IMG/VR virus record: IMGVR_UViG_3300034378_000186
Coordinates: 1 to 64,000 of that record
DNA length: 64,000 bases
Source of the DNA: a virus
Reading direction: 5' to 3' (one strand)
Shown here: positions 1 through 64,000 of the stretch, piece after piece
Numbering within the stretch: position 1 is the first letter of the stretch
How the letters are laid out: each line of letters opens with the position of its first letter
Notes under the pieces: model-generated
What the model was told of the DNA's origin: nothing
The model's input: the letters and a program-made list of their open reading frames with translations, nothing else
Databases searched by the model: none
Translations under genes and position numbers: made by a program

Positions 1-813
1 AAGACATATAAATTTCGTCTTTACCCAACAAAAGAGCAAGAAGTGCTTTTAAATAAGCATTTTGGACATTCTCGTTGGGTGTATAATCATTTCTTAAATG
101 AACGCAAAGAACAATATCAGGCGGATAAAAAATCTGACAATTATTACAAACAAGCTGCCACACTGACAAAACTTAAAAAAGAAGAGGATACGAAATGGTT
201 AAAAGAAGTTAATTCTCAAACGTTGCAATTTGCTTTACGTTCTTTAGATACAGCTTTTCTAAACTTTTTTAGAGGTAATGCACAATTCCCAAAGTTTAAA
301 TCTCGGAAACATAAAAATACTTTTACTGTTCCCCAATTTGGAACTTTAGTTGACAATAAAATATCAATACCTAAATTCAAAGAAGGTATTAAAGTGAAAT
401 TGCATAGAGAGGTTAAGGGTAAAATTGGTAAAATGAGTATAATCAAAACACCTACTGGAAAATATTTTGTTTCAATTTTAACCGAAGAGCAATATCAGCT
501 TAAAGAAAAGACTGGTGCTGTTTGTGGTGTGGATTTAGGATTGAAAGACTTTGCCATTACTTCTGATGGGATTAAATTCAAAAATAACCGATATACTAAG
601 AAATATGAAAGAGATTTAGCGAAAGCACAAAAACATCTTTCTCGTAAACAAAAAGGTGGCAGTTCGTTTGAAAGACAAAAACGAAAAGTTACCAACATAC
701 ACGAGAAAATATCTAACACAAGACAAGATGTATTGCATAAGGTATCACATCAGCTTGTATCTGACTATGACATAATTGCCTTAGAAGAAAAAGAATTTTC
801 TATATATTTATAG
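1..813 (+). pseudogene. tnpB: TnpB (IS200/IS605 OrfB) N-terminal part, cut by window edge and by an inserted endonuclease gene
   Basis: The frame is open from base 1, so the true start lies left of the window. It encodes the TnpB RNA-guided nuclease N-terminal helix-turn-helix/WED part, a RuvC-I motif GVDLGLKDF (Asp at 532-534) and stops just after the RuvC-II motif IIALE (Glu at 784-786). Intact relatives continue from IALE straight into (D)LNVKGMM; here the frame runs into foreign codons and a TAG at 811, and the matching continuation is found only at about 1938. The gene is therefore split by the nuclease gene at 816-1865. Without RNA splicing it cannot make an active TnpB. No group I intron core was recognised. 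Confidence 0.85.
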
Positions 814-815
814 GT

Positions 816-1865
816 ATGAATATAGTTGATAAAAATATAGGCGGTTTGGTTGGCGGATTACTCATTGACAGCAGAGTTGATAATTATTCAATGGATAACC
901 GAAATTATAATTGTACTTGTGAGTGTGGAAACAAGATTGTAAAGTCATTTAACGCTTTAAATTTAGCTATTCGTAGGAAGAGTTATTCTACTTGTGGCTG
1001 TAAGAAGAGTGGTAAAAATATGGTTGATAAATACATTAGCAAACATATTTCCAATGTTAAAATATTAGGAAGAGTTGAAAACTATTCAATTGAAAATCAA
1101 AAGTATGATTGTTTGTGTGATTGTGGTAATAGAACAACAAAAGATTATGCTGTACTCTTTCATTCATTAAAATACGGACATAAAGTAAGTTGTGGTTGTA
1201 TTGTAACTGGTACTTGGAATAAGGGCAACTTTAATGATACATATGCAAAATCTAAAATAGGTGAAAAACACAATGAGTTATCTATAATTGGGATAGAGAA
1301 AAATAACCCACACGGGTATAAAATGATTTGCGATTGCGAGTGTGGAAATATGACGAAACAAATATATGCCGACCTTAAAAGAGGTAAAGTTAAGAGTTGT
1401 GGTTGTTATGGCAAAGAACAACAAAGTAAGTCGGGTTCTAAGTATGGGTTAAATAATGGCACTATAAATTGCTCAAAAAGAAAATGGGGTGTTGAAAAAG
1501 ATGGTAAGTTTATTAGAATGCGTTCTGGTTTTGAAGTTATGTACGCTATGATTCTTGAAAAGGAAAACATAAAATGGGAGTATGAACCCAAAAGATTTAA
1601 ACTTTCAGATGGTTTGAGATATACACCAGACTTTTATTTACCACATCAAGACCTTTGGATTGATGTTAAAGGTCATATAACAGAAAAACATAAAAAGAAA
1701 CATAGGTTATTTAGAGAACTTGGACAGAATCTTAATTTAGTTATGATTGATGAGCTACAAGAAAGATTAGGTATGAGTTACTATATGTTTAAAAAACAAT
1801 GGGATATTAAAGCCGAGTCAGACAATGTGGAAACACCTCGTATGGTAGCTGCGAGTACAGAATAG
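816..1865 (+). CDS. PD-(D/E)XK homing endonuclease with three CxCGN zinc-ribbon repeats
   Basis: 349 aa. Three similar Cys-rich repeats (about residues 33-62, 99-128, 172-197; pattern C-x-C-x-CGN...SCGC) are the presumed DNA-binding part, as in many phage homing endonucleases. They are followed by a PD-(D/E)XK-like nuclease core: Glu240, PD at 271-272, and DVK at 283-285. It lies inside a tnpB gene, between the RuvC-II Glu codon and the rest of the gene. A -7-like TATATTTA ends only 5 nt before the ATG, so it probably has its own promoter and a very short or absent leader. Role inferred: selfish DNA cleavage that spreads the gene into uninterrupted tnpB copies. It could instead be an intron-encoded nuclease, but no intron structure was found. 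Confidence 0.72.
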   Translation: MNIVDKNIGGLVGGLLIDSRVDNYSMDNRNYNCTCECGNKIVKSFNALNLAIRRKSYSTCGCKKSGKNMVDKYISKHISNVKILGRVENYSIENQKYDCLCDCGNRTTKDYAVLFHSLKYGHKVSCGCIVTGTWNKGNFNDTYAKSKIGEKHNELSIIGIEKNNPHGYKMICDCECGNMTKQIYADLKRGKVKSCGCYGKEQQSKSGSKYGLNNGTINCSKRKWGVEKDGKFIRMRSGFEVMYAMILEKENIKWEYEPKRFKLSDGLRYTPDFYLPHQDLWIDVKGHITEKHKKKHRLFRELGQNLNLVMIDELQERLGMSYYMFKKQWDIKAESDNVETPRMVAASTE

Positions 1866-1883
1866 GCGTTCTAATCATTTTAA

Positions 1884-2246
1884 ATGATACTACACAAACA
1901 ACAATTAAAAACAGGCTTTAAAATCTCATTAAATAAAAATGTAAAAGGGATGATGAGCAATAGAAAACTATCAAAGCATATTGCAGATGCAAGTTGGGGT
2001 ACATTTGTGAGGTTTTTAGAGTACAAAGCAGATTGGAATGACAAAAGAGTGGTTAAAATAAACCGCTTTTACCCCAGTTCAAAAACGTGTAACGTCTGTG
2101 GGTGGATAAATCAAGACTTAAATCTTTCAGTTCGTGAATGGACTTGCAAAAATGGACATCACTTAGATAGGGATGAAAATGCTGCAAAAAACATTCTAAA
2201 TGAAGGATTAAAGATAATATCGGCTGGAACTTTACAAACTAAATAA
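1884..2246 (+). pseudogene. tnpB: TnpB C-terminal part (zinc finger and RuvC-III) separated from its N-terminal part
   Basis: From about 1938 the translation resumes TnpB with NVKGMM, then HIADASWGTF, the four-Cys zinc finger (CNVCG...C, with the second pair degenerate as C-x3-H) and RuvC-III DRDENAAKNI. This is the missing C-terminal third of the gene that starts at 1-813. The ATG at 1884 and the first codons are not TnpB-like and probably belong to the insertion. Stop at 2244-2246, immediately followed by the promoter of an HNH gene, so the tnpB 3' end is also displaced from its omega-RNA end near 2955. Confidence 0.8.
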
Positions 2247-2253
2247 TATTCCG

Positions 2254-2265
2254 TATATTTGAACT
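2254..2265 (+). promoter_or_regulatory. TAnnTTTG promoter box placed 4 nt before the HNH gene start
   Basis: TATATTTG at 2254-2261, then AACT, then the ATG at 2266. This matches the Bacteroidota sigma-A -7 box. Transcription would begin at or beside the ATG, predicting a leaderless message. The same box with the same 4-nt spacing precedes the GIY-YIG gene (35719-35726, - strand) and the second-family tnpB (59191-59198, - strand). Confidence 0.6.
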
Positions 2266-2850
2266 ATGAATACGAATACACAGAAATATAAAGTTTGTTA
2301 TAAATGTAGAAAGAAATTACCGCTTACAAGTGAGTATTTTTCAAAGCAGAAAAAATCCTCTGATGGTTTTGATGGTAGATGCAAGTCTTGTGTAAACTTA
2401 ATATCTAAGAAGTATCGTAAAGAAAAAGGTGAACAATATAGGATTGATAACATTACTAAGGCTAAGGAGCAACAACAAAAAAGAATAGCAAAAAGACAAT
2501 GTAGGCACTGCTCAACTAATAGACTATCAAATAGCGATACACTATGTGAAAAACATTGGTTTCAATACGCTTCTAAACGTCATCTTGGGACAATGAAAAG
2601 AGGGGGTGAACTGAAAGCATTATTGGAAAGGCAGAATTATAAATGTGCTTATACAGGATTGATTTTAACACCTGCATTAGATGCAGGCGTTGACCATATT
2701 ATTGCTCTTTCAAATGATGCGGGGCAACATAATAAAATAGAAAATCTTCAATGGGTACACTCTGAAATAAACAGAATGAAGAATAACCATACAGAAGAAG
2801 ATTTTTTGAAATACATTAAACTAATCTATGAAAATAGATTGAGTGGGTAG
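2266..2850 (+). CDS. HNH homing endonuclease with N-terminal zinc ribbons
   Basis: 194 aa. N-terminal zinc-ribbon pairs CYKC...CKSC and a further CRHC, then a C-terminal HNH core: YKCAYTG (beta hairpin Cys), VDHIIALSN (catalytic His pair region) and NLQWVHSEINRMKNN. The layout is typical of free-standing phage HNH homing endonucleases. It sits between the tnpB stop (2246) and the omega-RNA/right-end hairpin (2851-2955), so it splits the 3' part of the mobile element. Its own promoter lies immediately upstream and the start codon is set by it. Action inferred: cleavage of element copies lacking the insertion. Confidence 0.8.
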   Translation: MNTNTQKYKVCYKCRKKLPLTSEYFSKQKKSSDGFDGRCKSCVNLISKKYRKEKGEQYRIDNITKAKEQQQKRIAKRQCRHCSTNRLSNSDTLCEKHWFQYASKRHLGTMKRGGELKALLERQNYKCAYTGLILTPALDAGVDHIIALSNDAGQHNKIENLQWVHSEINRMKNNHTEEDFLKYIKLIYENRLSG

Positions 2851-2955
2851 GGACTATCCACTATACACGGGTGGAGCTATAAATAAGACTTCTTTCGAGA
2901 AGCATAAAGCTGTGAAACCCGAAGCCCGTTTGTCTTTAGTAAATGGGTAGTTCAC
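2851..2955 (+). ncRNA. Omega-RNA 3' scaffold and right end of the first tnpB element
   Basis: Contains a short hairpin (ACTTCTTTCGAGAAG), then CGAAGCCC, a stem CCCGTTT/AAATGGG and the terminal GGGTAGTTCAC ending at 2955. The motif CGAAGC-hairpin-GTAGTTCAC recurs at 9290-9322, 16735-16775 and 36350-36400, each time at the end of a tnpB-derived element. By analogy with TnpB systems, the RNA guide would begin at 2956 (CGAACTGAGATGAA...). The scaffold is detached from tnpB by the HNH gene. Confidence 0.65.
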
Positions 2956-3000
2956 CGAACTGAGATGAATTTAATTAGTAGCATAAATAATAATTAACCA

Positions 3001-3042
3001 GCCAACACCGCAATGGATGCTACATGTTGTTAGGTGCTGGCG
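3001..3042. repeat. Imperfect hairpin upstream of a GC-shifted gene
   Basis: GCCAACACC (3001-3009) can pair with GGTGCTGGC (3034-3042) around a 24-nt loop containing GTTAGGT. It resembles a folded integron attC only in outline: the GTTRRRY box is present, but the partner RYYYAAC box is not clear. A second long hairpin follows the gene at 3331-3389. Confidence 0.35.
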
Positions 3043-3057
3043 CAATACTTTAATAAA

Positions 3058-3342
3058 ATGGACGAAATGTCAAAAGCTTGTACAAAAGAAAGCCGCCCTG
3101 AGTTTGCGGAATTGTTAGAAGCATTCAAAGAGCAATTAAACTACATGGATGAAAACTCAAGTATTATTAACGAAAAGGTGAACACGATTAAAGATTTACA
3201 TTTTCCTGAAAAAGAACCAAGCCTGGAAGAAATTCAATCGAGTGGCGTATTAGGTGAACTGTGGGGATGCGTGGCAAAAATGCGCGAGTACAACAACACG
3301 CTTAATGAAAGCAAAAAAAGTTTGGTTAGGTTCATTGGTTAA
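3058..3342 (+). CDS. Small hypothetical protein, compositionally foreign
   Basis: 94 aa from the ATG at 3058; a GTG at 3034 would extend it into the upstream hairpin and is less likely. Acidic, helical, no recognised domain. The DNA is visibly more GC-rich than the neighbouring phage genes (for example the codons for SRPEFAELLEAF). Hairpins at both borders suggest it arrived as a unit. Function unknown. Confidence 0.6.
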   Translation: MDEMSKACTKESRPEFAELLEAFKEQLNYMDENSSIINEKVNTIKDLHFPEKEPSLEEIQSSGVLGELWGCVAKMREYNNTLNESKKSLVRFIG

Positions 3343-3389
3343 ATGGATAGCGTGCAGGCGTGGGTCGGCTGCGCTTGCACCTAATGAAT
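3331..3389. repeat. Long two-step hairpin at the 3' end of the GC-shifted gene
   Basis: Outer arms GTTCATTGG (3331-3339) and CTAATGAAT (3381-3389) pair with G-T wobbles. The inner stem GTGCAGGCG (3352-3360) pairs with CGCTTGCAC (3372-3380), leaving an unpaired bulge on one side only. No T-run follows, so it is not an ordinary terminator. Confidence 0.4.
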
Positions 3390-3460
3390 GGTAATGATAA
3401 GAAACAGGAGAAGATCTTGTCAAAAATTATCACTTTAAAAAACACTAAAAGGAAATAATT

Positions 3461-3790
3461 ATGGATGAAAATAAAAAAATAAATCAGGTAAAAGCAGGAG
3501 ATGTAAATCTTGATGTTCAATTGGATGGTGATAAATTAGTTATCAAACCATTAGATCTTGTTTCAGGATTAAAAATGATTGGTATTATATTTAAAGAAGA
3601 AGAGGTAGAAGGAAAAGATGAATATTGGAGTGATGCCTATCAGGCTACATTTCAATTTAAGGATGGTGTATTCTCTGTAAAACCAACCAGGCCAATTAAA
3701 CTGCTTCAGGTAAGTGTTCATGTTCAAACTGATATTGTTATTAGTCCTGATGAAGAAGATAAGCCTTATAAAGAAGATTTAAATAAGTAA
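3461..3790 (+). CDS. Hypothetical acidic protein
   Basis: 109 aa, starts at ATG 3461 after AAGGAAATAATT, which contains a weak Shine-Dalgarno-like AAGGA. No signal peptide or membrane segment. Predicted mixed strands (repeated short hydrophobic segments such as VNLDVQL, FQFKDGVFSVK). Not recognised. Confidence 0.6.
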   Translation: MDENKKINQVKAGDVNLDVQLDGDKLVIKPLDLVSGLKMIGIIFKEEEVEGKDEYWSDAYQATFQFKDGVFSVKPTRPIKLLQVSVHVQTDIVISPDEEDKPYKEDLNK

Positions 3791-3880
3791 CGTAAAGATA
3801 ATAGATTAGTAGAGTTAAGAAATGAGGGGTTTAATGTATGGGGATGGATGCTATATATAAATGTTATATGTCAGATTGAA

Positions 3881-3900
3881 AAATTTTTATTATATTTATT
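3881..3900 (+). promoter_or_regulatory. Putative phage promoter upstream of the TerS candidate
   Basis: AAATTTTTATTATATTTATT. It resembles A/T-rich blocks before 15877, 39651 and 48451, in which an (A)ATTTTTAT element is followed by TA(T/C)TTTTATA or TATATTTAT. The gene start at 3925 lies 25 nt downstream. Confidence 0.45.
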
Positions 3901-3924
3901 GAAAATGTTTATTAAAATGCTATT

Positions 3925-5001
3925 ATGGGTAAGAAAAATTCGGTGGTACAGATTCCAGATTTTGTAAAAGAAAAAGGAGAATCTGCACAAAAGTCTTATA
4001 TTCAATGGGTTAAGATTACGGATGAAATTCATAATCATCCTAAAAGGTATATGAGGGTGCCTTCAAAAGAAGATCCAGAGGAGTTTATTGAGGTAGATTG
4101 CATACAAGCAATCAATCATGTTCGTAAAAAGGTTATACATTGTACGAAAGATATCAGGGATTTAGTTGAGATTAATTGGAAAGAAATTCAAAAGCTTAAA
4201 ATCAAAAAAGGACAGATTAGAAGGGAATGGGATAACATTGTTTATTCTAAACCTGATGAGGGAGGGATATTTGATGTAAAGAGAACTGACATAATAGAAT
4301 TGTTTGGGCAGTATAAAACTGTGAATGAGGTTAAAAAGATAATTACAGAAGAATGGGGTTATCAGATTTCAACACACAAGGTTAAATCATTTTATCTGGC
4401 AAATAAGGAAAGGGTTACAGAACTAAGAAAGGAATGGGCTGATGATTATACAGATTTTGATGTGGCTCATAAAAGAGGTAGATTGGAGAAATTAGCTTAT
4501 CTGGCAACAACTCAGATGGATAAATACAGGGAGAAGCATTCAATACCTCACTCTAGGGAAGTTAGAGCTATATTGGAACAGATCAGACATGAAATAGAAG
4601 GGGAAGAAATCCGGGTAAATATTAAAGGTGAAATTGATATTCAACAAACCATATTAGTTAATCAATCTATTAATCAGGTCACCAGGAAAGTGAATTTGAA
4701 TTCATTTATAGTAGGATTGGTAGCTGCTCAAAGGGGATTGGATGTGGGTAAGTTTATGAATATATTACAGAATTCTTATTATGCTAAATATACTGGATTT
4801 GGAAGTAAGAAGGCTGTAAAAGGAGAAGAAATAAATTATCCAAGTAAAATTATATATAATTGGAATGAAATTGATGATATAAATAGTGAAGGGGTGGAAG
4901 ATATTTCACATACAGAAGAGGTTACATTTGAACCTGAAAATGATCTCAGGGCAAAATTAATAAATAGGGTTAAAGAGAAAAGTAAAAACGTAAAAACTTA
5001 A
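3925..5001 (+). CDS. Putative small terminase subunit (TerS-like DNA-binding protein)
   Basis: 358 aa, soluble and highly charged. A central segment (about residues 130-170; DIIELFGQYKTVNEVKKI...ISTHKVKSFYLANK) looks like a helix-turn-helix that reads DNA. It is followed by helical regions and an acidic/basic tail, a plausible TerS plan. Position at the start of the structural half and a preceding promoter fit. However, the large terminase is about 55 kb away at 59969, so the assignment is inference only; a transcription regulator is the main alternative. It ends 2 nt before the next gene. Confidence 0.4.
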   Translation: MGKKNSVVQIPDFVKEKGESAQKSYIQWVKITDEIHNHPKRYMRVPSKEDPEEFIEVDCIQAINHVRKKVIHCTKDIRDLVEINWKEIQKLKIKKGQIRREWDNIVYSKPDEGGIFDVKRTDIIELFGQYKTVNEVKKIITEEWGYQISTHKVKSFYLANKERVTELRKEWADDYTDFDVAHKRGRLEKLAYLATTQMDKYREKHSIPHSREVRAILEQIRHEIEGEEIRVNIKGEIDIQQTILVNQSINQVTRKVNLNSFIVGLVAAQRGLDVGKFMNILQNSYYAKYTGFGSKKAVKGEEINYPSKIIYNWNEIDDINSEGVEDISHTEEVTFEPENDLRAKLINRVKEKSKNVKT

Positions 5002-5003
5002 TC

Positions 5004-5219
5004 ATGGACGAAAAACATAAGGAAATTATTCTTAAATTTATAGATCAATTAATTTTAGTATCTGAATTCAATGAAATAAGGATGAAGAAAGTTGAGGCAG
5101 TAGAAAGACAGGATTATGCATTAGCCTCAGAATTAAGAAAAAAGGAATTAGAGATTTCTAATAAAATACCAAATATTCAAGATCTAAAAAACATTAGGGA
5201 AGAAATTAAAAACATTTAA
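5004..5219 (+). CDS. Small helical protein with UVR-like motif
   Basis: 71 aa, almost wholly helical. The segment AVERQDYALASELRKKE resembles the UvrB/UvrC interaction (UVR) helix hairpin, which also occurs in unrelated proteins. It is co-transcribed with the genes on either side (2 nt and 1 nt gaps). Function unknown. Confidence 0.55.
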   Translation: MDEKHKEIILKFIDQLILVSEFNEIRMKKVEAVERQDYALASELRKKELEISNKIPNIQDLKNIREEIKNI

Positions 5220-5220
5220 A

Positions 5221-5760
5221 ATGGATGCAAAAGAATTTTTAAAAAGTGAAGGATTAATCGCAAAAGGTAAATCCGATTTTATAATTAAATATCCGGATGG
5301 GAAAGAAGTTTCATTGGTGAATCTGATGAATATGTTTTTGAATGCTTCCCTTCCAAGTGTGGAAAAGATATTTAAACAATATCCTCCTATTATAGAAGTA
5401 GAAGTAACTCAAGATGCTGCCATGTATTTGGATGAATTTAGGGATGAATTGATGAGATATATGAAGCAAAAGGAATTATATAAAGATTGTCCAGTATTTG
5501 TATTATTGGGTGAACAATCTGAAATTAAGCTTCATTCAGTATTAAAAGAAGGGTTTAAAGAATTTCAGATTATCAAAAAGGATCTTGAAAAATTAATGGA
5601 AAAAGTAAAACAAAAAGAAGATGAAAAATCAAAAAAATCAGGAGAATTGGGTAAAGGAAACAAATCCAAGGGAGGAAGTAAAAATAGCTCAAAAGGTTCT
5701 GAAAAAGATAAAGGAAAACAGAAAAGGGAAAAAGTTCAAGATGATAAAAGTGATGGATAA
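5221..5760 (+). CDS. Hypothetical protein with Lys/Ser/Gly-rich tail
   Basis: 179 aa. A folded N-terminal part (about residues 1-125) is followed by a low-complexity basic tail of K, S, G and E, likely disordered and possibly nucleic-acid binding. It is the last gene before a rho-independent terminator at 5827, closing the operon that starts at 3925. Confidence 0.6.
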   Translation: MDAKEFLKSEGLIAKGKSDFIIKYPDGKEVSLVNLMNMFLNASLPSVEKIFKQYPPIIEVEVTQDAAMYLDEFRDELMRYMKQKELYKDCPVFVLLGEQSEIKLHSVLKEGFKEFQIIKKDLEKLMEKVKQKEDEKSKKSGELGKGNKSKGGSKNSSKGSEKDKGKQKREKVQDDKSDG

Positions 5761-5826
5761 GCCATTAACATATAAGGAAGTTGAGGTTTTGAATTAGTTT
5801 GTTGTTTCCATACTAATTTAAGGGTT

Positions 5827-5861
5827 GAGGGGTTCTAAGCGGTTGGAATCCCTCTTTTTTT
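5827..5861 (+). terminator. Rho-independent terminator
   Basis: Stem GAGGGGTTC (5827-5835) pairs with GAATCCCTC (5846-5854), followed by seven Ts. It ends the 3925-5760 operon. Confidence 0.85.
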
Positions 5862-5913
5862 AGCTTTAGTAGTAGTAGAAAGGTAAAAAAAATGATTTTT
5901 TTGTAAAAAAAAC

Positions 5914-5954
5914 AACATATAATTTTTATATATAAAGAAAAATTAGTATATTTG
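5914..5954 (+). promoter_or_regulatory. Promoter with upstream ACATATAATTTTTATATAT block
   Basis: An ACATATAATTTTTATATAT block is followed by TATATTTG (5947-5954), 2 nt before the ATG at 5957. The upstream block is identical to the one before 15877 and nearly identical to the one before 56289, so it is likely a shared phage promoter element. Confidence 0.6.
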
Positions 5955-5956
5955 TA

Positions 5957-6589
5957 ATGGATATTAATATTAACAATTTAAAACAATACAAAATGGAAAC
6001 TTTAGTTGGTTTATGGTGTAATTTATTCAGAGCTATTGAAATAGCTAAAACAGGTGAATATTCGATTTCAATTTATTTTGACCAAGAATATAAAAAGGGG
6101 TTTGACGATTATAGGTCAATCAAGGCATTCTGTAAGGGTTGGTTTGATAAATTTGTTTCAGATGGTGATATAAAGATAGAGATTGTGAAGCCACAGTCTT
6201 ATGAACAAAAAAGTAAATATGAAACTTTAGAAGATATTTCACTAAGAGTAGAAAAATCTTTACAATTCCAAAAACCAGAATTAAACCTATGTAATGCTTC
6301 TGAATCTTTATTAGAAACAACTACTCAAAGATTAGATTTATCACTTTCACAAGTTGAAAAGATAAAACAAATAGCTGCTACCATTGCACAGATGGATTTT
6401 TCTGAAACTATACAAGCACAACACATAGCTGAATCAATTCAGTATTCATTTATGTATAACGATACGGGTTATAATGCAGAAGAGGAGTCTATAATGTTTG
6501 GGGACATGATTCAGATAAAATTAGGTAAAATAGACAGCGAAACGATTAAATCGGCTATTGATTATCTCAACGGGGTGCTGCTGTCTTAA
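5957..6589 (+). CDS. Hypothetical protein with Mg-chelatase C-terminal-like helix motif
   Basis: 210 aa, single-gene unit directly behind a promoter. The C-terminal segment (about residues 125-160: LDLSLSQVEKIKQIAATIA...IQAQHIAESIQY) resembles the helical lid of ChlI/ComM-type AAA+ proteins, but there is no Walker A or B anywhere in the protein. The N-terminal half is unrecognised. If the match is real, it is an orphan lid domain; otherwise hypothetical. Confidence 0.55.
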   Translation: MDININNLKQYKMETLVGLWCNLFRAIEIAKTGEYSISIYFDQEYKKGFDDYRSIKAFCKGWFDKFVSDGDIKIEIVKPQSYEQKSKYETLEDISLRVEKSLQFQKPELNLCNASESLLETTTQRLDLSLSQVEKIKQIAATIAQMDFSETIQAQHIAESIQYSFMYNDTGYNAEEESIMFGDMIQIKLGKIDSETIKSAIDYLNGVLLS

Positions 6590-6648
6590 ATGCCCCTTAA
6601 CTCCGATATAAACGCCATTTAAAATTTTATGTTTAAAGGTAAATAATC

Positions 6649-6948
6649 ATGAAAAAATCATTTATAATATTAATAGGTCTGCTCTTGGGGTTGGGATTAT
6701 CAGCTCAGGAACCACCTCAGATCATATCTGAGACTGACACAACACTTACCTATATAAATCAGGATGGTGATACATTAACTGTTCAAACTTGGAGTCAAAA
6801 GGATAATCCAGGAATTGATTATAAGGAGTTCTATTCAGGTACTCCTGTTGATACAGTTATATTATATCATAATATTACCCCTGTTAAATATATGGAAAGT
6901 TATAGAGAAAAAGAACAGGAGGAAGATCCTGGAAATTCCGATTATTAG
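6649..6948 (+). CDS. Small exported protein
   Basis: 99 aa with a clear Sec signal peptide (KK, then a Leu/Gly/Ile-rich core, then LSAQ|EPP). The rest is a short extracytoplasmic domain with Thr/Asp-rich strands and an acidic end. Ends with TAG. Function unknown. It is one of several phage proteins here with Bacteroidota-style AQ cleavage sites. Confidence 0.65.
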   Translation: MKKSFIILIGLLLGLGLSAQEPPQIISETDTTLTYINQDGDTLTVQTWSQKDNPGIDYKEFYSGTPVDTVILYHNITPVKYMESYREKEQEEDPGNSDY

Positions 6949-6969
6949 AAACCAATAAAACATACAATA

Positions 6970-7341
6970 ATGGAAACAACAGAAATTATTCAAAGGAAAG
7001 AAAATTTTAAACAGGTTTGTGTATGGCCTGGAACTACAATGGGAGATTCAAAACCTGAAGAATTTGAAGAATTTTTTATGGAAAATTTTGAAACCAGAAC
7101 TCAATTTTTGGAAGAGGTTACTACACTTCCTGATAGAAATGAGATGGGGGATATAATCCCTGAAACAGGAGGAAGGATTGATATTTTATTTGCAGTCCAT
7201 GATGAAGACATTTCTAAATTTTCAGTCAGTAGGCTTTCAATGGGTATTAGATGGATTGAAGATGCTGTTTCAAACATTAATAATCCAAATGGGATTATAT
7301 ATGATGAAAGGATTCTTCAATATAAAGAATGGGAGGCTTAA
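6970..7341 (+). CDS. Hypothetical protein
   Basis: 123 aa, soluble. The composition (GRIDILFAVHDEDISKF, ...WIEDA) suggests a compact alpha/beta fold. Similar short proteins occur in many phages, but no family was recognised. It is followed 2 nt later by the next gene start. Confidence 0.6.
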   Translation: METTEIIQRKENFKQVCVWPGTTMGDSKPEEFEEFFMENFETRTQFLEEVTTLPDRNEMGDIIPETGGRIDILFAVHDEDISKFSVSRLSMGIRWIEDAVSNINNPNGIIYDERILQYKEWEA

Positions 7342-7343
7342 AA

Positions 7344-7535
7344 ATGAATATATATGATTACATAAAAGCCATGGAGGTAATTCTCCAGGATAACAGGCTG
7401 ACAGATGCTCAAAAGGTTGATAATGTGAAGGCCTTAATCAAAAGGGTACCTGCAGAAAATCATGAAAGAAAATGTGAAGAGGAAATCCCTACCCAAACAA
7501 AGGAAGGGTTTGATCTCAGGTTTTTAAAGAATTAA
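7344..7535 (+). CDS. Small hypothetical protein
   Basis: 63 aa from the ATG at 7344 (MNIYDYIKAM), just after the preceding stop. An ATG at 7329 would overlap the upstream gene and add only MGGLK. Helical N-terminus; no domain recognised. Confidence 0.55.
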   Translation: MNIYDYIKAMEVILQDNRLTDAQKVDNVKALIKRVPAENHERKCEEEIPTQTKEGFDLRFLKN

Positions 7536-7548
7536 ATTTTTACTATTA

Positions 7549-7776
7549 ATGAAAAAGAAATTAGAACTATTAGGAAAGTTATCAAGGGAAACTCAATATG
7601 CGAGTTTCCAACTTTCTTGTTTAAAAAATGGTAAATGGAAGATATATTTTCCTAATATGGTTTATGGTAATAATTTAGAAGGGGATGATTCAGAAGAGGT
7701 AATTGATAGAGCTATTAATTTCCTTAAAAAGAAAAGACATAAAACAACTTCATTTGAAAAACAATATTCCCTATGA
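7549..7776 (+). CDS. Small basic hypothetical protein
   Basis: 75 aa, basic, with a beta-hairpin-like segment CLKNGKWKIYFPN. Overlaps the next reading frame by 4 nt. Unknown function. Confidence 0.55.
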   Translation: MKKKLELLGKLSRETQYASFQLSCLKNGKWKIYFPNMVYGNNLEGDDSEEVIDRAINFLKKKRHKTTSFEKQYSL

Positions 7777-8006
7777 ATGTAAAATATAAATATGTTCGGT
7801 TAAAGAGTTTTGATTCTATTGTGATATTTCCTGAGGTAATATAGCATAAAAGAATGAAATATCTGGGAGAAATTATTTCTGCAGGATTTTGTTATATAGG
7901 AGAAAAGGGTGTAGAATGTTTTGGAGAAAGTGTTTCACTTGGGTTACCTTCAAATCCGGAAGAGGATAGCAAATTAGCAACAAGGCAATTTTTTAAACAT
8001 TATTAA
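7773..8006 (+). pseudogene. Small protein gene split by an in-frame TAG
   Basis: Reading from ATG 7773 gives MNVKYKYVRLKSF...VIFPEVI, then TAG at 7842-7844, then in the same frame HKRMKYLGEIISAGFCYIGEKG...ATRQFFKHY to a TAA at 8004. The two halves read as one roughly 76-aa protein in which the TAG occupies one residue position. TAG is used as a normal gene end elsewhere in the window (6948, 48179, 55628), so general TAG recoding is unlikely. Either a nonsense mutation with reinitiation at ATG 7854 (50 aa), or amber readthrough. Confidence 0.5.
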
Positions 8007-8009
8007 TAT

Positions 8010-8552
8010 ATGGAAACAATTAATTTAATTTCATGTCATCATTGTTCAACAGGAACACAATTTTCATTTAAAAATATTTTGAGTGCCCTGAATAATCCAA
8101 ATAAATCCTTTTCATATGAATTGGCTGGATTATCAGGTGAAAAGATGAATAGAAATATAATAGTGGATAGAGTTAATATTGGAGCTGTTATTCAAATTCA
8201 TGGAGAAAATCTTGAATTAGATAATACTATATTCAAAAAGAAAGATCCAGGATTAAGAGATGTATGGTTTTTGAATGAAAAATGTATTGTTCAGTTTATG
8301 AAGTATCCCCAGGGAAGAACTGCAATTTTACTCAGGGTGAAAGAAACAGGTGAACCAATGGCAAAAGCTACTATTAATATTCCTTATGAGAAACAGGAAG
8401 AGGGTGAAGTATTCATTAAGGATTATTCTGAGAATGAGGGAATGGTGAAAGCTTTATATGAGTCAGGGATTATTGATATACCTCATAGATATATAAATAA
8501 CGGAAGAACTGAAATCCCGGTTTGTAAATTAAAAGTAAAACCTCAAGTATAA
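8010..8552 (+). CDS. Hypothetical protein with CHHC segment
   Basis: 180 aa. The N-terminus contains ISCHHCSTGTQF, a possible metal pair, but no second Cys pair is visible. The remainder is mixed alpha/beta. Its stop overlaps the next start by 1 nt (TAATG), indicating translational coupling. Function unknown. Confidence 0.6.
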   Translation: METINLISCHHCSTGTQFSFKNILSALNNPNKSFSYELAGLSGEKMNRNIIVDRVNIGAVIQIHGENLELDNTIFKKKDPGLRDVWFLNEKCIVQFMKYPQGRTAILLRVKETGEPMAKATINIPYEKQEEGEVFIKDYSENEGMVKALYESGIIDIPHRYINNGRTEIPVCKLKVKPQV

Positions 8553-8806
8553 TGGAAGGAAAGAATTTTAGAGATGGTGTAATACAGAGTTCGCCAATTG
8601 ATGGTTTTTACAAGTACAATAAGTTTAAAACTTCAAAAGAGGCTGCAAAGCATATTAAGAATTTTAGAACTAAAGAAATTGCTGCTATTGAAATGAAAAT
8701 TCAAAAGTTAAGAAAAAAGCAAGAATGGTTGGTTAAAACAAAGCCTGTATTAACTGATATTGTTGGTACGTATGAACAAATTGAAAAAGCAGGAAAGTCA
8801 TGGTAA
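8552..8806 (+). CDS. Small helical protein
   Basis: 84 aa; residues 30-65 are a basic helix or coiled coil (KEIAAIEMKIQKLRKKQEW). Coupled to both neighbours by overlaps. Function unknown. Confidence 0.55.
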   Translation: MEGKNFRDGVIQSSPIDGFYKYNKFKTSKEAAKHIKNFRTKEIAAIEMKIQKLRKKQEWLVKTKPVLTDIVGTYEQIEKAGKSW

Positions 8807-9003
8807 TATTTTTGATTATATTTGGAGTAGTTTTATTGGTGGGATTAATTATAAGGGGTTTAAATAGGTTCAGAAAAGATAATCCTGGTTACTTCTGCCC
8901 ATTTTATAAAAATGATGGATGCTTACATGTTGATGGGTATTTATGTGATATAAATGATTGTTCAATTTTAAAAAAATACAGTGATGTTAAAAATTTATTA
9001 TGA
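8800..9003 (+). CDS. Single-pass membrane protein with Cys-rich tail
   Basis: 67 aa. N-terminal membrane helix (VIFLIIFGVVLLVGLIIRG) then a soluble tail with five Cys (CPFYKNDGC...CDINDC), suggesting a metal site or disulfides. The start ATG overlaps the previous stop. The gene's last codons abut the TTTAT left flank (8994-8998) of the next mobile element. Confidence 0.6.
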   Translation: MVIFLIIFGVVLLVGLIIRGLNRFRKDNPGYFCPFYKNDGCLHVDGYLCDINDCSILKKYSDVKNLL

Positions 9004-9322
9004 ACGGAGCTATGTTAGAATATAAAGCAAAGTGGAACGGAGTTAATATTCTAAAGATCGGAAGGTTTGAACCCAGCTCGAAGCAATGTTCAAACTGTGG
9101 ATACCTCAATAAAAAATTAACACTAAAAGACCGTAAATGGACTTGTCCTGAATGCGGTTTTGTTCTTAATCGTGATGTTAATGCTTCCATAAATATTAAA
9201 AACTTTGCTTTAAACAACCATTTGTGTACGGAACATACACTTAAAAATCATGGTACGTTGTCTTCGTTGGAAGGAGCTTTGACCCATGAAGCCCACCGAT
9301 CTTTAGTCGGTGGGTAGTTCAC
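8999..9322 (+). mobile_element. 324-bp internally deleted IS200/IS605-type element
   Basis: Flanked on the left by TTTAT (8994-8998). It begins TATGAACGGAGC, close to the ATGACGGAGCG left end of the full element at 34379, then jumps directly into the 3' third of tnpB. It finishes with the right-end hairpin (CCCACCG/CGGTGGG) and GTAGTTCAC at 9322. The first two thirds of tnpB are deleted. The retained part covers the zinc finger, RuvC-III and the omega-RNA region, so it could still give an omega-RNA whose guide starts at 9323 (GATATCAATGG...). Confidence 0.7.
9000..9317 (+). pseudogene. tnpB: TnpB C-terminal fragment
   Basis: An open frame of 105 codons. It carries LEYKAKWNG, the zinc finger CSNCGY...CPECG, RuvC-III NRDVNASINI and then reads through the omega-RNA/right end, as the full-length copy at 34488 also does. 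RuvC-I and RuvC-II are absent, so it cannot be a nuclease. The alternative is a retained zinc-finger protein. Confidence 0.75.
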
Positions 9323-9345
9323 GATATCAATGGTAAATTGGAATA

Positions 9346-9585
9346 ATGAAAGCGATTAAATTATTTTTTCAACTTTTAGTGATTGGAGTAATTACTACAT
9401 TATTCTTATCCTTTTTTGTGATTCACGGAGATGGTCCAAGAATCAAAATAGAAGTTAAAAGAGATACGTTGATTTTAGTTCCAATTGAAGCATTGATCTT
9501 AGGAGATCATTTAATGTTAACTTATGATGAAATTAATTGGCAGGAATTTGATACAATTTTAATAAAGAACGCATCGAAGGATTAA
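9346..9585 (+). CDS. Small membrane-anchored protein
   Basis: 79 aa. An N-terminal hydrophobic helix (LFFQLLVIGVITTLFLSFFVI) acts as anchor or uncleaved signal; the short outside domain ends at NASKD. It begins 24 nt after the right end of the deleted mobile element. Function unknown. Confidence 0.55.
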   Translation: MKAIKLFFQLLVIGVITTLFLSFFVIHGDGPRIKIEVKRDTLILVPIEALILGDHLMLTYDEINWQEFDTILIKNASKD

Positions 9586-9674
9586 AAATATAGGTAAATA
9601 TTTTTGTATGTAAAAAGGAATTGGTATATTTATGGATTATTATTCTATTTTCGGTATTATCAAATAGATTCCAA

Positions 9675-10382
9675 ATGAGACAAATTATTGAAACTAAAGA
9701 AATCGCAAGAGAAGATTTCGATAGAATGGTCAAATCTGAAGGCCTTGAAACTTTTAATCATCAACAATTTTCTTTATTTACCAGTCAGATAAACAACCTC
9801 ATCCAAAAATCTGAAAACTACGAACAATTATCTGAAGATGAAAAGTCAGAGTTTGAAAAAGCTCAGGAAGAAATTTTATCTTTAAATAAGCATGTGGTAT
9901 TAGATTGGGTAGGAGGAAAGATTGTTAAATCTGCAATGTATACCAGACCAGAACAAGTTGATTGGGAAAGGGATGAAAAGAATGTGGCAGAATTAAAGGA
10001 AGCCAGATCAAAGATTTCTAAAGCTGAAGAATTGGGGTTTAAGATAAATGAGAATAATGAAATTCTTGGTAGTCCTAAACAAATGGCTGATAAACTAAAT
10101 AATAACTTTAATAAAGGTTACATTGATGATAATATGATGGAGACTGCTTTTAGGGAATTGGATGGATTGATAAGTAAGGCAGGAGGACATAAGTACATTA
10201 GAAGGGAAGGAACACCCGGTAATTATCGTTATATTTATACTCTGGAAGACGCAAAAAAATCCCCTTCTACTTCAACCACTAATGATACTAAAGAAAAAAA
10301 ATCTGGAGAGAAACCTAAAGTTAATTTATCTTCTATTTCTTCTCATAAAGAAGGTGGTAGTGATAAAGAATATGGTGAATAA
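9675..10382 (+). CDS. Head-region protein with KYIRREGTPG linker motif
   Basis: 235 aa from ATG 9675; the longer frame from TTG 9621 reads through the promoter-like TATATTTATGG and is unlikely. The first half is coiled coil. The C-terminal half holds a module (KLNNNFNKGYID...ELDGLISKAGGHKYIRREGTPG) that is clearly duplicated in the protein at 12647-13636. The tail is Ser/Lys-rich and disordered. It directly precedes the portal operon, so it is probably a virion or head-assembly protein. Confidence 0.55.
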   Translation: MRQIIETKEIAREDFDRMVKSEGLETFNHQQFSLFTSQINNLIQKSENYEQLSEDEKSEFEKAQEEILSLNKHVVLDWVGGKIVKSAMYTRPEQVDWERDEKNVAELKEARSKISKAEELGFKINENNEILGSPKQMADKLNNNFNKGYIDDNMMETAFRELDGLISKAGGHKYIRREGTPGNYRYIYTLEDAKKSPSTSTTNDTKEKKSGEKPKVNLSSISSHKEGGSDKEYGE

Positions 10383-10428
10383 TAAAAATAATAATTATTA
10401 ACATACGAAATATAAATCTTTCAATAAT

Positions 10429-10932
10429 ATGAAAACAATCGTTTTAAGAAACACAGACAGTTCAGTAAGGGTAGAATACCTGACTGACTTAATTGGAAAG
10501 AATCAGGAATTAACTGTATATACTCAAAATGGAACTCCTAATGGATTATCTGAAACAGAAATAGCTTTAGGTTTAGATTTGGGTGTTGATGAGTATAATG
10601 TTAAGGATGTGGAAGCCTTATCTGAAGAAAAAGAATTGTTTATGGAGATTTATGAAAATGGACAAGATTCATTCTTATTTACTCCTCAAACTTTACCGGA
10701 TGGAAGTAACGGTGTAGGTTATGATAAAACAATCACTCCTTCAGGTGGTGTTGGTGATAAAGTGATGGAAGAACTTACTGGAACTGATTTAGTAGCAGGA
10801 TTATCATTTAATAATGCAACAGGTCAAGTATCTGGAACTCCATCAGCAACAGGAACATGTAAATTGATTGTTAAAGCTACAGATGAAAATGGAGTTTCAA
10901 TAATTTGCGCTTATAAATTTGAAATTGCTTAA
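10429..10932 (+). CDS. Ig-like (He_PIG-type) domain protein, possible capsid decoration
   Basis: 167 aa. The C-terminal 75 residues have the putative-Ig signature (TLPDGSNGVGYDKTI...GLSFNNATGQVSGTP...IVKATDENG) common in bacterial surface and phage virion proteins. The N-terminal part is alpha/beta. It lies immediately before the portal gene, so a head decoration role is plausible but inferred. Confidence 0.6.
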   Translation: MKTIVLRNTDSSVRVEYLTDLIGKNQELTVYTQNGTPNGLSETEIALGLDLGVDEYNVKDVEALSEEKELFMEIYENGQDSFLFTPQTLPDGSNGVGYDKTITPSGGVGDKVMEELTGTDLVAGLSFNNATGQVSGTPSATGTCKLIVKATDENGVSIICAYKFEIA

Positions 10933-10949
10933 ATTCTTTCCTTTTAAAT

Positions 10950-12644
10950 ATGCCTGATAATACCAAACCGGAAAAAAAAGAAAGGACTTTTCAAGAGATT
11001 GATGGAGAAATCGATCGATTGAAGACTGAAAAGTCTCTTCTTTTTAATGATTTTGTTAGTTCAAATGATATTGATAAAATCATCAAAGCTGAAAAGTATG
11101 TAAAAGATAAAACTGGTGTAGGAGGTGGAAACAAAACTCCTGGATTAATTAAGGGTTATCTATTTTCTCCGGAAAGGGAATTCTACACAGGCCTTGGTTA
11201 TAAATCCTCTCTAAAATCAATTACATATGATCTGCTCAGGAAAATGGGTCATGTACCTATTATCCATTCTGTAATATCAACCAGGATTGAACAGATTGAG
11301 AATTTCATGAATTTTAGTAATGATTTTGAAAGGGAAGGATGGACCATAAGGAAAAAGCTTTCAAGGTTTGATAGTTATAAAAAGGATTATAATCTCACAG
11401 ATGTTGATAAAAAGATAATCGAAAAGATTGCTAAATTTTTAGAGGATGGGGGGACTTATAATAAATGGGAGATGACTGATGATTTGGATATATTTATAAA
11501 GAAACTTGTTAAGGATTCTTTAGAATTAGATCAGGCATGTTTTGAAATTGAAAGAAATAGAAGAGGGGATTTACTTGGATTTACTTGTATGGATGGGGGG
11601 ACAATGAGATTATTAGAATCCATAGATGATAAATCAGTTGAAAGGTTAAAGTTTGATAAACAAAACGGATTCCCTCCTATTTATGCACAGGTTCATAACC
11701 AACAGATTTTAAAGAACCATATTACAAAAGAACCAGTAGTTTATTATCCTTGGGAATTATGTTTCATGACCAGAAATAAATCTACCTATATAAGAAGGAA
11801 TGGTTATGGAAAATCTGAATTGGAGATTTTAATGGAGATTATTACTTGGTTGTTATGGGGAATGCAATATAATGGTAATTTCTTTAAACAGGGAAGTAAT
11901 CCAAAGGGATTCTTTACAATTGATGGTGGAGTAGATCAGGATATGTTAAATGAATTTAGATCTGCCTGGAGACAGACAGTTTCAGGTGTTATGAATTCAC
12001 ATAAAATTCCAGTATTTGAAGGAGATAAGATTAATTGGGTAGATATGCAGCATTCTAATAAGGATATGGAATTTCAATTATGGAATGAATTTCTTACTTT
12101 GATTACTTGTTCAGTATTCAAAATAGATCCTTCAGAACTTGGATATAATTTCCGTCAGCAATCTCAATTATTTGGTCAACAAGGACAAAAGGAAAGATTA
12201 GAGCATTCCAAGAACAAAGGATTAAAACCAATTCTTAAATCAGTCCAAAAAGAGGTTAACAAATATATTGTTTCAGAAATGAATGATAGGTTTGAATTTA
12301 TTTGGACTGGTGTAAGCCTGGAAGATGAATCTGAGATGCTTGAAAACGATGTTAAGAAAGCTAATGCAGGTTTTGTTTCTCAGGAAGATATGTTTGAGAA
12401 ATATTCTCACAGAGAATTTGATTCTGAAAAAGATACAATTCTTAATACTGTATATCAACAAGCTCAACAAGCAAAAATGTTTGGAGGAGCAGAAAGTAAT
12501 GAGGCAGTAGATCAGATGACAGGAGAAGAAGGTGATTGGAATCCATTTGATGAATATGAGAAAGCAATGAAAGATAATCCAATTGCTGCTGCCTCCATAG
12601 ATTACATAAATAAATCAATGTTCGATCATTCTAATTCTAAATAA
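10950..12644 (+). CDS. Portal protein
   Basis: 564 aa. Size, position before the Mu gpF-like, protease and capsid genes, and segments typical of portal proteins support this: an N-terminal arm, the central GYGKSELEILMEIITWLLWGM helix, a long stem region and the RQQSQLFGQQGQKERLEHSK segment. It forms the dodecameric DNA entry ring at one capsid vertex. The final 38 bp of the gene recur after the next gene (13653-13690). Confidence 0.7.
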   Translation: MPDNTKPEKKERTFQEIDGEIDRLKTEKSLLFNDFVSSNDIDKIIKAEKYVKDKTGVGGGNKTPGLIKGYLFSPEREFYTGLGYKSSLKSITYDLLRKMGHVPIIHSVISTRIEQIENFMNFSNDFEREGWTIRKKLSRFDSYKKDYNLTDVDKKIIEKIAKFLEDGGTYNKWEMTDDLDIFIKKLVKDSLELDQACFEIERNRRGDLLGFTCMDGGTMRLLESIDDKSVERLKFDKQNGFPPIYAQVHNQQILKNHITKEPVVYYPWELCFMTRNKSTYIRRNGYGKSELEILMEIITWLLWGMQYNGNFFKQGSNPKGFFTIDGGVDQDMLNEFRSAWRQTVSGVMNSHKIPVFEGDKINWVDMQHSNKDMEFQLWNEFLTLITCSVFKIDPSELGYNFRQQSQLFGQQGQKERLEHSKNKGLKPILKSVQKEVNKYIVSEMNDRFEFIWTGVSLEDESEMLENDVKKANAGFVSQEDMFEKYSHREFDSEKDTILNTVYQQAQQAKMFGGAESNEAVDQMTGEEGDWNPFDEYEKAMKDNPIAAASIDYINKSMFDHSNSK

Positions 12645-12645
12645 A
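12608..12645. repeat. 38-bp direct repeat, copy 1 (3' end of portal gene)
   Basis: AAATAAATCAATGTTCGATC... through CTAAATAAA, covering the last portal codons and stop. It is repeated exactly at 13653-13690. The repeats bracket the ADP-ribosyltransferase-like gene. Confidence 0.95.
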
Positions 12646-12646
12646 A

Positions 12647-13636
12647 ATGGAAAATTCATTTGTTCAAGAGGTAATTGATAGAAATAATAAAATTGAGAAA
12701 GCTTGGAATGGTAAAGAATCACTTTCTAAAAAAGATCAATATGCCATTGCATATATGACCAATAAAGTGAATGAAAATTTTGAAAAGGGATTAATTGATG
12801 AAGGTATAGTAGAAAAGGCCTTTGAACAATTGGATGATATAATTGAGAAAGCTGGTGGTCATAAATATATCCGCAGAGAAGGAACTCCAGGGAAATATAA
12901 ATATGTGTATGCAGAACCTCATGGAAAATCTGGAGGGTACACTGAAGAATCAGAATTTAAAGAAGGTGATTTTGTTAAATATGGTGACAATGAAATGAAG
13001 GTTACTGAAGTTCAAAATAAAAAAGATGGGATTTATTTAGGGCTTGATCATAGTAAACATTTAATTAATTCAAAATATGTTGAGAAAATACCAAAATCTA
13101 AAGGTTATAAAGATGTTTCTCAATATTTTGATGAGCATATTAATAATCCGCAATCAAAATATTTTAGTAACATTGGGTTAAAAACTGAGGATGTATTTGA
13201 TATGATTGAATATCATGATGCGTATAGGGATTTATATCCAAACTATTCTGATGAAAACGAATATGAAGAAGATTATTATTTTCCAACAATACAAGATGCT
13301 TACAATGATGTTAATGAAACATTAGAGTTTTTTAATACATTACCAAATCCAATACCAATTTATCGCTCAATAAAAATTAAATCAATGGATGATATTAATT
13401 TTGATTATTTAGGTGATTCTTGGTCATTTGATAAACAATCTGCTATTAATTTCGCTAAAAACCAAGCAGGTGGTAATGTATTATTAATTGGTAAAACCAA
13501 ATTTGATAATGTGGATTGGAATAACACAGTAAAATTATGGTATCTATTTTCAAGAATTTATGATGGTTATGATGAAAATGAGATTAACATCATTGATTCT
13601 GATGAAATATTTGATATTAAAACGGAAAGAATATAA
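12647..13636 (+). CDS. Putative phage ADP-ribosyltransferase with head-protein N-terminal module
   Basis: 329 aa. Residues about 40-90 repeat the module of the 9675 gene (KAGGHKYIRREGTPG). The C-terminal third looks like an R-S-E class ADP-ribosyltransferase: Arg240 in PIYRSI, a Ser-x-Ser strand S258-W-S260 followed by FDKQSAINFA, and the E310-N-E312 pair in DENEINI. Similar toxins packaged in virions modify host proteins on entry. The gene is bracketed by 38-bp direct repeats, suggesting insertion as a cargo gene. The activity call rests on motif spacing only. Confidence 0.6.
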   Translation: MENSFVQEVIDRNNKIEKAWNGKESLSKKDQYAIAYMTNKVNENFEKGLIDEGIVEKAFEQLDDIIEKAGGHKYIRREGTPGKYKYVYAEPHGKSGGYTEESEFKEGDFVKYGDNEMKVTEVQNKKDGIYLGLDHSKHLINSKYVEKIPKSKGYKDVSQYFDEHINNPQSKYFSNIGLKTEDVFDMIEYHDAYRDLYPNYSDENEYEEDYYFPTIQDAYNDVNETLEFFNTLPNPIPIYRSIKIKSMDDINFDYLGDSWSFDKQSAINFAKNQAGGNVLLIGKTKFDNVDWNNTVKLWYLFSRIYDGYDENEINIIDSDEIFDIKTERI

Positions 13637-13652
13637 ATTTGTGTGGTTGGAA

Positions 13653-13690
13653 AAATAAATCAATGTTCGATCATTCTAATTCTAAATAAA
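13653..13690. repeat. 38-bp direct repeat, copy 2
   Basis: Exact copy of the portal gene end at 12608-12645, here not in any gene. It probably marks the ancestral junction between the portal gene and the gene at 13699. Confidence 0.95.
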
Positions 13691-13698
13691 TTGGTAAT

Positions 13699-13908
13699 GT
13701 GGGAACAGCAAATCAAATAAAGGCAGTTCAACATGTGATTAAAAATAGTAAACCTGATGCTAAAGATATTGCAAATAATTTGAATGAATCTGGACTTGGT
13801 TATAGAGATTGGAAAGGAGAAGAAACAAAAGATGGTTTTGTATTAAAAACAAAAGATCCTTGGGGTAATGCTAAATCTATAATCATAAGGAAAAAGGATG
13901 TAGAATAA
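13699..13908 (+). CDS. Small hypothetical protein
   Basis: 69 aa with a GTG start (13699). The compact sequence (NQIKAVQHVIKNSKPDAKDIANNL...WGNAKSIIIRKKD) suggests an alpha/beta single domain. It follows the second 38-bp repeat, so it would have followed portal directly before the insertion. Function unknown. Confidence 0.5.
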   Translation: MGTANQIKAVQHVIKNSKPDAKDIANNLNESGLGYRDWKGEETKDGFVLKTKDPWGNAKSIIIRKKDVE

Positions 13909-13919
13909 AAAATAACTTC

Positions 13920-14546
13920 ATGAAAAAATTATTAACATTCGGTTTATTTTTAGTCTTCCTGTCAGGATGTATGACTAAAAAGAATTTACCTGAGCATATG
14001 GTGAAGTACAGGGAACAGGCAGCAGAAACTTGTATGCAGATGTTCTCTCCTAATGATTCATCATCTACCATTATTAAGACTATAATTGAATACAGAGATA
14101 CCTCATCAAAGGTAGCTTTAAATGATTCAATGGATATTGATAGTGCAGAAGTTTTACCAGGAAATATGACTGAATTAACTAATCAATTAGGATTTAATCC
14201 ATGTGATAGTTGTTTCAGTGATACTATTAATGTAGAAACTGATGTTGCTAAAAGTAGTAGTTGGGTAGAGAGTGGAAAGGTATATAATAAGATTGAAAAT
14301 AAGGATAGTGTAGAAATCAAATATAAAGCCCTGGTAATTAAACATGAAAAGTTAGAAAAAACATACAGGGAATTTGAAAGGGATTGTATTGCTAAAGAGG
14401 AGAAGATTAAAAGGATTGAAAGAGAAAATATTGAATTAGATCTAAAAAATAAATCAAAACGTAAAACCATTTTTTGGTTAATTGGTGTAATTGCTGCTTT
14501 GGCAGGGTTAAATTATTTGCAATGGAAGTTAAAGCTCCAAAAGTAA
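13920..14546 (+). CDS. Lipoprotein with C-terminal membrane helix, candidate unimolecular spanin
   Basis: 208 aa. The N-terminus is a lipoprotein signal with lipobox LSGC (Cys17). The middle is helical (about residues 135-180, KHEKLEKTYREFERDCIAKE...), and the C-terminus has a membrane helix (KTIFWLIGVIAALAGLNYL, about 183-200) with a basic end. An outer-membrane lipid anchor plus an inner-membrane helix in one chain is the plan of u-spanins, which fuse the two membranes at lysis. It is placed in the head operon rather than by the amidase, so the role is inferred. Confidence 0.55.
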   Translation: MKKLLTFGLFLVFLSGCMTKKNLPEHMVKYREQAAETCMQMFSPNDSSSTIIKTIIEYRDTSSKVALNDSMDIDSAEVLPGNMTELTNQLGFNPCDSCFSDTINVETDVAKSSSWVESGKVYNKIENKDSVEIKYKALVIKHEKLEKTYREFERDCIAKEEKIKRIERENIELDLKNKSKRKTIFWLIGVIAALAGLNYLQWKLKLQK

Positions 14547-14722
14547 AAACGGTATTACAACCGAAGAACAAAGGCGGAGGTCAAAAGAATTATAAAGATC
14601 CTCCAAGATATCCAAATGTGATAAATGGATATGAGAACCAAGCAAAAAGAAATTATGCAAATACATTACAGAAAACCATTAACGATCTAACTAAAGAAAT
14701 GGTAAAGATGAAAAAGAATTAA
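14522..14722 (+). CDS. Small basic hypothetical protein
   Basis: 66 aa from ATG 14522 (MEVKAPKVK), overlapping the spanin-like gene by 25 nt; a TTG/ATG at 14474 would give an unlikely Cys-rich extension. Basic, Lys/Asn-rich, no domain. It is the last gene before a terminator at 14802. Confidence 0.5.
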   Translation: MEVKAPKVKTVLQPKNKGGGQKNYKDPPRYPNVINGYENQAKRNYANTLQKTINDLTKEMVKMKKN

Positions 14723-14801
14723 AGAAGCTTCAGAGAAGCAATTTTTTCATGGTTTTTAGGGTTAATAATTAGATGTGATTTGTAAAGTTGGAATGTGAGG
14801 T

Positions 14802-14837
14802 GATAGGGTGATTCTGGTAAATCACCCTATCCTTTTT
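14802..14837 (+). terminator. Rho-independent terminator
   Basis: GATAGGGTGATT (14802-14813) pairs perfectly with AATCACCCTATC (14820-14831), followed by CTTTTT. It ends the portal operon. Confidence 0.9.
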
Positions 14838-14851
14838 AAAAAAGAAAATTT

Positions 14852-15763
14852 ATGATATTTACACCAAATCAGACACAAGATTTTTTAAAAATAATAGAAG
14901 CAAACCATATATTTTATGGGGCGATGAATATTGGGGATGATGTTTTGACAAGTATGGATAAGGATTTGTTAAGAGGATATGGTATAGATATTGATAAAGT
15001 TAAAACTGATTATTCACCATTTGAACAATCATTTTATTGGGGTAGATTATCTGGTGCCCTTTCTGATCTGCAAGCAAAGAAGGTAACATATTCAAATTTT
15101 CAGAATTACTTGAAATCTGGTCAATATATTCCATTGAATCAAAGGGAAAAGGATATGTTGGATGTGGCCAAAAATAAAACTTATATGAAAATTAAGGATC
15201 TGGGAAAGAATGTTGCTTCAGATTCAAACAATATTATTTTAGCAGAAGCCAGAAGAAAAGTGATAGCTGATAGTTTGGAACAGGGTATAAAAACCGGAGA
15301 CTCCCTAAAATCAATTGTGAGTGAAATTGGTCATAAAACTGGAGATTGGCAAAGGAATTTAGGAAGGATAGTAGATACAGAATATAACAATATATTTCAG
15401 GAGGGAAGGGCTCAACAACTTATTAGAGATTTTGGAGTAGAAGTAGAAGTTTATAAACAGGTTTATGATGGAGCATGTAGGCACTGTATTAGGTTGTATT
15501 TAACCTCAGGAGTAGGAAGTCAACCTATTATATTTAAATTGGAGGATCTGATTGCTAATGGAACTAATTATGGATTAAAAGTAGTAGATTGGAAAGCAGT
15601 AGTAGGAAGTACTCACCCTCATTGCAGGTGTAACTTGTATAGAAAACACCCTGATAAGGTTTGGGATGATAAAAAGAAAGAATTTGTGTTCCCTGAAGAA
15701 CATGAACCAATGGAAAGGAAAAAGAACAGATTAATGATTGGAGATCAGGAATTTTGGGTGTAA
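14852..15763 (+). CDS. Mu gpF-like minor head / head morphogenesis protein
   Basis: 303 aa. The C-terminal domain has the family signature: YDGACRHC...(about 40 residues)...GSTHPHCRCNLY, with His and Cys spaced as in phage Mu protein F. The N-terminal two thirds are helical (LRGYGID..., ADSLEQGIKTGDSLKSIVSEI). Members are few-copy head proteins near the portal; that position fits. It stands alone between a terminator and a new promoter. Confidence 0.75.
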   Translation: MIFTPNQTQDFLKIIEANHIFYGAMNIGDDVLTSMDKDLLRGYGIDIDKVKTDYSPFEQSFYWGRLSGALSDLQAKKVTYSNFQNYLKSGQYIPLNQREKDMLDVAKNKTYMKIKDLGKNVASDSNNIILAEARRKVIADSLEQGIKTGDSLKSIVSEIGHKTGDWQRNLGRIVDTEYNNIFQEGRAQQLIRDFGVEVEVYKQVYDGACRHCIRLYLTSGVGSQPIIFKLEDLIANGTNYGLKVVDWKAVVGSTHPHCRCNLYRKHPDKVWDDKKKEFVFPEEHEPMERKKNRLMIGDQEFWV

Positions 15764-15809
15764 ATTGGTTAAAATGCGAAAAAAAACACATTTTTTTTGA
15801 TTTTTTTTA

Positions 15810-15849
15810 CATATAATTTTTATATATAAGATATTTTCATTATATTTAT
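15810..15849 (+). promoter_or_regulatory. Promoter with ACATATAATTTTTATATAT block
   Basis: ACATATAATTTTTATATAT starts at about 15809 and TATATTTAT lies at 15841-15849, 27 nt before the ATG at 15877. The upstream block matches the one at 5914 exactly. Confidence 0.55.
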
Positions 15850-15876
15850 AGTGGATATTAATTAAAACACAAACCA

Positions 15877-16035
15877 ATGGAATCAATCATTATTTACCAG
15901 GCAAAACACTTCTTCAGGGGCACACACCTGACAAAGAAGGAATTCATCAAGGTCTTCAGGAAGGTATTTGGTAAAACTATCCTTAGAAAGGATGAGATAA
16001 TCAGTAAAGTTTATCAACCAATAATGGCTATATAA
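15877..16035 (+). CDS. Small basic protein
   Basis: 52 aa (MESIIIYQAKHFFRG...VYQPIMAI), directly downstream of a phage promoter and 2 nt before the next gene. Basic and mostly helical (KKEFIKVFRKVFGKTILRKDE). It may bind nucleic acid; not recognised. Confidence 0.55.
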   Translation: MESIIIYQAKHFFRGTHLTKKEFIKVFRKVFGKTILRKDEIISKVYQPIMAI

Positions 16036-16037
16036 TC

Positions 16038-16370
16038 ATGGGAAAGATAACTAAACAAAAACAGAAGGAATTTCTTAGGACTAAGCTTGGTTCAAATCCA
16101 AAATGGGCTCTGAGGGGTTTAATGGTAATTTATAATTACCAGACTGAAGATGAGAAAGTATCTGAAACCATTCGTGAATATAATAATGTAGGTTTTACAG
16201 GGGTGGATAGAAATATTCTCACCAGTTTTGCAAACCAATATATGCGCAGGAGATTTCTGTCTGAGAAACAAATGGAACTTCTGTTTAAAAAAATGCCAAA
16301 ATACTGGAAGCAACTTTTGGCTGTATCAGATGAAAATATTCTTAATTCTCAAATCTTAAATACACAGTGA
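16038..16370 (+). CDS. Hypothetical basic protein
   Basis: 110 aa, helical and basic, with an internal AN-x-YMRRRFLSEKQMELL stretch. Its TGA stop (16368-16370) is formed by the GTGAAC end of a solo mobile-element hairpin, so the original C-terminus may have been different. The hairpin beyond the stop can act as its terminator. Confidence 0.6.
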   Translation: MGKITKQKQKEFLRTKLGSNPKWALRGLMVIYNYQTEDEKVSETIREYNNVGFTGVDRNILTSFANQYMRRRFLSEKQMELLFKKMPKYWKQLLAVSDENILNSQILNTQ

Positions 16371-16415
16371 ACTACCCACCCACATTCTGATGGGTGGGTT
16401 TTTACGCTCTATTTT
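16367..16415 (-). mobile_element. 49-bp solo IS200/IS605-type end (left-end/right-end hybrid hairpin)
   Basis: Read on the - strand: TTTAT flank (16416-16420), AAAATAGAGCGTAAAA (left-end-like, compare GGAGCGTAAAACC at 34383), hairpin ACCCACCCA/TGGGTGGGT, then TAGTTCAC (right-end-like). Nothing lies between the two ends. The same plan is seen at 57212-57262. It is probably a deletion product of a full element. Confidence 0.65.
16373..16403 (+). terminator. Terminator formed by the solo element hairpin
   Basis: ACCCACCCA pairs with TGGGTGGGT and is followed by TTTTT on the + strand, directly after the stop of the 16038 gene. Confidence 0.6.
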
Positions 16416-16529
16416 ATAAAACTACTACTCTGAGGGAAGGAAGATTCGTTGGAATGCTTTACAAACCCCATGTTTTTAATTAATATCCATTTTATGTGTT
16501 TTAGGCTTGGTCAATTTGATCGGGGTTTT
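16416..16529. other. Non-coding stretch with no recognised content
   Basis: About 110 bp between the solo element and the next promoter. No ORF, clear hairpin, tRNA-like fold or repeat was seen. Part of a roughly 445-bp gene-free region (16371-16815) otherwise filled by mobile-element ends and a promoter. Confidence 0.5.
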
Positions 16530-16530
16530 T

Positions 16531-16562
16531 TTTTATATGTGGATAATTTTTATTACTTTTAT
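16531..16562 (+). promoter_or_regulatory. Phage promoter interrupted downstream by a mini-element
   Basis: TTTTATATGTGGATAATTTTTATTACTTTTAT, closely matching the block before 48451 (TTTTTATATGTCGTGAATTTTTATTATTTTTATA). The terminal TTTAT (16558-16562) is both the promoter's proximal box and the insertion target of the 213-bp element, which now separates the promoter from the gene at 16816. Confidence 0.5.
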
Positions 16563-16775
16563 AAATTGAGTGTAAAACCAAATTATTTTTAGTGGTTTGG
16601 ATGTAAGCGACAAAAGTAGTATATTTGTATTGTCAGTATAAGACATTAAAACCTCGTAAGGGACTTGCGAGTATACGTATGGAGCGACAGTAAGACTTCT
16701 AACTCTTTGGAGCAGTAAGCAAGTTGCTGTGAAGTACGAAGCACATTCATCACGAAGTGTGGATGTGTAGTTCAC
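16563..16775 (+). mobile_element. 213-bp mini-element of the IS200/IS605-type family
   Basis: Left end: TTTAT | AAATTGAGTGTAAAACC, hairpin CCAAA...TTTGG, GGATGTAAGCGAC. The last motif is identical to 34428-34440 in the full element. Right end: CGAAGC, a CACATTCA/TGGATGTG stem, then TAGTTCAC at 16775. There is no coding frame. It is non-autonomous and must rely on transposase supplied elsewhere. Confidence 0.75.
16634..16775 (+). ncRNA. Stand-alone omega-RNA-like transcript
   Basis: A host-type promoter box TATATTTG (16620-16627) lies just inside the element, followed by about 140 nt of structured sequence (CCTCGTAAGGGACTTGCGAG and other hairpins) ending in the omega-RNA-like CGAAGC-stem-TAGTTCAC. 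Transcription through 16775 would place AAAATATATATATTTGG as guide. The start is predicted from the promoter box only. Confidence 0.5.
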
Positions 16776-16815
16776 AAAATATATATATTTGGTAATTAAT
16801 GGAATTTTTTCGCGA

Positions 16816-17313
16816 ATGAATTTTCAGGATGAAATCAGACAAAAAAATCTTGAAAGGGTTAATAGTATTTATTATCAGTTTATAGAAGATGATCTGAAAA
16901 AATCCTTGTCTACTTCTACTACTTTTGGAGAATCAAAAGATATTTTAGGGAAGGATATAATCAAATCTTTAAATTCTGAATTGGAAAATAAAGAAATTGA
17001 TTTGAATGTGGAAAAAAATAAGATCCAGAAATCCATAAATGGAATTGGAATTCTCCCTAATTGTTACCCTGAAAATTATATATCTGAAAACTGGAAGGGT
17101 CAAATTGATGTTCCCTTTAATATGTATTCATATAGTCAAATTTATTCAGAGGGGAATGATAAGGCCAATATGATGAAATCTTTTAATGATTCTTTGAAGA
17201 GTTTTATATCTGATACTATTAACAATAAAAAATTGGAGATTGTAATTAGTCATATCCCGGAGGATAAGAATTATAATTTACCAATGGGATTAGTTAAAAA
17301 ATTAAATCTGTAA
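16816..17313 (+). CDS. Hypothetical head-region protein
   Basis: 165 aa from ATG 16816 (MNFQDEIRQK); the frame from TTG 16789 is less likely. Charged helical N-terminus, a central segment GIGILPNCYPENYISENWKGQ and a closing alpha/beta part. It sits directly before the large Nudix/AAA+ gene (4-nt gap). Not recognised. Confidence 0.55.
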   Translation: MNFQDEIRQKNLERVNSIYYQFIEDDLKKSLSTSTTFGESKDILGKDIIKSLNSELENKEIDLNVEKNKIQKSINGIGILPNCYPENYISENWKGQIDVPFNMYSYSQIYSEGNDKANMMKSFNDSLKSFISDTINNKKLEIVISHIPEDKNYNLPMGLVKKLNL

Positions 17314-17317
17314 TACC

Positions 17318-20191
17318 ATGATAGAATTAATAAAAAAAGCTATAGGTCCAATTTCTAAACAAGATAAGATTGATGAATATCTTAAATTGGAAAAGGAATT
17401 GGAATTAAATAAAGCTGAAATAGATCAATTGGCTGAAAGGTATAATAGATTTAATAAGGAATATCAGAATGGATTAGAACAAAATGGGGAAGATGAAATT
17501 ATTAAAAGTAAACTTCAAAAAAGACATGATACTTTTCTTTCTGAATATTTAATAGATCTGGGAAAGGTTAAAAAGAAAAAGGAAAAAATTGATAAAATGA
17601 TGGGACGCCTAATCAAAGGTGAATCTGATATTATTAGTGAAATTAAAGAAGAAAGAAGGGAACAGGCCTTTATGAATATTAAAGGAATGTATAAAGGCGG
17701 AAAAATCAGTGCAAGTAAATATAACCAAATATGTAAGGCAATGAATTCAGGGGTTACTATGTATAGTGATGTTCTGGTTTTTAATAATAAGGGTGAACTA
17801 CTGCTACTAAAAAGAAATGAGAATGCTTCTTATGAACCTGGAGTTTATTGTTTGCCTGGTGGTCATGTTGATCCAGGGGAATCACATGAACAGGCTGGTT
17901 ATAGAGAATTGATGGAAGAAACTTATTTAACTCCTGGAGATTTAGATCATATAGGGGAATTGAAAAATAAAGATGTTCATATTTGTTATTACAGATGTGA
18001 TTTATTTGATAATGTGTATGATGCTGGAGATCCAGTAATCACCCTACAACATGACGAACATACTGATTTTGAATGGGTGAATCCTTTTGAATTAAGGGAT
18101 TATAAAATGATCAAAGATTCTCAAAATGTTGTATTTGATATTTTATATCCTCATCATAAGGAGGTTGTTAAAATAACTAAATCTTTCCTTACAGGGGAAG
18201 TTAATGAAGATATTTATTTAAGGACTTTAGAAAAGGCAGGATATAAGGATAAGATTGAGGCAATCAAAAAAATGAAAGATCCTGATAATATTTCAGGAGG
18301 GGTGGCAGATGGTAAAACTATAAAAGATGTAATGGATAAATATAATCTTTCAGAAGATGATGTAAAAAAGATTTGTGAGGAAGGCACCAAACATGAAATG
18401 GAACATACTGATGATGAGAATATAGCAAGGGAGATTGCCAGGGATCATATTTGGGAAGATAAGGACTATTATAAAAAACTAAAAAAAATTGAAAAATCTG
18501 ACAATAATTCTAATCCAATAGAAAATACTGTAAAGGAAAGTTTAAAGGTTTTGGTTGTATGTCACAATCAAGGGGTGATACCTCAATCAGTTTTAGAAAA
18601 GGCAATTCAAAATGCTGATGAGATTTTAAAAAGTAATGATTGGACAATTGAAGAATTGGAAGATCAAATGGAAAAAGAGGGATTGTTTGAAAAAGCAATT
18701 ACTATTCAGGAAGATGACATCATTGAACAGGATTCAGTATATGATGAATTTGATTTATATAAAGCCCTTGATACTACTAAACTTGTTTCAAAAAAGGTTA
18801 ATATCCAAAGGAAAGATGGAACTTCCTATATGGCTATTCGTTGGGTGAATCCTGATACAGGGGAATCTTATAAATTTTATGGAACACCTCCAGATCAGGT
18901 AGAATCTGTGGAACAACTTCAACAATTGATAGATTCAGATATGCCTAATGTCAAGAAATATAAAATGATGATCGATGCAGGTATTTATAATAAACATATG
19001 CTGGCAAGGTTAATTAATACTACTCCTTCTAATGCATATCAATATCTCAAACAATCAGATTTTACAGGGGATCAAATTAAAAAATTTTCAGCAGAAAATA
19101 TGGGAAGTGGTATTGTTCCCCCTGCAGAAATAAATGAAGAAACTGGAGAGATTGAAACAGATCCAGATCTTGCCAGTCAAATTGAACAGGAAATCCAGGC
19201 TTTAATTGAGGCTGATGGTTTGAATTTTGATGATTCAGATCTACATAAAATAAATCCTCAAACAGGTAAAGATGTAGTTGATACTGTAATGGATAAGTTT
19301 GTGGATATGGTTGCTAAAAAAGAAGCAAAACTTGCAATGTTTTATGGTACTGGTGGAGTTGGTAAAACTTATGGGGTGAAACAGGTTCTTACTAATCCTG
19401 AAACAATCAATGGAGATACAGGTGAACCATTTGGTAACAAATTGGTAGAATATGAGGCAGAACTTCAACCAAATGAAGATCAATATGATTTCATTAAAAT
19501 TACCGGAAAAGTTTCTCCTTCTAAACTTTATAAAACATTATATGAACATAATGGGAAACTCCTTATGATTGATGATGCTGATGCAGTACTGGAGGATGGA
19601 ACAGCAATTGATATGTTAAAGGGTGCCACTGATACTACTTTGGAAGAAATTTCATGGGATGGTCAACCTATTAAATTAACTGATGGATCTGGTAATGTTC
19701 CTATTAGGTTTAAATTTACAGGGGGTGTGGTAATCATATCAAATCTTTCAGAAAAGAAATTAAGGGAATATGCTCAACCACTTTTGGAATCTAGGGTACT
19801 TTCCTTGGATGTTTCCAGGACGATGGAAGAAACCATTGATAAACTGGATAGGATTAAAGATAAAATGCCATTTGAGGATCGTGATGGTAATCCAATTGAG
19901 GTATCTCAAAAACATAAAGATGTTGCAATTGAATTCATTAAAAAATATAAGAACCATATGCCTGTTGTTCAGGTAAATGGTAGGACATTAGGAAAACTTG
20001 CTCTGATTCATAAAAGAGAATCAAGGAATTATAAAACTGATGTAGATTTTTATAAATCTTATGCTGCCAGATCTTTAATGAATGTTAAAGATCACCAAAT
20101 TAAGGCATTCCATAAAAACAGATTATTGGATGAGGTTAAACAAAGAAAGCAACAAAAATTATTGGTTGATTCTATAAATAATAAAATGTAA
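17318..20191 (+). CDS. Nudix hydrolase - DUF5661 - AAA+ ATPase fusion protein
   Basis: 957 aa. Order: coiled coil (1-140); Nudix domain with its box at about 181-203 (GGHVDPGE...REL-EE); a DUF5661-like block at about 328-388 (KHEMEHT...IARDHIWE-KDYY); a linker with a YMAIRWVNPDTGESYKFYG segment; and a P-loop ATPase with Walker A YGTGGVGKT (about 676-684) and Walker B LLMIDDAD (about 748). Nudix enzymes cleave nucleoside-diphosphate-linked compounds; the ATPase could remodel or load a head protein. It lies between the gpF-like and protease genes. How the activities cooperate is unknown. Confidence 0.7.
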   Translation: MIELIKKAIGPISKQDKIDEYLKLEKELELNKAEIDQLAERYNRFNKEYQNGLEQNGEDEIIKSKLQKRHDTFLSEYLIDLGKVKKKKEKIDKMMGRLIKGESDIISEIKEERREQAFMNIKGMYKGGKISASKYNQICKAMNSGVTMYSDVLVFNNKGELLLLKRNENASYEPGVYCLPGGHVDPGESHEQAGYRELMEETYLTPGDLDHIGELKNKDVHICYYRCDLFDNVYDAGDPVITLQHDEHTDFEWVNPFELRDYKMIKDSQNVVFDILYPHHKEVVKITKSFLTGEVNEDIYLRTLEKAGYKDKIEAIKKMKDPDNISGGVADGKTIKDVMDKYNLSEDDVKKICEEGTKHEMEHTDDENIAREIARDHIWEDKDYYKKLKKIEKSDNNSNPIENTVKESLKVLVVCHNQGVIPQSVLEKAIQNADEILKSNDWTIEELEDQMEKEGLFEKAITIQEDDIIEQDSVYDEFDLYKALDTTKLVSKKVNIQRKDGTSYMAIRWVNPDTGESYKFYGTPPDQVESVEQLQQLIDSDMPNVKKYKMMIDAGIYNKHMLARLINTTPSNAYQYLKQSDFTGDQIKKFSAENMGSGIVPPAEINEETGEIETDPDLASQIEQEIQALIEADGLNFDDSDLHKINPQTGKDVVDTVMDKFVDMVAKKEAKLAMFYGTGGVGKTYGVKQVLTNPETINGDTGEPFGNKLVEYEAELQPNEDQYDFIKITGKVSPSKLYKTLYEHNGKLLMIDDADAVLEDGTAIDMLKGATDTTLEEISWDGQPIKLTDGSGNVPIRFKFTGGVVIISNLSEKKLREYAQPLLESRVLSLDVSRTMEETIDKLDRIKDKMPFEDRDGNPIEVSQKHKDVAIEFIKKYKNHMPVVQVNGRTLGKLALIHKRESRNYKTDVDFYKSYAARSLMNVKDHQIKAFHKNRLLDEVKQRKQQKLLVDSINNKM

Positions 20192-20195
20192 AGTT

Positions 20196-20333
20196 ATGTA
20201 CGAACATGCATTTCAACACATGACAGATCAGGAGCTTAGAAATATATATTTCACTATGCTCAAGACTAACTCTGTTCATTCCTGGTCATTTAAAGAAATA
20301 ACCAAAGAGATGGAGAAAAGGGTACTTCAATAA
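20196..20333 (+). CDS. Short hypothetical protein
   Basis: 45 aa (MYEHAFQHMTDQELRN...MEKRVLQ), 4 nt after the fusion gene. MTDQELRNIY resembles the start of small phage proteins that begin LTDEEL. No further assignment. Confidence 0.5.
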   Translation: MYEHAFQHMTDQELRNIYFTMLKTNSVHSWSFKEITKEMEKRVLQ

Positions 20334-20377
20334 TTAAATCATTGGTGAATAAATTATTTAGAATAAGTAAATTTGAT

Positions 20378-21424
20378 ATGGAAAATACTAAAGATCAAGA
20401 ATTTGGTTTACCAGATACAGCAGTTGATATTCTGAATAAAGGATTACAAGACGGGGTTTTAAAAGAGGATATTATATTTAAAGGTAGGGTAGAAATAGGA
20501 AAAGTTAGGAATTGGGGTGGAAGGGAAATGAAAAAAGTTGCTGAAGGAAAATGGGTACCTGTTAAAGAAGGGAAGAAAGGAAAGAAAGAGGAAGATTCAA
20601 AGAAAACAGATCAACCTAAAAAAGAACTTCATGAACATGCTCAATCTGCATCTGAGGGAGCTTTACAATCTGCAGCAAAAAATGCAAAGGATTCTGAAGT
20701 GAGAACTGCTGCTAATACAGAACTGGATAGAAGGGATAAACAAGAAAAGGTTGAATTTGATGAATCTAAAAAAGATGAAGATTCTGTATTATCTACTAAA
20801 GTAAAAGAATACAGGAACAAAATAAAAGGATGGTCTGATAAACAGAAAAGTTTTTTTAAAGAGGGTCATCATAAACCAGGATCTGAGACAAGAAGAGGGT
20901 TAGCTAAATTATTAAAAGATAAGGGAGCAGGTATTGTTAAAGCTGTAAAACATGAAATTGATGATTTCAAAATGGCAGGGATAGCAATTGGTAAAATGTT
21001 CAGTGGTAAAAAACCGGATAAGAAAGAAATGAAAGCTTTAAAAACTGCTGGAAAACATTTGGCTTTGACAGTGGGTACTATTGCTTTGACTGGTGGAACT
21101 GGTCATTTAATCCATAAAGGAGCTGCTGGAGCTTTAAAAGGATTATTCACTCATTATATGGAACATGTGGGGGCTACTACTTTAGGAAGGGCTTTAATAT
21201 TTGCGAGTGATGATCAGGATTTTCCTGAAGAAGAATATAATGCTGAAGAAATGTTTACTCAATTATTAATGGGGTTTGCAGAATATTTAGAGAATTCAGA
21301 TATACCAATTGATGAATGGGTTAATATAATTGGACAAAATGAAGAGAGTGAAGATGAAGCTGCATTAATGGAAGCTTTGGAAGGGGAAGAGGAAGATACT
21401 ACATTAGAAAAAGAAAAATTATAA
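20378..21424 (+). CDS. Head-region protein with lysine-rich linker and Ala/Gly-rich helices
   Basis: 348 aa from ATG 20378; an in-frame TTG at 20342 is possible. The N-terminal part (KVRNWGGREMKKVAEGKWVPVKEGK) is followed by a Lys/Glu linker, a helical HAQSASEGALQSAAKN...AANTELDRRD repeat-like segment, and a Gly/Ala-rich hydrophobic region (about 235-265) that may insert in membranes or pack in a coiled bundle. The C-terminus is acidic. Two nt separate it from the protease gene. A packaged internal protein is plausible. Confidence 0.5.
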   Translation: MENTKDQEFGLPDTAVDILNKGLQDGVLKEDIIFKGRVEIGKVRNWGGREMKKVAEGKWVPVKEGKKGKKEEDSKKTDQPKKELHEHAQSASEGALQSAAKNAKDSEVRTAANTELDRRDKQEKVEFDESKKDEDSVLSTKVKEYRNKIKGWSDKQKSFFKEGHHKPGSETRRGLAKLLKDKGAGIVKAVKHEIDDFKMAGIAIGKMFSGKKPDKKEMKALKTAGKHLALTVGTIALTGGTGHLIHKGAAGALKGLFTHYMEHVGATTLGRALIFASDDQDFPEEEYNAEEMFTQLLMGFAEYLENSDIPIDEWVNIIGQNEESEDEAALMEALEGEEEDTTLEKEKL

Positions 21425-21426
21425 AT

Positions 21427-22284
21427 ATGAAAACAATAGGAAAAGACGATTTTAATTTCTTTATCCCTGTTGAATTTGAAAAAGCAGGTAAAACTGATAA
21501 AGATGGATTACCTGAAAAATTATTTATCAAAGGTGTTGCAAGTACCAGTGATGAAGATTCAGATAGAGAAACCCTTGAACCAAGTGGATATGATTTAAAT
21601 AGGTTCCTTAGGTATGGATTTTTAAATCTGGAACATAAGGCAAAGCAAGATCATAGTTTTATTGTGGGTGAACCAGTTGATGCTAAAGTTGTAAATAATG
21701 AACTTGTTTTAAAGGGATTATTATATAAATCTAATCCAAAGGCTGTTTCGATATGGAAAACTGCTGAAATGTTAAAATCTGAAGGATCAAAAAGGAAATT
21801 AGGGTTTTCAATTGAGGGGAAAGCAATAGAAAGAGATCCTTCTAATCCAAGAAGAATAACTAAAGCTGAAATTACCCATTGTGCCATTACTGCTTCTCCT
21901 AAAAATGTAAATACATTTCTGGATATTATGAAGGGGGAATATGAAGAAGCATTCATAAATCAGGAGTTTGATGATTCAGCAGATGGAGGGGCTGTTTATT
22001 TATTAGATCTAACAAAACCTGATGGTACCAGGATTATAGTTGATAAAGAATTCAATATTACTGTAAATAAGGCCATGAATGCAGGTCATCAAACTGGTAG
22101 AGAATTAACAGGTAAAAATACAAATGGGGCGGCTTTAAAGACTGAATCCCTGGATAAGAAGATGAGAAATCTTCAATATGAATTTAAAGAGGCAATTGTA
22201 AAAATTGCTGATCAACATAAGAAAAAACCATTTAATGATGAAATTTTGAAAAAAATTAAAAATAATATTAAAAAGTTTTTTTAA
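21427..22284 (+). CDS. Prohead maturation protease (S78-like) with capsid-like tail
   Basis: 285 aa. The first 180 residues match the phage prohead protease plan: KGVASTSDEDSDRETLEPSG, the His in FLNLEHK, and the Ser in LGFSIEGKAIERD, followed by ITHCAITASPKN. It cleaves scaffold and capsid arms during maturation. Residues about 215-250 (KAMNAGHQTGREL...GAALKTESLD) nearly duplicate residues 28-60 of the major capsid protein, an unusual tail that may target the enzyme to the capsid or act as a substrate mimic. Confidence 0.75.
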   Translation: MKTIGKDDFNFFIPVEFEKAGKTDKDGLPEKLFIKGVASTSDEDSDRETLEPSGYDLNRFLRYGFLNLEHKAKQDHSFIVGEPVDAKVVNNELVLKGLLYKSNPKAVSIWKTAEMLKSEGSKRKLGFSIEGKAIERDPSNPRRITKAEITHCAITASPKNVNTFLDIMKGEYEEAFINQEFDDSADGGAVYLLDLTKPDGTRIIVDKEFNITVNKAMNAGHQTGRELTGKNTNGAALKTESLDKKMRNLQYEFKEAIVKIADQHKKKPFNDEILKKIKNNIKKFF

Positions 22285-22300
22285 TTAAGTAAAAAATGTT

Positions 22301-22337
22301 TATTTTTATGGTTAAAGATATTTTTTAAGAATATTTG
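22301..22337 (+). promoter_or_regulatory. Promoter upstream of scaffold/capsid genes
   Basis: TATTTTTAT (22301-22309) and AATATTTG (22330-22337), 18 nt before the ATG at 22356. A related block (ACTAATTTTTATAAAATATTCG) occurs at about 23107-23128, before the capsid gene. Confidence 0.45.
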
Positions 22338-22355
22338 TAACTAAAATTTTAGAAA

Positions 22356-23075
22356 ATGAAAAACGATAATAATAAAATCGAGAATCCGGAACTCATAAAA
22401 GCTCTCCAAACTATATTTTCTGAAGATGAATTAAAAGAAATGGAAGCTGATCTTTCCAAGGCTGAAAAAGCTGAAGTAGAAGTAGAAATTAATTCAGAAG
22501 AAGAGGAAGATGATGATATGGAGAAGGCTTATAAAAAAGCTGAGGCAGAAGCTGAAGAGCTTGAAAAAGCTTTGAAAGCTAAATCTGATGAATTGGCTGG
22601 ATTAAAGGAAAAAATGAAAAAGGGTTGTGATGCGAAAATTGAAAAAGCTGAAAAAGAAGATATTTCTTTTGAAGTAAATGATGACTTGAAAAAGGCATTA
22701 GAAGAATCAACTGCAAGGAATGCTGAAATTCTTAAATCTGTTCAGGACCTCCGTGAGGAAAATCAACAGATGAAAGAAGAACTTCAAAAAATTGGTAATC
22801 AACCCCAGGGGAGAAAAGGTTATCAAAATTTGAATGTTATTGAAAAGGCTGATGGATCAATACAGGATGAAGATTCTGGTAAAACTATTCTTTCAGTTAA
22901 AAAGAACAAAGGTCAGGTTGAAAAACTAATGGACACTGTTATTAAAAAAGCTGAAGATCCTGAATTGAAAACAAAATGGGAAAATGAACTTATCGGTTTT
23001 AATGCCGGTTCAGCTCCTTTCTCAAAATCTCTGCAAAATGAGATTGAAAAAGAGGGTGTTATTTTAACTGCTTAA
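22356..23075 (+). CDS. Capsid scaffolding protein
   Basis: 239 aa, Lys/Glu/Ala-rich, with a long coiled coil (about 30-150: EKAYKKAEAEAEELEKALKAK...). It lies between the protease and the capsid gene, the standard scaffold position. The non-helical C-terminus (FNAGSAPFSKSLQNEIEKEG) may contact capsid. Assigned from composition and order. Confidence 0.7.
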   Translation: MKNDNNKIENPELIKALQTIFSEDELKEMEADLSKAEKAEVEVEINSEEEEDDDMEKAYKKAEAEAEELEKALKAKSDELAGLKEKMKKGCDAKIEKAEKEDISFEVNDDLKKALEESTARNAEILKSVQDLREENQQMKEELQKIGNQPQGRKGYQNLNVIEKADGSIQDEDSGKTILSVKKNKGQVEKLMDTVIKKAEDPELKTKWENELIGFNAGSAPFSKSLQNEIEKEGVILTA

Positions 23076-23147
23076 TATATAAATATATATAAGTAGGAAC
23101 GATATACTAATTTTTATAAAATATTCGTAATTAAAATTTTTAACAAA

Positions 23148-24656
23148 ATGGAACCAAATTTAGATATTTATAATTTCAACAATGTTGAAACCGGTGCTTT
23201 CCAACAGGATAAAGTATTTGATCTCATGAAGGCTATGAATGCAGGAGATCAAACCGGTCGTGATCTTGATGGTGTTGACACTGCTGGTGCAGCACTGAAA
23301 ACTGAATCCCTTGATCCAACACTGAGGGTATTAACTAACCGTGATAAGCATATCGTTTTCTGGAAGTCAATTCCGAAACAAAAGGCTTACAATACCGTTG
23401 AAGAATACAACCAATTGGTTGATTATGGCCTGGAGACAGGAATCTTCAATGGTGAAGGTGAAACTCCTCAGTTTACAGATTCTATCTACCGTAGGGAATC
23501 TGTACTGATTAAGTATATGGGAATCTCTGGTGAGGTTACTCATCCATATACATTGGTCAACCTTGGTTCAGGTGTTGGGAATGCCCTAGCAAAAGAGGTT
23601 CAGAATAAGACACAATTCCTGCTTCGTGCCATAAATCAGTCACTTCCTACTGGAGACAGTGAAATGGTTGATAATGAATTTGACGGAGTTTTCAAACAAC
23701 ATTACGTTGGTGTAACCGGTGGTCTGGCTGTAAACTGGGATGGTTATTTTAATGACAGTACTGTAATCGATAACAGGGGTGAAGCTCTGAACGATGATCA
23801 GGTTGAGGATGGTACTCAGGCTGTTGTTAATGACAACTTTGGTATGGTCAGTAAAATTCTTGCGAATCCTATTGTTTTCAATGACTATGTGAAGAGATTC
23901 CACGAAAGCAAGCGTGTGAATGTTGGTCAGCCTGGAGCAGTTCAGGGAGCAACAATGGGTCAATCAGTCAACAAAATTACCACTCAGTTTGGTGATGTTG
24001 ATATTATGAATGACATTTTCTTTGATCGTGCAAGATTGATCGGTAAAGTATATAATGCCGGTGCAACTGGCGGAGGAAAAGCTCCTGCAGCTATTACTCC
24101 AGATGGATCTACTCCTGTAGCTGTTGTCACTGACGCTGCCACTAAATTTACTGATGGTGCAGGTGATTACTTCTATGCTGTTACATCCAAAAACAGATAT
24201 GGAGAATCTGCAATGACTATCCTGGACACTACAGCAATTTCTGTATCGGCTACTCAGTCTGTAAATTTGAAATTCACAATTACAAACAATTCTTTCCCTG
24301 CAGAAAGTTTTGTTATCTACAGAACTCAGAAAGATGCTGCTGATTATACAACTGCCCTATTCTATCCAATTCTCACAGTAAGTATTGCCCAACATACTTC
24401 AGGTTATGATGGTGGTGCTGCTGGACTGGTAAGGGACAGAAACAGATTTTTACCAAATACAACCAGTGCTTTGATCTTTGATCCAACTGAGGAAATCCTT
24501 TGTTTCAAGCAATTGGCCCCAATGATGAGAATGGATCTGGCTCGTACCAGTCCTTCCTTCAGGTTTATGGTCCTTTGCTATGGTACTCCATTACTTGGAA
24601 TACCTAAACGGGTTTCAAGGATCGTCAACATTGGTAGAACGATAACTACTTCTTAA
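23148..24656 (+). CDS. Major capsid protein, with inserted fibronectin/Ig-like domain
   Basis: 502 aa. Position, size, and a codon pattern richer in GC than its neighbours (as expected for the most expressed gene) identify it. N-terminal arm with MNAGDQTGRDLDG, core with the FQAG-type shell segments, and a roughly 100-residue insert (about 305-425: AAITPDGSTPVAVV...DYFYAVTSKNRYGES...FVIYRTQKD) reading as a surface-exposed beta-sandwich domain. Followed by a strong terminator. HK97-type fold inferred. Confidence 0.78.
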   Translation: MEPNLDIYNFNNVETGAFQQDKVFDLMKAMNAGDQTGRDLDGVDTAGAALKTESLDPTLRVLTNRDKHIVFWKSIPKQKAYNTVEEYNQLVDYGLETGIFNGEGETPQFTDSIYRRESVLIKYMGISGEVTHPYTLVNLGSGVGNALAKEVQNKTQFLLRAINQSLPTGDSEMVDNEFDGVFKQHYVGVTGGLAVNWDGYFNDSTVIDNRGEALNDDQVEDGTQAVVNDNFGMVSKILANPIVFNDYVKRFHESKRVNVGQPGAVQGATMGQSVNKITTQFGDVDIMNDIFFDRARLIGKVYNAGATGGGKAPAAITPDGSTPVAVVTDAATKFTDGAGDYFYAVTSKNRYGESAMTILDTTAISVSATQSVNLKFTITNNSFPAESFVIYRTQKDAADYTTALFYPILTVSIAQHTSGYDGGAAGLVRDRNRFLPNTTSALIFDPTEEILCFKQLAPMMRMDLARTSPSFRFMVLCYGTPLLGIPKRVSRIVNIGRTITTS

Positions 24657-24680
24657 TCTACTGAATTCTCCTGTAATCCC

Positions 24681-24711
24681 AAGGGCGGGCAATAACTGCT
24701 CGCCCTTTTTT
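24681..24711 (+). terminator. Strong rho-independent terminator after the capsid gene
   Basis: AAGGGCGGGC pairs with GCTCGCCCTT (24681-24706) and runs into six Ts. Confidence 0.9.
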
Positions 24712-24758
24712 ATGAATTGAAACATTTAAAATTAAATATTAATTAAAATTCGATAATT

Positions 24759-25274
24759 ATGAAAATTATCTCAACAAAAGAAAACCATAGGGGAAAAGAT
24801 ATTAGAATCCTCAATGAAAAGGTTAAATTTGATACTAAGTTAGAGGCTGATGTTAGTGATAAACTTGGTAAACAAATAATTAAAGAATTACCTGAAGTTT
24901 TCTACGAAAAGGGTAAAGCCCCTTCAAAAGTAGAAGCTAAAAATTCTGAAGAATTGGATAAGGCAAATAAAGAATTGGAAGTGGAAATGAAGAAAAAAGA
25001 TGAAAAGATTGCCGACCTGGAAGCTCAATTGGAAGAAAAAGAAAAAGGGAATGCCAATACAGAAATTGCTCCTGAAGATATGAATATCATTTATGATGTT
25101 TGTATGACAGAAGAGCAAAAACTGAAGGAAACCTGTGAAAGTTTAAAATTCCCTAATAAAGAATGGAAAAAACTTGACCACAAAAGATTAGCTTTCTATG
25201 TGATCAATAAAACCATGAATAAAGAAGAAAATCCAGGGGAAGAAGAAACAACAGAAGAACAACCTAAAGAATAA
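24759..25274 (+). CDS. Hypothetical structural-region protein
   Basis: 171 aa: a small N-terminal domain (MKIISTKENHRGKDIRILNEK), a coiled coil (about 65-105) and an acidic tail of E, T and P. Between capsid and neck genes; possibly a head-decoration or connector protein. Not recognised. Confidence 0.5.
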   Translation: MKIISTKENHRGKDIRILNEKVKFDTKLEADVSDKLGKQIIKELPEVFYEKGKAPSKVEAKNSEELDKANKELEVEMKKKDEKIADLEAQLEEKEKGNANTEIAPEDMNIIYDVCMTEEQKLKETCESLKFPNKEWKKLDHKRLAFYVINKTMNKEENPGEEETTEEQPKE

Positions 25275-25278
25275 GTGA

Positions 25279-26073
25279 ATGCCTTCGTTAACTCTGACAG
25301 CAGTATATGAGAAAAATAAGGGACTTATTTTCTCTCCTGAAGAATTGTTTAATATCTATTTTTATGGTATAAACATTCAAAGTAAAGATTGTACTGAATT
25401 GTCAGATGAAACGATTAAGTTTTACTTAAGGACTGCTCAAGGGGAAATTGAAAAATCTCTTGGAATAAGGCTGTTTACAGAACTGATTTCAGAAAATTAT
25501 GATTATTTTCGTGATGATTACGAAAACAATTTCCCTTTTATAAGAACCTCCCTTCCTGTTAGAGATACAAAAACTCTAATAGGAAGGTTAAATGGGGTTG
25601 AACAGATCAGGTACCCAGAACAATGGTTAGCTGAGAAATTTTATAGATCAGGATTACCCTATAGACAATTTGGGGTAGTTCCAAATGGATCTGTTATTAA
25701 TGCAGATGCAGATGTTATTTTAACAGGAGTCAGTAGTTATTATGGATTAAGATCTTATCCTCAGATACCTAATTATTGGTTTGTTCAGTTTATTACTGGA
25801 TTTGAACCAGGAAAAGTACCTGAGGAGTTAATGAATATTATAGGAATGTGGGCAGCAATACCAATACTTGCAATTGCAGGTGATTTAATATTAGGAGCTG
25901 GTATTGCAAGTCAAAGTTTAAGTATAGATGGGTTGAGTCAATCAATTAGTTCAACTTCATCTGCTACTAATGCTGGATATGGGGCAAGAATAGTGGAATA
26001 TAGGAAAACCGTAAAAGAATCCCTTTCCAGATGGAAAAGGGCCTACTCAGGAGTTAGATTTGCGTCACTTTAA
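25279..26073 (+). CDS. Putative head-tail connector (neck) protein
   Basis: 264 aa. The N-terminal helical part (IQSKDCTELSDETIKFYLRTAQGEIEKSLGIRL) resembles gp6-type head-completion adaptors; the C-terminal GYGARIVEYRKTVKESLSRWKRAY is a further helix. Placement directly after capsid genes supports a connector docking under the portal. Moderate confidence from order and fold impression. Confidence 0.55.
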   Translation: MPSLTLTAVYEKNKGLIFSPEELFNIYFYGINIQSKDCTELSDETIKFYLRTAQGEIEKSLGIRLFTELISENYDYFRDDYENNFPFIRTSLPVRDTKTLIGRLNGVEQIRYPEQWLAEKFYRSGLPYRQFGVVPNGSVINADADVILTGVSSYYGLRSYPQIPNYWFVQFITGFEPGKVPEELMNIIGMWAAIPILAIAGDLILGAGIASQSLSIDGLSQSISSTSSATNAGYGARIVEYRKTVKESLSRWKRAYSGVRFASL

Positions 26074-26084
26074 AATTATATATT

Positions 26085-26531
26085 ATGAAAACTTTAGAAA
26101 TTTTTTTATTTAGTATCTTACAGGTAGATACTACAACTGCTTTGAAAGATATGTCTTTCAAAGAATTGTTTTTTGGAGATCAATTAAGTGGAACACTTAT
26201 TCTTTTTTCATATTTCTTGTTTTTCCTTGGGATTGTGTTAACAATGTTTTTGGATGTTAGATTGGCAGCAATCAATACTAAAAGGAAAAAGGGGGTTTGG
26301 AAATTTACCTGGAAATATTGGTGGAAGGATAATAGCACCCGGTTTATTTTTAATATATTGGTAGGGGTGATTGGTTTATATGTTCTTCTTAGATTTCCAA
26401 ATCAGTTTATGGAAAAGAGTTTTGAAATTTGGATGCCTTTAGTAGCAGGAGCAGGTTTAGATCTATTTATTATAGTTCTAAGAAGGTTCACCAATATAAA
26501 TATTTTCAATAATAAGCAAGTTTCAAAATAA
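26085..26531 (+). CDS. Multi-pass membrane protein, holin-like
   Basis: 148 aa with three predicted membrane helices (LILFSYFLFFLGIVLTMFL, FIFNILVGVIGLYVLL, and MPLVAGAGLDLFIIVL) separated by basic loops. Such a protein in a phage could be a holin or membrane-anchored assembly factor. It overlaps the next gene by 1 nt. A second holin candidate is at 36464. Confidence 0.5.
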   Translation: MKTLEIFLFSILQVDTTTALKDMSFKELFFGDQLSGTLILFSYFLFFLGIVLTMFLDVRLAAINTKRKKGVWKFTWKYWWKDNSTRFIFNILVGVIGLYVLLRFPNQFMEKSFEIWMPLVAGAGLDLFIIVLRRFTNINIFNNKQVSK

Positions 26532-27370
26532 TGTCAAAGGCTATTACAAAATCAGCTCCACCCAACTTAGTTGGGCAACCAAGTGTTAAGTTTGATCTTG
26601 ATACTTTTGAAGCTGCTTTGTGGAATAAAGGATATGATATTATTCTTGAAAAGGCTGTTAGATGTCCTTGTCAGGATAGGGATGCTGCGGCTAAATTAAC
26701 TTGTCATAATTGCCTGGGAACTGGATGGGTGTTTTTAAATGCTCTTCAAACTAAGGCAATTATAACAGGTATAAATAAAACAACTGCTTATAAAAATTGG
26801 TCACAGGAACTTTTAGGAACTGTTGCTGTTACAACAAGGGCTGTTGAAAAATTGGGTTTTATGGATAGGATCACTTTAATTAATGATACTAATACCTATA
26901 ATACTTCTATTTATTCTGAAATATTAAGGGTGAGAGATGTTGCAGGAACTCCTTTTGTATTTCTGAGTTATAAACCTTATGAACTGGAAAAAATGAAGGT
27001 TTATGCTTTCCAAGGGGATGAATTACCTCTTATAAAACTTCCTGTTTCAGGATATTCGATAAGTTCAAATAATCCTTATGTATTGGAATTTTCTTATGAT
27101 TTTTCAACTATAGGATCTTTTAATGGGATAATTAGTGTTACTTATGAGCATGAAATTCAATATCATATTTTGGATTTGCCTCATGATGTTAGAAATTCAA
27201 CAACAGTTAATGCTTGTGGGCAGGAAAGGCAAATTGAATACCCTATTAATGCGATAGCCAGGAAAGCCCATAATGTATTTGAAAAAGCTGATAGGGATGG
27301 AACAGGATTAATTAATAATTCAGATCCAAACTTTGAAGGACCTGAAATTGATGATAATTGTAAAACATAA
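26531..27370 (+). CDS. Neck or tail-completion protein with four-Cys zinc site
   Basis: 279 aa. Near residue 45 it has CPCQDRDAAAKLTCHNCLGTGW, a CxC...CxxC metal site that ends like the DnaJ Cys repeat. It is seen in virion neck proteins of some phages. The remainder is beta-rich. Position between connector and fibre genes fits a neck role. Exact function unknown. Confidence 0.5.
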   Translation: MSKAITKSAPPNLVGQPSVKFDLDTFEAALWNKGYDIILEKAVRCPCQDRDAAAKLTCHNCLGTGWVFLNALQTKAIITGINKTTAYKNWSQELLGTVAVTTRAVEKLGFMDRITLINDTNTYNTSIYSEILRVRDVAGTPFVFLSYKPYELEKMKVYAFQGDELPLIKLPVSGYSISSNNPYVLEFSYDFSTIGSFNGIISVTYEHEIQYHILDLPHDVRNSTTVNACGQERQIEYPINAIARKAHNVFEKADRDGTGLINNSDPNFEGPEIDDNCKT

Positions 27371-27375
27371 AAAAA

Positions 27376-30300
27376 ATGAAAAGAATATTATTTGGTATAT
27401 TGTTGATTCTATTAGGGGTGTTAGTTAATGCCCAAGATCAACCAGTTTTGGCTTTACCAAACAGAGGTGCCCCTTCTAATTCTGATGTGTATTATTTAAG
27501 TAGTGCAGCAGGGACAGATTATAAGATTCAACATTCTGATATCTGGAATGATATTTATCAAAATTATGTTTTGAGATTAACAGATACAGGGGTAATTGAT
27601 ACTTCCTATTATATAATGATAAACAACGGAACTAAAACTTATAAGGTGAAATATAAGGTATTGGTTTCAGATCTTGATACAGTATTGTATGCTTATTTTG
27701 CTGGATATGCTTATTTTGCTGGATATGCTTATAATGTAGATACTGCTCAGGATAATATGTTTGTAAAAGATACAATGTTTATAAATTATGGTAGGTTACT
27801 TGATATTAAAGATTCAATAGATGTTGGATATTATATTGAAAGTGATTTTGTATTAAGTGATAACTTTTTCACAAATGGGGATTTTAAATTTAATGATTCT
27901 TCTTGGTGGAATGGAACAGGGAATCAGGTGTTTAAGATATATGATGAAAGGGCAAATTATTTTCAGGATGGTTCTCAAGGTTTTCAAACAAATCAATTTT
28001 CATTAGTAGATATTGATATAACAAAAGAACATTATTTTAGTTTTGAAATGGGTGGGGTTTCAAATGATCCTTTGACTTTACAATTTTTGGATAAAGATAA
28101 CAATGTTTTATTTACTAAAGTTATTCCTACTGCTTATACAGGGATTTTTGATACAATTTTGACTGTGACTGCAGATATTGAAGTAATGAATATTCAAGGG
28201 TTTTCAAGTCCTGGAGCAAGTTTTTGGTTTGATAATTTTTATTTAAGTGAAAGAAGTTATAAACCAATTCTGAAATATGATACAACGGTAGTTTTTGAAA
28301 ATATTCAATTTCAAAATTTACGATTGGATGAATTATTATCAAGTAGGGTTGGATATTTAGGTGATGCAATAGTAAGGGATACGATATTTTCAAAATTAGA
28401 TATTGGAGGATTTAAACCTATTATTCCTTTAAATGAATCAAATTTTGATTCAGTGGGATTGTGGGATGTGGCAGGAGGTATTATAAGTGGGGGTAAATTT
28501 CAGAATGTTGCAAATCCTCTTACTATTTATGCAAATTATCCTGTTGATTTACAAGCAGGAGATTCAGTATATGTTGAAATTTATTTTGATGTAAAAGATG
28601 GATTTGGAGGGGGAAGTATACAAGTAAGTTTTAATACAGATTCTTTAGATACTATTTTTATTCCAGATAATTGGCATACAAATTATAAATGGGTTACAAG
28701 ATTTCATACTTTAAATTCTCCTTCTACTCAATTTTCTTTTTCAGGAGTAAGGGAAGAATCATCTATTATGAATTTAGGTATTGATAGAATTATAGTTGGT
28801 AAATATGAACAGGGTGCTGTTAGAGATTTGGCTTTTGATAAACCAATTGGATTAAAAAATGTTATTGTTCATAGTGATCAAATTTCAAGTATTGAGGCGG
28901 AAAAGGTTGATGGTAAAGTAGATAGTTCTTATTATTCAGATATTGCAGGAGAATTATTAAATGGCCTTAAAGATGATACAGTTTTTACAAATTATATTTT
29001 CCCTTATCAATCTGGAACTTCTTTAGAAATTGGTCATGATACTACTGAAACTGAAGTTTTATTTTCTGATAAATTATTGTTAAAAGGAGATAGAACTTTA
29101 GGAGATACAACAATTCAATTTAAAGTTACTGAAATTGAAACTGATTATACTGGACTAGAGATGTATGGTTGGATCTATGAGAATTGGTCAGGGAATGATG
29201 ATCTTCATAAGTTTTTTGAGTGGGATGGTTATTATCATACTCTGATGATTGGTCACGAGGGGAATGATAGACAGTACTTAGATGTATCGGAGTTTGACTT
29301 ATTGATGGGTGGACAAGATAACTCAATAGATCTTGGTGGATATAGTATGAGCTTAGGTGGTAAATCTAATAATATAACTACTGGATATTATAGAATCTCT
29401 ATAGGTGGTAATAGTAATTCACTTTCAGGATCAACTACTTTTGATGCAGGGGCGATTATAATCGGAGGTTATGATAATGACTTGAATGGGAATTCTGAAT
29501 CTCCAATAATCATAGGTGGTAATACCAATACTTTAGGGAATGGTAATGATTACTCCATGATTTTGAATGGAAAAGATAATACAATCTCTGGAGATTTTAA
29601 TACTTATAATACTATCATATCAGGAGAAGGTAATATACTTAGTGGAACTTATAACATAGTAGGAGGTTATTATAATTCAATATCTGGTAATTATAATATT
29701 TCTACGGGTGGTGGTAATTCACTTGGTAGTAATTGCGACAATTCAATAGCAGTAGGGGAATATGTCAATATTGATAATTCGTATATTGGTAGTGCAGGAT
29801 TTGGAGAAGAGATATTTATAGACGGAGAAGGTAACCTTGTTTCAGGTTACTATAATAGTATTACCGCTGATTATTCAGCCATAGCAGGTGGTAGTGAATC
29901 GAGTATTAGTAGTTTTGGGTCTAATTGTTTTATTGGTGGAGGTTATGATGCCAGTATTCAAGGAGGGTCTAATTGTTTTATTGGTGGAGGTTATGATGCC
30001 AGTATTCAAGGAGGTTCTGGTAATTTTATAATAGGAGGAGAGGAGTTGCAAGTTCAAAATTCTAATAGTAACTATTCAGGAGTGATAGGAGGTTATCAAA
30101 ATGTTTTGGATGATTGTGAGAATTCAATAATACTTGGAGGACAGGGGAATAATATAGGTAATGGTACTTATGAAGCTTTTTTGGGAGGTGGTTATAATAA
30201 TGATATTGGGGGTAGTTCAGGATCTAATAGATCTGTAATACTTGGGGGAGATGAAAATCAATTAAATGGCGGGGGAAAATCTGCTATGATTGCTACCGAA

Positions 30301-31170
30301 TCAAGTATTTTCTCTAAAGGTAATTATTCTTTAATGGGGGCTACTTCTAATTCTGAAATGAGTTTTAATAATGGCGGCGGCGGTTGTATTATATTAGGAG
30401 GAGATTATAATTATATGGGGGCGTCAGGAACTTATGATATTTCAGGAGGGGTAATGTTAGGAGGAGATTCTAATTATTATGAGAACGGAAATTATGGGGC
30501 AATAATTGGAGGATTAAATCATGTTATTGATTCAGGGCAAAGTATAATTTTATTAGGGGGTACAGATTTAATAGGTCATTCTAATAATACAACAATTACT
30601 GGAAAATATAATAATCAAGGCCAATATTTAAGTGATAGTGTTTTGTTTGTGGTTGGTAATGGAACAGCTTTTGATATGAGATCAGATGTTTTTTGGGTAA
30701 ATGAAAATGGTCATGGTTATATTAATGGTAAATTGAATTTTGGAGCTAAAGATTCTGCTAATATATATTTTCGTGAGGTGGGAGATGGAACAGATACTTT
30801 ATATGTAAATTGTTATTCAGGGGTTGTAAAAATTGGGAATAATTCTTTGATTGTTGATCAATCAGGGAATGTTAATATATCTGGTAATTTAACTGTAAAT
30901 GGTACTACAATAGGTGTTGATACAAGTTCTTTTTCAGAAACGTTACCACAAATTAACGGATTAAGGTATAAACAGAAATCTTCAGGTATTACTACAACTT
31001 TATGGGCAAGTCCTCTTGAGGGTGATTTGATAGTAATTTTTAACAGGGGTGGAGGAAGTAATACTATTAACGGTAATGGAAATAATATAGAAGGCAGTGC
31101 TACTACCTCTTTAAATAATGGGGAAACTCTTCATTTAAGATTTATTGATGGTGAATGGTTAATCGAATAA
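27376..31170 (+). CDS. Giant exported fibre/adhesin with YadA-like GG-repeat stalk
   Basis: 1264 aa. An N-terminal signal peptide (RILFGILLILLGVLVNAQ) is followed by carbohydrate-binding-like beta domains (about 165-295, 350-490). A long Asn/Gly repeat region comes next (about 640-1080) with IIGG-x-N-x-L/I-x-G units, resembling the beta-roll head of trimeric adhesins. The C-terminal 85-residue module (GITTTLWASP-EGD...GGGSNTI-GNGNNIEGSATT) is shared with the protein at 32000. Probably a host-receptor fibre. A Sec signal on a fibre is unusual. Confidence 0.65.
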   Translation: MKRILFGILLILLGVLVNAQDQPVLALPNRGAPSNSDVYYLSSAAGTDYKIQHSDIWNDIYQNYVLRLTDTGVIDTSYYIMINNGTKTYKVKYKVLVSDLDTVLYAYFAGYAYFAGYAYNVDTAQDNMFVKDTMFINYGRLLDIKDSIDVGYYIESDFVLSDNFFTNGDFKFNDSSWWNGTGNQVFKIYDERANYFQDGSQGFQTNQFSLVDIDITKEHYFSFEMGGVSNDPLTLQFLDKDNNVLFTKVIPTAYTGIFDTILTVTADIEVMNIQGFSSPGASFWFDNFYLSERSYKPILKYDTTVVFENIQFQNLRLDELLSSRVGYLGDAIVRDTIFSKLDIGGFKPIIPLNESNFDSVGLWDVAGGIISGGKFQNVANPLTIYANYPVDLQAGDSVYVEIYFDVKDGFGGGSIQVSFNTDSLDTIFIPDNWHTNYKWVTRFHTLNSPSTQFSFSGVREESSIMNLGIDRIIVGKYEQGAVRDLAFDKPIGLKNVIVHSDQISSIEAEKVDGKVDSSYYSDIAGELLNGLKDDTVFTNYIFPYQSGTSLEIGHDTTETEVLFSDKLLLKGDRTLGDTTIQFKVTEIETDYTGLEMYGWIYENWSGNDDLHKFFEWDGYYHTLMIGHEGNDRQYLDVSEFDLLMGGQDNSIDLGGYSMSLGGKSNNITTGYYRISIGGNSNSLSGSTTFDAGAIIIGGYDNDLNGNSESPIIIGGNTNTLGNGNDYSMILNGKDNTISGDFNTYNTIISGEGNILSGTYNIVGGYYNSISGNYNISTGGGNSLGSNCDNSIAVGEYVNIDNSYIGSAGFGEEIFIDGEGNLVSGYYNSITADYSAIAGGSESSISSFGSNCFIGGGYDASIQGGSNCFIGGGYDASIQGGSGNFIIGGEELQVQNSNSNYSGVIGGYQNVLDDCENSIILGGQGNNIGNGTYEAFLGGGYNNDIGGSSGSNRSVILGGDENQLNGGGKSAMIATESSIFSKGNYSLMGATSNSEMSFNNGGGGCIILGGDYNYMGASGTYDISGGVMLGGDSNYYENGNYGAIIGGLNHVIDSGQSIILLGGTDLIGHSNNTTITGKYNNQGQYLSDSVLFVVGNGTAFDMRSDVFWVNENGHGYINGKLNFGAKDSANIYFREVGDGTDTLYVNCYSGVVKIGNNSLIVDQSGNVNISGNLTVNGTTIGVDTSSFSETLPQINGLRYKQKSSGITTTLWASPLEGDLIVIFNRGGGSNTINGNGNNIEGSATTSLNNGETLHLRFIDGEWLIE
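27691..27726 (+). repeat. 18-bp tandem repeat (AYFAGY)
   Basis: Two full copies of GCTTATTTTGCTGGATAT in frame in the fibre gene, with a third degenerate start. Confidence 0.9.
29920..30015 (+). repeat. 48-bp tandem repeat in the fibre stalk
   Basis: Two nearly identical copies (29920-29967 and 29968-30015), each encoding SNCFIGGGYDASIQGG. A recent duplication of one stalk unit; slippage here would alter fibre length in 16-residue steps. Confidence 0.9.
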
Positions 31171-31180
31171 ATTAGAAATT

Positions 31181-31564
31181 ATGTCTTTAATAAGTAGATC
31201 AATATCAGTTGGAGCAAGAGGTTGTAATTTTAAAACTTTAAAAGAAGTTTGTGATTCCATTACAGATAGTGGACCAACTAAGCCTTGTGAAATTATTGGA
31301 TATACAGAAGTATTTACTGAAGATCCTTTTACTATTCCTGCTCATACTGTTTTGAATTTAAGGAATTTTATTTTAACTCCAAATAACAATTCTGCAGATT
31401 TTATAACTATGAGTGATGCCTCTGTTATAAGATTTGCAAAAAGAATTGATGCTCCTACAACATCTGGAGCTGCTGTTCTTTTGAATGGATTTATAACAGG
31501 AAATGTTGCTATAATTAATCTTAAAGCAAGATATGCAAAATGGTGTGATGGAGGTTATATTTAA
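31181..31564 (+). CDS. Small beta-helix-like fibre-associated protein
   Basis: 127 aa, no signal peptide. Sequence such as ARGCNFKTLKEVCDSITD..IIGYTEVFTEDPFTIP..TVLNLRNFIL resembles a few turns of a pectin-lyase-like beta-helix. Sits between two exported fibre genes; possibly a fibre cap or chaperone. Confidence 0.5.
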   Translation: MSLISRSISVGARGCNFKTLKEVCDSITDSGPTKPCEIIGYTEVFTEDPFTIPAHTVLNLRNFILTPNNNSADFITMSDASVIRFAKRIDAPTTSGAAVLLNGFITGNVAIINLKARYAKWCDGGYI

Positions 31565-31585
31565 TAACTAAAAAATAAAAATATT

Positions 31586-31996
31586 ATGAAAAAATTTGTT
31601 ATATTGTTTATGTTTTCAATTATTTGTATGATTGGAAAAGCTCAAACTCCAATGATAATTGATGTTTCAAATTTATCTGGGGCTGATACAACAAAGAAGA
31701 TTACTTTTTCAACAAGCGGTCCTTTTACTATTCAGGTAGAAAGTCAGGGATTAACAGGAACATTAAATGGGGTTTTTACTATTTATCAAAGAGTGAAAGG
31801 GTCAAGAAGGTGGAATCCTATTAATGTTCCAGGAAATCCTAAAACAATAGATGCTGCTGATGATAGTTGGCAGTTTGAAGATAAAGTTGGAAATTCTACT
31901 TCTGAATATTTAATTAGATATGAAAAGAATGAAACAACTGGAGGGTATTTGATTGTAAATATTCAAGAATTATCAGTACGAACCTCAAATAGATAA
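31586..31996 (+). CDS. Exported beta-sandwich protein
   Basis: 136 aa with signal peptide (KKFVILFMFSIICMIGKAQ|TP). The mature part is beta-rich (GPFTIQVESQGLTGTLNGVFTIYQRV) and resembles small phage fibre-decorating domains. Three nt before the next exported gene. Confidence 0.55.
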   Translation: MKKFVILFMFSIICMIGKAQTPMIIDVSNLSGADTTKKITFSTSGPFTIQVESQGLTGTLNGVFTIYQRVKGSRRWNPINVPGNPKTIDAADDSWQFEDKVGNSTSEYLIRYEKNETTGGYLIVNIQELSVRTSNR

Positions 31997-31999
31997 ATT

Positions 32000-33466
32000 A
32001 TGAAAAGAATATTGTTTTTGTTGATATTATATCTACCATTATTTTTATATGGTCAAGATTATAGCGATAATAAGGTTATTGATATTAATCCTGGAGGTGG
32101 AGGAGGTCCTGACAGCACGTGGGTAACCATAACTACTGACACATTAAAAGTTAATGAACACCTGGAAGTCAGTGGAACTGCCACAATAGCAGAAATGGAA
32201 GTGACCGGCGCATCGTCGGTCGACGCCAACTTCTCGATTACCGGGGAGAACTATATGAGCCTCGACTATTGGTTAGAGAGCGCATTGCCGAGTTCCTCCA
32301 GTGGACCGAAATCCTTTATCGCGTCCAAGACAGACGGGGGTGGCAACCCTTATCTGTGGCACGTACAAGACCTTGGCACGTATAAGATACTGGACGAGTA
32401 CTACTTAGAGGTGGAAGGTGCCGGTCTGGTGAAGTACTTCACACCAACAGGCACGAACGACCTGGCGGAGTTCGAGCTGTACTGCACGTACCAGATGGCC
32501 AAGGGACAGCCTGCGTACATATACGACCCTAGCGACAACGGACTGGACATACAGTACCCGTCGGCGACTGGCAAAAGTTACAACAGACTGCCGTGGATCG
32601 GCGTGTCAACGGACGGGGACGACGCTCCACGAATTAGGATAGATAGCGGAACGCTGTTCAGCCAGATGGGAATAAAGAACTTCAGCATAGACGTGTTCGG
32701 TGACATAACGATACACTCGTACGGCGCGGAGATGGACTTCGCCAACGTCTACATCAAGAAGAACGCCAAGATAACGATAAGTGGCTCGGGCAAGTTCAAG
32801 TTCTACCGGCTCAAGACCTATTCCTCGACCGGGATAAGCAGGATGAACATAAAAAACATGGCTAACATGTACATAACTTACTTCTTGACCGTCGGCCCCA
32901 GCGGCATAGACTTGCAGATAGAGGACGGCGGGGTGCTCGACATAGGCAAGGGCGACGACAAAGTGGAGATTCACGTGGGATACAACTTAGGAACGCCACA
33001 GAACGACGCGAGGCTCAGCGTCGCGGATTACAACAACATAGACTCGGTGGTCGTCCACGGGGACAGGTGCATAGTGGAATTAACGAACTGCGACGCACTG
33101 GACATCAGACCCACAGCGGACGCAACGACTGTGATAGGAAACGGCAACGTCGTGAACGACGGAGGAACTAACAGCGTAATCCTGGAGGACATCGCTGATG
33201 GCAAGATGCCGGCCGACACGTCTTCGCTGGGCGAGACCATACCCCGCATGAACGAGCTGGTGTACAAGCAGAAGGGCAACGGTATAACCACCACGCTCTG
33301 GGCGAGTCCCGAGGAGGGTGACAACCTTGTGATAATAAACAGGGGCGGTGGCAGCAACACGATTTCGGGAAACGGGAACAACATCGAGGGGTCGGCGACC
33401 ACGACGATTAACGACGACGAGAGCTTCAGCCTCGTGTACATTAACGGCGAGTGGCTGATATATTAA
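32000..33466 (+). CDS. Exported fibre protein, mosaic gene with GC-rich foreign body
   Basis: 488 aa. The signal peptide and first residues (to about nt 32130) are AT-rich like the phage. From there to 33460 the DNA is strongly GC-richer, with Ile mostly ATA and frequent AGG Arg. The middle is a right-handed beta-helix-like region (IKNFSIDVFGDITIHSYGAEMDFANVYIKKN...). The C-terminal module (GITTTLWASPEEGDNLVI...GNGNNIEGSATT...EWLI) matches the end of the 1264-aa fibre, although encoded with GC-rich codons. Receptor-binding role likely. Confidence 0.65.
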   Translation: MKRILFLLILYLPLFLYGQDYSDNKVIDINPGGGGGPDSTWVTITTDTLKVNEHLEVSGTATIAEMEVTGASSVDANFSITGENYMSLDYWLESALPSSSSGPKSFIASKTDGGGNPYLWHVQDLGTYKILDEYYLEVEGAGLVKYFTPTGTNDLAEFELYCTYQMAKGQPAYIYDPSDNGLDIQYPSATGKSYNRLPWIGVSTDGDDAPRIRIDSGTLFSQMGIKNFSIDVFGDITIHSYGAEMDFANVYIKKNAKITISGSGKFKFYRLKTYSSTGISRMNIKNMANMYITYFLTVGPSGIDLQIEDGGVLDIGKGDDKVEIHVGYNLGTPQNDARLSVADYNNIDSVVVHGDRCIVELTNCDALDIRPTADATTVIGNGNVVNDGGTNSVILEDIADGKMPADTSSLGETIPRMNELVYKQKGNGITTTLWASPEEGDNLVIINRGGGSNTISGNGNNIEGSATTTINDDESFSLVYINGEWLIY

Positions 33467-33514
33467 AAAACTTTATTAAAAATTAAATAATTACTAATTT
33501 AAACATAACAGAAA

Positions 33515-34081
33515 ATGAAATCAATTAAATTATTTATTATCGCATTAATTAGTTTGGTAACTTTTACAGTCGAAGCCCAAATGAGCGATAGTGCAATGGC
33601 TGTTTATGATTCTGCAGTTTGTCAGGATGCAATTAGTGATATTGGTAATCCTACATGTGCTAAATATGTAGATTATTTATATTATAATTGGAAAGGAGAT
33701 GTAAATGATTTTGATTCTCTTGAACAAATTAATTTTTGTACAGTAACAGGTACTTTAGTAACTGTTTATGGTGCTGATACTGTTGCATTAATTATTACAT
33801 GTCAAATAACTCAGGGTACTCCTGCAAGATTATTTAATATGAGTTTTAGTAAAAATAAAAGGAATGTTATGAATTTTGCAGAATTATTTACTTATTTTAT
33901 TGATTATTCACAAACAGGTTTAGATAAGGATTCTTTAATAGGAGAAAATGTTTATGGGTATGAGGTAGAGAATGGTAGAAAAAGAACAGGTACATTAGTA
34001 TATATAAATACTGAGGAAAAATATGGAGTAATTGAAAGAGGGAATAGAACCTACAAATGCAATTTATTTACTATCCACTAA
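33515..34081 (+). CDS. Exported hypothetical protein
   Basis: 188 aa with signal peptide (IKLFIIALISLVTFTVEAQ|MS). The mature part has four or five Cys and mixed strands (LVTVYGADTVALIITCQI). Stop overlaps the start of the following lipoprotein gene by 1 nt. Function unknown; part of the exported cluster. Confidence 0.6.
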   Translation: MKSIKLFIIALISLVTFTVEAQMSDSAMAVYDSAVCQDAISDIGNPTCAKYVDYLYYNWKGDVNDFDSLEQINFCTVTGTLVTVYGADTVALIITCQITQGTPARLFNMSFSKNKRNVMNFAELFTYFIDYSQTGLDKDSLIGENVYGYEVENGRKRTGTLVYINTEEKYGVIERGNRTYKCNLFTIH

Positions 34082-34287
34082 TGAGGTGGATAGTAATAAT
34101 ATTGGTTCTTTGTTTCTGTTCTTGTGTTAATCAATATCATGTTTTTCATGTGAATAGAAAATTCAGTGGTGAGGTTGAATATATTTTTATGAAAGGTAGG
34201 AAATCGATCACTGTAAAAACTGATACAATGCCTTATAAGAAAAATGAATTGATAACTTTAAGGCAAATCAAAAAGTTGGAAAAATGA
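34081..34287 (+). CDS. Small lipoprotein
   Basis: 68 aa from ATG 34081 (MRWIVIILVLCFCSC); an upstream ATG at 34057 overlaps the previous gene. Lipobox-like CFCSC implies lipidation and envelope location. Short basic tail. It could be an o-spanin, since a tiny membrane protein gene overlaps it and the lysis genes are 2 kb downstream. Confidence 0.55.
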   Translation: MRWIVIILVLCFCSCVNQYHVFHVNRKFSGEVEYIFMKGRKSITVKTDTMPYKKNELITLRQIKKLEK

Positions 34288-34382
34288 AACCTCCTAAAAA
34301 AGGAAAAATAGTAACAGGGGTAACGTTATTTAATATTTTACTTATTGCTGCTGTAACGGTGATAGGAGGTTTATTTATATGA
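34284..34382 (+). CDS. Tiny single-pass membrane protein
   Basis: 32 aa (MKPPKKGKIVTGVTLF...VIGGLFI), overlapping the lipoprotein gene by 4 nt. Basic N-terminus and one membrane helix. The TGA stop lies in the first bases of the mobile element (TTTAT|ATGA), so the insertion may have truncated the gene. Candidate i-spanin remnant or holin-like peptide. Confidence 0.5.
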   Translation: MKPPKKGKIVTGVTLFNILLIAAVTVIGGLFI

Positions 34383-34487
34383 CGGAGCGTAAAACCAATT
34401 CATCGCTTTAGCGTGGATTGGATGTAAGCGACTTACTCTTCACTTACATTTTGTAATTTTGTAAAAGTTTAGACTATTTAATAATAT

Positions 34488-36395
34488 ATGCTTAAAGGAT
34501 TAAAATATCGCATTTACCCAACCAACTCACAAAAAGAGTTAATAGCCAAACATATTGGTAGTAGTCGTTTTGTGTATAACCTTGCATTAGAAACAAAAAA
34601 TACAGCATATTTAGGTTCTAAACATAACTTTTCTCCTTTTGATTTAATTAAGCAACTATCTGAACTTAAAAAAGAATATCCTTGGCTTAAAGAGGTTAAT
34701 AGCCAATCTTTACAGCAAGCTATCCAAAATATGGATATTGCTTTTAAGAAATTCTTTAAAGGGGCTGGTTTTCCTAAATTCAAGTCAAAGCATAGAGGAA
34801 AACAATCTTTTTCTATTCCACAAAATGTAATAGTAGAAAATGAAAAGTTAATTATTCCTAAATTCAAGGAAGGAATCGAAATTGTTTTGCACAGACCTAT
34901 TGAAGGAACAATCAAAAGTGCAACTATTAGTATTACTTCAACAGGGAAATACTTTGTTTCAATATTAGTTGAAACCAGTAAAGAGAAACCAAGTAAAGCA
35001 CCTATTAAAGAAAAAACAACTATTGGTATTAAGTTAGGCGTATTCCCAAATATGTTTTCTACAAATAATTTTTCCGTTAGCCCATTGGCTAATAGACGAT
35101 GCGGAACTTCCAGTTCCTCTACTGGCAGCAGTGCAACTCTCCCAAACAGCAATGATTTCTCCTGTTTCCTTGCTTCTTTGAATGACTTTCTTCTTGGAAG
35201 CCGCCCAAGCAGCTTGATGCAGTTTGGATATATGCTCGGCACTACGTTTTGCCCCCTTATTGGCTTTAGATATTTTTCTTCTTGTTTCAGCAGAGTGCGT
35301 TTTTCCAAAAAAGCCATTAAATTCTCCAACTCTGGTTTTAGCGCGGTTAGAAATAGCAGCACATTCGGATTGAGTTCTTTTTCTCCCCAAAGTGCTTCTA
35401 TGGGGTACGGTGCAAATATTATAGCCGAATTTCTTTTCGTTACTCCTAAAGAAGGAAATCCAAAAGCATTCTCTATCTTGAAGGCTTGCGTAATCCTCGA
35501 CAACTTCGATGATTTGGAAATCAAAAGCATCCCATCCGTACTTAGCAATAGCCTTGTAAAATGGAAAGTTGCTTTGCAAGTTCCTTTTTCTTCTGTGTTC
35601 AGCAAATCTAAGTTTGATATTGACGGATTGCCCAATGTAGCATTTACCGTTGATTGTGTTTCTGAAGATGTAAACTCCAGATACAGATGGGATGTCTTTG
35701 AACCTTGTTTGCATATTGCAAAGATACAAAAAGAAAACGATTTAAAACCTAATTGTTCAAAAAAAGACTTAGGAATAAAATCGTTTTTAGTTACTTCTGA
35801 TGGAGAAGAAATTGATAATCCCAAATACTTACGAAAAGCACAGAGTAGATTAAAATATGTACAACGTAAATATTCAAATAACAAAGGCAAGCGCACTAAG
35901 AAAAAACTTGCTAAGCTACACGAAAAAGTAGCTAACCAAAGAAAAGATTTTCTACATAAAACCTCAACTAAACTGATTCGTGAGAACCAAACGATAGCCA
36001 TTGAGGATTTAGCGGTTGCTAACATGGTCAAGAACCATAATCTTGCACAGGCAATTAGTGATGTTAGTTGGTCAACCTTTGTTTCAATGTTGGAATACAA
36101 AGCTGATTGGTATGGTAAAAATATCTTACAAATAGGACGTTTTGCACCATCATCAAAGACTTGTTCTTGCTGTGGGTATATCAATAAAGAACTAACACTA
36201 AAAGACCGTGAATGGACTTGTCCTAAGTGTAATTCTGTACTTGACCGTGATGTGAATGCTGCTGTTAACATTAAATCATTTGCATTAAAAAATATCTTAT
36301 CTGGAACGGATAGGAAAACTCGGAACGAACTGCCTCGGTTACGAGGAGTGTTGACTTCCGAAGCCCAACCCATCGGCTCTGCCGTGGGTGGGTAG
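34488..36395 (+). pseudogene. tnpB: TnpB gene interrupted at RuvC-I by a GIY-YIG gene
   Basis: The 635-codon frame holds a TnpB from MLKGLKYRIYPT to TTIGI (35030), then a 735-bp insert (35031-35765), then DLGIKSF (35766 on), RuvC-II IAIEDLAV, zinc finger CSCCGY...CPKC, and RuvC-III DRDVNAAVNI. The insert is an exact multiple of 3 and free of + strand stops, so translation would yield a TnpB with 245 foreign residues in the middle of RuvC-I. Activity is unlikely. TTAGG occurs at both junctions (35034 and 35769). The uninterrupted ancestor would read IGIDLGIKSF. Confidence 0.85.
35034..35714 (-). CDS. GIY-YIG homing endonuclease with NUMOD motifs, antisense inside tnpB
   Basis: 226 aa from the ATG at 35714 (MQTRFKD); the upstream ATG at 35729 lies in the promoter. 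GIY-YIG core: GVYIF...CYIGQS, then RFAEHRR and the catalytic Glu in DRECFWI. A NUMOD3-like DNA-binding stretch follows (GFFGKTHSAETRRKIS), then a NUMOD1-like C-terminus (ETGEIIAVWESCTAASR...). TATCTTTG (35719-35726) lies 4 nt before the start. The stop codon lies on the left insertion junction, so the cassette is just promoter plus ORF. It cuts DNA to promote its own spread (family knowledge). Confidence 0.85.
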   Translation of the reverse strand: MQTRFKDIPSVSGVYIFRNTINGKCYIGQSVNIKLRFAEHRRKRNLQSNFPFYKAIAKYGWDAFDFQIIEVVEDYASLQDRECFWISFFRSNEKKFGYNICTVPHRSTLGRKRTQSECAAISNRAKTRVGEFNGFFGKTHSAETRRKISKANKGAKRSAEHISKLHQAAWAASKKKVIQRSKETGEIIAVWESCTAASRGTGSSASSISQWANGKIICRKHIWEYA

Positions 36396-36400
36396 TTCAC
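36301..36400 (+). ncRNA. Omega-RNA 3' scaffold of the 34379 element
   Basis: Overlaps the tnpB 3' end. Contains hairpin CCTCGG/CGAGG, GTTGACTTCCGAAGCCC, and the terminal stem ending GGGTAGTTCAC. Guide predicted from 36401 (TGAACGTAGGGTTTC...). Confidence 0.6.
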
Positions 36401-36463
36401 TGAACGTAGGGTTTCAGATGCAGTTTAGGATTAAAAAAAATAAATCTAATTCTTAATTAAAAG

Positions 36464-36862
36464 ATGATTGATATGACTCCAGAAGACAGACGATGGTTAG
36501 AAGAAATGGTAGGAAGAATTTCGGATAACATCGAAAACAATAAAGAAAATATTGATTTAAGAATCTTAGGGTTGTCTGGAGAGATGAAGAGTAATTTTAA
36601 CTTGACCAATTTTCAACTTGAGGAGATAAAGAAACAGGTTATATTGACAAACAGTAGGGTTAATAAATTGGAAGAAAAGGAGAAAGGATCTTATCCAAGA
36701 TTGGTTGCTGTTGAAAAAGAAATGAAAGGGATATTAAAAGAAACTGAAGAAGTTAGATTTTTTAATCGTCATCCGAGATTTTTAAAATTAATTCTTTGGT
36801 TGATAGGGTTAATATCTGCCGGATCTTTTGCTTTACAGATTATTCAGAAACTTATAAAATAA
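36464..36862 (+). CDS. Holin-like protein with C-terminal membrane helix
   Basis: 132 aa. The soluble coiled-coil N-terminus (about 1-100, with LTNSRVNKLEEKEKG) and one membrane helix near the end (LKLILWLIGLISAGSFALQII, about 107-127) resemble XhlA/haemolysin-type phage holin partners. It lies 6 nt before the amidase gene, forming a lysis pair. Confidence 0.6.
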   Translation: MIDMTPEDRRWLEEMVGRISDNIENNKENIDLRILGLSGEMKSNFNLTNFQLEEIKKQVILTNSRVNKLEEKEKGSYPRLVAVEKEMKGILKETEEVRFFNRHPRFLKLILWLIGLISAGSFALQIIQKLIK

Positions 36863-36868
36863 GTAATT

Positions 36869-37564
36869 ATGGATCTAACTAAATACAAAAATGTTCCAAG
36901 GGAATATCTAAAAGGAGATTCTAGGACTTGTCAGATCATAGATAATGGTCATGGAGGCATGAAAGATTATAAAAGATATGATTCTCCTTTAGCTTATTTA
37001 ACTCCTGAAATATATGGTAAAAAGGCAAATCATTATACCCATATATTTTTCGAGGGGACATGGAATAGGATTGTAGCTCTGGAAATTGCAAAAGTCTTAT
37101 ATGATATGAAATTGAATTATAAGATTATTGTTCCAGAGGAAGAAGATGTTTATTTATCAGAAAGATGCAGGAGGGCAAATGAATTTGCAAGTCAACATCT
37201 GAATCTTAAAACATTCTTTCATTCTATTCATGGTAATGCTTTTGGTTTAGAATCTGTAAAAGGTATTGAAGTTTACACTTCTATTGGTACCACAAAATCG
37301 GATGAAATTGCTACTATTTTCTATGAAAAATATAATGGTTATATTGGTTGGAATATGAGATCTGATTGGTCTGATGGTGATGCAGATAAGGAAGCAAAAT
37401 TTACTGTACTTACTCAAACCAATATGCCTGCTATTTTAAGTGAACTTGGTTTTTATACTAATCCTGATGAATGTTTGGAAATGTTACAAACCAAAAATAT
37501 TAAATTGATTGCAGAAACTATCGGTAAGGCACATAAGGAGCTTGAGGATAATAAAATATTGTGA
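36869..37564 (+). CDS. N-acetylmuramoyl-L-alanine amidase (endolysin)
   Basis: 231 aa, Amidase_3 fold. Zinc ligands His28 (DNGHGG), Glu62 (FFEGTWN) and His121 (SIHGNA), catalytic Glu192 (LSELGFYTN) are all present. It cleaves the amide between MurNAc and the peptide stem. No signal peptide and no separate cell-wall-binding domain, so release depends on a holin. A virion-associated role cannot be excluded because tail genes follow. Confidence 0.85.
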   Translation: MDLTKYKNVPREYLKGDSRTCQIIDNGHGGMKDYKRYDSPLAYLTPEIYGKKANHYTHIFFEGTWNRIVALEIAKVLYDMKLNYKIIVPEEEDVYLSERCRRANEFASQHLNLKTFFHSIHGNAFGLESVKGIEVYTSIGTTKSDEIATIFYEKYNGYIGWNMRSDWSDGDADKEAKFTVLTQTNMPAILSELGFYTNPDECLEMLQTKNIKLIAETIGKAHKELEDNKIL

Positions 37565-37614
37565 AATTTTTCTTATATTTATAAATTAAAATCGGTTTTT
37601 AAAAAACTAAAATT

Positions 37615-37833
37615 ATGCAAGATTTTGAAAAAGAATTAAAACTGCGCAGAATTCAAGAAAGGGATCATATTGAAAAATCAACAGAAGAAAATCTGTATGA
37701 AAATCAAGCAAAAGCCCGTAAAATTCAAGATCAAAAAATTCATGCTTTGAATGTAATTCAAAAGGCTGTGAATGAGGGAGAACTTGAAAAGGATGTTTTT
37801 ATGAAGGCAGTTGGGAAAGTTGTTAATAATTAA
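37615..37833 (+). CDS. Small charged helical protein
   Basis: 72 aa, helix-forming and charged (LRRIQERDHIEKSTEENLY...). First gene of the tail block, behind an AATTTTTCTTATATTTATAAA promoter-like run (about 37565-37585), coupled to the next gene by TAATG. Function unknown. Confidence 0.55.
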   Translation: MQDFEKELKLRRIQERDHIEKSTEENLYENQAKARKIQDQKIHALNVIQKAVNEGELEKDVFMKAVGKVVNN

Positions 37834-38606
37834 TGGTACCAATTACTTTGGACATATCGGAAACGATCCAAGAGTTTTCCATGAATCAGGAACAAGCTCA
37901 AGGGTTAGCTTCTTTTTTGATTGAATCTATTGCAACTGAATATATGGATGCTTGGGAAAAGACGGTTGATAGTGAATTGACTCAAACTCAAGATGTTTAT
38001 AAATCTGCAATGAAGGTTGAATATCCAGATTATAAATCATGTGTATTTATATTGGAAGGGAAAGGAGATCGAAAGATGGCTTTAATGCTTGAAATGGGGG
38101 TAAGTCCTTTTGATATGAAGGATGGGTTTTCCAGAAGTTCAAAGAGAAAGAAAAGTAAAACAAGGCCCGGAGGTTGGTTTTTACATGTTCCATTTAGATT
38201 GGCAACGGCTCAGGCTTTAGCAACAAGTAATATTTTTTCAGGGCAAATGCCAAAACCAATTGAAAATCTTGCTAAGAATTTACCTGGAAAAAGTCAGTTA
38301 AAGATAGCTGATATTCCTGAAGAATTTCAAATAAAAGGTATGAGGAAAGAGATCGTAACTAAAGATACGATTTTTCCTGCTTATGTTCATAAATCAACCA
38401 TGTATGAAGGAATTCAACATTCACCTAAACAAAATCATGGTCAATATGTGAAATTTAGAACTGTAGCTAATACTGAAGGACAAGAAATGGCCTGGGTTCA
38501 TCCAGGATTTAAAGAATATAATTTAATGGGAAAGGCAATGGAAAAAATTAAATTGCCTATTTTATTTAGTCGTTCAATTGATCAATATTTACAGGGAACA
38601 CAATAA
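37833..38606 (+). CDS. Putative head-tail joining / tail completion protein
   Basis: 257 aa. Lies between lysis and sheath genes. The central FLHVPFRLATAQALATSNIFSG and the basic RKKSKTRPGGW region recall HK97 gp10-like tail completion proteins, but the match is weak. Coupled to both neighbours by overlapping stop/start codons. Confidence 0.5.
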   Translation: MVPITLDISETIQEFSMNQEQAQGLASFLIESIATEYMDAWEKTVDSELTQTQDVYKSAMKVEYPDYKSCVFILEGKGDRKMALMLEMGVSPFDMKDGFSRSSKRKKSKTRPGGWFLHVPFRLATAQALATSNIFSGQMPKPIENLAKNLPGKSQLKIADIPEEFQIKGMRKEIVTKDTIFPAYVHKSTMYEGIQHSPKQNHGQYVKFRTVANTEGQEMAWVHPGFKEYNLMGKAMEKIKLPILFSRSIDQYLQGTQ

Positions 38607-39298
38607 TGATAATTGTACCTCAGATAAAAATAGAAAAAGTATTGGAAACATTAATCAAGTTTGTGGTTGATGATTACAATAATAAGATTTTTGCTACTCT
38701 TGAAACTGAGGCTTGGTTGTATAGGGTGTTTCATGGATTGAAGGTAAGAGAATTTGATTATTATATTCAGTCAATTGAAATGCTGGTAAATAGAGGTGAA
38801 AATAGTCCAAGGAGATTGGAAATAAGAAGAGATTTCGATCCTGAAAGGGCTACTCTTCCTACTATATTTATAAATACTCCAAGTGAAACACAACAGGGAG
38901 AAAATACTGTTGGGATGGGATTAGGTTCAACTACTGAGTTTTTTAATAATAATGATGGAACTCAAACAGAAACTTATTCAAGACATTTCAAAGGTATTTA
39001 TGAATTAATGATTACAAGTAATAATAAGGATGAGGCTGAATTATTATATAGATTTCTTCAGGCTGTTTTTATTGCTGCTGCAGATACTTTAAGTTTTACA
39101 TTTGCAGGAACATTTGAATGGTCAGGAAAACAATTAATGTCAAATCCGGAGTTGATAGAAACTCCATTATCGATTAGAGTTTTAACAATAACAATATATA
39201 ATGAAATTAGGGTACCAAGATTAATGACGAGTTCTTATGGGGATGATGTTGAATTCACTGGAACTCCTCTTGATCCTGATGCTATTCCTTCACCATAA
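38606..39298 (+). CDS. Putative tail terminator / neck protein
   Basis: 230 aa. Mixed alpha/beta; the order completion protein - this gene - sheath suits a tail terminator. It includes RRLEIRRDFDPERATLPTIFI and a closing strand region LSIRVLTITIYNEIRVP. Assigned by position. Confidence 0.5.
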   Translation: MIIVPQIKIEKVLETLIKFVVDDYNNKIFATLETEAWLYRVFHGLKVREFDYYIQSIEMLVNRGENSPRRLEIRRDFDPERATLPTIFINTPSETQQGENTVGMGLGSTTEFFNNNDGTQTETYSRHFKGIYELMITSNNKDEAELLYRFLQAVFIAAADTLSFTFAGTFEWSGKQLMSNPELIETPLSIRVLTITIYNEIRVPRLMTSSYGDDVEFTGTPLDPDAIPSP

Positions 39299-39310
39299 AA
39301 AATAAATATC

Positions 39311-39586
39311 ATGGCAGATCCAAAATCACCAAAAGAAAAAACTAAGGCAGAACAGGAAAAAATAATGAAAGAAAATAAGAGTTCTGATTCTGGGGAAGGT
39401 GTTAATATAACTCCTCCAAAACAAAAAACTCAATTTAGTGCTGATGAGATCGGTAATAAATTGCAATTAAATGTTTATCTTAGAGAATTTATAAAAAGAA
39501 AATATTCCAAAGGTCAACATAAAAATAAGTCTTACAAAATGGATGACTGGAAAAAAATGTTGAAAAAAGATGGTTTAGATTTATAA
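39311..39586 (+). CDS. Small basic hypothetical protein
   Basis: 91 aa. Disordered Lys/Pro/Ser-rich N-terminal half, then a short helical domain (ADEIGNKLQLNVYLREFIKRKY). Between the neck genes and the sheath; function unknown. Confidence 0.5.
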   Translation: MADPKSPKEKTKAEQEKIMKENKSSDSGEGVNITPPKQKTQFSADEIGNKLQLNVYLREFIKRKYSKGQHKNKSYKMDDWKKMLKKDGLDL

Positions 39587-39595
39587 AAAGTGATA

Positions 39596-39622
39596 TTTTT
39601 TTATTACTTTTATATATTATAT
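39596..39622 (+). promoter_or_regulatory. Putative late promoter before the sheath gene
   Basis: ATTTTTTTATTACTTTTATAT, the same pattern as before 16816 and 48451 (ATTTTTATTAxTTTTATA). About 30 nt upstream of the sheath start. Confidence 0.5.
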
Positions 39623-39650
39623 TTTCGGTTTTTATTCAATTTTGAAAGAT

Positions 39651-41291
39651 ATGCCAACAATTCAATATTTTAACGGAAAAAGGGTTGTCCTTCCAGGTGT
39701 TTATTCAACAATTAAATCTGGTGTTCAAAACCCTCCTGAAGTTTCAGATTATAGCAAAATTCTTGTTATTGATACTGGTTCTCAAGCCGGTTATGGAGGT
39801 GGTTCAGGAATAAATGGAGCTATAAATAATGGATTGGATTCTGTTTATGAATTCCGTGATCTTGCAACATATAGAGAGTTTCTTAAAGGGGGAATCCTTT
39901 GGAAATGTGCAGAAGGATTGTTTAAACCTGACGGAGGAGATCCAGGAGCTTCAGTTGTTTATCATGTGAAAGCTGCAACTACCGAAAAATCTTCAATGGA
40001 CTTTTCTCCAACTGGAGGTGGTGACAATGGAGGTGTTTTCAATATTTCTCCAAAAGATGAGGGTGTTGGGGCTAATGGTGTTTTAGATGCTGGAAATAAT
40101 GACAACCTTTATAAAGGGTTTGCTTATTCAATTGAAGCAGGAATCAAAGATACGAATAAATGGATTTTCAAATTATGGAGAGGTTCCTATACAGGTCTTC
40201 ATACAGATAGTATTCCTTATGATGAGGTTGCTCAGGCTGATGCTTTTCCTATATTAATAACTCAATCTCCTGAATTTGATAATGTTCAGGAATTGATTGA
40301 TTGGGCAAATTCTGATGCTAATTTTGGAGATTATTTTATTTTAAATACTGGAACTGTTACTGGAACAGGTGCAGTAGTAGAAGGAGATATTCCTTCAGGT
40401 TATCAGGTTTCTGCTGGAGGTACTGAAACTTATGATGTTGCAGATTTAACTGCTGTTTTAGAAGCAATTAAAGATATTCAATATACTCATATTCTTTGTG
40501 ATAAGTGGGGTAAAGATGATTATGATGGGGCAACTGTAGGGGCAATTGTTTCTCATATTGAAACAGATGCTAAATTTAGCAAATATATGTTTTATGGTGG
40601 AGGTAAAGATAAAACTGAATTTACTCAGGCTGATGGTTCAATTGCTCAAGCTGCATTCTTTGATACTAAAAGAGTTTTGGTTGTTCATGGGGATGCTAAA
40701 AAAGCAAGTACTGCAGTTGCAGAAGGATTCAGAAGATGGCCTACAGTTTACAAATCTGCTGTTTGTGTGGGTAAAATTGCCGGTCTTGCTCCTCAGGTTC
40801 CAGGTACCTTTAAATCAATTGCAATTGATGGGGAATACCACAACCTTACTGATCTTGAGAAAGAAAGAGCATTGGAAGGTGGAGTTTTTGCAACATATTT
40901 TGATGCAGATTTTAATAACTTTGTTATGCTCCAGGCAATTAATTCGATTCAAAATAACATCAATTTAATTCTTCCTAATGGTGATTCATTTGAACATCAG
41001 ATTGAAAGGATTAAAACTCAATTGAATACTGATCTTAGTGTCAACGCTAAAAAACAGTTATTGGGTCAACCTAATGGTGTTAACAGAAATACTTTGAATG
41101 AAACCATTGTTAAAAACTGGACTGAAGGTTTCTTGGAAACTAAAAAAGCAACAGATAGTCAGGATAATTTGATTATCCGTTATCAATCTGTTACTGTTAC
41201 CAGGGATCAAGACACTTATAAAGTTACTTATGAGTTCGAACCTAATGGACCAATTAACAAGTTATTATTCACTGGATTTATAATTGATTAA
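39651..41291 (+). CDS. Contractile tail sheath protein
   Basis: 546 aa from ATG 39651 (MPTIQYF); a TTG at 39642 is less likely. The N-terminus GKRVVLPGVYSTIKSG and the C-terminal strand/helix segment (TDSQDNLIIRYQSVTVTRDQDTYKVTYEFEPNGPINKLLFTG) are hallmarks of phage sheath subunits, whose termini link adjacent rings. It establishes the phage as a myovirus. Followed directly by the tube gene. Confidence 0.85.
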   Translation: MPTIQYFNGKRVVLPGVYSTIKSGVQNPPEVSDYSKILVIDTGSQAGYGGGSGINGAINNGLDSVYEFRDLATYREFLKGGILWKCAEGLFKPDGGDPGASVVYHVKAATTEKSSMDFSPTGGGDNGGVFNISPKDEGVGANGVLDAGNNDNLYKGFAYSIEAGIKDTNKWIFKLWRGSYTGLHTDSIPYDEVAQADAFPILITQSPEFDNVQELIDWANSDANFGDYFILNTGTVTGTGAVVEGDIPSGYQVSAGGTETYDVADLTAVLEAIKDIQYTHILCDKWGKDDYDGATVGAIVSHIETDAKFSKYMFYGGGKDKTEFTQADGSIAQAAFFDTKRVLVVHGDAKKASTAVAEGFRRWPTVYKSAVCVGKIAGLAPQVPGTFKSIAIDGEYHNLTDLEKERALEGGVFATYFDADFNNFVMLQAINSIQNNINLILPNGDSFEHQIERIKTQLNTDLSVNAKKQLLGQPNGVNRNTLNETIVKNWTEGFLETKKATDSQDNLIIRYQSVTVTRDQDTYKVTYEFEPNGPINKLLFTGFIID

Positions 41292-41318
41292 AACATTCGA
41301 TAATATAATTTAGAAAAA

Positions 41319-41810
41319 ATGGCTCAAGATACAGATACTAGAACGTTAACTGCTCCTTTGGCAATTATCAAAATAAACAGAGAATCCAGTGGATTCATGA
41401 GAAATGTCCGTGTTACTGAAACTATACAGCGTGCAGATGTAAAAGGTATCAGTAATCTTTTGACACGGGAAGTTCCTGCTGTTGGTATTACTTGTTCGCT
41501 TTCCTGTGATTTCTTCTTTATTAGTCTGAAGAGACCTGAAATGAGGAAGTTCTTAATGAGAGATCAGGGGAAAGATATTCTTGTGAATACTTTGATATTA
41601 GGAGAAGTTCCGACGGAAATTCAGATCTTAAGAAAGGTTGGTGTTTTTGATCAATCAGGAGAATTAGTGATAGATCTGGACACTCCAAAAACAATTGCTT
41701 CAATTAATGATTTCTACGCTGAAACTCAGAATTTCGATATTACTGAAAATCAGGTTTCTGGCGCAAATATATCAGGAAGATATTTAACTCCAGTTTTCTT
41801 TAACGAGTAA
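41319..41810 (+). CDS. Tail tube protein
   Basis: 163 aa. It follows the sheath, has the usual tube length and a beta-rich composition (FMRNVRVTETIQRADVKGISN...EVPAVGITCSLSCDFFFI), and precedes chaperone-like genes and the tape measure. Forms the inner conduit for DNA. Assigned by order and size. Confidence 0.7.
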   Translation: MAQDTDTRTLTAPLAIIKINRESSGFMRNVRVTETIQRADVKGISNLLTREVPAVGITCSLSCDFFFISLKRPEMRKFLMRDQGKDILVNTLILGEVPTEIQILRKVGVFDQSGELVIDLDTPKTIASINDFYAETQNFDITENQVSGANISGRYLTPVFFNE

Positions 41811-41835
41811 AAAATAAAATAAACAATATTAGGTT

Positions 41836-42216
41836 ATGAATAAAAAAGTAGAACTTTCGATTAAAAACAACAGTTATGTTGTTGATTTCCCTAATGCAGG
41901 TCAATTAGTTGATATTGAATTTTTAAAATCCACTCTAAGTAAAGGTATGTATGGAAGTATGATGGCAAGTAGAACTGTGGACAGTAATTTTGCTTTAGAT
42001 GTTATCGATACTGATGCTTATATGAGGATTCTGGTTCCAAGTTTAATAAAAGATTTAAAAATTGATTCAATTAAAGAATTATCTATTGAGGATATGATGG
42101 AATTGATTAAAGCTTTTAAAAATGATTTGGTACCTTTTATCAAGCAATGGAGAGACCTAATAAGGGAACATTATGAAGAATTGGTAAAAGAAACAAATCC
42201 AGAACCAGAAGGTTAA
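41836..42216 (+). CDS. Putative tail assembly chaperone
   Basis: 126 aa in the classic chaperone slot between tube and tape measure. Short N-terminal strands then helices (LKIDSIKELSIEDMMELIKAF). Many phages make a frameshifted extension here. The next gene is in the same frame but separated by stops, so no simple -1 frameshift fusion is evident. Confidence 0.55.
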   Translation: MNKKVELSIKNNSYVVDFPNAGQLVDIEFLKSTLSKGMYGSMMASRTVDSNFALDVIDTDAYMRILVPSLIKDLKIDSIKELSIEDMMELIKAFKNDLVPFIKQWRDLIREHYEELVKETNPEPEG

Positions 42217-42237
42217 TATTCAGTAAAATGAATCAGG

Positions 42238-42624
42238 ATGTGTTTTTTAAGAATATTCGGTAAAAAAAAGAAGAGCCAGGAGTATGAAATAAAAGGTATT
42301 TTAGATAAAAATCAGTTTATAAATTTCATATATAAATGGAATGTTGATAATCCTATAGACAGGTGGTGGAGAGAAAAACACGGAATTGCTTTCAATTCAC
42401 CTGAACATAGGATTTCTTGTTTTATAGATCAATTTATGGAATATCAGGAAGATAAGATCTATGATCAGATATTTGATAAAATTAAGGATGGTCGATATGA
42501 TCCTAAGAAAAGTAATTACTTAAAAGAACAAAAGGAGAAAGCTCAAGAATTAACTAATGAGGATTATATTAACGCATTTTTAAAAGCAGAGGATAAAAAA
42601 ATAAATAAAAATAAAGATGGCTGA
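42238..42624 (+). CDS. Second tail-chaperone-position protein
   Basis: 128 aa, basic start (FGKKKKSQEY) then helical. Two ATGs compete: 42228 (MNQDVFFKNIR, stop after 11 codons) and 42238 (MCFLRIFGKKKK). The short upstream frame overlaps, so a +1 shift at the CGG-TAA could join them. It overlaps the tape-measure start by 8 nt. Confidence 0.5.
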   Translation: MCFLRIFGKKKKSQEYEIKGILDKNQFINFIYKWNVDNPIDRWWREKHGIAFNSPEHRISCFIDQFMEYQEDKIYDQIFDKIKDGRYDPKKSNYLKEQKEKAQELTNEDYINAFLKAEDKKINKNKDG

Positions 42625-44467
42625 TGATAAGCAAATAAGGGTTGGTATTGATGATAGTGGAGTAAAATCCTATATTAGCAATATAAGACAACAAAACGAA
42701 TCTCTTGCTAGACAGGTTGAAGAAACCTCCAGGAAGATGATTCGTGATGCAAGGGCTTATACAACATCTGCCGCTGAAGTAAATAGATTTTTAAAAGAAA
42801 GAATTTCTCTACTTGAAAAAGAGGGTAGATTAAGAGAACAATATAATAGGGAAGAACTTAAGGGGGCACTTTCCGGTGGTCAAATTTCTCAACCAACTTA
42901 TGAAAGAAGAATGAGTGAAATGTCCTTTGAAAGGGGACAAGAAAAATTATTGGTTCAGGAATTAAAGGCTATTAGAGAAGCAATTCTTAAAACATCTAAG
43001 GATGAAATTATTTCAGATCGTGTTAATGTTGAGAAACAAGTAGCACAATCTGGATCTGTTGGAATGTTAAGACCTGGTGGAGATGAATATCAAATATTAA
43101 AGGAAACTTATCAACAGGCAGAATTAGAAAAATTAAAAGATTCAGAAGTAGTTCAACAAGGTGGTAGAAGGGCAATGTACGGAGGAGGGCAACAAGTTCC
43201 TGCATGGATGAATAATTTGGAACAATATTCTACTTTTGCTGGACTTACAACAGGAATTGTTTCTGGAGCTTCAAGGTGGGCACAAAGAGAAAGGGTTGGA
43301 ACATCTCAAAGTGTATTTGAAAAAAAAGCAGAAGATTTTCAAGATGTTATAAAAGATGTTGAAGTTGAGGCTACTGCTGCAGGATTCGGGGGAAGTCTTC
43401 CTATTGGGGTTCCTTTAGCTTTAATTGCTGCAGGTCTTGCAGTTGGATTTTCTACTACTCATGCTGCTGAACAGAATATGAGGGAAGCTGCAAGGGGTGG
43501 ATTTGGAAGAGGGAAATCTTTTATAGGGGCTGGATTAACTTCTTCTGAATGGGGTAGGGAAGCTTCACTTTTGGCAACTGCTGGAGGTGTTGGTTCTGGA
43601 TCTTTTCAAGCTGGAGAATTGGGTCAATTATATGCAATAACAAGAGGTAGTCCTGTTGGAGCAGGTCAACTTGGTCAATTAATGAGATTTAAGGAATTTT
43701 CAAGGGCATATGGAAAAGATTTTTCTACTATAGCAGCTTATAGTCAACTTGAAGCTGATTTGGTTGGGGATACTTGGTGGTATATATCAGGAAAGAAAAA
43801 GGGGCAAATAGGAAAGTTTGTTCCTTCTGAGTTTGGTATTGATGTAAATGCAATGCCTGAATATTTAGGTATGTTGTCAAATCTTATGATGGAGGATTAT
43901 ACTCAAACTGGAAATATAAGGGCTGGATCTGCTCAATCTTTGATGATGAATATGATGAGAACTGGGGCAAGAGGGGGGTTCCTTCAACATTTAATGCAAA
44001 GTTTTCAAGCTGGTAATATGAGGTCTCAGAATCCTCTAATTCAATCTATTCAATTTGAAGCTGCCAGAGCTGTTGCCGGAGAAGATGCAAGTTATTGGGA
44101 TGTTCAAAAAATAATGGCAGATCCTTTGAATACAGATTATCAAAGGGAATTGTTAAAAAGATACAGAGAAGTTTCCGGTGGAGGAGAAATGTATGAAAAG
44201 GTTTTGGCTGATGTATATGGAATTAATCCAAATGCTGCAGAAGAATTATCAAAACTTAAAATAAAAACTAAATATTCTGATGAATGGTTTCAAAAACAAC
44301 AAGAAATATTAGGAACTATTGCAGGATCAAGAATGTATACAGGATCTTTAACAGAATTGGAAGCAAGATTTAGAGAAGGGAAAGAAGATCTTTTTGTTGG
44401 GGCTATTCAAAAATTATCAGATCAAATAAATAATTTGGCTAAAAAAATTGAAAGGATGGGTTTATAA
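42617..44467 (+). CDS. Tape measure protein
   Basis: 616 aa. Coiled-coil N-terminal third, hydrophobic Ala/Gly-rich segment (about 256-290: GFGGSLPIGVPLALIAAGLAVGF), then a Met/Gly-rich helical body. Position after chaperones and before the hub is diagnostic. The length implies a fairly short tail of roughly 90 nm using about 1.5 Angstrom per residue. Ends 1 nt into the next gene. Confidence 0.75.
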   Translation: MADDKQIRVGIDDSGVKSYISNIRQQNESLARQVEETSRKMIRDARAYTTSAAEVNRFLKERISLLEKEGRLREQYNREELKGALSGGQISQPTYERRMSEMSFERGQEKLLVQELKAIREAILKTSKDEIISDRVNVEKQVAQSGSVGMLRPGGDEYQILKETYQQAELEKLKDSEVVQQGGRRAMYGGGQQVPAWMNNLEQYSTFAGLTTGIVSGASRWAQRERVGTSQSVFEKKAEDFQDVIKDVEVEATAAGFGGSLPIGVPLALIAAGLAVGFSTTHAAEQNMREAARGGFGRGKSFIGAGLTSSEWGREASLLATAGGVGSGSFQAGELGQLYAITRGSPVGAGQLGQLMRFKEFSRAYGKDFSTIAAYSQLEADLVGDTWWYISGKKKGQIGKFVPSEFGIDVNAMPEYLGMLSNLMMEDYTQTGNIRAGSAQSLMMNMMRTGARGGFLQHLMQSFQAGNMRSQNPLIQSIQFEAARAVAGEDASYWDVQKIMADPLNTDYQRELLKRYREVSGGGEMYEKVLADVYGINPNAAEELSKLKIKTKYSDEWFQKQQEILGTIAGSRMYTGSLTELEARFREGKEDLFVGAIQKLSDQINNLAKKIERMGL

Positions 44468-47283
44468 TGGCTGATAAATTATTAACTCCAAGATATTATA
44501 AATATTATAGGTATATCATTAAAGAACAGATTACTGTTCAAGAATTAGTTGATAGACCTAATGGAGTTTTTGAATCTTTTAAGAATGATATAAAGGCTCT
44601 TTTGGATTATTTTGTAGAATTAGATTATGGGAAAGAGGGTATAATAAAAGAAAGTAATTCTGATCGAATAAAATCTATGTATAATGAAAATCAAAAAAGA
44701 TGGTTTGATCAGGAATATAGAGCAGGAAGGTATGGAAATATAATTGTATTACCAAACTCCTTTTTATGGGTTTCTCATTCCAGGGTAACAAGTTCCTTGG
44801 CTGTTCAATATGGAGAAAATCTTTTTATTGAAACTACAGATCTTAATTATTTTTGGGCAGAAACTCAAAAATTAATAAATGATAACGTAGATTATTTTCC
44901 TATTCAAGGGGTTGGAGGTAGTAGATTATTTAATACTGAAAAATTTAATGTTATTCAAACAGAAGAAGAAGTTTCTGTTAAATGGTTTACTCCTTCTGAT
45001 ATAGGTTATTTTCCAAGAGAATTGAATGGAGTTATTCAAAGTTTATCTACTAATTCAATTATGGGAGGAGGGGGTAATTTTCAAATGAAATTATCAGAGG
45101 TGGAAAAAATTTTTGGTATTTTTCTGGGCTCATCTGTAACTACAAAAAATCTTGAATATGATGCAAGAAATGAACCTATTTATAATAAATTTATTCCTTT
45201 TTCTTATGCTAATGATATAGATTCTTTAGATACAAAAAGATCAGCTTCCATTTCTACAGGGGATAAAGGATTTTTAGAATTTCCTTCCGGAGATACAATA
45301 GTTAAAAATAATTTGGGTTTTATAGAAGGATCGATGGGGAAGGGTGATATTGTATTTATAAAATTTGAAAAACTTGTTTTAGAAGATGGGGAAGATGATT
45401 TAGTTTGTTCAAAAGAAGGATCTATAAAGATATGGGATATGATTGGTGTTATAGATACTGTTTCTGTTAATTATAATGCTGAATCTAATAACTATGAAAT
45501 AACTGTATCAGGTAGAGATGTAATGGGAATATTAGAAGATGATGCAAGTTATTTTTATCCATTGGCTTTTGCAAAAACAGATAAGACAGAATTGAATCTT
45601 CAAGATAGTTCAAATATATTTAAAAGAGCAGTAATAGGGGAAAATCAAGATGGAGGGTATGATGAATTTTTTACTAAAGAAAGAAGGTCTATTAGAGATT
45701 CTATCGGATTTGTAATAAATACTTTATCTAATCTTAGAATTGGAAATTGGTGTCAAATTGGGTATTATTATGATAAAGATAATAATACTATAAATACAGT
45801 AGATAGTAGGATAGGGAAAAGAAGAACCAAAAAATTAGCAATAACTGGTACAAGTAATAATGTTGCTTATAATGATATTAATAGAGAAGATCCTGTTGAA
45901 GATTCTTTTACTGCAGGAGTTGCAAATATAGATTATGTTGAGCTTCAGGGAATATGGGGGATTGTTGATTTTGTTATTGATCCTAAACTTGAAAATAGAA
46001 GGATAGTTAACAATATGTTGGTAAAATCAGAAGGAACTTTAATAAGTCATATGAATGAGATTTGCCAAAAACCTTTTGTTGAATTTTTCGGAGATACGTA
46101 TGGAGATAAATTTGTTTTTACAGCTCGTCAACCTCCTTTTAATAAACAAGGGGTTAGATCTTTTTTAAATCAACAATCTTATATTACTATTCCACCTGAA
46201 AAAGTTTATGGTTTTAATATCGAATGGGAGACAGAATTTTATAGCTGGTATGAAATTCAATATAATGATAATTTCCTGGGATATGATAAAGCTACTGTTT
46301 TAGGATATATTCCTATTGCATATTTTTCTGAATTTGCAGAAGATTATGGTAATAGTAGATATTTGATTTCAGATTCTTATGTTAGTAAGAAAGCTTTATC
46401 TCAAAAAGATAAAGATGTAATTGTAGATCCTCAAAGAGAAGCTATTTTAAATGATTTATTTTATGTTATTGAAAGCACCCTTTATCTTCCATTTACCAGG
46501 AGAGGAACAATTACAATAGTTGGGGATAGGAGAATTAAAAAAGGAACATTTATAAAATATGAATATACTAATGAAGTTTTTTATGTAGAGGGTGTTTCTC
46601 ATTCTTATACAGTTAATATGAATGCTATAGAGAGGGTTACAACTTTACAGGTTTCAAGAGGTATGTTTTGGGAGAATATATTTGATGAGAGATATAATTA
46701 TTTTAATATTGCAAATATAGATGCTTTAAAAAATGATTACAAAAAATTGTTTGATTATAAGGAAAAGAAACCTAATAAAAAAGTAACTATTGGAGATTCT
46801 AAATTTGCATTTGATAAATATATTTTAACTGATAATGATAAGCAAAAATTAAATAAACAGGTTATTCCAAGATTAAAGGAAGATCCTGAGCTTAAAATAA
46901 GTATTGAGGGTCATACTGATTGGGTTGGATCTGACGAATATAATATTGAGTTAGGATTAAATAGGGCAAAGGCTGTTTATAATTATTTTGTTGAACAGGG
47001 AATTGATAAGGGTAGAATGAGAATAAAAACATTTGGAGAAAGTAAACCTATTGCTTCAAATGAAACTGATGCAGGAAGAGCTCAAAATAGAAGAACTGAA
47101 GTAATTTTTATTGAACCTAAAAATTCTTCTCCAAGTGATGATAAATATTCAAAATCAGGAAAGAAAACTGAATCTTCTCAACCTATTTTAAATTATGATG
47201 TTTATATATATTTTAGAAAAAGAGCTGAAACTTATGTTGCATATACTAAGGGTGCTATAAAACAAAAAGGAAGGGTTTTATAA
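44467..47283 (+). CDS. Baseplate hub protein fused to an OmpA-like peptidoglycan-binding domain
   Basis: 938 aa. A large beta-rich body (1-760) in the baseplate-hub slot. Residues about 769-883 form an OmpA C-terminal-like domain: VTIGDSKFAFDKYILT..., ISIEGHTDWVGSDEYNIELGLNRAKAVYNYF..., GESKPIASNETDAGRAQNRRTEV. The NxxLSxxRA-like and peptide-binding Asp/Arg positions of the family are visible. Family members bind diaminopimelate peptidoglycan, so the hub could dock onto cell wall during injection. Overlaps both neighbours by 1 nt. Confidence 0.75.
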   Translation: MADKLLTPRYYKYYRYIIKEQITVQELVDRPNGVFESFKNDIKALLDYFVELDYGKEGIIKESNSDRIKSMYNENQKRWFDQEYRAGRYGNIIVLPNSFLWVSHSRVTSSLAVQYGENLFIETTDLNYFWAETQKLINDNVDYFPIQGVGGSRLFNTEKFNVIQTEEEVSVKWFTPSDIGYFPRELNGVIQSLSTNSIMGGGGNFQMKLSEVEKIFGIFLGSSVTTKNLEYDARNEPIYNKFIPFSYANDIDSLDTKRSASISTGDKGFLEFPSGDTIVKNNLGFIEGSMGKGDIVFIKFEKLVLEDGEDDLVCSKEGSIKIWDMIGVIDTVSVNYNAESNNYEITVSGRDVMGILEDDASYFYPLAFAKTDKTELNLQDSSNIFKRAVIGENQDGGYDEFFTKERRSIRDSIGFVINTLSNLRIGNWCQIGYYYDKDNNTINTVDSRIGKRRTKKLAITGTSNNVAYNDINREDPVEDSFTAGVANIDYVELQGIWGIVDFVIDPKLENRRIVNNMLVKSEGTLISHMNEICQKPFVEFFGDTYGDKFVFTARQPPFNKQGVRSFLNQQSYITIPPEKVYGFNIEWETEFYSWYEIQYNDNFLGYDKATVLGYIPIAYFSEFAEDYGNSRYLISDSYVSKKALSQKDKDVIVDPQREAILNDLFYVIESTLYLPFTRRGTITIVGDRRIKKGTFIKYEYTNEVFYVEGVSHSYTVNMNAIERVTTLQVSRGMFWENIFDERYNYFNIANIDALKNDYKKLFDYKEKKPNKKVTIGDSKFAFDKYILTDNDKQKLNKQVIPRLKEDPELKISIEGHTDWVGSDEYNIELGLNRAKAVYNYFVEQGIDKGRMRIKTFGESKPIASNETDAGRAQNRRTEVIFIEPKNSSPSDDKYSKSGKKTESSQPILNYDVYIYFRKRAETYVAYTKGAIKQKGRVL

Positions 47284-48179
47284 TGATTAATCATTGGAAA
47301 TCTGGTAAAAAAAATAGGGGTAAGGCTTTTATAGGTATTGCTCATATAATTATTCCTAAAGGAATATCCGGAGAAAATAGAGCTAAATTTATTGAAGATT
47401 CTTTAAGGGAAAATAAAGTATCTATTTTGGTTGAGAATGGAGGGGGTATTGCTCATGATTGTCCTATTACTTCAGAATGTTTAAATAATATCGATTTCCC
47501 TCTTGGTTATGGTCAATTAGGATCTCCTGTTTTATTTTATTTACATCCATTAAGCAATATGCCTATTGTTTTTGGAACACTTACTCAGGATCAAGATCTT
47601 AATTTTATTACAGAGGGTGATAGAACTTTAAGAGGGGATTTTTTACCATATAATTCATTTGCTGAAGTTATTGCTAAAGGGAAGGATGGAAAAGTACAAA
47701 TTAATGTTTATTCAGATCATGATACAGGAGGGGAGATTTTTATTAATGCTTCAACAAAAAATCAAAAAGGGAAATTAAAGATAAATATAATTGGTGAGTC
47801 AGATATATTTACAAAGGATAAATGTAGTATTACAAGTAAACAAGAAATATTTGTAAAGGTAACAGATCCGGAAGAAGGGGAAGATTTTGATGATAACGTT
47901 GATGATCCGGAGAAATTTAGCTCCATGAAAATAACCCCTGAAAAGATAGTTTTTAATGATGCTGCTAAAGAAAGTTATATACCTGACATAAATAAGTTGG
48001 TTGACAAAATAAATGCCTTAGAGGAAGATTTAAATGCCTTAAAACAGGCCTTTAATACTTGGGTACCTGTTGTCATGGATGGTGGAGCTGTTTTAAAGGC
48101 AGCAACTGCAACATGGGCAGCAGAATCATTTTTACCAACTGAGGTTGATGATATTAAAGATGAGAAACTTGAAAATTAG
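47283..48179 (+). CDS. Baseplate spike / gp5-VgrG-like protein
   Basis: 298 aa. N-terminal OB-fold-like part (GKAFIGIAHIIIP...GYGQLGSPVLFYLHP...PIVFGTL), then repeated short strands (GKVQINVYSDHDTGGEIFINASTKNQKGKLKINIIG) typical of the triple beta-helix spike, and a coiled-coil end. Follows the hub, as in gpV/gp5 order. Ends TAG. Confidence 0.6.
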   Translation: MINHWKSGKKNRGKAFIGIAHIIIPKGISGENRAKFIEDSLRENKVSILVENGGGIAHDCPITSECLNNIDFPLGYGQLGSPVLFYLHPLSNMPIVFGTLTQDQDLNFITEGDRTLRGDFLPYNSFAEVIAKGKDGKVQINVYSDHDTGGEIFINASTKNQKGKLKINIIGESDIFTKDKCSITSKQEIFVKVTDPEEGEDFDDNVDDPEKFSSMKITPEKIVFNDAAKESYIPDINKLVDKINALEEDLNALKQAFNTWVPVVMDGGAVLKAATATWAAESFLPTEVDDIKDEKLEN

Positions 48180-48184
48180 ATATT

Positions 48185-48409
48185 ATGGCACTGGATAAAT
48201 CAAGATTAGCAGATAATATTGAGGATGCAATTACAGATATTGATCCTGCAGAACCTGATTTTCATAGACAAATTGCAGAGGCAATTGCTGATACAGTTAT
48301 TGATGAATTTAAAGATCATGGTGATGTAACTGTTGCTTCAGGAATACCTGTTCAAGTTGGAGCAGCGACAGGAGCAACAACTGCTCCAGGAACAGGAGGT
48401 ATAAGTTGA
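48185..48409 (+). CDS. Small baseplate-region protein
   Basis: 74 aa, helical N-terminus and Gly/Thr/Ala-rich C-terminus (IPVQVGAATGATTAPGTGG), suggesting an extended tail. Next to the spike gene; could be a spike tip or ripcord component. No PAAR motif is seen. Confidence 0.5.
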   Translation: MALDKSRLADNIEDAITDIDPAEPDFHRQIAEAIADTVIDEFKDHGDVTVASGIPVQVGAATGATTAPGTGGIS

Positions 48410-48410
48410 T

Positions 48411-48447
48411 TTTTATATGTCGTGAATTTTTATTATTTTTATAGATT
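48411..48447 (+). promoter_or_regulatory. Putative late promoter
   Basis: TTTTTATATGTCGTGAATTTTTATTATTTTTATA lies at about 48409-48443, shortly before the ATG at 48451. It nearly repeats the promoter at 16531-16562. Confidence 0.5.
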
Positions 48448-48450
48448 GTA

Positions 48451-49284
48451 ATGGCTGATATTGAAAACATAATAAGTAGGTATAATCAAGAGATTTCTAA
48501 TATAGGAAGAGCTGGTTTACATGCTTTATTCCCAAGAGATATAGAATTTTATTCTATGGCTTTGGAATTGGTTGATATTGCAGGGAATTCTATTGATTAT
48601 TTTGTTTTTCCTATTATGCCATCTCAAATTAGAAAAAGTGAAGCTAACAGGAATACAGTTAAAAAAACGGCAAAGGCTACTGTTATTTTAGGATCTAAAT
48701 ATTTTACTCCTTCTCAAATTACAATGACTGGTAATTTTGGAAGAACTTTTAAGATATTAATTGGTAAACAACCTATTGTATTTAAAGGGTTAAGATTTAG
48801 TAGAAAATCAGGAGTTAATAAAGCTAGTGATTTAGAAACTTCAGGATTGGCAAAAATAAAGGCAGTTATTCCAGAATTTAATGTCAATATAAAAACTGGA
48901 TATGGGTGTATAAAGATTCTTCAATCTATGATTGATAAAGCTAGAGGGACAGATGCAGATGGAAATCCATTTAAACTTTATTTATATAATCAAGCATTAG
49001 GAGAATCATATTGGGTAGTTCCAAATAAACAACCATTAATATTATCTCAGGATGAAAATCAACAGAATATGATTTGGAATTATTCTTTAGATATGATAAT
49101 AGTTTCTGAGGATATTAGTGGGGAAATAGGGGAAAGTTCGTTATTAAATTTGTTAGGTCGTCCTGTTATCCAGAGAATTGTTAATCAAGTAGGAAGGGAT
49201 GTTTTTAATTTTGTTTCAAAGAAAAATATTTCAGATGTGATTCCTAAGAAATTATCTACAGCTATAAAATCTTCTAAAAAATAA
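48451..49284 (+). CDS. Baseplate protein (DUF6046-like)
   Basis: 277 aa. Includes YFVFPIMPSQIRKSEANRNTVKKTAKATVILG and the strand-rich TITMTGNFGR-type segment, a pattern seen in a family of Bacteroidota phage baseplate proteins. It likely forms part of the inner baseplate. Stop and next start are adjacent. Confidence 0.55.
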   Translation: MADIENIISRYNQEISNIGRAGLHALFPRDIEFYSMALELVDIAGNSIDYFVFPIMPSQIRKSEANRNTVKKTAKATVILGSKYFTPSQITMTGNFGRTFKILIGKQPIVFKGLRFSRKSGVNKASDLETSGLAKIKAVIPEFNVNIKTGYGCIKILQSMIDKARGTDADGNPFKLYLYNQALGESYWVVPNKQPLILSQDENQQNMIWNYSLDMIIVSEDISGEIGESSLLNLLGRPVIQRIVNQVGRDVFNFVSKKNISDVIPKKLSTAIKSSKK

Positions 49285-50210
49285 TGGAGACAATATTTGA
49301 AAAATATCGTAATATAACAGGAATAGATATTTCTGCTTATTTATTGACTTTTACTTTCTTTATTCAAGAAAGGTACCCAAATATTGTTAGTTATTATACT
49401 AAAGATACTCAATTAAAATCAAAGGATGTTGAACAATTAGAAGATCTCTATAAAGATTCAGGGATTATTTTAAAATCATTTGAAACTTACAAAACTAAAT
49501 TAAGTGAATTATTTGAATTTTGGGATTTACTTGATAGATGTGAAACAATAAATAATACCTTGGAGACAATTATAAATAGTCAAAGGTGGTTTAGAAGCAA
49601 TAAATCTTTAACTTTTGATGGAAAATTCCAAAGGGATTATGTTTTAAAACAGGGTCAAACTTTAAGTAATTTAGCTGGTAATTTAGGATATACTCAGGAG
49701 AATAATGATTGGGTTGATATTGCTCTTAGAAATAATTTACCTGAAGAGGAATATAATGTAGAAGGTGGAGCAATATTAAAAATTACTTTTCAAAATAATA
49801 TCTCTGTTACTATTAATAGTGTTATTGATGCTGTTACAGGAGAAAGTATATATGGTAAGGATGTTGATAGATCTTTTGTAATGGAGCAAGATGAAAACGG
49901 GGATTGGGATTTGAAAGTATTAAATTACAAAGATACAATTTATCAAACATACAATATTCTTTTAAAAACATTTAGAGGTAGTGTTCCAGAATTTCCTAAC
50001 GATGGGATTGAAAAAGATATTCTTGGGGGTAATGTTAATTCTGTTCAATACCCTGTTTTAGCAAGACAATTATCTGATTTGTTTTCAAAAGATGATTCTT
50101 TTAGGAATTTTAAAATTTTAAAGATTGACCCTAAACAGGATCATATAGAAATTGATGTTGAAGTTGAAACATATTTGGGATTAGTTCTTAATCAAACATT
50201 AGTGGTATGA
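49284..50210 (+). CDS. LysM-containing baseplate protein
   Basis: 308 aa. The middle holds a LysM-like unit (YVLKQGQTLSNLAGNLGYTQENNDWVDIALRNNL), as in T4 gp53-type baseplate proteins; LysM binds GlcNAc polymers. The C-terminal part (KILKIDPKQDHIEIDVEVETYLG) is strand-rich. Overlaps the baseplate J gene by 4 nt. Confidence 0.6.
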   Translation: METIFEKYRNITGIDISAYLLTFTFFIQERYPNIVSYYTKDTQLKSKDVEQLEDLYKDSGIILKSFETYKTKLSELFEFWDLLDRCETINNTLETIINSQRWFRSNKSLTFDGKFQRDYVLKQGQTLSNLAGNLGYTQENNDWVDIALRNNLPEEEYNVEGGAILKITFQNNISVTINSVIDAVTGESIYGKDVDRSFVMEQDENGDWDLKVLNYKDTIYQTYNILLKTFRGSVPEFPNDGIEKDILGGNVNSVQYPVLARQLSDLFSKDDSFRNFKILKIDPKQDHIEIDVEVETYLGLVLNQTLVV

Positions 50211-51388
50211 AAACAACTGTTTTAACAAATAATGAATTGAAACAGATTATTACTGAAATCTTTTTCAATAAACAAACAAAGGCTACAAAGATAACAGATG
50301 AATCTGTAAATAATGCAATATTTTTTGCTTCAGGTAGAGTGGGACAAAAAGCAATGAAGGATATTGCAGTTATTGAATCTATGATATTTCCTGTTTCAGC
50401 TCAAGGAAGTTATTTAGATCAATCTGCAGCTTTATTCGGAGGTATTGAAAGATATGGAGCCTCAGGAAGTAGTACTTATATTTTAGTTATTGCTGATAAT
50501 GGAACTTTATATCCACAAGCTTCAACTCAATTTAAAGCTACAAATGGACAAACATTTGAATTAGTGGAAGATTTAATTGTTGAAGAAAATGGTTTTGCTT
50601 ATGGGAAAATAAGAAGTACTGGGATTGGTAAATTAACAAATTCAGAAGCAAATACGATTACGAAAGTAGATCCTGCTCCTGCCGGTCATATTGCTCTTAC
50701 AAATGAATTTACAGCAACAGGGGGTAGAGATATTGAAACAGATGAAGATTTAAGAAATAGAATATTTTCTCACAACAATAAGATTTCACAAAAAACATTA
50801 CAATATTTATCTGAGATATTTAGGCAGACAAATGAGGATGTTTTATTTATTCAGAATTTGGGGTTTGATGAGCAGGGGTTGTTAAATATTTCAGTTGTAT
50901 TACAAAATGGTGCAGATCTTACAGAAAATGAAAGAAATAGTCTTTTAGATGCTTCCCAGGGGTATTTTGCATTAACTGATATAAATGTATTTGGGGATGA
51001 TCTTGGAATCAAATTAGTAAATCCAACTTGGTATGAAGTTGGGGGTAATACTGGAATTGATTTTAGGGTTGAGATTTATTCTAATTTTGACATTGATCAA
51101 GTAAGAAAAAATATTCAAATAGCAATGTCCAGATATTTTGATATAAGATATTGGACTGAAGATAGAAAGGTTGAATGGGATGATTTACTTCAGATTGTAA
51201 AACAAACTGAGGGGGTGAAATATGTTCCAGATGATTTCTTTAAACCTTCTGTTGATGAAATAGTTCCTTTAAACGAACTTCCTAGAATTAAGAAATTTGT
51301 GATGAGGGATATTGATGGTAATTTGATAAGTGACAATCAGGGAGTATTAACTCCAATTTTTTATCCATTAGAACAATTAGAATCATAA
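50207..51388 (+). CDS. Baseplate J-like wedge protein
   Basis: 393 aa. Typical J/gp6 motif ATGGRDIETDEDLRNRIF in the middle, with N-terminal QGSYLDQSAALFGGIERY and the C-terminal oligomerising region. It forms the baseplate wedge ring. Overlaps both neighbours. Confidence 0.8.
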   Translation: MKTTVLTNNELKQIITEIFFNKQTKATKITDESVNNAIFFASGRVGQKAMKDIAVIESMIFPVSAQGSYLDQSAALFGGIERYGASGSSTYILVIADNGTLYPQASTQFKATNGQTFELVEDLIVEENGFAYGKIRSTGIGKLTNSEANTITKVDPAPAGHIALTNEFTATGGRDIETDEDLRNRIFSHNNKISQKTLQYLSEIFRQTNEDVLFIQNLGFDEQGLLNISVVLQNGADLTENERNSLLDASQGYFALTDINVFGDDLGIKLVNPTWYEVGGNTGIDFRVEIYSNFDIDQVRKNIQIAMSRYFDIRYWTEDRKVEWDDLLQIVKQTEGVKYVPDDFFKPSVDEIVPLNELPRIKKFVMRDIDGNLISDNQGVLTPIFYPLEQLES

Positions 51389-53424
51389 TGGCAATTGTAA
51401 CGAAAACAGACATACCAGATGGAGCGATTTTAGAAATAAATTCTGTATTTAATCAAATTACAGTACAAAGTTTATTTGGTTTTTTAAATGACAATGCTTC
51501 AACCTATTATAATCAAGAATTCTGTTATTCTGTGGATGGTGGAACTTCATTTACATCTTATGTTGCTTTAACTGAATCAAATATAAGAAATGTTAATGCA
51601 AATCCTGCAAGTGATCTGGTTGTAAGATATAAGTATGTTCAAATTGCCAGTCCTGTGATAAATCAGGATATTGTTATAAAAGGTATTTATAGTGATTTAG
51701 TATATCCTTATTTTGAGAATTCTCTGTTTAAAGAATTCTTTGATTTTAATGATCATAATGTTTTGAATTGGGCTTTAAATGTTCTTGAGAAATTATATGA
51801 TCGTGGAATTACTCCTTTTTATGTTGATAGAAATAAAGGAGAGAATATATTTCAAGATGAAGATTATATAAGTATCTGGGTGACAATTTGTCATTTTTAT
51901 GCGATCTTAGTAATATACGGAAGGCAGTATTTAAATATAAGGGATAATGTAATTCTTTTAAGATTTTTCTTTGATTTCATTGGATTGTTTTATAATGCAA
52001 ATAATACATTGGAAGAACTTCAATATTTATTTGATAATTATATCCAGGAATTTAAAGATCGTGGAACAAATAAAATTCATGTTTTTAGGGATTCAGATAC
52101 AGAACCAAGTGGAGAATTATTAAGGTTGATAGATTATTTATATCCTGATGAATTTATATTTGCTCACTGTAAACCTGAAGCTGTAGGATGGAATATTGGG
52201 AATTCTTCTCCTTGTTATAGGGGTACTGAAAGTATAATCAATGCAATTAAGGGGTATGAATTTACTGATTTTGTGGAAGATCCTTCTAAATATCCTTTAG
52301 AAAATGATCAATATATTACCACTAATCATATTACAAATGGGGTTGATTTTGTAGATTCAAATATGGATGGATTAGCAGATGATTGGGTTGGTTCCGGATC
52401 TGGAAATACATATTCAATTGTTTCAGGTAATGGTTTTTCTGTAAAAGCTCAAAGGGTAGATTATCCTGGATTTTTACCTTCGTTTTTTGGAGTAATTCAA
52501 AATAATGTAGTTAATGCAGGATTTAAAGCAAAATTGAAATTTAAATATCGTTCTGATTCTCTTGTTCAGATAAAATTTGGATCTGTAACTGTGGCAAGTT
52601 ATCCAGTTAATGAAGGGGAAGCTAAAAGTGTTGAATTTGAATTTGTTCCCACAATGACAGGATCTATTTCTTTGGGAGCATTAAATGATATTGGTTATGC
52701 TGAATTTGGAGATATTTCACTTAATTGTGGATTGTTTATACAAGATATTCCGGATGGGGATTTCTCTGGAGTTTCAGAGGTAGAAGATGATACTAAGAAA
52801 ATAATTGTGTCACCTGAATTAAATTATGAGGTGAGTTTTAGAATAAAGAAAAATGATTCATTTGATAATGTTTCATTTGGAGTTCAGGCTTATGATGCTC
52901 AGGAAAATGCAATAAATTTGGTTTCAGTTATTGATGGATCTTCTTCTAATGATTTTTTTGTATCTAAAAATGTTACAAAAGTTACATCAGAAGAATATTG
53001 GGTAAGAGGGGTTATTTATAATAAAGATCAACCTGATGTTTCAGCAAATGATGCTTTATTAAATGTGGGATATGGAAAGAATTTAAGAATGGGTGAAAAA
53101 GTTGCTTTTATTATACCAAGAATAAGAATTAATGGTGATTTAGGTCCAAATCTTGCTTGCATTAGAGATATAAAAATAAGACCTGCAAATTTACCATTTT
53201 CTTTAGGATATTTAGGAGCTAAAAATTTTATTATAAATTGGGTTTTAAATAGAAGTGGGATTCCAAATGATAAGGTATCTCAGATAGTGAAACAATATTT
53301 AATACCATATAATAGCGTATATTTTCCAATTTATTTAACTGTAGAAAATTTAGGAACACAATTCTTAAAGTTGAATTCTGGAGGATATTTATTATTAAAT
53401 ACTGGTGGTCGAATAATACTTTAA
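51388..53424 (+). CDS. Baseplate wedge / tail-fibre connector protein
   Basis: 678 aa. The gene after baseplate J (gpI position). Helical N-terminal third (FKEFFDFNDHNVLNWALNVLEKL...). Middle and C-terminus contain carbohydrate-binding-like beta-sandwich stretches (TNGVDFVDSNMDGLADDWVG..., CBM-style). Likely links baseplate to fibres. Confidence 0.55.
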   Translation: MAIVTKTDIPDGAILEINSVFNQITVQSLFGFLNDNASTYYNQEFCYSVDGGTSFTSYVALTESNIRNVNANPASDLVVRYKYVQIASPVINQDIVIKGIYSDLVYPYFENSLFKEFFDFNDHNVLNWALNVLEKLYDRGITPFYVDRNKGENIFQDEDYISIWVTICHFYAILVIYGRQYLNIRDNVILLRFFFDFIGLFYNANNTLEELQYLFDNYIQEFKDRGTNKIHVFRDSDTEPSGELLRLIDYLYPDEFIFAHCKPEAVGWNIGNSSPCYRGTESIINAIKGYEFTDFVEDPSKYPLENDQYITTNHITNGVDFVDSNMDGLADDWVGSGSGNTYSIVSGNGFSVKAQRVDYPGFLPSFFGVIQNNVVNAGFKAKLKFKYRSDSLVQIKFGSVTVASYPVNEGEAKSVEFEFVPTMTGSISLGALNDIGYAEFGDISLNCGLFIQDIPDGDFSGVSEVEDDTKKIIVSPELNYEVSFRIKKNDSFDNVSFGVQAYDAQENAINLVSVIDGSSSNDFFVSKNVTKVTSEEYWVRGVIYNKDQPDVSANDALLNVGYGKNLRMGEKVAFIIPRIRINGDLGPNLACIRDIKIRPANLPFSLGYLGAKNFIINWVLNRSGIPNDKVSQIVKQYLIPYNSVYFPIYLTVENLGTQFLKLNSGGYLLLNTGGRIIL

Positions 53425-53435
53425 AAATAGAAATT

Positions 53436-55628
53436 ATGTCAGGAAAAACAGGACAAGTTAATATTCAGAGAAATCTTTTTTTAGAAAAAGAAGAAGTTTC
53501 TGCGATGCAAGATTTTATGATTAGAAATATTCCATTGTTTTTGTTTGAAAACAGTACTCAGTCTTATGGTATTGTGGAAAATCAGGCTATTAGTGGAAAT
53601 GATTTTTTGATTGAAGTTGGAACTAATGCCGGAACAATAAAATGTCAATATGATAGTTATGCAATTGACAATGATATGTTCTTGATGTTTCTGCAGCAAT
53701 TCGATAATTTCCCTATTCCTGCACAAGATCTTTATTATTGGATAAGGGTAAGTCATGAAGATTATAGAGCTGAACCTGGAGAAGTATCTGTAACTATTGA
53801 TGGTCAAGTTACTGGGGTTGGAACAACGTTTACAGAATTATTAAGAGGTCAAAATGCTAAGGCCCCTACAAGGATAAGATTTTATAAAGAAGATGATGAG
53901 GGTAATGAAATTTCTGTTTCAAATCAGGCTACTTATGAAGTTATTTCTATAAACAGCGATACAAGTATGATTATATCAGGAGAATTTATTCCTGAGTCTG
54001 GAGTGAAATTTGTAGTAGTAGGAGCTTATACGCTTGGAACAATTTTATCTTCTGAACAAAAAGAGGGTTTATATAAATATGATTGGTGTAAGGTTGAAGC
54101 TATTCAGGAAGTTGATTTGAATACTCCTCCTACAGATCCTGGGAATGGATATGTTGAAAATAAGACATTTTATATTGCAAGGGTAAGATGGAGTAGTGAA
54201 ACTGGAGTAACAATTAAAGATAAAAGGGAAGATTATTGGAGGTTGAATTTTGGAGAAATTATTGTTGATACTAAGGCGGAAAGGGATGCAAGTAATTTAA
54301 CCAATCTCAATATATATGATTGGATGAATAAACTTGAAACATATAATATGTTAAATCAAGCTTTAAAATTATATGAAGAATCTGATAATTCTATTATTTC
54401 AGGATGTATTGAAAATGGAGGTACTATATCTGAAGGTTTGGTAGTTCTTGATGGGGAATTATTAAAGGTAGATTCTCATACAAAATCAGGTACCTATTTT
54501 GAGAAAGTAACTGTTTCAGATCTTCCAAGGGCAACAGTAACAGCAGCAAGTGGAAATTTAAAATTTGATGATAATTCATTTAAAACTGGAGTAAGAAGGG
54601 TTGAATTAACTCAAGTGGTTAGAAAGGGGGTTTTCGATGTTTCATCTATTATTACTCCTCCAGATGAAGAATGGAGAAGACTTTGTTCTTTCCCCGAAGA
54701 TTATATTGGGATGTTTGGACTTAGATTTGAAAGACTTCTTCCTATAATAGGGACTATTTCAACAGATGTTTTAATTACTGTTCAACAAATATCTGGATCT
54801 CCTTCTGTTGTAATTACAGCAACAGGATTATTAGGGGTTGGAGCTTTTAAAGTGGTTCAAGAAAGTGGAGAACTTCATATTGAACTTTTATTTTCTTTTG
54901 TAGAATCTAATTCTAAATTAGAATTATATCCAATATTTAGTTCAATAAATGATATTACTTTATATGAGGGGGAATTACCTGTAGGAAATCAACCAGGAGA
55001 AATAGTTATATATATATCTGATAATGAAGATTCTTTTGTTCATTCAGGAGATATTTCAGGGAGAAACATTAATGCAAATTTAAATGTAACTGGAGAAAAA
55101 TTTGTTGCAAATGATCCTGAAGGAGTTAATTGGGGGGATGGTTATGATTTAAGACAAGATTTATCGGGTCCTTGGATTGATCAACCTATCACTTTAGCAG
55201 GTTCAGATACGGGTGGAACTTATTTATTTGATCTTTCTGCTGATTCGGTAAACTTTCATTGGAAAAGGGTTGGGGGGAATATGGTGTTTATTCAATGTAA
55301 AATATCAAATGTTGAATTCCCAGCTACACCAGATGCAGGAGGATTAAAAATAAAAGATTTACCTTTCACTGCTGCATTTGGATGTTATGGAACTTTCACT
55401 CATCGATGTTTAAATTTTGATGAGCATCCTATTGTTCCTGGTAGAGTTAGAATGGAGGCAGGATGGGATTATATAGTTTTATTAAAACAGGCTTTACATA
55501 GTAGTAATTTAAGTTGGAATGATGGTTATAGATTTGATTCCTTACCAAGTATAACGGTTGCAACTCATACTAATTATCCTACAAGATTTGATATTCAGTT
55601 TGGATTTTTTGTAGCAATTAATAGTTAG
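53436..55628 (+). CDS. Large tail fibre / baseplate protein
   Basis: 730 aa, strand-rich. The N-terminal part probably attaches to the baseplate (FLEKEEVSAMQDFMIRNIP). The middle contains short Ig-like and beta segments, and the C-terminus (MVFIQCKISNVEFPATPDAGGLKIKDLPFTA...) has the look of fibre-tip beta-sandwich domains. No signal peptide, unlike the fibres at 27-34 kb. Ends TAG. Confidence 0.55.
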   Translation: MSGKTGQVNIQRNLFLEKEEVSAMQDFMIRNIPLFLFENSTQSYGIVENQAISGNDFLIEVGTNAGTIKCQYDSYAIDNDMFLMFLQQFDNFPIPAQDLYYWIRVSHEDYRAEPGEVSVTIDGQVTGVGTTFTELLRGQNAKAPTRIRFYKEDDEGNEISVSNQATYEVISINSDTSMIISGEFIPESGVKFVVVGAYTLGTILSSEQKEGLYKYDWCKVEAIQEVDLNTPPTDPGNGYVENKTFYIARVRWSSETGVTIKDKREDYWRLNFGEIIVDTKAERDASNLTNLNIYDWMNKLETYNMLNQALKLYEESDNSIISGCIENGGTISEGLVVLDGELLKVDSHTKSGTYFEKVTVSDLPRATVTAASGNLKFDDNSFKTGVRRVELTQVVRKGVFDVSSIITPPDEEWRRLCSFPEDYIGMFGLRFERLLPIIGTISTDVLITVQQISGSPSVVITATGLLGVGAFKVVQESGELHIELLFSFVESNSKLELYPIFSSINDITLYEGELPVGNQPGEIVIYISDNEDSFVHSGDISGRNINANLNVTGEKFVANDPEGVNWGDGYDLRQDLSGPWIDQPITLAGSDTGGTYLFDLSADSVNFHWKRVGGNMVFIQCKISNVEFPATPDAGGLKIKDLPFTAAFGCYGTFTHRCLNFDEHPIVPGRVRMEAGWDYIVLLKQALHSSNLSWNDGYRFDSLPSITVATHTNYPTRFDIQFGFFVAINS

Positions 55629-55646
55629 TTATAAAAATAAATAAAG

Positions 55647-56228
55647 ATGAAAATATATTATACAACATCAGTTGGAACAGATGAAGAACAGAAGAATGCA
55701 AAACTTTCTTTAGGAGGTTTTAGATCTTCTTCAGTGGTTCCTAATTTAAGAATAGGAAATCTTTTTGGGGATATATCTGAGTATACAATTCAGATAGATC
55801 GTGATCAATATATTGCCCTGATGATAAGAAATGAAACAGAGGCGGATATAACAAATCTAAAGCTACATTTTGAATATCCAATAGACGATGAAGATAATAA
55901 TATTTCTGATACTTTATTTAAAATTGGAGCTGTTGAGCCTGGTGATGTTGATGGAGAAGAATATATTGAAAGATTACAAGATTTTTATTCAGCTCCTTAT
56001 TCAGTAGATTTTCATGAGGCAGATGGAATTGCAAATCAGGTCCTTTTAGGGGATCTTGCAAATAATACTTCCTTTGGATTATTTTTTTGTAGATCTTTAA
56101 AAAAAGATAAAATTTTGGAGGATTATCAAAATATGATTGAGAAGGATGAACCTGATAATTCTAATATTTATAGACAAAATGAACTACCTACAAAAGATGA
56201 AATCAAAATTGTTTTAAACTGGGATTAA
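55647..56228 (+). CDS. Hypothetical fibre-associated protein
   Basis: 193 aa, beta-rich, acidic. Contains NETEADITNLKLHFEYPIDDEDNN, suggesting a beta-sandwich. It follows the large fibre gene by 18 nt and closes the tail operon; next comes a promoter. Confidence 0.5.
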   Translation: MKIYYTTSVGTDEEQKNAKLSLGGFRSSSVVPNLRIGNLFGDISEYTIQIDRDQYIALMIRNETEADITNLKLHFEYPIDDEDNNISDTLFKIGAVEPGDVDGEEYIERLQDFYSAPYSVDFHEADGIANQVLLGDLANNTSFGLFFCRSLKKDKILEDYQNMIEKDEPDNSNIYRQNELPTKDEIKIVLNWD

Positions 56229-56235
56229 AAAAGGT

Positions 56236-56277
56236 AGTATATAATTTTTATATGTGGGTTTTTTTATGTATATTTGC
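56236..56277 (+). promoter_or_regulatory. Promoter with AGTATATAATTTTTATATG block
   Basis: AGTATATAATTTTTATATG (56236-56254) and TATATTTG (56269-56276), 12 nt before the GTG start at 56289. Same architecture as 5914-5954. Confidence 0.5.
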
Positions 56278-56288
56278 TGTTATAATCA

Positions 56289-56825
56289 GTGGGTTATAAT
56301 AGTTTTTTTGTGATTGATGAATTTTTAAAATATTACGAGGGGATTTACAGGAATGCTACAAACATGAATATTGATGTTTTTAGGAATCCCAAAAATAGGA
56401 AACTTGTTAGTAATCTTCTGGAAAGATTAAATAATTTATACCCAAGCATAGATGGTAAATTTCTTTTTGATTTTATAATACTTCAATTTAATCATTATGA
56501 AAATTTTATATTGGCAAGAGGTAAAAATCGTTTACAGCTTTCATGGTTGGTTGGGGATAAAGCAATAGAAAGGTGGAAAAATAAAAGTGAGAATTGGAAT
56601 TATTTTAATAGGGAGTTTTGCAAAAAATATAGGATTAAGGCTCCTGAAAAAAAATATCAGGTAAATGAAGAAGGTAGAAAAGAATTTAGAAGCAGAGAAA
56701 GGAAAAGATTTTATAACACTGAAAGGGGATTAATTCATTGTATGGAATTAGAATTATTTGAAAGTCTGAATAGTCAGTGTTTAGAATGTAATTATAAGAA
56801 TATTTGCAATGGAAAAAGTAATTGA
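56289..56825 (+). CDS. Hypothetical protein with C-terminal Cys cluster
   Basis: 178 aa with a GTG start behind a promoter. Mostly helical and basic. The last 20 residues have C-x2-C-x5-C (QCLECNYKNIC), a possible metal site, perhaps joined with the next Cys-rich protein, whose gene overlaps by 17 nt. Not recognised. Confidence 0.5.
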   Translation: MGYNSFFVIDEFLKYYEGIYRNATNMNIDVFRNPKNRKLVSNLLERLNNLYPSIDGKFLFDFIILQFNHYENFILARGKNRLQLSWLVGDKAIERWKNKSENWNYFNREFCKKYRIKAPEKKYQVNEEGRKEFRSRERKRFYNTERGLIHCMELELFESLNSQCLECNYKNICNGKSN

Positions 56826-57225
56826 TAAATGTTCTAAATGTGGAAATAAAAGGGTAATTGTTAATAAGAAATATTATTTGTGTGATGAATGTAATTACTT
56901 TAGACTCCATGGGGAAACGAAATATGATTCATTTCGTAGAAAACAGAGGGAACAGAATAAGAAGAGGAAGCATAAGAAAACCGGGGAATGGGAATTGTTC
57001 ATGGAAATATGGGCAGAAAGAGAACATAAATGCCATAATTGTGGGATAAGAATTTTTGTACCAAAACCAATAAATTTTATGCATAAGAAAAGTAAAGGGG
57101 CTTCTCCAAGTTTAAGACTGAAAAAAAGTAATATAGAAATTGTTTGTAGGGATTGTCATTATGCGTATGATTTTCAGGGGATGGATAAGTATAACGAAAG
57201 AAAAGATTTATATGACGGAGCGTAA
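56809..57225 (+). CDS. HNH-like zinc protein
   Basis: 138 aa. CSKCGN...CDECN zinc ribbon, a basic linker, then CHNCGIR...NFMHKKSKGASPSLRLKKSNIEIVCRDCHYAYDF. The order (CxxC, His-rich strand, Asn, CxxCH) matches small HNH nucleases such as recombination-type phage proteins. The TAA stop lies in the left end of a solo mobile element (GGAGCGTAA), so the C-terminus may have been altered. Confidence 0.55.
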   Translation: MEKVIDKCSKCGNKRVIVNKKYYLCDECNYFRLHGETKYDSFRRKQREQNKKRKHKKTGEWELFMEIWAEREHKCHNCGIRIFVPKPINFMHKKSKGASPSLRLKKSNIEIVCRDCHYAYDFQGMDKYNERKDLYDGA

Positions 57226-57262
57226 AACCAATTCATCGCTTTAGCGTGGGTGGGTAATTCAC
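57212..57262 (+). mobile_element. 51-bp solo IS200/IS605-type end (hybrid hairpin)
   Basis: TTTAT flank (57207-57211), then 38 bp identical to the left end of the 34379 element, then GTGGGTAATTCAC as at right ends. Internal sequence is absent. The left part supplies the stop codon of the HNH-like gene. Confidence 0.7.
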
Positions 57263-57269
57263 ATAGATA

Positions 57270-57821
57270 ATGGATAGAAAAAAGATAAAAAAGGTCACTG
57301 ATCAATATGATGCTTTAATAGGAGAAGGATTTCCTATTTCTCCTGTTGCAAAATCAGAAGTGGAAATAATTAAAGAATTAAGGGAAATATTTAAGAAAGT
57401 AAATTTTCATAATATAGTTTCAATCCTTGATGGATATAAAGATAAAGCTGATGAGGAAATCTCAAATGATTTATTGGAATTTAATACTAATTTTGAAAGT
57501 AATGTAAATGAAAATGAGGAAGAACCTCAGGAAGGTAGGGGTACTTCTGGTGGAAATATATTCACCAGGGTATTTATTAGAATTTTAGGAGGCCTGTATG
57601 AATTATCCTATATTTATAGTGTGGATAGGGAAAATAAATATGAAAATGAAGATAATTGTTATGTTTATTATATTATTCTGAATGAAATAGAAGATACAGG
57701 TAACAGATCTCTTTTTTATGCAAATAAGAGATTTAAGTTTTATAATGAGGAAGAAAGGGATGATGTTTATAATAGGATAGATAGAAATATCTCTTCAGAA
57801 AGAAACATCAAAATAATTTAA
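57270..57821 (+). CDS. Hypothetical protein
   Basis: 183 aa, charged, with helical N-terminus, acidic linker (ENEEEPQEGRGTSGG) and a C-terminal alpha/beta part. Begins 8 nt after the solo element, whose right end may supply its leader. Not recognised. Confidence 0.5.
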   Translation: MDRKKIKKVTDQYDALIGEGFPISPVAKSEVEIIKELREIFKKVNFHNIVSILDGYKDKADEEISNDLLEFNTNFESNVNENEEEPQEGRGTSGGNIFTRVFIRILGGLYELSYIYSVDRENKYENEDNCYVYYIILNEIEDTGNRSLFYANKRFKFYNEEERDDVYNRIDRNISSERNIKII

Positions 57822-57832
57822 AATCGATAGTT

Positions 57833-58051
57833 ATGGGAAATATTATAAAAGAAAATTTGAATCTAACAGGGATGGTAAAATTTCTGAATGAAAAATTTGG
57901 GAATAAAAAAACAGGAAAGAAATTTACTACTCAGGATGTTCAGCAATATATTGAATTAGGATCTCTTCCTAAATATCTTGGATTGTATGATATTGAAAGG
58001 GTAAAAGGGATTCATTCAGTAAAATTATATAATATTATTAAAAGAAATTAA
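57833..58051 (+). CDS. Small DNA-binding-like protein
   Basis: 72 aa, basic. GKKFTTQDVQQYIELGSLPKYLG looks like a helix-turn-helix or MerR-like pattern. Could be a regulator. Its stop touches the right end of the - strand mobile element. Confidence 0.5.
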   Translation: MGNIIKENLNLTGMVKFLNEKFGNKKTGKKFTTQDVQQYIELGSLPKYLGLYDIERVKGIHSVKLYNIIKRN

Positions 58052-58052
58052 T

Positions 58053-59289
58053 ATAAACTACCCATCGGCTAAAGACCGAATGGGTTTTAGACAATAACTA
58101 AGAATGCAAAGAGCAATACATAATCTGTCTTTCAGGCGTGTTTATAGCCGCCCCAAGCAAAGAGATAACCTTAGAAGCATTAAAATCTGCATCAATGGTA
58201 TCTACTTCACAATTTGTGTTGGTGCATTTAAACACCTTGTTGGTTCGTTTTCCAATATGTTTACAAGAGCTGCACGTCTGCGAAGTATAGGCAGGTGGTA
58301 CAACGATGCATTTCACACCATTAAGCAAAGCTTTGTATTCAATATACTGTCTAAGCATAGAGAAATTCCATTTACCAAGTTTAGTCCGAAACTTCTTGTT
58401 TCTTTTTTTACTTGTAAATCGGATTCCAGTAAGGTCTTCAATAGCGATTCCCTTGCCTTGCTCCTTAGCAGATTGAACAATAGATTTTGCGATAGTGTGA
58501 TTAACAATTTGGGCGTGCGTTTTCTCCCTTCCCGAAAGCCTTTTCAAAAGTCGTTTAGAACTTCTTGTGCATTTGGACTGGATAGAACTCCGAACCTTTT
58601 GACGTTTTTCCTTATACCTATTAAGGGAGTTGTTGGTGTGTTTCTCACCATCACTTGTTTCAACAATAGATGTGATGCCGAAATCCACTCCCGTAAATTC
58701 GGAAACATCTTTAATATCTACATCTGGAATATCAACACATTGAAACAAGAAAAATTTCCCTTTCCTGTAGATAAGGTCGGCCTCCCCTTTTATGTATGGA
58801 AGATACTTTTTGTTGAAACATTTAAAAGGTATTTTTTGTCTGCCACCAATACACCATATAGAAACAATGTCTTTTTTGTAGGTAAGAATCCTACTGTCAT
58901 AAGTAATTGCTCCAAAAGGCTTGAAAACACGTTTTTTCTTCCTATCAAGTTTATAAGCATCGTTCACTTTTGCGATGGCACGAACAATTACTTGTGCAGA
59001 AAGATTAGAGTTTTCCTTGATTTGATGGTAAACAAGTTTATGTATTTTGAACTGATTAAAAACTTTGTTTTCCCAAGCTATATTAGAAATAGCGTTGCAA
59101 CTTTTATTCACCGATTTAATGGTGTTAAGGAGCATCTGTTTATGTTCTTCCGTGGGTTCAAGTTTTATTTTAAGAGTCAAAACCATAAGGCAAATATACA
59201 AAATATTTCTATATTTGAAAATTATTATTTAACCAAAGGGAGAGCCACTTTCCTCCCATCGACACTTTGTGACCAATGGGTTTCCGTGG
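58053..59289 (-). mobile_element. Complete second-family IS200/IS605-type element
   Basis: On the - strand. Left end includes GGAAACCCATT and the hairpin CCCATTGGTCAC/GTGTCGATGGG (59248-59273). The tnpB is intact. Right end: hairpin CCCATTCGGTC/GCCGATGGG then TAGTTTAT at 58053. The exact left border is not certain (about 59280-59290). No tnpA. Predicted guide after TTTAT: ATTAATTTC.... Distinct from the TTCAC-ending family. Confidence 0.65.
58098..59186 (-). CDS. tnpB: Intact TnpB RNA-guided nuclease (second family)
   Basis: 362 aa from ATG 59186; the ATG at 59201 lies in the promoter TATATTTG (59191-59198), which leaves a 4-nt spacer. RuvC-I GVDFGITS, RuvC-II IAIEDLTG, zinc finger CSSCKH...CTNTNC and RuvC-III DADFNASK are all present. 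The WNFSMLRQYIEYKA and VPPAYTSQTCS stretches are typical of the family. It cuts DNA next to its TAM, guided by the omega-RNA made from its 3' end. This is the only tnpB in the window not interrupted. Confidence 0.85.
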   Translation of the reverse strand: MVLTLKIKLEPTEEHKQMLLNTIKSVNKSCNAISNIAWENKVFNQFKIHKLVYHQIKENSNLSAQVIVRAIAKVNDAYKLDRKKKRVFKPFGAITYDSRILTYKKDIVSIWCIGGRQKIPFKCFNKKYLPYIKGEADLIYRKGKFFLFQCVDIPDVDIKDVSEFTGVDFGITSIVETSDGEKHTNNSLNRYKEKRQKVRSSIQSKCTRSSKRLLKRLSGREKTHAQIVNHTIAKSIVQSAKEQGKGIAIEDLTGIRFTSKKRNKKFRTKLGKWNFSMLRQYIEYKALLNGVKCIVVPPAYTSQTCSSCKHIGKRTNKVFKCTNTNCEVDTIDADFNASKVISLLGAAINTPERQIMYCSLHS

Positions 59290-59296
59290 CAGTTTT

Positions 59297-59914
59297 ATGA
59301 AATTTGAGGCTAATTTTTTAACATTTGACCTGGAAACAGGGGGTTTAAAATCTGAAGAAAACCCTGTTTTGGAAGTTGCATTTTTTGCAATGGATAAAGA
59401 TCTTAATGAGATCGATAGTTATAATAGTTTGATAAAACCTTATGGTAAACTAAAAATCACAGATGGTGCTTTAAAGGCCAATGGATTAAATTTAGAAACA
59501 TTGGAAGAGAAAGGGAAAGAATGTAAAGAAGTAGCAGAAGATTTAGTTCAATTTTTTATAAAACATAAAAAAAGGAAAACATTACCTATTTTATGTGGGC
59601 ATAACATTGAACATTTTGATATTCCTTTTTTGGACCAATTTATGAATTTTTGTGGTAAAGATATTTCAAAGTTGGTTAATAATGATTTTATAATTGACAC
59701 ATTATGGTGGAGTAGAATAAGATGGGTTGAATCCATTAATTATAAATTGGTAACCTGTTGTGATAATGCAGGGATAGAATTAATAAATGCTCATAGGGCT
59801 GTTGCTGATACTAAAGCAAATCAAGAATTAGTTAGGTATTTTCTGAATAGTTTAAGATCTGGTCAATCATCAACAGTAATAGAAAAAAGATTTAGGGAAG
59901 AATTTGAATTTTAA
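59297..59914 (+). CDS. DEDDh 3'-5' exonuclease (DnaQ-like)
   Basis: 205 aa from ATG 59297 (MKFEANF); an in-frame ATG at 59276 lies within the mobile-element left end. Exo I FDLETGGL (Asp, Glu), Exo II GHNIEHFDIPFL (Asp) and Exo III HRAVADT (His, Asp) are complete. It could proofread replication or trim DNA. Beside terminase and helicase genes. Confidence 0.8.
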   Translation: MKFEANFLTFDLETGGLKSEENPVLEVAFFAMDKDLNEIDSYNSLIKPYGKLKITDGALKANGLNLETLEEKGKECKEVAEDLVQFFIKHKKRKTLPILCGHNIEHFDIPFLDQFMNFCGKDISKLVNNDFIIDTLWWSRIRWVESINYKLVTCCDNAGIELINAHRAVADTKANQELVRYFLNSLRSGQSSTVIEKRFREEFEF

Positions 59915-59917
59915 TAT

Positions 59918-59960
59918 ATAAACTACCCATCGGCTAAAGACCGAATGGGTTTCCTTGCCG
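59918..59960 (-). mobile_element. Solo end of the second IS family
   Basis: Read on the - strand: GGAAACCC (as in the left end at 59289), then 34 nt identical to the right end at 58053 (hairpin and TAGTTTAT). Placed precisely between the exonuclease stop and the terminase start. Confidence 0.65.
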
Positions 59961-59968
59961 AAAATACT

Positions 59969-61636
59969 ATGAATCAGGACGAATCAACTATAGCATTAAC
60001 AAGAAAAGAATTGAGTAATATCCTGGAATATACTTATAATTTAATTGATTTTTTACCTGATGAAGCTTTAAGTGAATTATTAGAAGGGGATGATAAGAAT
60101 GTTGATAATTTGGTAGATGATATAATGAAAGCAATTCATGAGGTATTCCATTATAATAATCATACTATCAGGAATTTTGGAGGGTTGGAACATTTTGAAA
60201 AAAGTTTTGATGATGGATTAAAAATACTTTCTTATAATTATTTTAAAACTACAATGCTACCTAATTTTGAGCAGGGATGGAGAAATCTTGAATGGGGGAA
60301 TTTAATTCAATTATTCCCTTGGGCTGCATTTTTAGCTGCTCGTGGTCATGGTAAATCATTTGAGTTTTGTTTTGCAGCTCCATTATGGAGAATGTGGAGA
60401 TATAGAAGGCCTGGATTTTTACAGAAGGATACGATTGATAATAAGAATTCAAAAGAAACTGTAATAATTACAAATGAATCAAAACTGGCAAGAAAACACA
60501 TGGAAAAAGTTAATGAGGAAATCAGAATGAATGATTTGCTTTCCAGCGTTATGATACCAGATAAAATGACAGATCTTGGAAAAGATAAGATAATAAGTAG
60601 ATCTGGATCATCTTTAGAATTCAGAACGTATCAGGGATTTATAAGGGGTCTTCATGTTGGTTGTGTATTTGTGGATGACTTTTTAGATGAAAGCTGTTTA
60701 TATTCTGAAGATCAGAGATTAAAATTTCATGAGATATTTTATGGGGCAATAAAATCAATTGTGGAACCATACGGATATTTGATTGTTTCTGGAACACCAT
60801 TTCATGAAGAAGATTTATATGCAAAACTGAAAACAGATCCAATATTTAAGGTTTTTGAATATCCTGCTATTATGCCTGATGGAACTTTATTGGCTCCGGA
60901 TAGATTCAATTACAAATTATTAATGGATCTGAAAAAATCTTTAGGTTCAATTGTATTTACAAGGGAATATTTGGTTAAGCCTGTTAGTGATAGTTCTTCA
61001 TTGTTTCCATGGGAATTTCTTAATAAATCTTTTATTGGAATGGAAAATATCTCCCTGGTAGATAATATCGAATCTTTTCCTATTAAAATGAAAAGGGTGG
61101 TGATGGGGTGTGACTTTGCCATTTCTGGTAAAATAGGGGCTGATTACTCAGTTTTTTCAGTGTGGGGTATAGATAATGATAATAATTACTATTTATTGCA
61201 CGTATGGAGAAAACAGGGGGCTTCACATAGGGAACAGGTTGATGTTATAGTAAGATTAAATCAAATGTTTAAATGCAATAAGATTAAAGCTGAAAATAAT
61301 GGATTTCAAAGGATTATTGCAGAACTGGTAAAAGAGAGAGGGGTTAGAAATATTGAACCTTTTGAAACTACAGCAAAAGTAAAGAAAAATTCATACGAGG
61401 GATTACCTTCTTTGTCAGCCATGTTTGAAAGAGGAGAAATAAAGATACCATATAAAGACGGAAAAACCAGGGAGACAGCTTTATGGTTATGTGGGGAATT
61501 TAATTCGATAACGTTTTTAGAAGATACAGGTAAATTAGAAAGTGCAGGAGGGACAGATGATGGAGCAATGTCTACCTTTTTTGCAATAACAGAACTAAGG
61601 GAGAAAAAGTCCGGTTTTCGGGTTCATCATATTTAA
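59969..61636 (+). CDS. Terminase large subunit
   Basis: 555 aa from ATG 59969 (MNQDEST); the earlier ATG at 59945 lies in the solo mobile-element end. Walker A AARGHGKS (about 123-130), Walker B GCVFVDDFLDE (231-241), motif III LIVSGTPFHEED, and a RuvC-like nuclease (MGCDFAISGKIGADYSVFSV with Asp382, then KAENNGFQ). It pumps DNA into the prohead and cuts concatemers. Located next to replication genes rather than to the portal. Confidence 0.88.
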   Translation: MNQDESTIALTRKELSNILEYTYNLIDFLPDEALSELLEGDDKNVDNLVDDIMKAIHEVFHYNNHTIRNFGGLEHFEKSFDDGLKILSYNYFKTTMLPNFEQGWRNLEWGNLIQLFPWAAFLAARGHGKSFEFCFAAPLWRMWRYRRPGFLQKDTIDNKNSKETVIITNESKLARKHMEKVNEEIRMNDLLSSVMIPDKMTDLGKDKIISRSGSSLEFRTYQGFIRGLHVGCVFVDDFLDESCLYSEDQRLKFHEIFYGAIKSIVEPYGYLIVSGTPFHEEDLYAKLKTDPIFKVFEYPAIMPDGTLLAPDRFNYKLLMDLKKSLGSIVFTREYLVKPVSDSSSLFPWEFLNKSFIGMENISLVDNIESFPIKMKRVVMGCDFAISGKIGADYSVFSVWGIDNDNNYYLLHVWRKQGASHREQVDVIVRLNQMFKCNKIKAENNGFQRIIAELVKERGVRNIEPFETTAKVKKNSYEGLPSLSAMFERGEIKIPYKDGKTRETALWLCGEFNSITFLEDTGKLESAGGTDDGAMSTFFAITELREKKSGFRVHHI

Positions 61637-61683
61637 TTTTTTGGTATATTTAATTGGTTACAGGTAATAATAATATTTGAAAA

Positions 61684-63093
61684 ATGGGAGAATTTTTGAC
61701 TTCAGATTTCCTTTCGGAATTTTTAAAATTATGTTTTTTAAAGAGTTCAGTAATTGAAATAGCAAAAAGGTTTTTAAAATATCAATATATCCCTTCTGAA
61801 TTGGAAGAGGTAAAATTGATATATAAATCCATAACCACTTATTATGACGTGAATAATAAGTTACCTTCCTATGGTTATGTAAGTCAACAGTATTCAAATA
61901 ATATAAAAGTACAGGAATATCTTCAAAAAATAAAGGCCACAAAAACTCCAAATATAGATCAGGTATTATTGCAATTGGAAGATTATATTAAAAAGGTAAG
62001 ATTTCAGTTATTATATGAGGAAGTAAAAGAATTATACAATAAAGATAAACAGGATGATGCAATTGAATTAAGTGCTAAAGAAAGTGAGGAGATTGTTAGA
62101 TTTAATCTGAAGATGGAGAGTGGTAGGTTTATGAAAGTTTTTGAGGATTTTGAAGAAACTTTGAAGGATAAACAGATGAAAAGTCAGAGTGGAGATTTTG
62201 ATCATGATAAAGTCCCTACTGGAATAACTTTATTAGATGAAGAAATTCATGGAGGTATTGATGTAACTGACACCATGTGTTTTTTAGGTAGAAGTGGGGA
62301 AGGGAAATCTACTTTATTAAAATATATAGGGGTTTATGCTTGTAGATTGGGGTATGATGTTTTACATATTCAAGCTGAGGGAAGCAAAGATGAGGCTTTT
62401 GATAAATATACTCAGGCTTGGTCTGCTTTAAATTATACCACTATTAAATATGGTAATTTGAATTCTGAAATGCTTAATAGGGTTAATAAGGTTGTTCAGG
62501 GGATGAAAGCCAGGGAAAAAGATATATATATTTATGCTTTTGAGATGTTTGATGAGGCAACCTGTGTTGATGTAAGGAATCTTATTTTGGAATATGAAAA
62601 GATAAAAGGAAAATTTCCAGATCTTATAATTCTTGATTCTTTAGATTTGATTCATCCTGGTGATGGATTAAAATATGGGGTTGATACTAATTCAATAAAA
62701 TATAAAAAAGAAAATACCAGTAAAAAGATTAAGAATATGGCTACTGAATTTAGGACCAGATTTGTAACTGCAGATCAGGCTGATAATGTTCCAAAAGATC
62801 AATGGAATGATCCTGAATTTATAATGACCAGAAATAATATTAGTGGGGCGAAAAATTTGGCAAATGCCTTTAGTTATTTTATTACAATAAATAGAACTGA
62901 ATCTGAGGCAGAATCAGAAGTATTAAGATTGTATTTTGATAAATTGAGAAATTATTTTCCTCAAAATAGAATTTTAAGGGTTGCAACTAATTTTGCCCAT
63001 GGCAGGTTTTATGATCCTCAGGAAACAAAGAAAATGAATATGGGTAGAGTTTCACCTAATGGTCCAAGGGTAAAAAGTTTAAGAGATGATTAA
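61684..63093 (+). CDS. Replicative DNA helicase (DnaB-like RecA ATPase)
   Basis: 469 aa. Helical N-terminal part, then a RecA-type core: Walker A LGRSGEGKST (about 201-210), Walker B DLIILDSLDLI (about 313-323), and TADQADNVPK as the sensor/loop segment. Unwinds DNA ahead of the fork with the primase encoded next. The primase start overlaps its end by 8 nt. Confidence 0.75.
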   Translation: MGEFLTSDFLSEFLKLCFLKSSVIEIAKRFLKYQYIPSELEEVKLIYKSITTYYDVNNKLPSYGYVSQQYSNNIKVQEYLQKIKATKTPNIDQVLLQLEDYIKKVRFQLLYEEVKELYNKDKQDDAIELSAKESEEIVRFNLKMESGRFMKVFEDFEETLKDKQMKSQSGDFDHDKVPTGITLLDEEIHGGIDVTDTMCFLGRSGEGKSTLLKYIGVYACRLGYDVLHIQAEGSKDEAFDKYTQAWSALNYTTIKYGNLNSEMLNRVNKVVQGMKAREKDIYIYAFEMFDEATCVDVRNLILEYEKIKGKFPDLIILDSLDLIHPGDGLKYGVDTNSIKYKKENTSKKIKNMATEFRTRFVTADQADNVPKDQWNDPEFIMTRNNISGAKNLANAFSYFITINRTESEAESEVLRLYFDKLRNYFPQNRILRVATNFAHGRFYDPQETKKMNMGRVSPNGPRVKSLRDD

Positions 63094-64000
63094 TCCAGAT
63101 AAAATAAAAGAAGAATTAAATTTGAAACCTTTTGGAGCAAAAGGATGGTGGGGTAATAAGAATTTAAAATGTCTTAAATGTGGAAGAGGTGATAAACTTG
63201 GAATTAAGTTTACAGATAAAGGAGGGGTAGTTCATTGTTTTTATGAAATAGGAGAAGGGGTTTCTATTTACAAATATTTGAGGGAAATTGGAAGGGATGA
63301 TTTAATATTAACTGAACCTAAAATAAGAAAGGCTGAATTTAAAATTGAAGATCTAAAAAAAGAAAAAGAATTAGATCTGGAATTACCAGAGAAAAAATTA
63401 CCAAGGGGATTTAAAAGGATTTATTTTGATGGATATTTAGATGATAGGGGATTTGAACCTCATCAATATAATCAGTTTAATATTGGGATTAGTACAGATT
63501 ATTTGTTAAAAGGATATTTAGTGTTTTTATTAAAACAGGAAGATAAAGTTGTAGGATGGGTTGCCAGAAGTAAAATGGAAAAGGAATGGCATGAGGAAAA
63601 TTTAAAAAAATTTAAAGAGGGGGAAGAAGGTTTAGTATTAAGATATAGAAATAGTAAGAATACAGATTTTAATAAAATATTAGGAGGGTTTGATGAAATA
63701 ACGGAAAACACAGAAGAAATTTGGATCGTAGAAGGAATATTTGATAAATCAAATTTGGATAATATTTATGGGTTGAATTCCCAGGAAAAAATAAAGTGTT
63801 GTTTTACATTTGGAAATAGGGTTACAGATCATCACCTGAGATTATTAAAGAAAAAAACCAATGTTAAGAAAATTATAATGTTGTATGATTTTGGAACCAC
63901 AAAACAAACAAAGAAACATAGCCTTCAGTTATCAAAGAATTTTGAGGTGATGATTGGTGAGTTTAAAGATGAAAATGTTGATGCAGGGAATGCTGATCGT
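63086..64000 (+). CDS. DNA primase (zinc-binding and TOPRIM), cut by window edge
   Basis: 305 codons visible with no stop. N-terminal zinc ribbon CLKCGRGDKLGIKF...VHCFY, then a core with GWVARS and RYRNSKNTDFNK. The TOPRIM-like part has IWIVEGIFDK (the conserved Glu) and IIMLYDFGTTKQTKKHS. Synthesises RNA primers; paired with the DnaB-like helicase. The C-terminus lies beyond 64000. Confidence 0.75.
   Translation, partial: MINPDKIKEELNLKPFGAKGWWGNKNLKCLKCGRGDKLGIKFTDKGGVVHCFYEIGEGVSIYKYLREIGRDDLILTEPKIRKAEFKIEDLKKEKELDLELPEKKLPRGFKRIYFDGYLDDRGFEPHQYNQFNIGISTDYLLKGYLVFLLKQEDKVVGWVARSKMEKEWHEENLKKFKEGEEGLVLRYRNSKNTDFNKILGGFDEITENTEEIWIVEGIFDKSNLDNIYGLNSQEKIKCCFTFGNRVTDHHLRLLKKKTNVKKIIMLYDFGTTKQTKKHSLQLSKNFEVMIGEFKDENVDAGNADR

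What the first reader, a model, noticed from the sequence alone, without database searches (positions are those of the whole stretch)
34488..36395. tnpB split at its RuvC-I aspartate codon by an antisense GIY-YIG gene, with the frame kept open
TTIGI ends at 35030 and DLGIKSF resumes at 35766. The 735-bp insert is a multiple of 3 and has no + strand stop, while the - strand carries a complete GIY-YIG nuclease (681 bp). It leaves too little non-coding sequence for an ordinary group I intron. TTAGG appears at both junctions. Together with the first copy, two different nuclease families have picked catalytic-motif codons of the same gene family.
Basis: partly seen in the sequence, partly recalled or inferred. 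Interest (0 to 1): 0.78.

Follow-up and report, generated by a model that had tools for sequence, protein, structure and literature searches.

The report
Selfish nuclease gene inside a TnpB
In a bacterial virus, a small gene for a DNA-cutting enzyme of the homing-endonuclease kind has jumped, back to front, into the active-site codons of another mobile gene (tnpB, a relative of the Cas12 gene scissors), so one selfish gene sits inside and disables another; the way of inserting is known, the victim seems new.

Summary
tnpB 34488-36395 carries a 735-bp insert (35031-35765) exactly between Ile181 and the RuvC-I Asp codon. Relatives 75-84% identical have an uninterrupted site, and none of 209 distinct tnpBs holds the insert. 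The insert is a complete GIY-YIG + NUMOD3 homing-endonuclease gene (226 aa) on the opposite strand with a 51-nt leader carrying a Bacteroidota-type TAnnTTTG promoter. Rfam finds no intron, and the ends do not fit group I or II splicing. I read it as an intron-less homing endonuclease gene nested in a transposon nuclease gene, which it inactivates. Cleavage and homing are inferred: no second occupied site was found. The leader holds a near-copy of the target site, resembling I-TevI's operator. The kept-open frame is real and unusual (0 of 82 GIY-YIG relatives; P about 0.002 with composition-matched codons) but not explained. Unexpectedly, this TnpB clade avoids stops in one antisense frame, and the insert keeps that open too. 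A second tnpB in the same phage is split at its RuvC-II Glu codon by a different nuclease gene. A sister phage (capsid 66% identical) has neither tnpB nor GIY-YIG gene.

The parts
34374..34378 (+). TTTAT next to the left end of the element; probable target-adjacent motif
   Evidence: TTTAT(A) precedes the conserved left end GGAGCGTAAAACC in most relatives aligned and at several other element ends in this phage
34379..36400 (+). tnpB-only element of the IS200/IS605 type, left end to right end (GGGTAGTTCAC)
   Evidence: homology to relatives begins and ends here; right-end hairpin / omega-RNA region folds with z -5.0
34488..35030 (+). tnpB, first half (residues 1-181, up to TTIGI)
   Evidence: PF12323; 81-86% identical to most intact close relatives
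35766..36395 (+). tnpB, second half: RuvC-I Asp, RuvC-II Glu, zinc finger, RuvC-III Asp all kept
   Evidence: PF01385 and PF07282; 79-84% identical to intact relatives, no frame damage
35031..35765 (.). 735-bp insert absent from relatives
   Evidence: empty site aligned without gap in close relatives; continuous match across the site in 209 distinct tnpBs; GC 39% against 31.5% for the phage
35034..35714 (-). GIY-YIG + NUMOD3 homing-endonuclease gene, 226 aa; conserved GIY-YIG residues kept
   Evidence: model pLDDT 89, catalytic domain matches I-TevI 1mk0/1ln0 at E 1.8e-6
35719..35726 (-). TATCTTTG, Bacteroidota -7 type promoter element (TAnnTTTG), 4 nt before the ATG
   Evidence: same spacing at the nuclease gene 2266 and at TnpB 59186; total count in the window is not above chance
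35734..35787 (.). inverted repeat across the right junction: leader TTAGGtttTAAATCGTTTT (- strand) against target TTAGGaatAAAATCGTTTT (+ strand); possible operator
   Evidence: 24-nt arms, 79%; z about -3.6; P 0.006 against shuffled leaders; best ungapped match of this strand of the leader to tnpB lies 3 bp from the junction
35034..35038 (+). left TTAGG; its complement supplies the nuclease's stop codon TAA
   Evidence: read directly
35769..35773 (+). right TTAGG of the tnpB target (GACTTAGG holds CTTAG, the CNNNG motif cut by I-TevI)
   Evidence: read directly; CNNNG rule of I-TevI from PMC2988022
34514..36400 (-). 628-codon antisense open frame running through tnpB and insert
   Evidence: stop depletion in this frame is a clade property

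Best explanation
An intron-less (free-standing) GIY-YIG homing endonuclease gene with its own promoter has inserted, in antisense orientation, into the RuvC-I Asp codon region of a tnpB-only element carried by a Bacteroidota-type tailed phage. It is a selfish gene nested in a selfish gene. It breaks the TnpB reading with 245 foreign residues (shown), which should abolish the guided nuclease (inferred), and it would spread by cutting uninterrupted tnpB alleles at or near GA[C/T]TTAGG and being copied in by recombination across the tnpB flanks (inferred). Its leader carries a near-copy of the target without the CNNNG motif, which would let the protein repress itself as I-TevI does (inferred). 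The first entry probably used short TTAGG homology (inferred).
For: Clean 735-bp interruption with uninterrupted sites in relatives. Complete nuclease gene with conserved residues, confident model and I-TevI-like catalytic domain. No intron: no Rfam hit at the gathering threshold, only a chance-level riboswitch at E<=5; 54 nt of non-coding sequence; the insert that restores Asp starts AAGTTA and ends in A, which fits neither group I (final G) nor group II (GUGYG...AY) ends. The insert is a gene plus a 51-nt leader with TAnnTTTG. Higher GC than the phage and codon use unlike it: recent arrival. tnpB halves are undamaged and no more diverged than intact relatives: recent interruption. Leader-to-target similarity located at the junction. 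A second tnpB in the same phage is broken at its RuvC-II Glu codon by another nuclease gene, as expected if conserved motif DNA is the target. Sister phage G403 (L377, 78,996 bp, capsid 66% identical) has no tnpB and no GIY-YIG gene.
Against: No second tnpB with this insert was found, so mobility to this site is unproven; the searches reach only part of sequence space. T4 free-standing nucleases mostly sit between genes, not inside them (PMC2988022). The open frame is not predicted by simple selfish insertion. The leader/target similarity has P about 0.006 only, and the CNNNG match at the junction could be chance.
Confidence: 0.72

Rival explanations
1. Chance insertion of a nuclease gene by illegitimate recombination into a dispensable gene; no homing to this site, and the catalytic codon is a coincidence.
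For: Only one occupied allele known; TTAGG microhomology at the ends; tnpB is dispensable so any insertion is tolerated.
Against: Two nuclease genes in one phage sit next to catalytic codons of tnpB; the leader's target-like sequence maps to the junction; the insert holds little beyond gene and leader.
Confidence: 0.2
2. A group I (or other) intron with an antisense endonuclease gene, spliced from tnpB RNA.
For: The protein's closest named family is 'group I intron endonuclease' TIGR01453.
Against: No Rfam intron hit; only 54 nt outside the gene; the 3' end needed to restore Asp is A, not G.
Confidence: 0.02
3. The open frame is selected: a translated TnpB-insert fusion (RuvC-I Asp displaced, Lys in its place) keeps omega-RNA binding and acts as a nuclease-dead, RNA-guided binder, with the GIY-YIG gene on the other strand.
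For: Frame open and in phase against the odds; TnpB parts of the fusion model with confidence, insert unstructured (residues 186-428 pLDDT < 50), strand 178-183 formed by IGIKL; right-end RNA region intact.
Against: 245 unstructured residues in the RuvC core; no relatives with the insert; the antisense sequence is dictated by the nuclease; the model proves nothing about folding.
Confidence: 0.04
4. Assembly chimera in a metagenomic contig.
For: IMG/VR record from a metagenome; reads are not available here.
Against: Both tnpB halves continue the same gene at adjacent codons and at similar divergence; a chimera would have to close the gap to the base.
Confidence: 0.02

Closest known systems
Aeh1 mobE insertion in nrdA and T4 mobA insertion in gene 60 (PMC2988022)
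   Different: those are HNH genes in essential genes; mobE leaves two polypeptides that reassemble into an active enzyme. Here a GIY-YIG gene lies antisense in a dispensable transposon nuclease gene, and the host frame stays open
T4 Seg endonucleases, especially SegD (GIY-YIG, antisense to neighbours)
   Same: free-standing GIY-YIG genes; segD also opposes the surrounding genes
   Different: Seg genes lie between genes and cut at a distance; this one lies inside its presumed target gene
I-TevI (T4 td intron)
   Same: catalytic domain fold and a beads-on-a-string DNA-binding half; a homing-site-like operator upstream of its gene without the CNNNG motif
   Different: I-TevI lies in a self-splicing intron, so its host gene survives; the operator role here is only inferred from sequence
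IStrons (group I intron + IS element, PMC4227781)
   Same: two kinds of mobile element combined, sometimes with a tnpB-family gene
   Different: no ribozyme here; the nuclease gene is inside the tnpB coding sequence and destroys it

Membership tests
free-standing homing endonuclease (Seg/Mob type) | complete GIY-YIG nuclease with catalytic residues and DNA-binding modules | tested here: met
free-standing homing endonuclease (Seg/Mob type) | not carried by an intron or intein | tested here: met
   54 nt outside the gene; ends do not fit group I or II; antisense, so no intein
free-standing homing endonuclease (Seg/Mob type) | empty cognate alleles exist | tested here: met
free-standing homing endonuclease (Seg/Mob type) | recurs at the same site in independent alleles (mobility) | tested here: inconclusive
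   none found, but the scans reach mainly close relatives
free-standing homing endonuclease (Seg/Mob type) | cuts the cognate allele | not testable with these tools
   needs protein and DNA
free-standing homing endonuclease (Seg/Mob type) | usual T4 position between genes, cutting in a neighbour (typical, not strictly defining) | tested here: not met
   lies inside a coding sequence; exceptions mobE and mobA are known
group I intron | ribozyme core and final G at the 3' end | tested here: not met
   insert ends in A
IS200/IS605-type tnpB element | conserved left and right ends, omega-RNA region, DED residues, zinc finger | tested here: met
IS200/IS605-type tnpB element | contiguous RuvC domain (active guided nuclease) | tested here: not met
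   interrupted before the RuvC-I Asp
IStron | group I intron ribozyme joined to the IS | tested here: not met
TldR-like nuclease-dead TnpB | RuvC-inactive but folded, RNA-binding protein | not testable with these tools
   only a model with an unstructured insert

The most novel reading that the evidence does not exclude
Both long open frames are selected, not accidental: this TnpB clade uses or tolerates an antisense reading frame, and only inserts that keep the sense and antisense frames open persist. The interrupted copy would then be a three-layer locus: a translated nuclease-dead TnpB fusion, an antisense frame, and an active GIY-YIG gene that homes on tnpB active-site codons.
Probability: 0.06. 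Interest if true: 0.85.

Novelty: new variant of a known kind. Interest (0 to 1): 0.5.

Why it matters
TnpB is the ancestor-type RNA-guided nuclease that helps transposons persist. If homing endonucleases use tnpB active-site codons as landing sites, then guided nucleases of mobile elements have their own hyperparasites, which would switch them off while keeping the ends and omega-RNA. It also gives a ready natural target (many uninterrupted tnpB alleles differing by GAC/GAT) for testing homing specificity in Bacteroidota phages.

Tried and rejected
Group I or group II intron: rejected (end sequences). Ribosome bypassing as in T4 gene 60: considered, rejected as implausible over 735 nt; not tested. 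Restoration of tnpB by recombination between the TTAGG repeats: would give IKLG, not IDLG, so Asp would not return. Other tnpB copies with the insert: none in 269 tnpB loci; the only interrupted one (L033) holds an IS3-type transposase; L040 and L022 are broken or truncated copies without a nuclease gene. Close relatives of the nuclease by protein pattern or DNA: none; known relatives share at most about 45% identity over part of the protein. None of the 80 GIY-YIG loci lies inside a tnpB. Relatives of the first-copy nuclease and of the window's endolysin: none in viral contigs. Papers joining TnpB, homing endonuclease and GIY-YIG: one gene-editing review only.

Full report
WHAT IS THERE. The window is bases 1-64000 of an 80,792-bp virus record. 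The record codes for a major head protein (23148-24656), a large terminase subunit (59945-61636) and an endolysin (36869-37564). Related tnpB elements are found in Bacteroidota genomes and in many viral contigs. At 34379-36400 lies a tnpB-only element of the IS200/IS605 type. Its left end follows TTTAT and its right end is GGGTAGTTCAC, both shared with relatives; the right-end RNA region folds strongly (z -5.0). Its tnpB is one open frame of 635 codons (34488-36395), but residues 182-426 do not belong to TnpB.

THE INSERT. In close relatives the DNA runs straight through the site: ATTGGTATT|GACTTAGGAATAAAATCG in the window's joined flanks against ATTGGTATT|GATTTAGGCATTAAAGAT in L318 and similar in others. 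A continuous match across this site was seen at 276 places in 262 loci, 209 of them distinct; none had the insert. The insert is 735 bp, 39% GC against 31.5% for the phage. On its - strand it holds a complete gene of 226 aa (35034-35714): GIY-YIG domain, NUMOD3, and a further C-terminal module. The conserved GIY-YIG positions are kept. The AlphaFold model is confident (pLDDT 89) and its catalytic domain matches I-TevI. The remaining 54 nt are a 51-nt leader and 3 nt. The leader has TATCTTTG four bases before the ATG, a TAnnTTTG promoter element of the Bacteroidota type (family knowledge). The same element and spacing occur in the window only before two other mobile nuclease genes, 2266 and 59186, though the total count is not above chance.

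NO INTRON. Rfam gives nothing at gathering thresholds for the whole window, and at E<=5 only a chance-level riboswitch match on the 34.3-36.8 kb stretch. Removal that restores IGIDLG would need an intron starting AAGTTA and ending in A, which fits neither group I nor group II.

THE JUNCTIONS. TTAGG lies three bases inside the left end and three bases outside the right end. The left one gives the nuclease's stop codon (CCTAA on the - strand). The leader on the - strand carries TTAGGTTTTAAATCGTTTT, close to the target's TTAGGAATAAAATCGTTTT. It is the best ungapped match of that strand of the leader to tnpB and lies 3 bp from the junction (P 0.006 for the 60 nt around the site, 0.05 for the whole of tnpB). 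It forms an inverted repeat with the target. The target has CTTAG, a CNNNG motif as cut by I-TevI; the leader has ATTAG and the left junction GTTAG. This is how the I-TevI operator differs from its homing site (PMC2988022). I offer it as a testable inference, not a result.

THE OPEN FRAME. In-register antisense stops arise from TTA, CTA (Leu) and TCA (Ser). The nuclease gene has 5 Leu and 23 Ser and none of these codons. Under the phage's codon use P is 1.5e-5. Under GC3-matched GIY-YIG genes it is 1.6e-3, and 6e-3 for the next band. Of 82 relatives of at least 150 codons none is fully open; the longest is 154 codons, at 61% GC. A modelled fusion keeps the TnpB parts and leaves residues 186-428 without confident structure, so an active nuclease is not expected.

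AN UNEXPECTED SECOND FRAME. The whole tnpB region is also open in one antisense frame, 628 codons from 36400 to 34514, through the insert. In this TnpB clade (about 64% identity and up) stops in that wobble-aligned frame are depleted against synonymous shuffles: window tnpB 1 observed, 9 expected; L006 and L015 0, about 8 expected. In 17 representatives below 80% nucleotide identity the three stop-making triplets at codon phase 3|12 are at 0.23, 0.34 and 0.60 of expectation, while at phase 23|1 they are at 0.92-1.27. Most other TnpBs and the phage's own genes show no depletion. The insert is open in the same frame (0 stops, 2.9 expected, P 0.0095). I have no explanation.

CONTEXT. The same phage has a second tnpB (43-2246) split next to its RuvC-II Glu codon by a 349-aa nuclease gene, and a further nuclease gene (2266-2850) between that tnpB and its right end. 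Other copies are deleted or reduced to their ends. A sister phage (G403/L377, 78,996 bp, capsid 66% identical) has neither a TnpB zinc-finger domain nor a GIY-YIG domain, so both are accessory arrivals. The tnpB halves have no damage and are no more diverged than intact relatives are from each other: the interruption is recent.

HOW IT PROBABLY WORKS. Shown: an antisense, intron-less nuclease gene with its own leader lies in the RuvC-I codons of an otherwise intact tnpB element. Inferred: TnpB is inactive; the protein cuts uninterrupted tnpB alleles at or near GA[C/T]TTAGG; repair from the interrupted copy spreads the gene; the leader mediates self-repression. Not shown: any second occupied allele, cutting, or transfer. 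Known parallels are mobE in Aeh1 nrdA and mobA in T4 gene 60. I found no report of a homing endonuclease gene in tnpB, within the limits of an open-access library. Verdict: real, a new variant of a known kind.

Noticed in passing
34514-36400 (- strand) and the TnpB clade L006, L009-L016, L037, L038, L297-L326: A Bacteroidota TnpB clade avoids stop codons in one wobble-aligned antisense frame (0-4 seen, 7-11 expected in most close members), specific to that phase and absent from most other TnpBs; cause unknown.
   Followed up: partly
1-2960: Another tnpB element carries two nuclease genes: a 349-aa gene with cysteine-motif repeats and a PD-(D/E)XK-like end, next to the RuvC-II Glu codon, and an endonuclease VII/HNH-like gene (2266-2850) between tnpB and the right end.
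   Followed up: partly
9000-9330: An internally deleted copy joins the left-end tip (TTTATTATGAACGGAGC) to the last third of tnpB with zinc finger, omega-RNA region and right end.
   Followed up: no
57211-57265, 16367-16420, 72040-72260 (L121): Miniature elements with left and right ends and no tnpB; the left-end 39 bp at 57211 are identical to those of the 34379 element.
   Followed up: partly
79594-80790 of the record (L121 16095-17291): The record ends in a type I restriction-modification methylase subunit (HsdM-like), unusual beside the phage genes; phage cargo, host junction or mis-join.
   Followed up: no
L033 1170-2475: A TnpB gene in a high-GC viral contig is interrupted by an IS3-type transposase pair close to the RuvC-I position.
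   Followed up: partly
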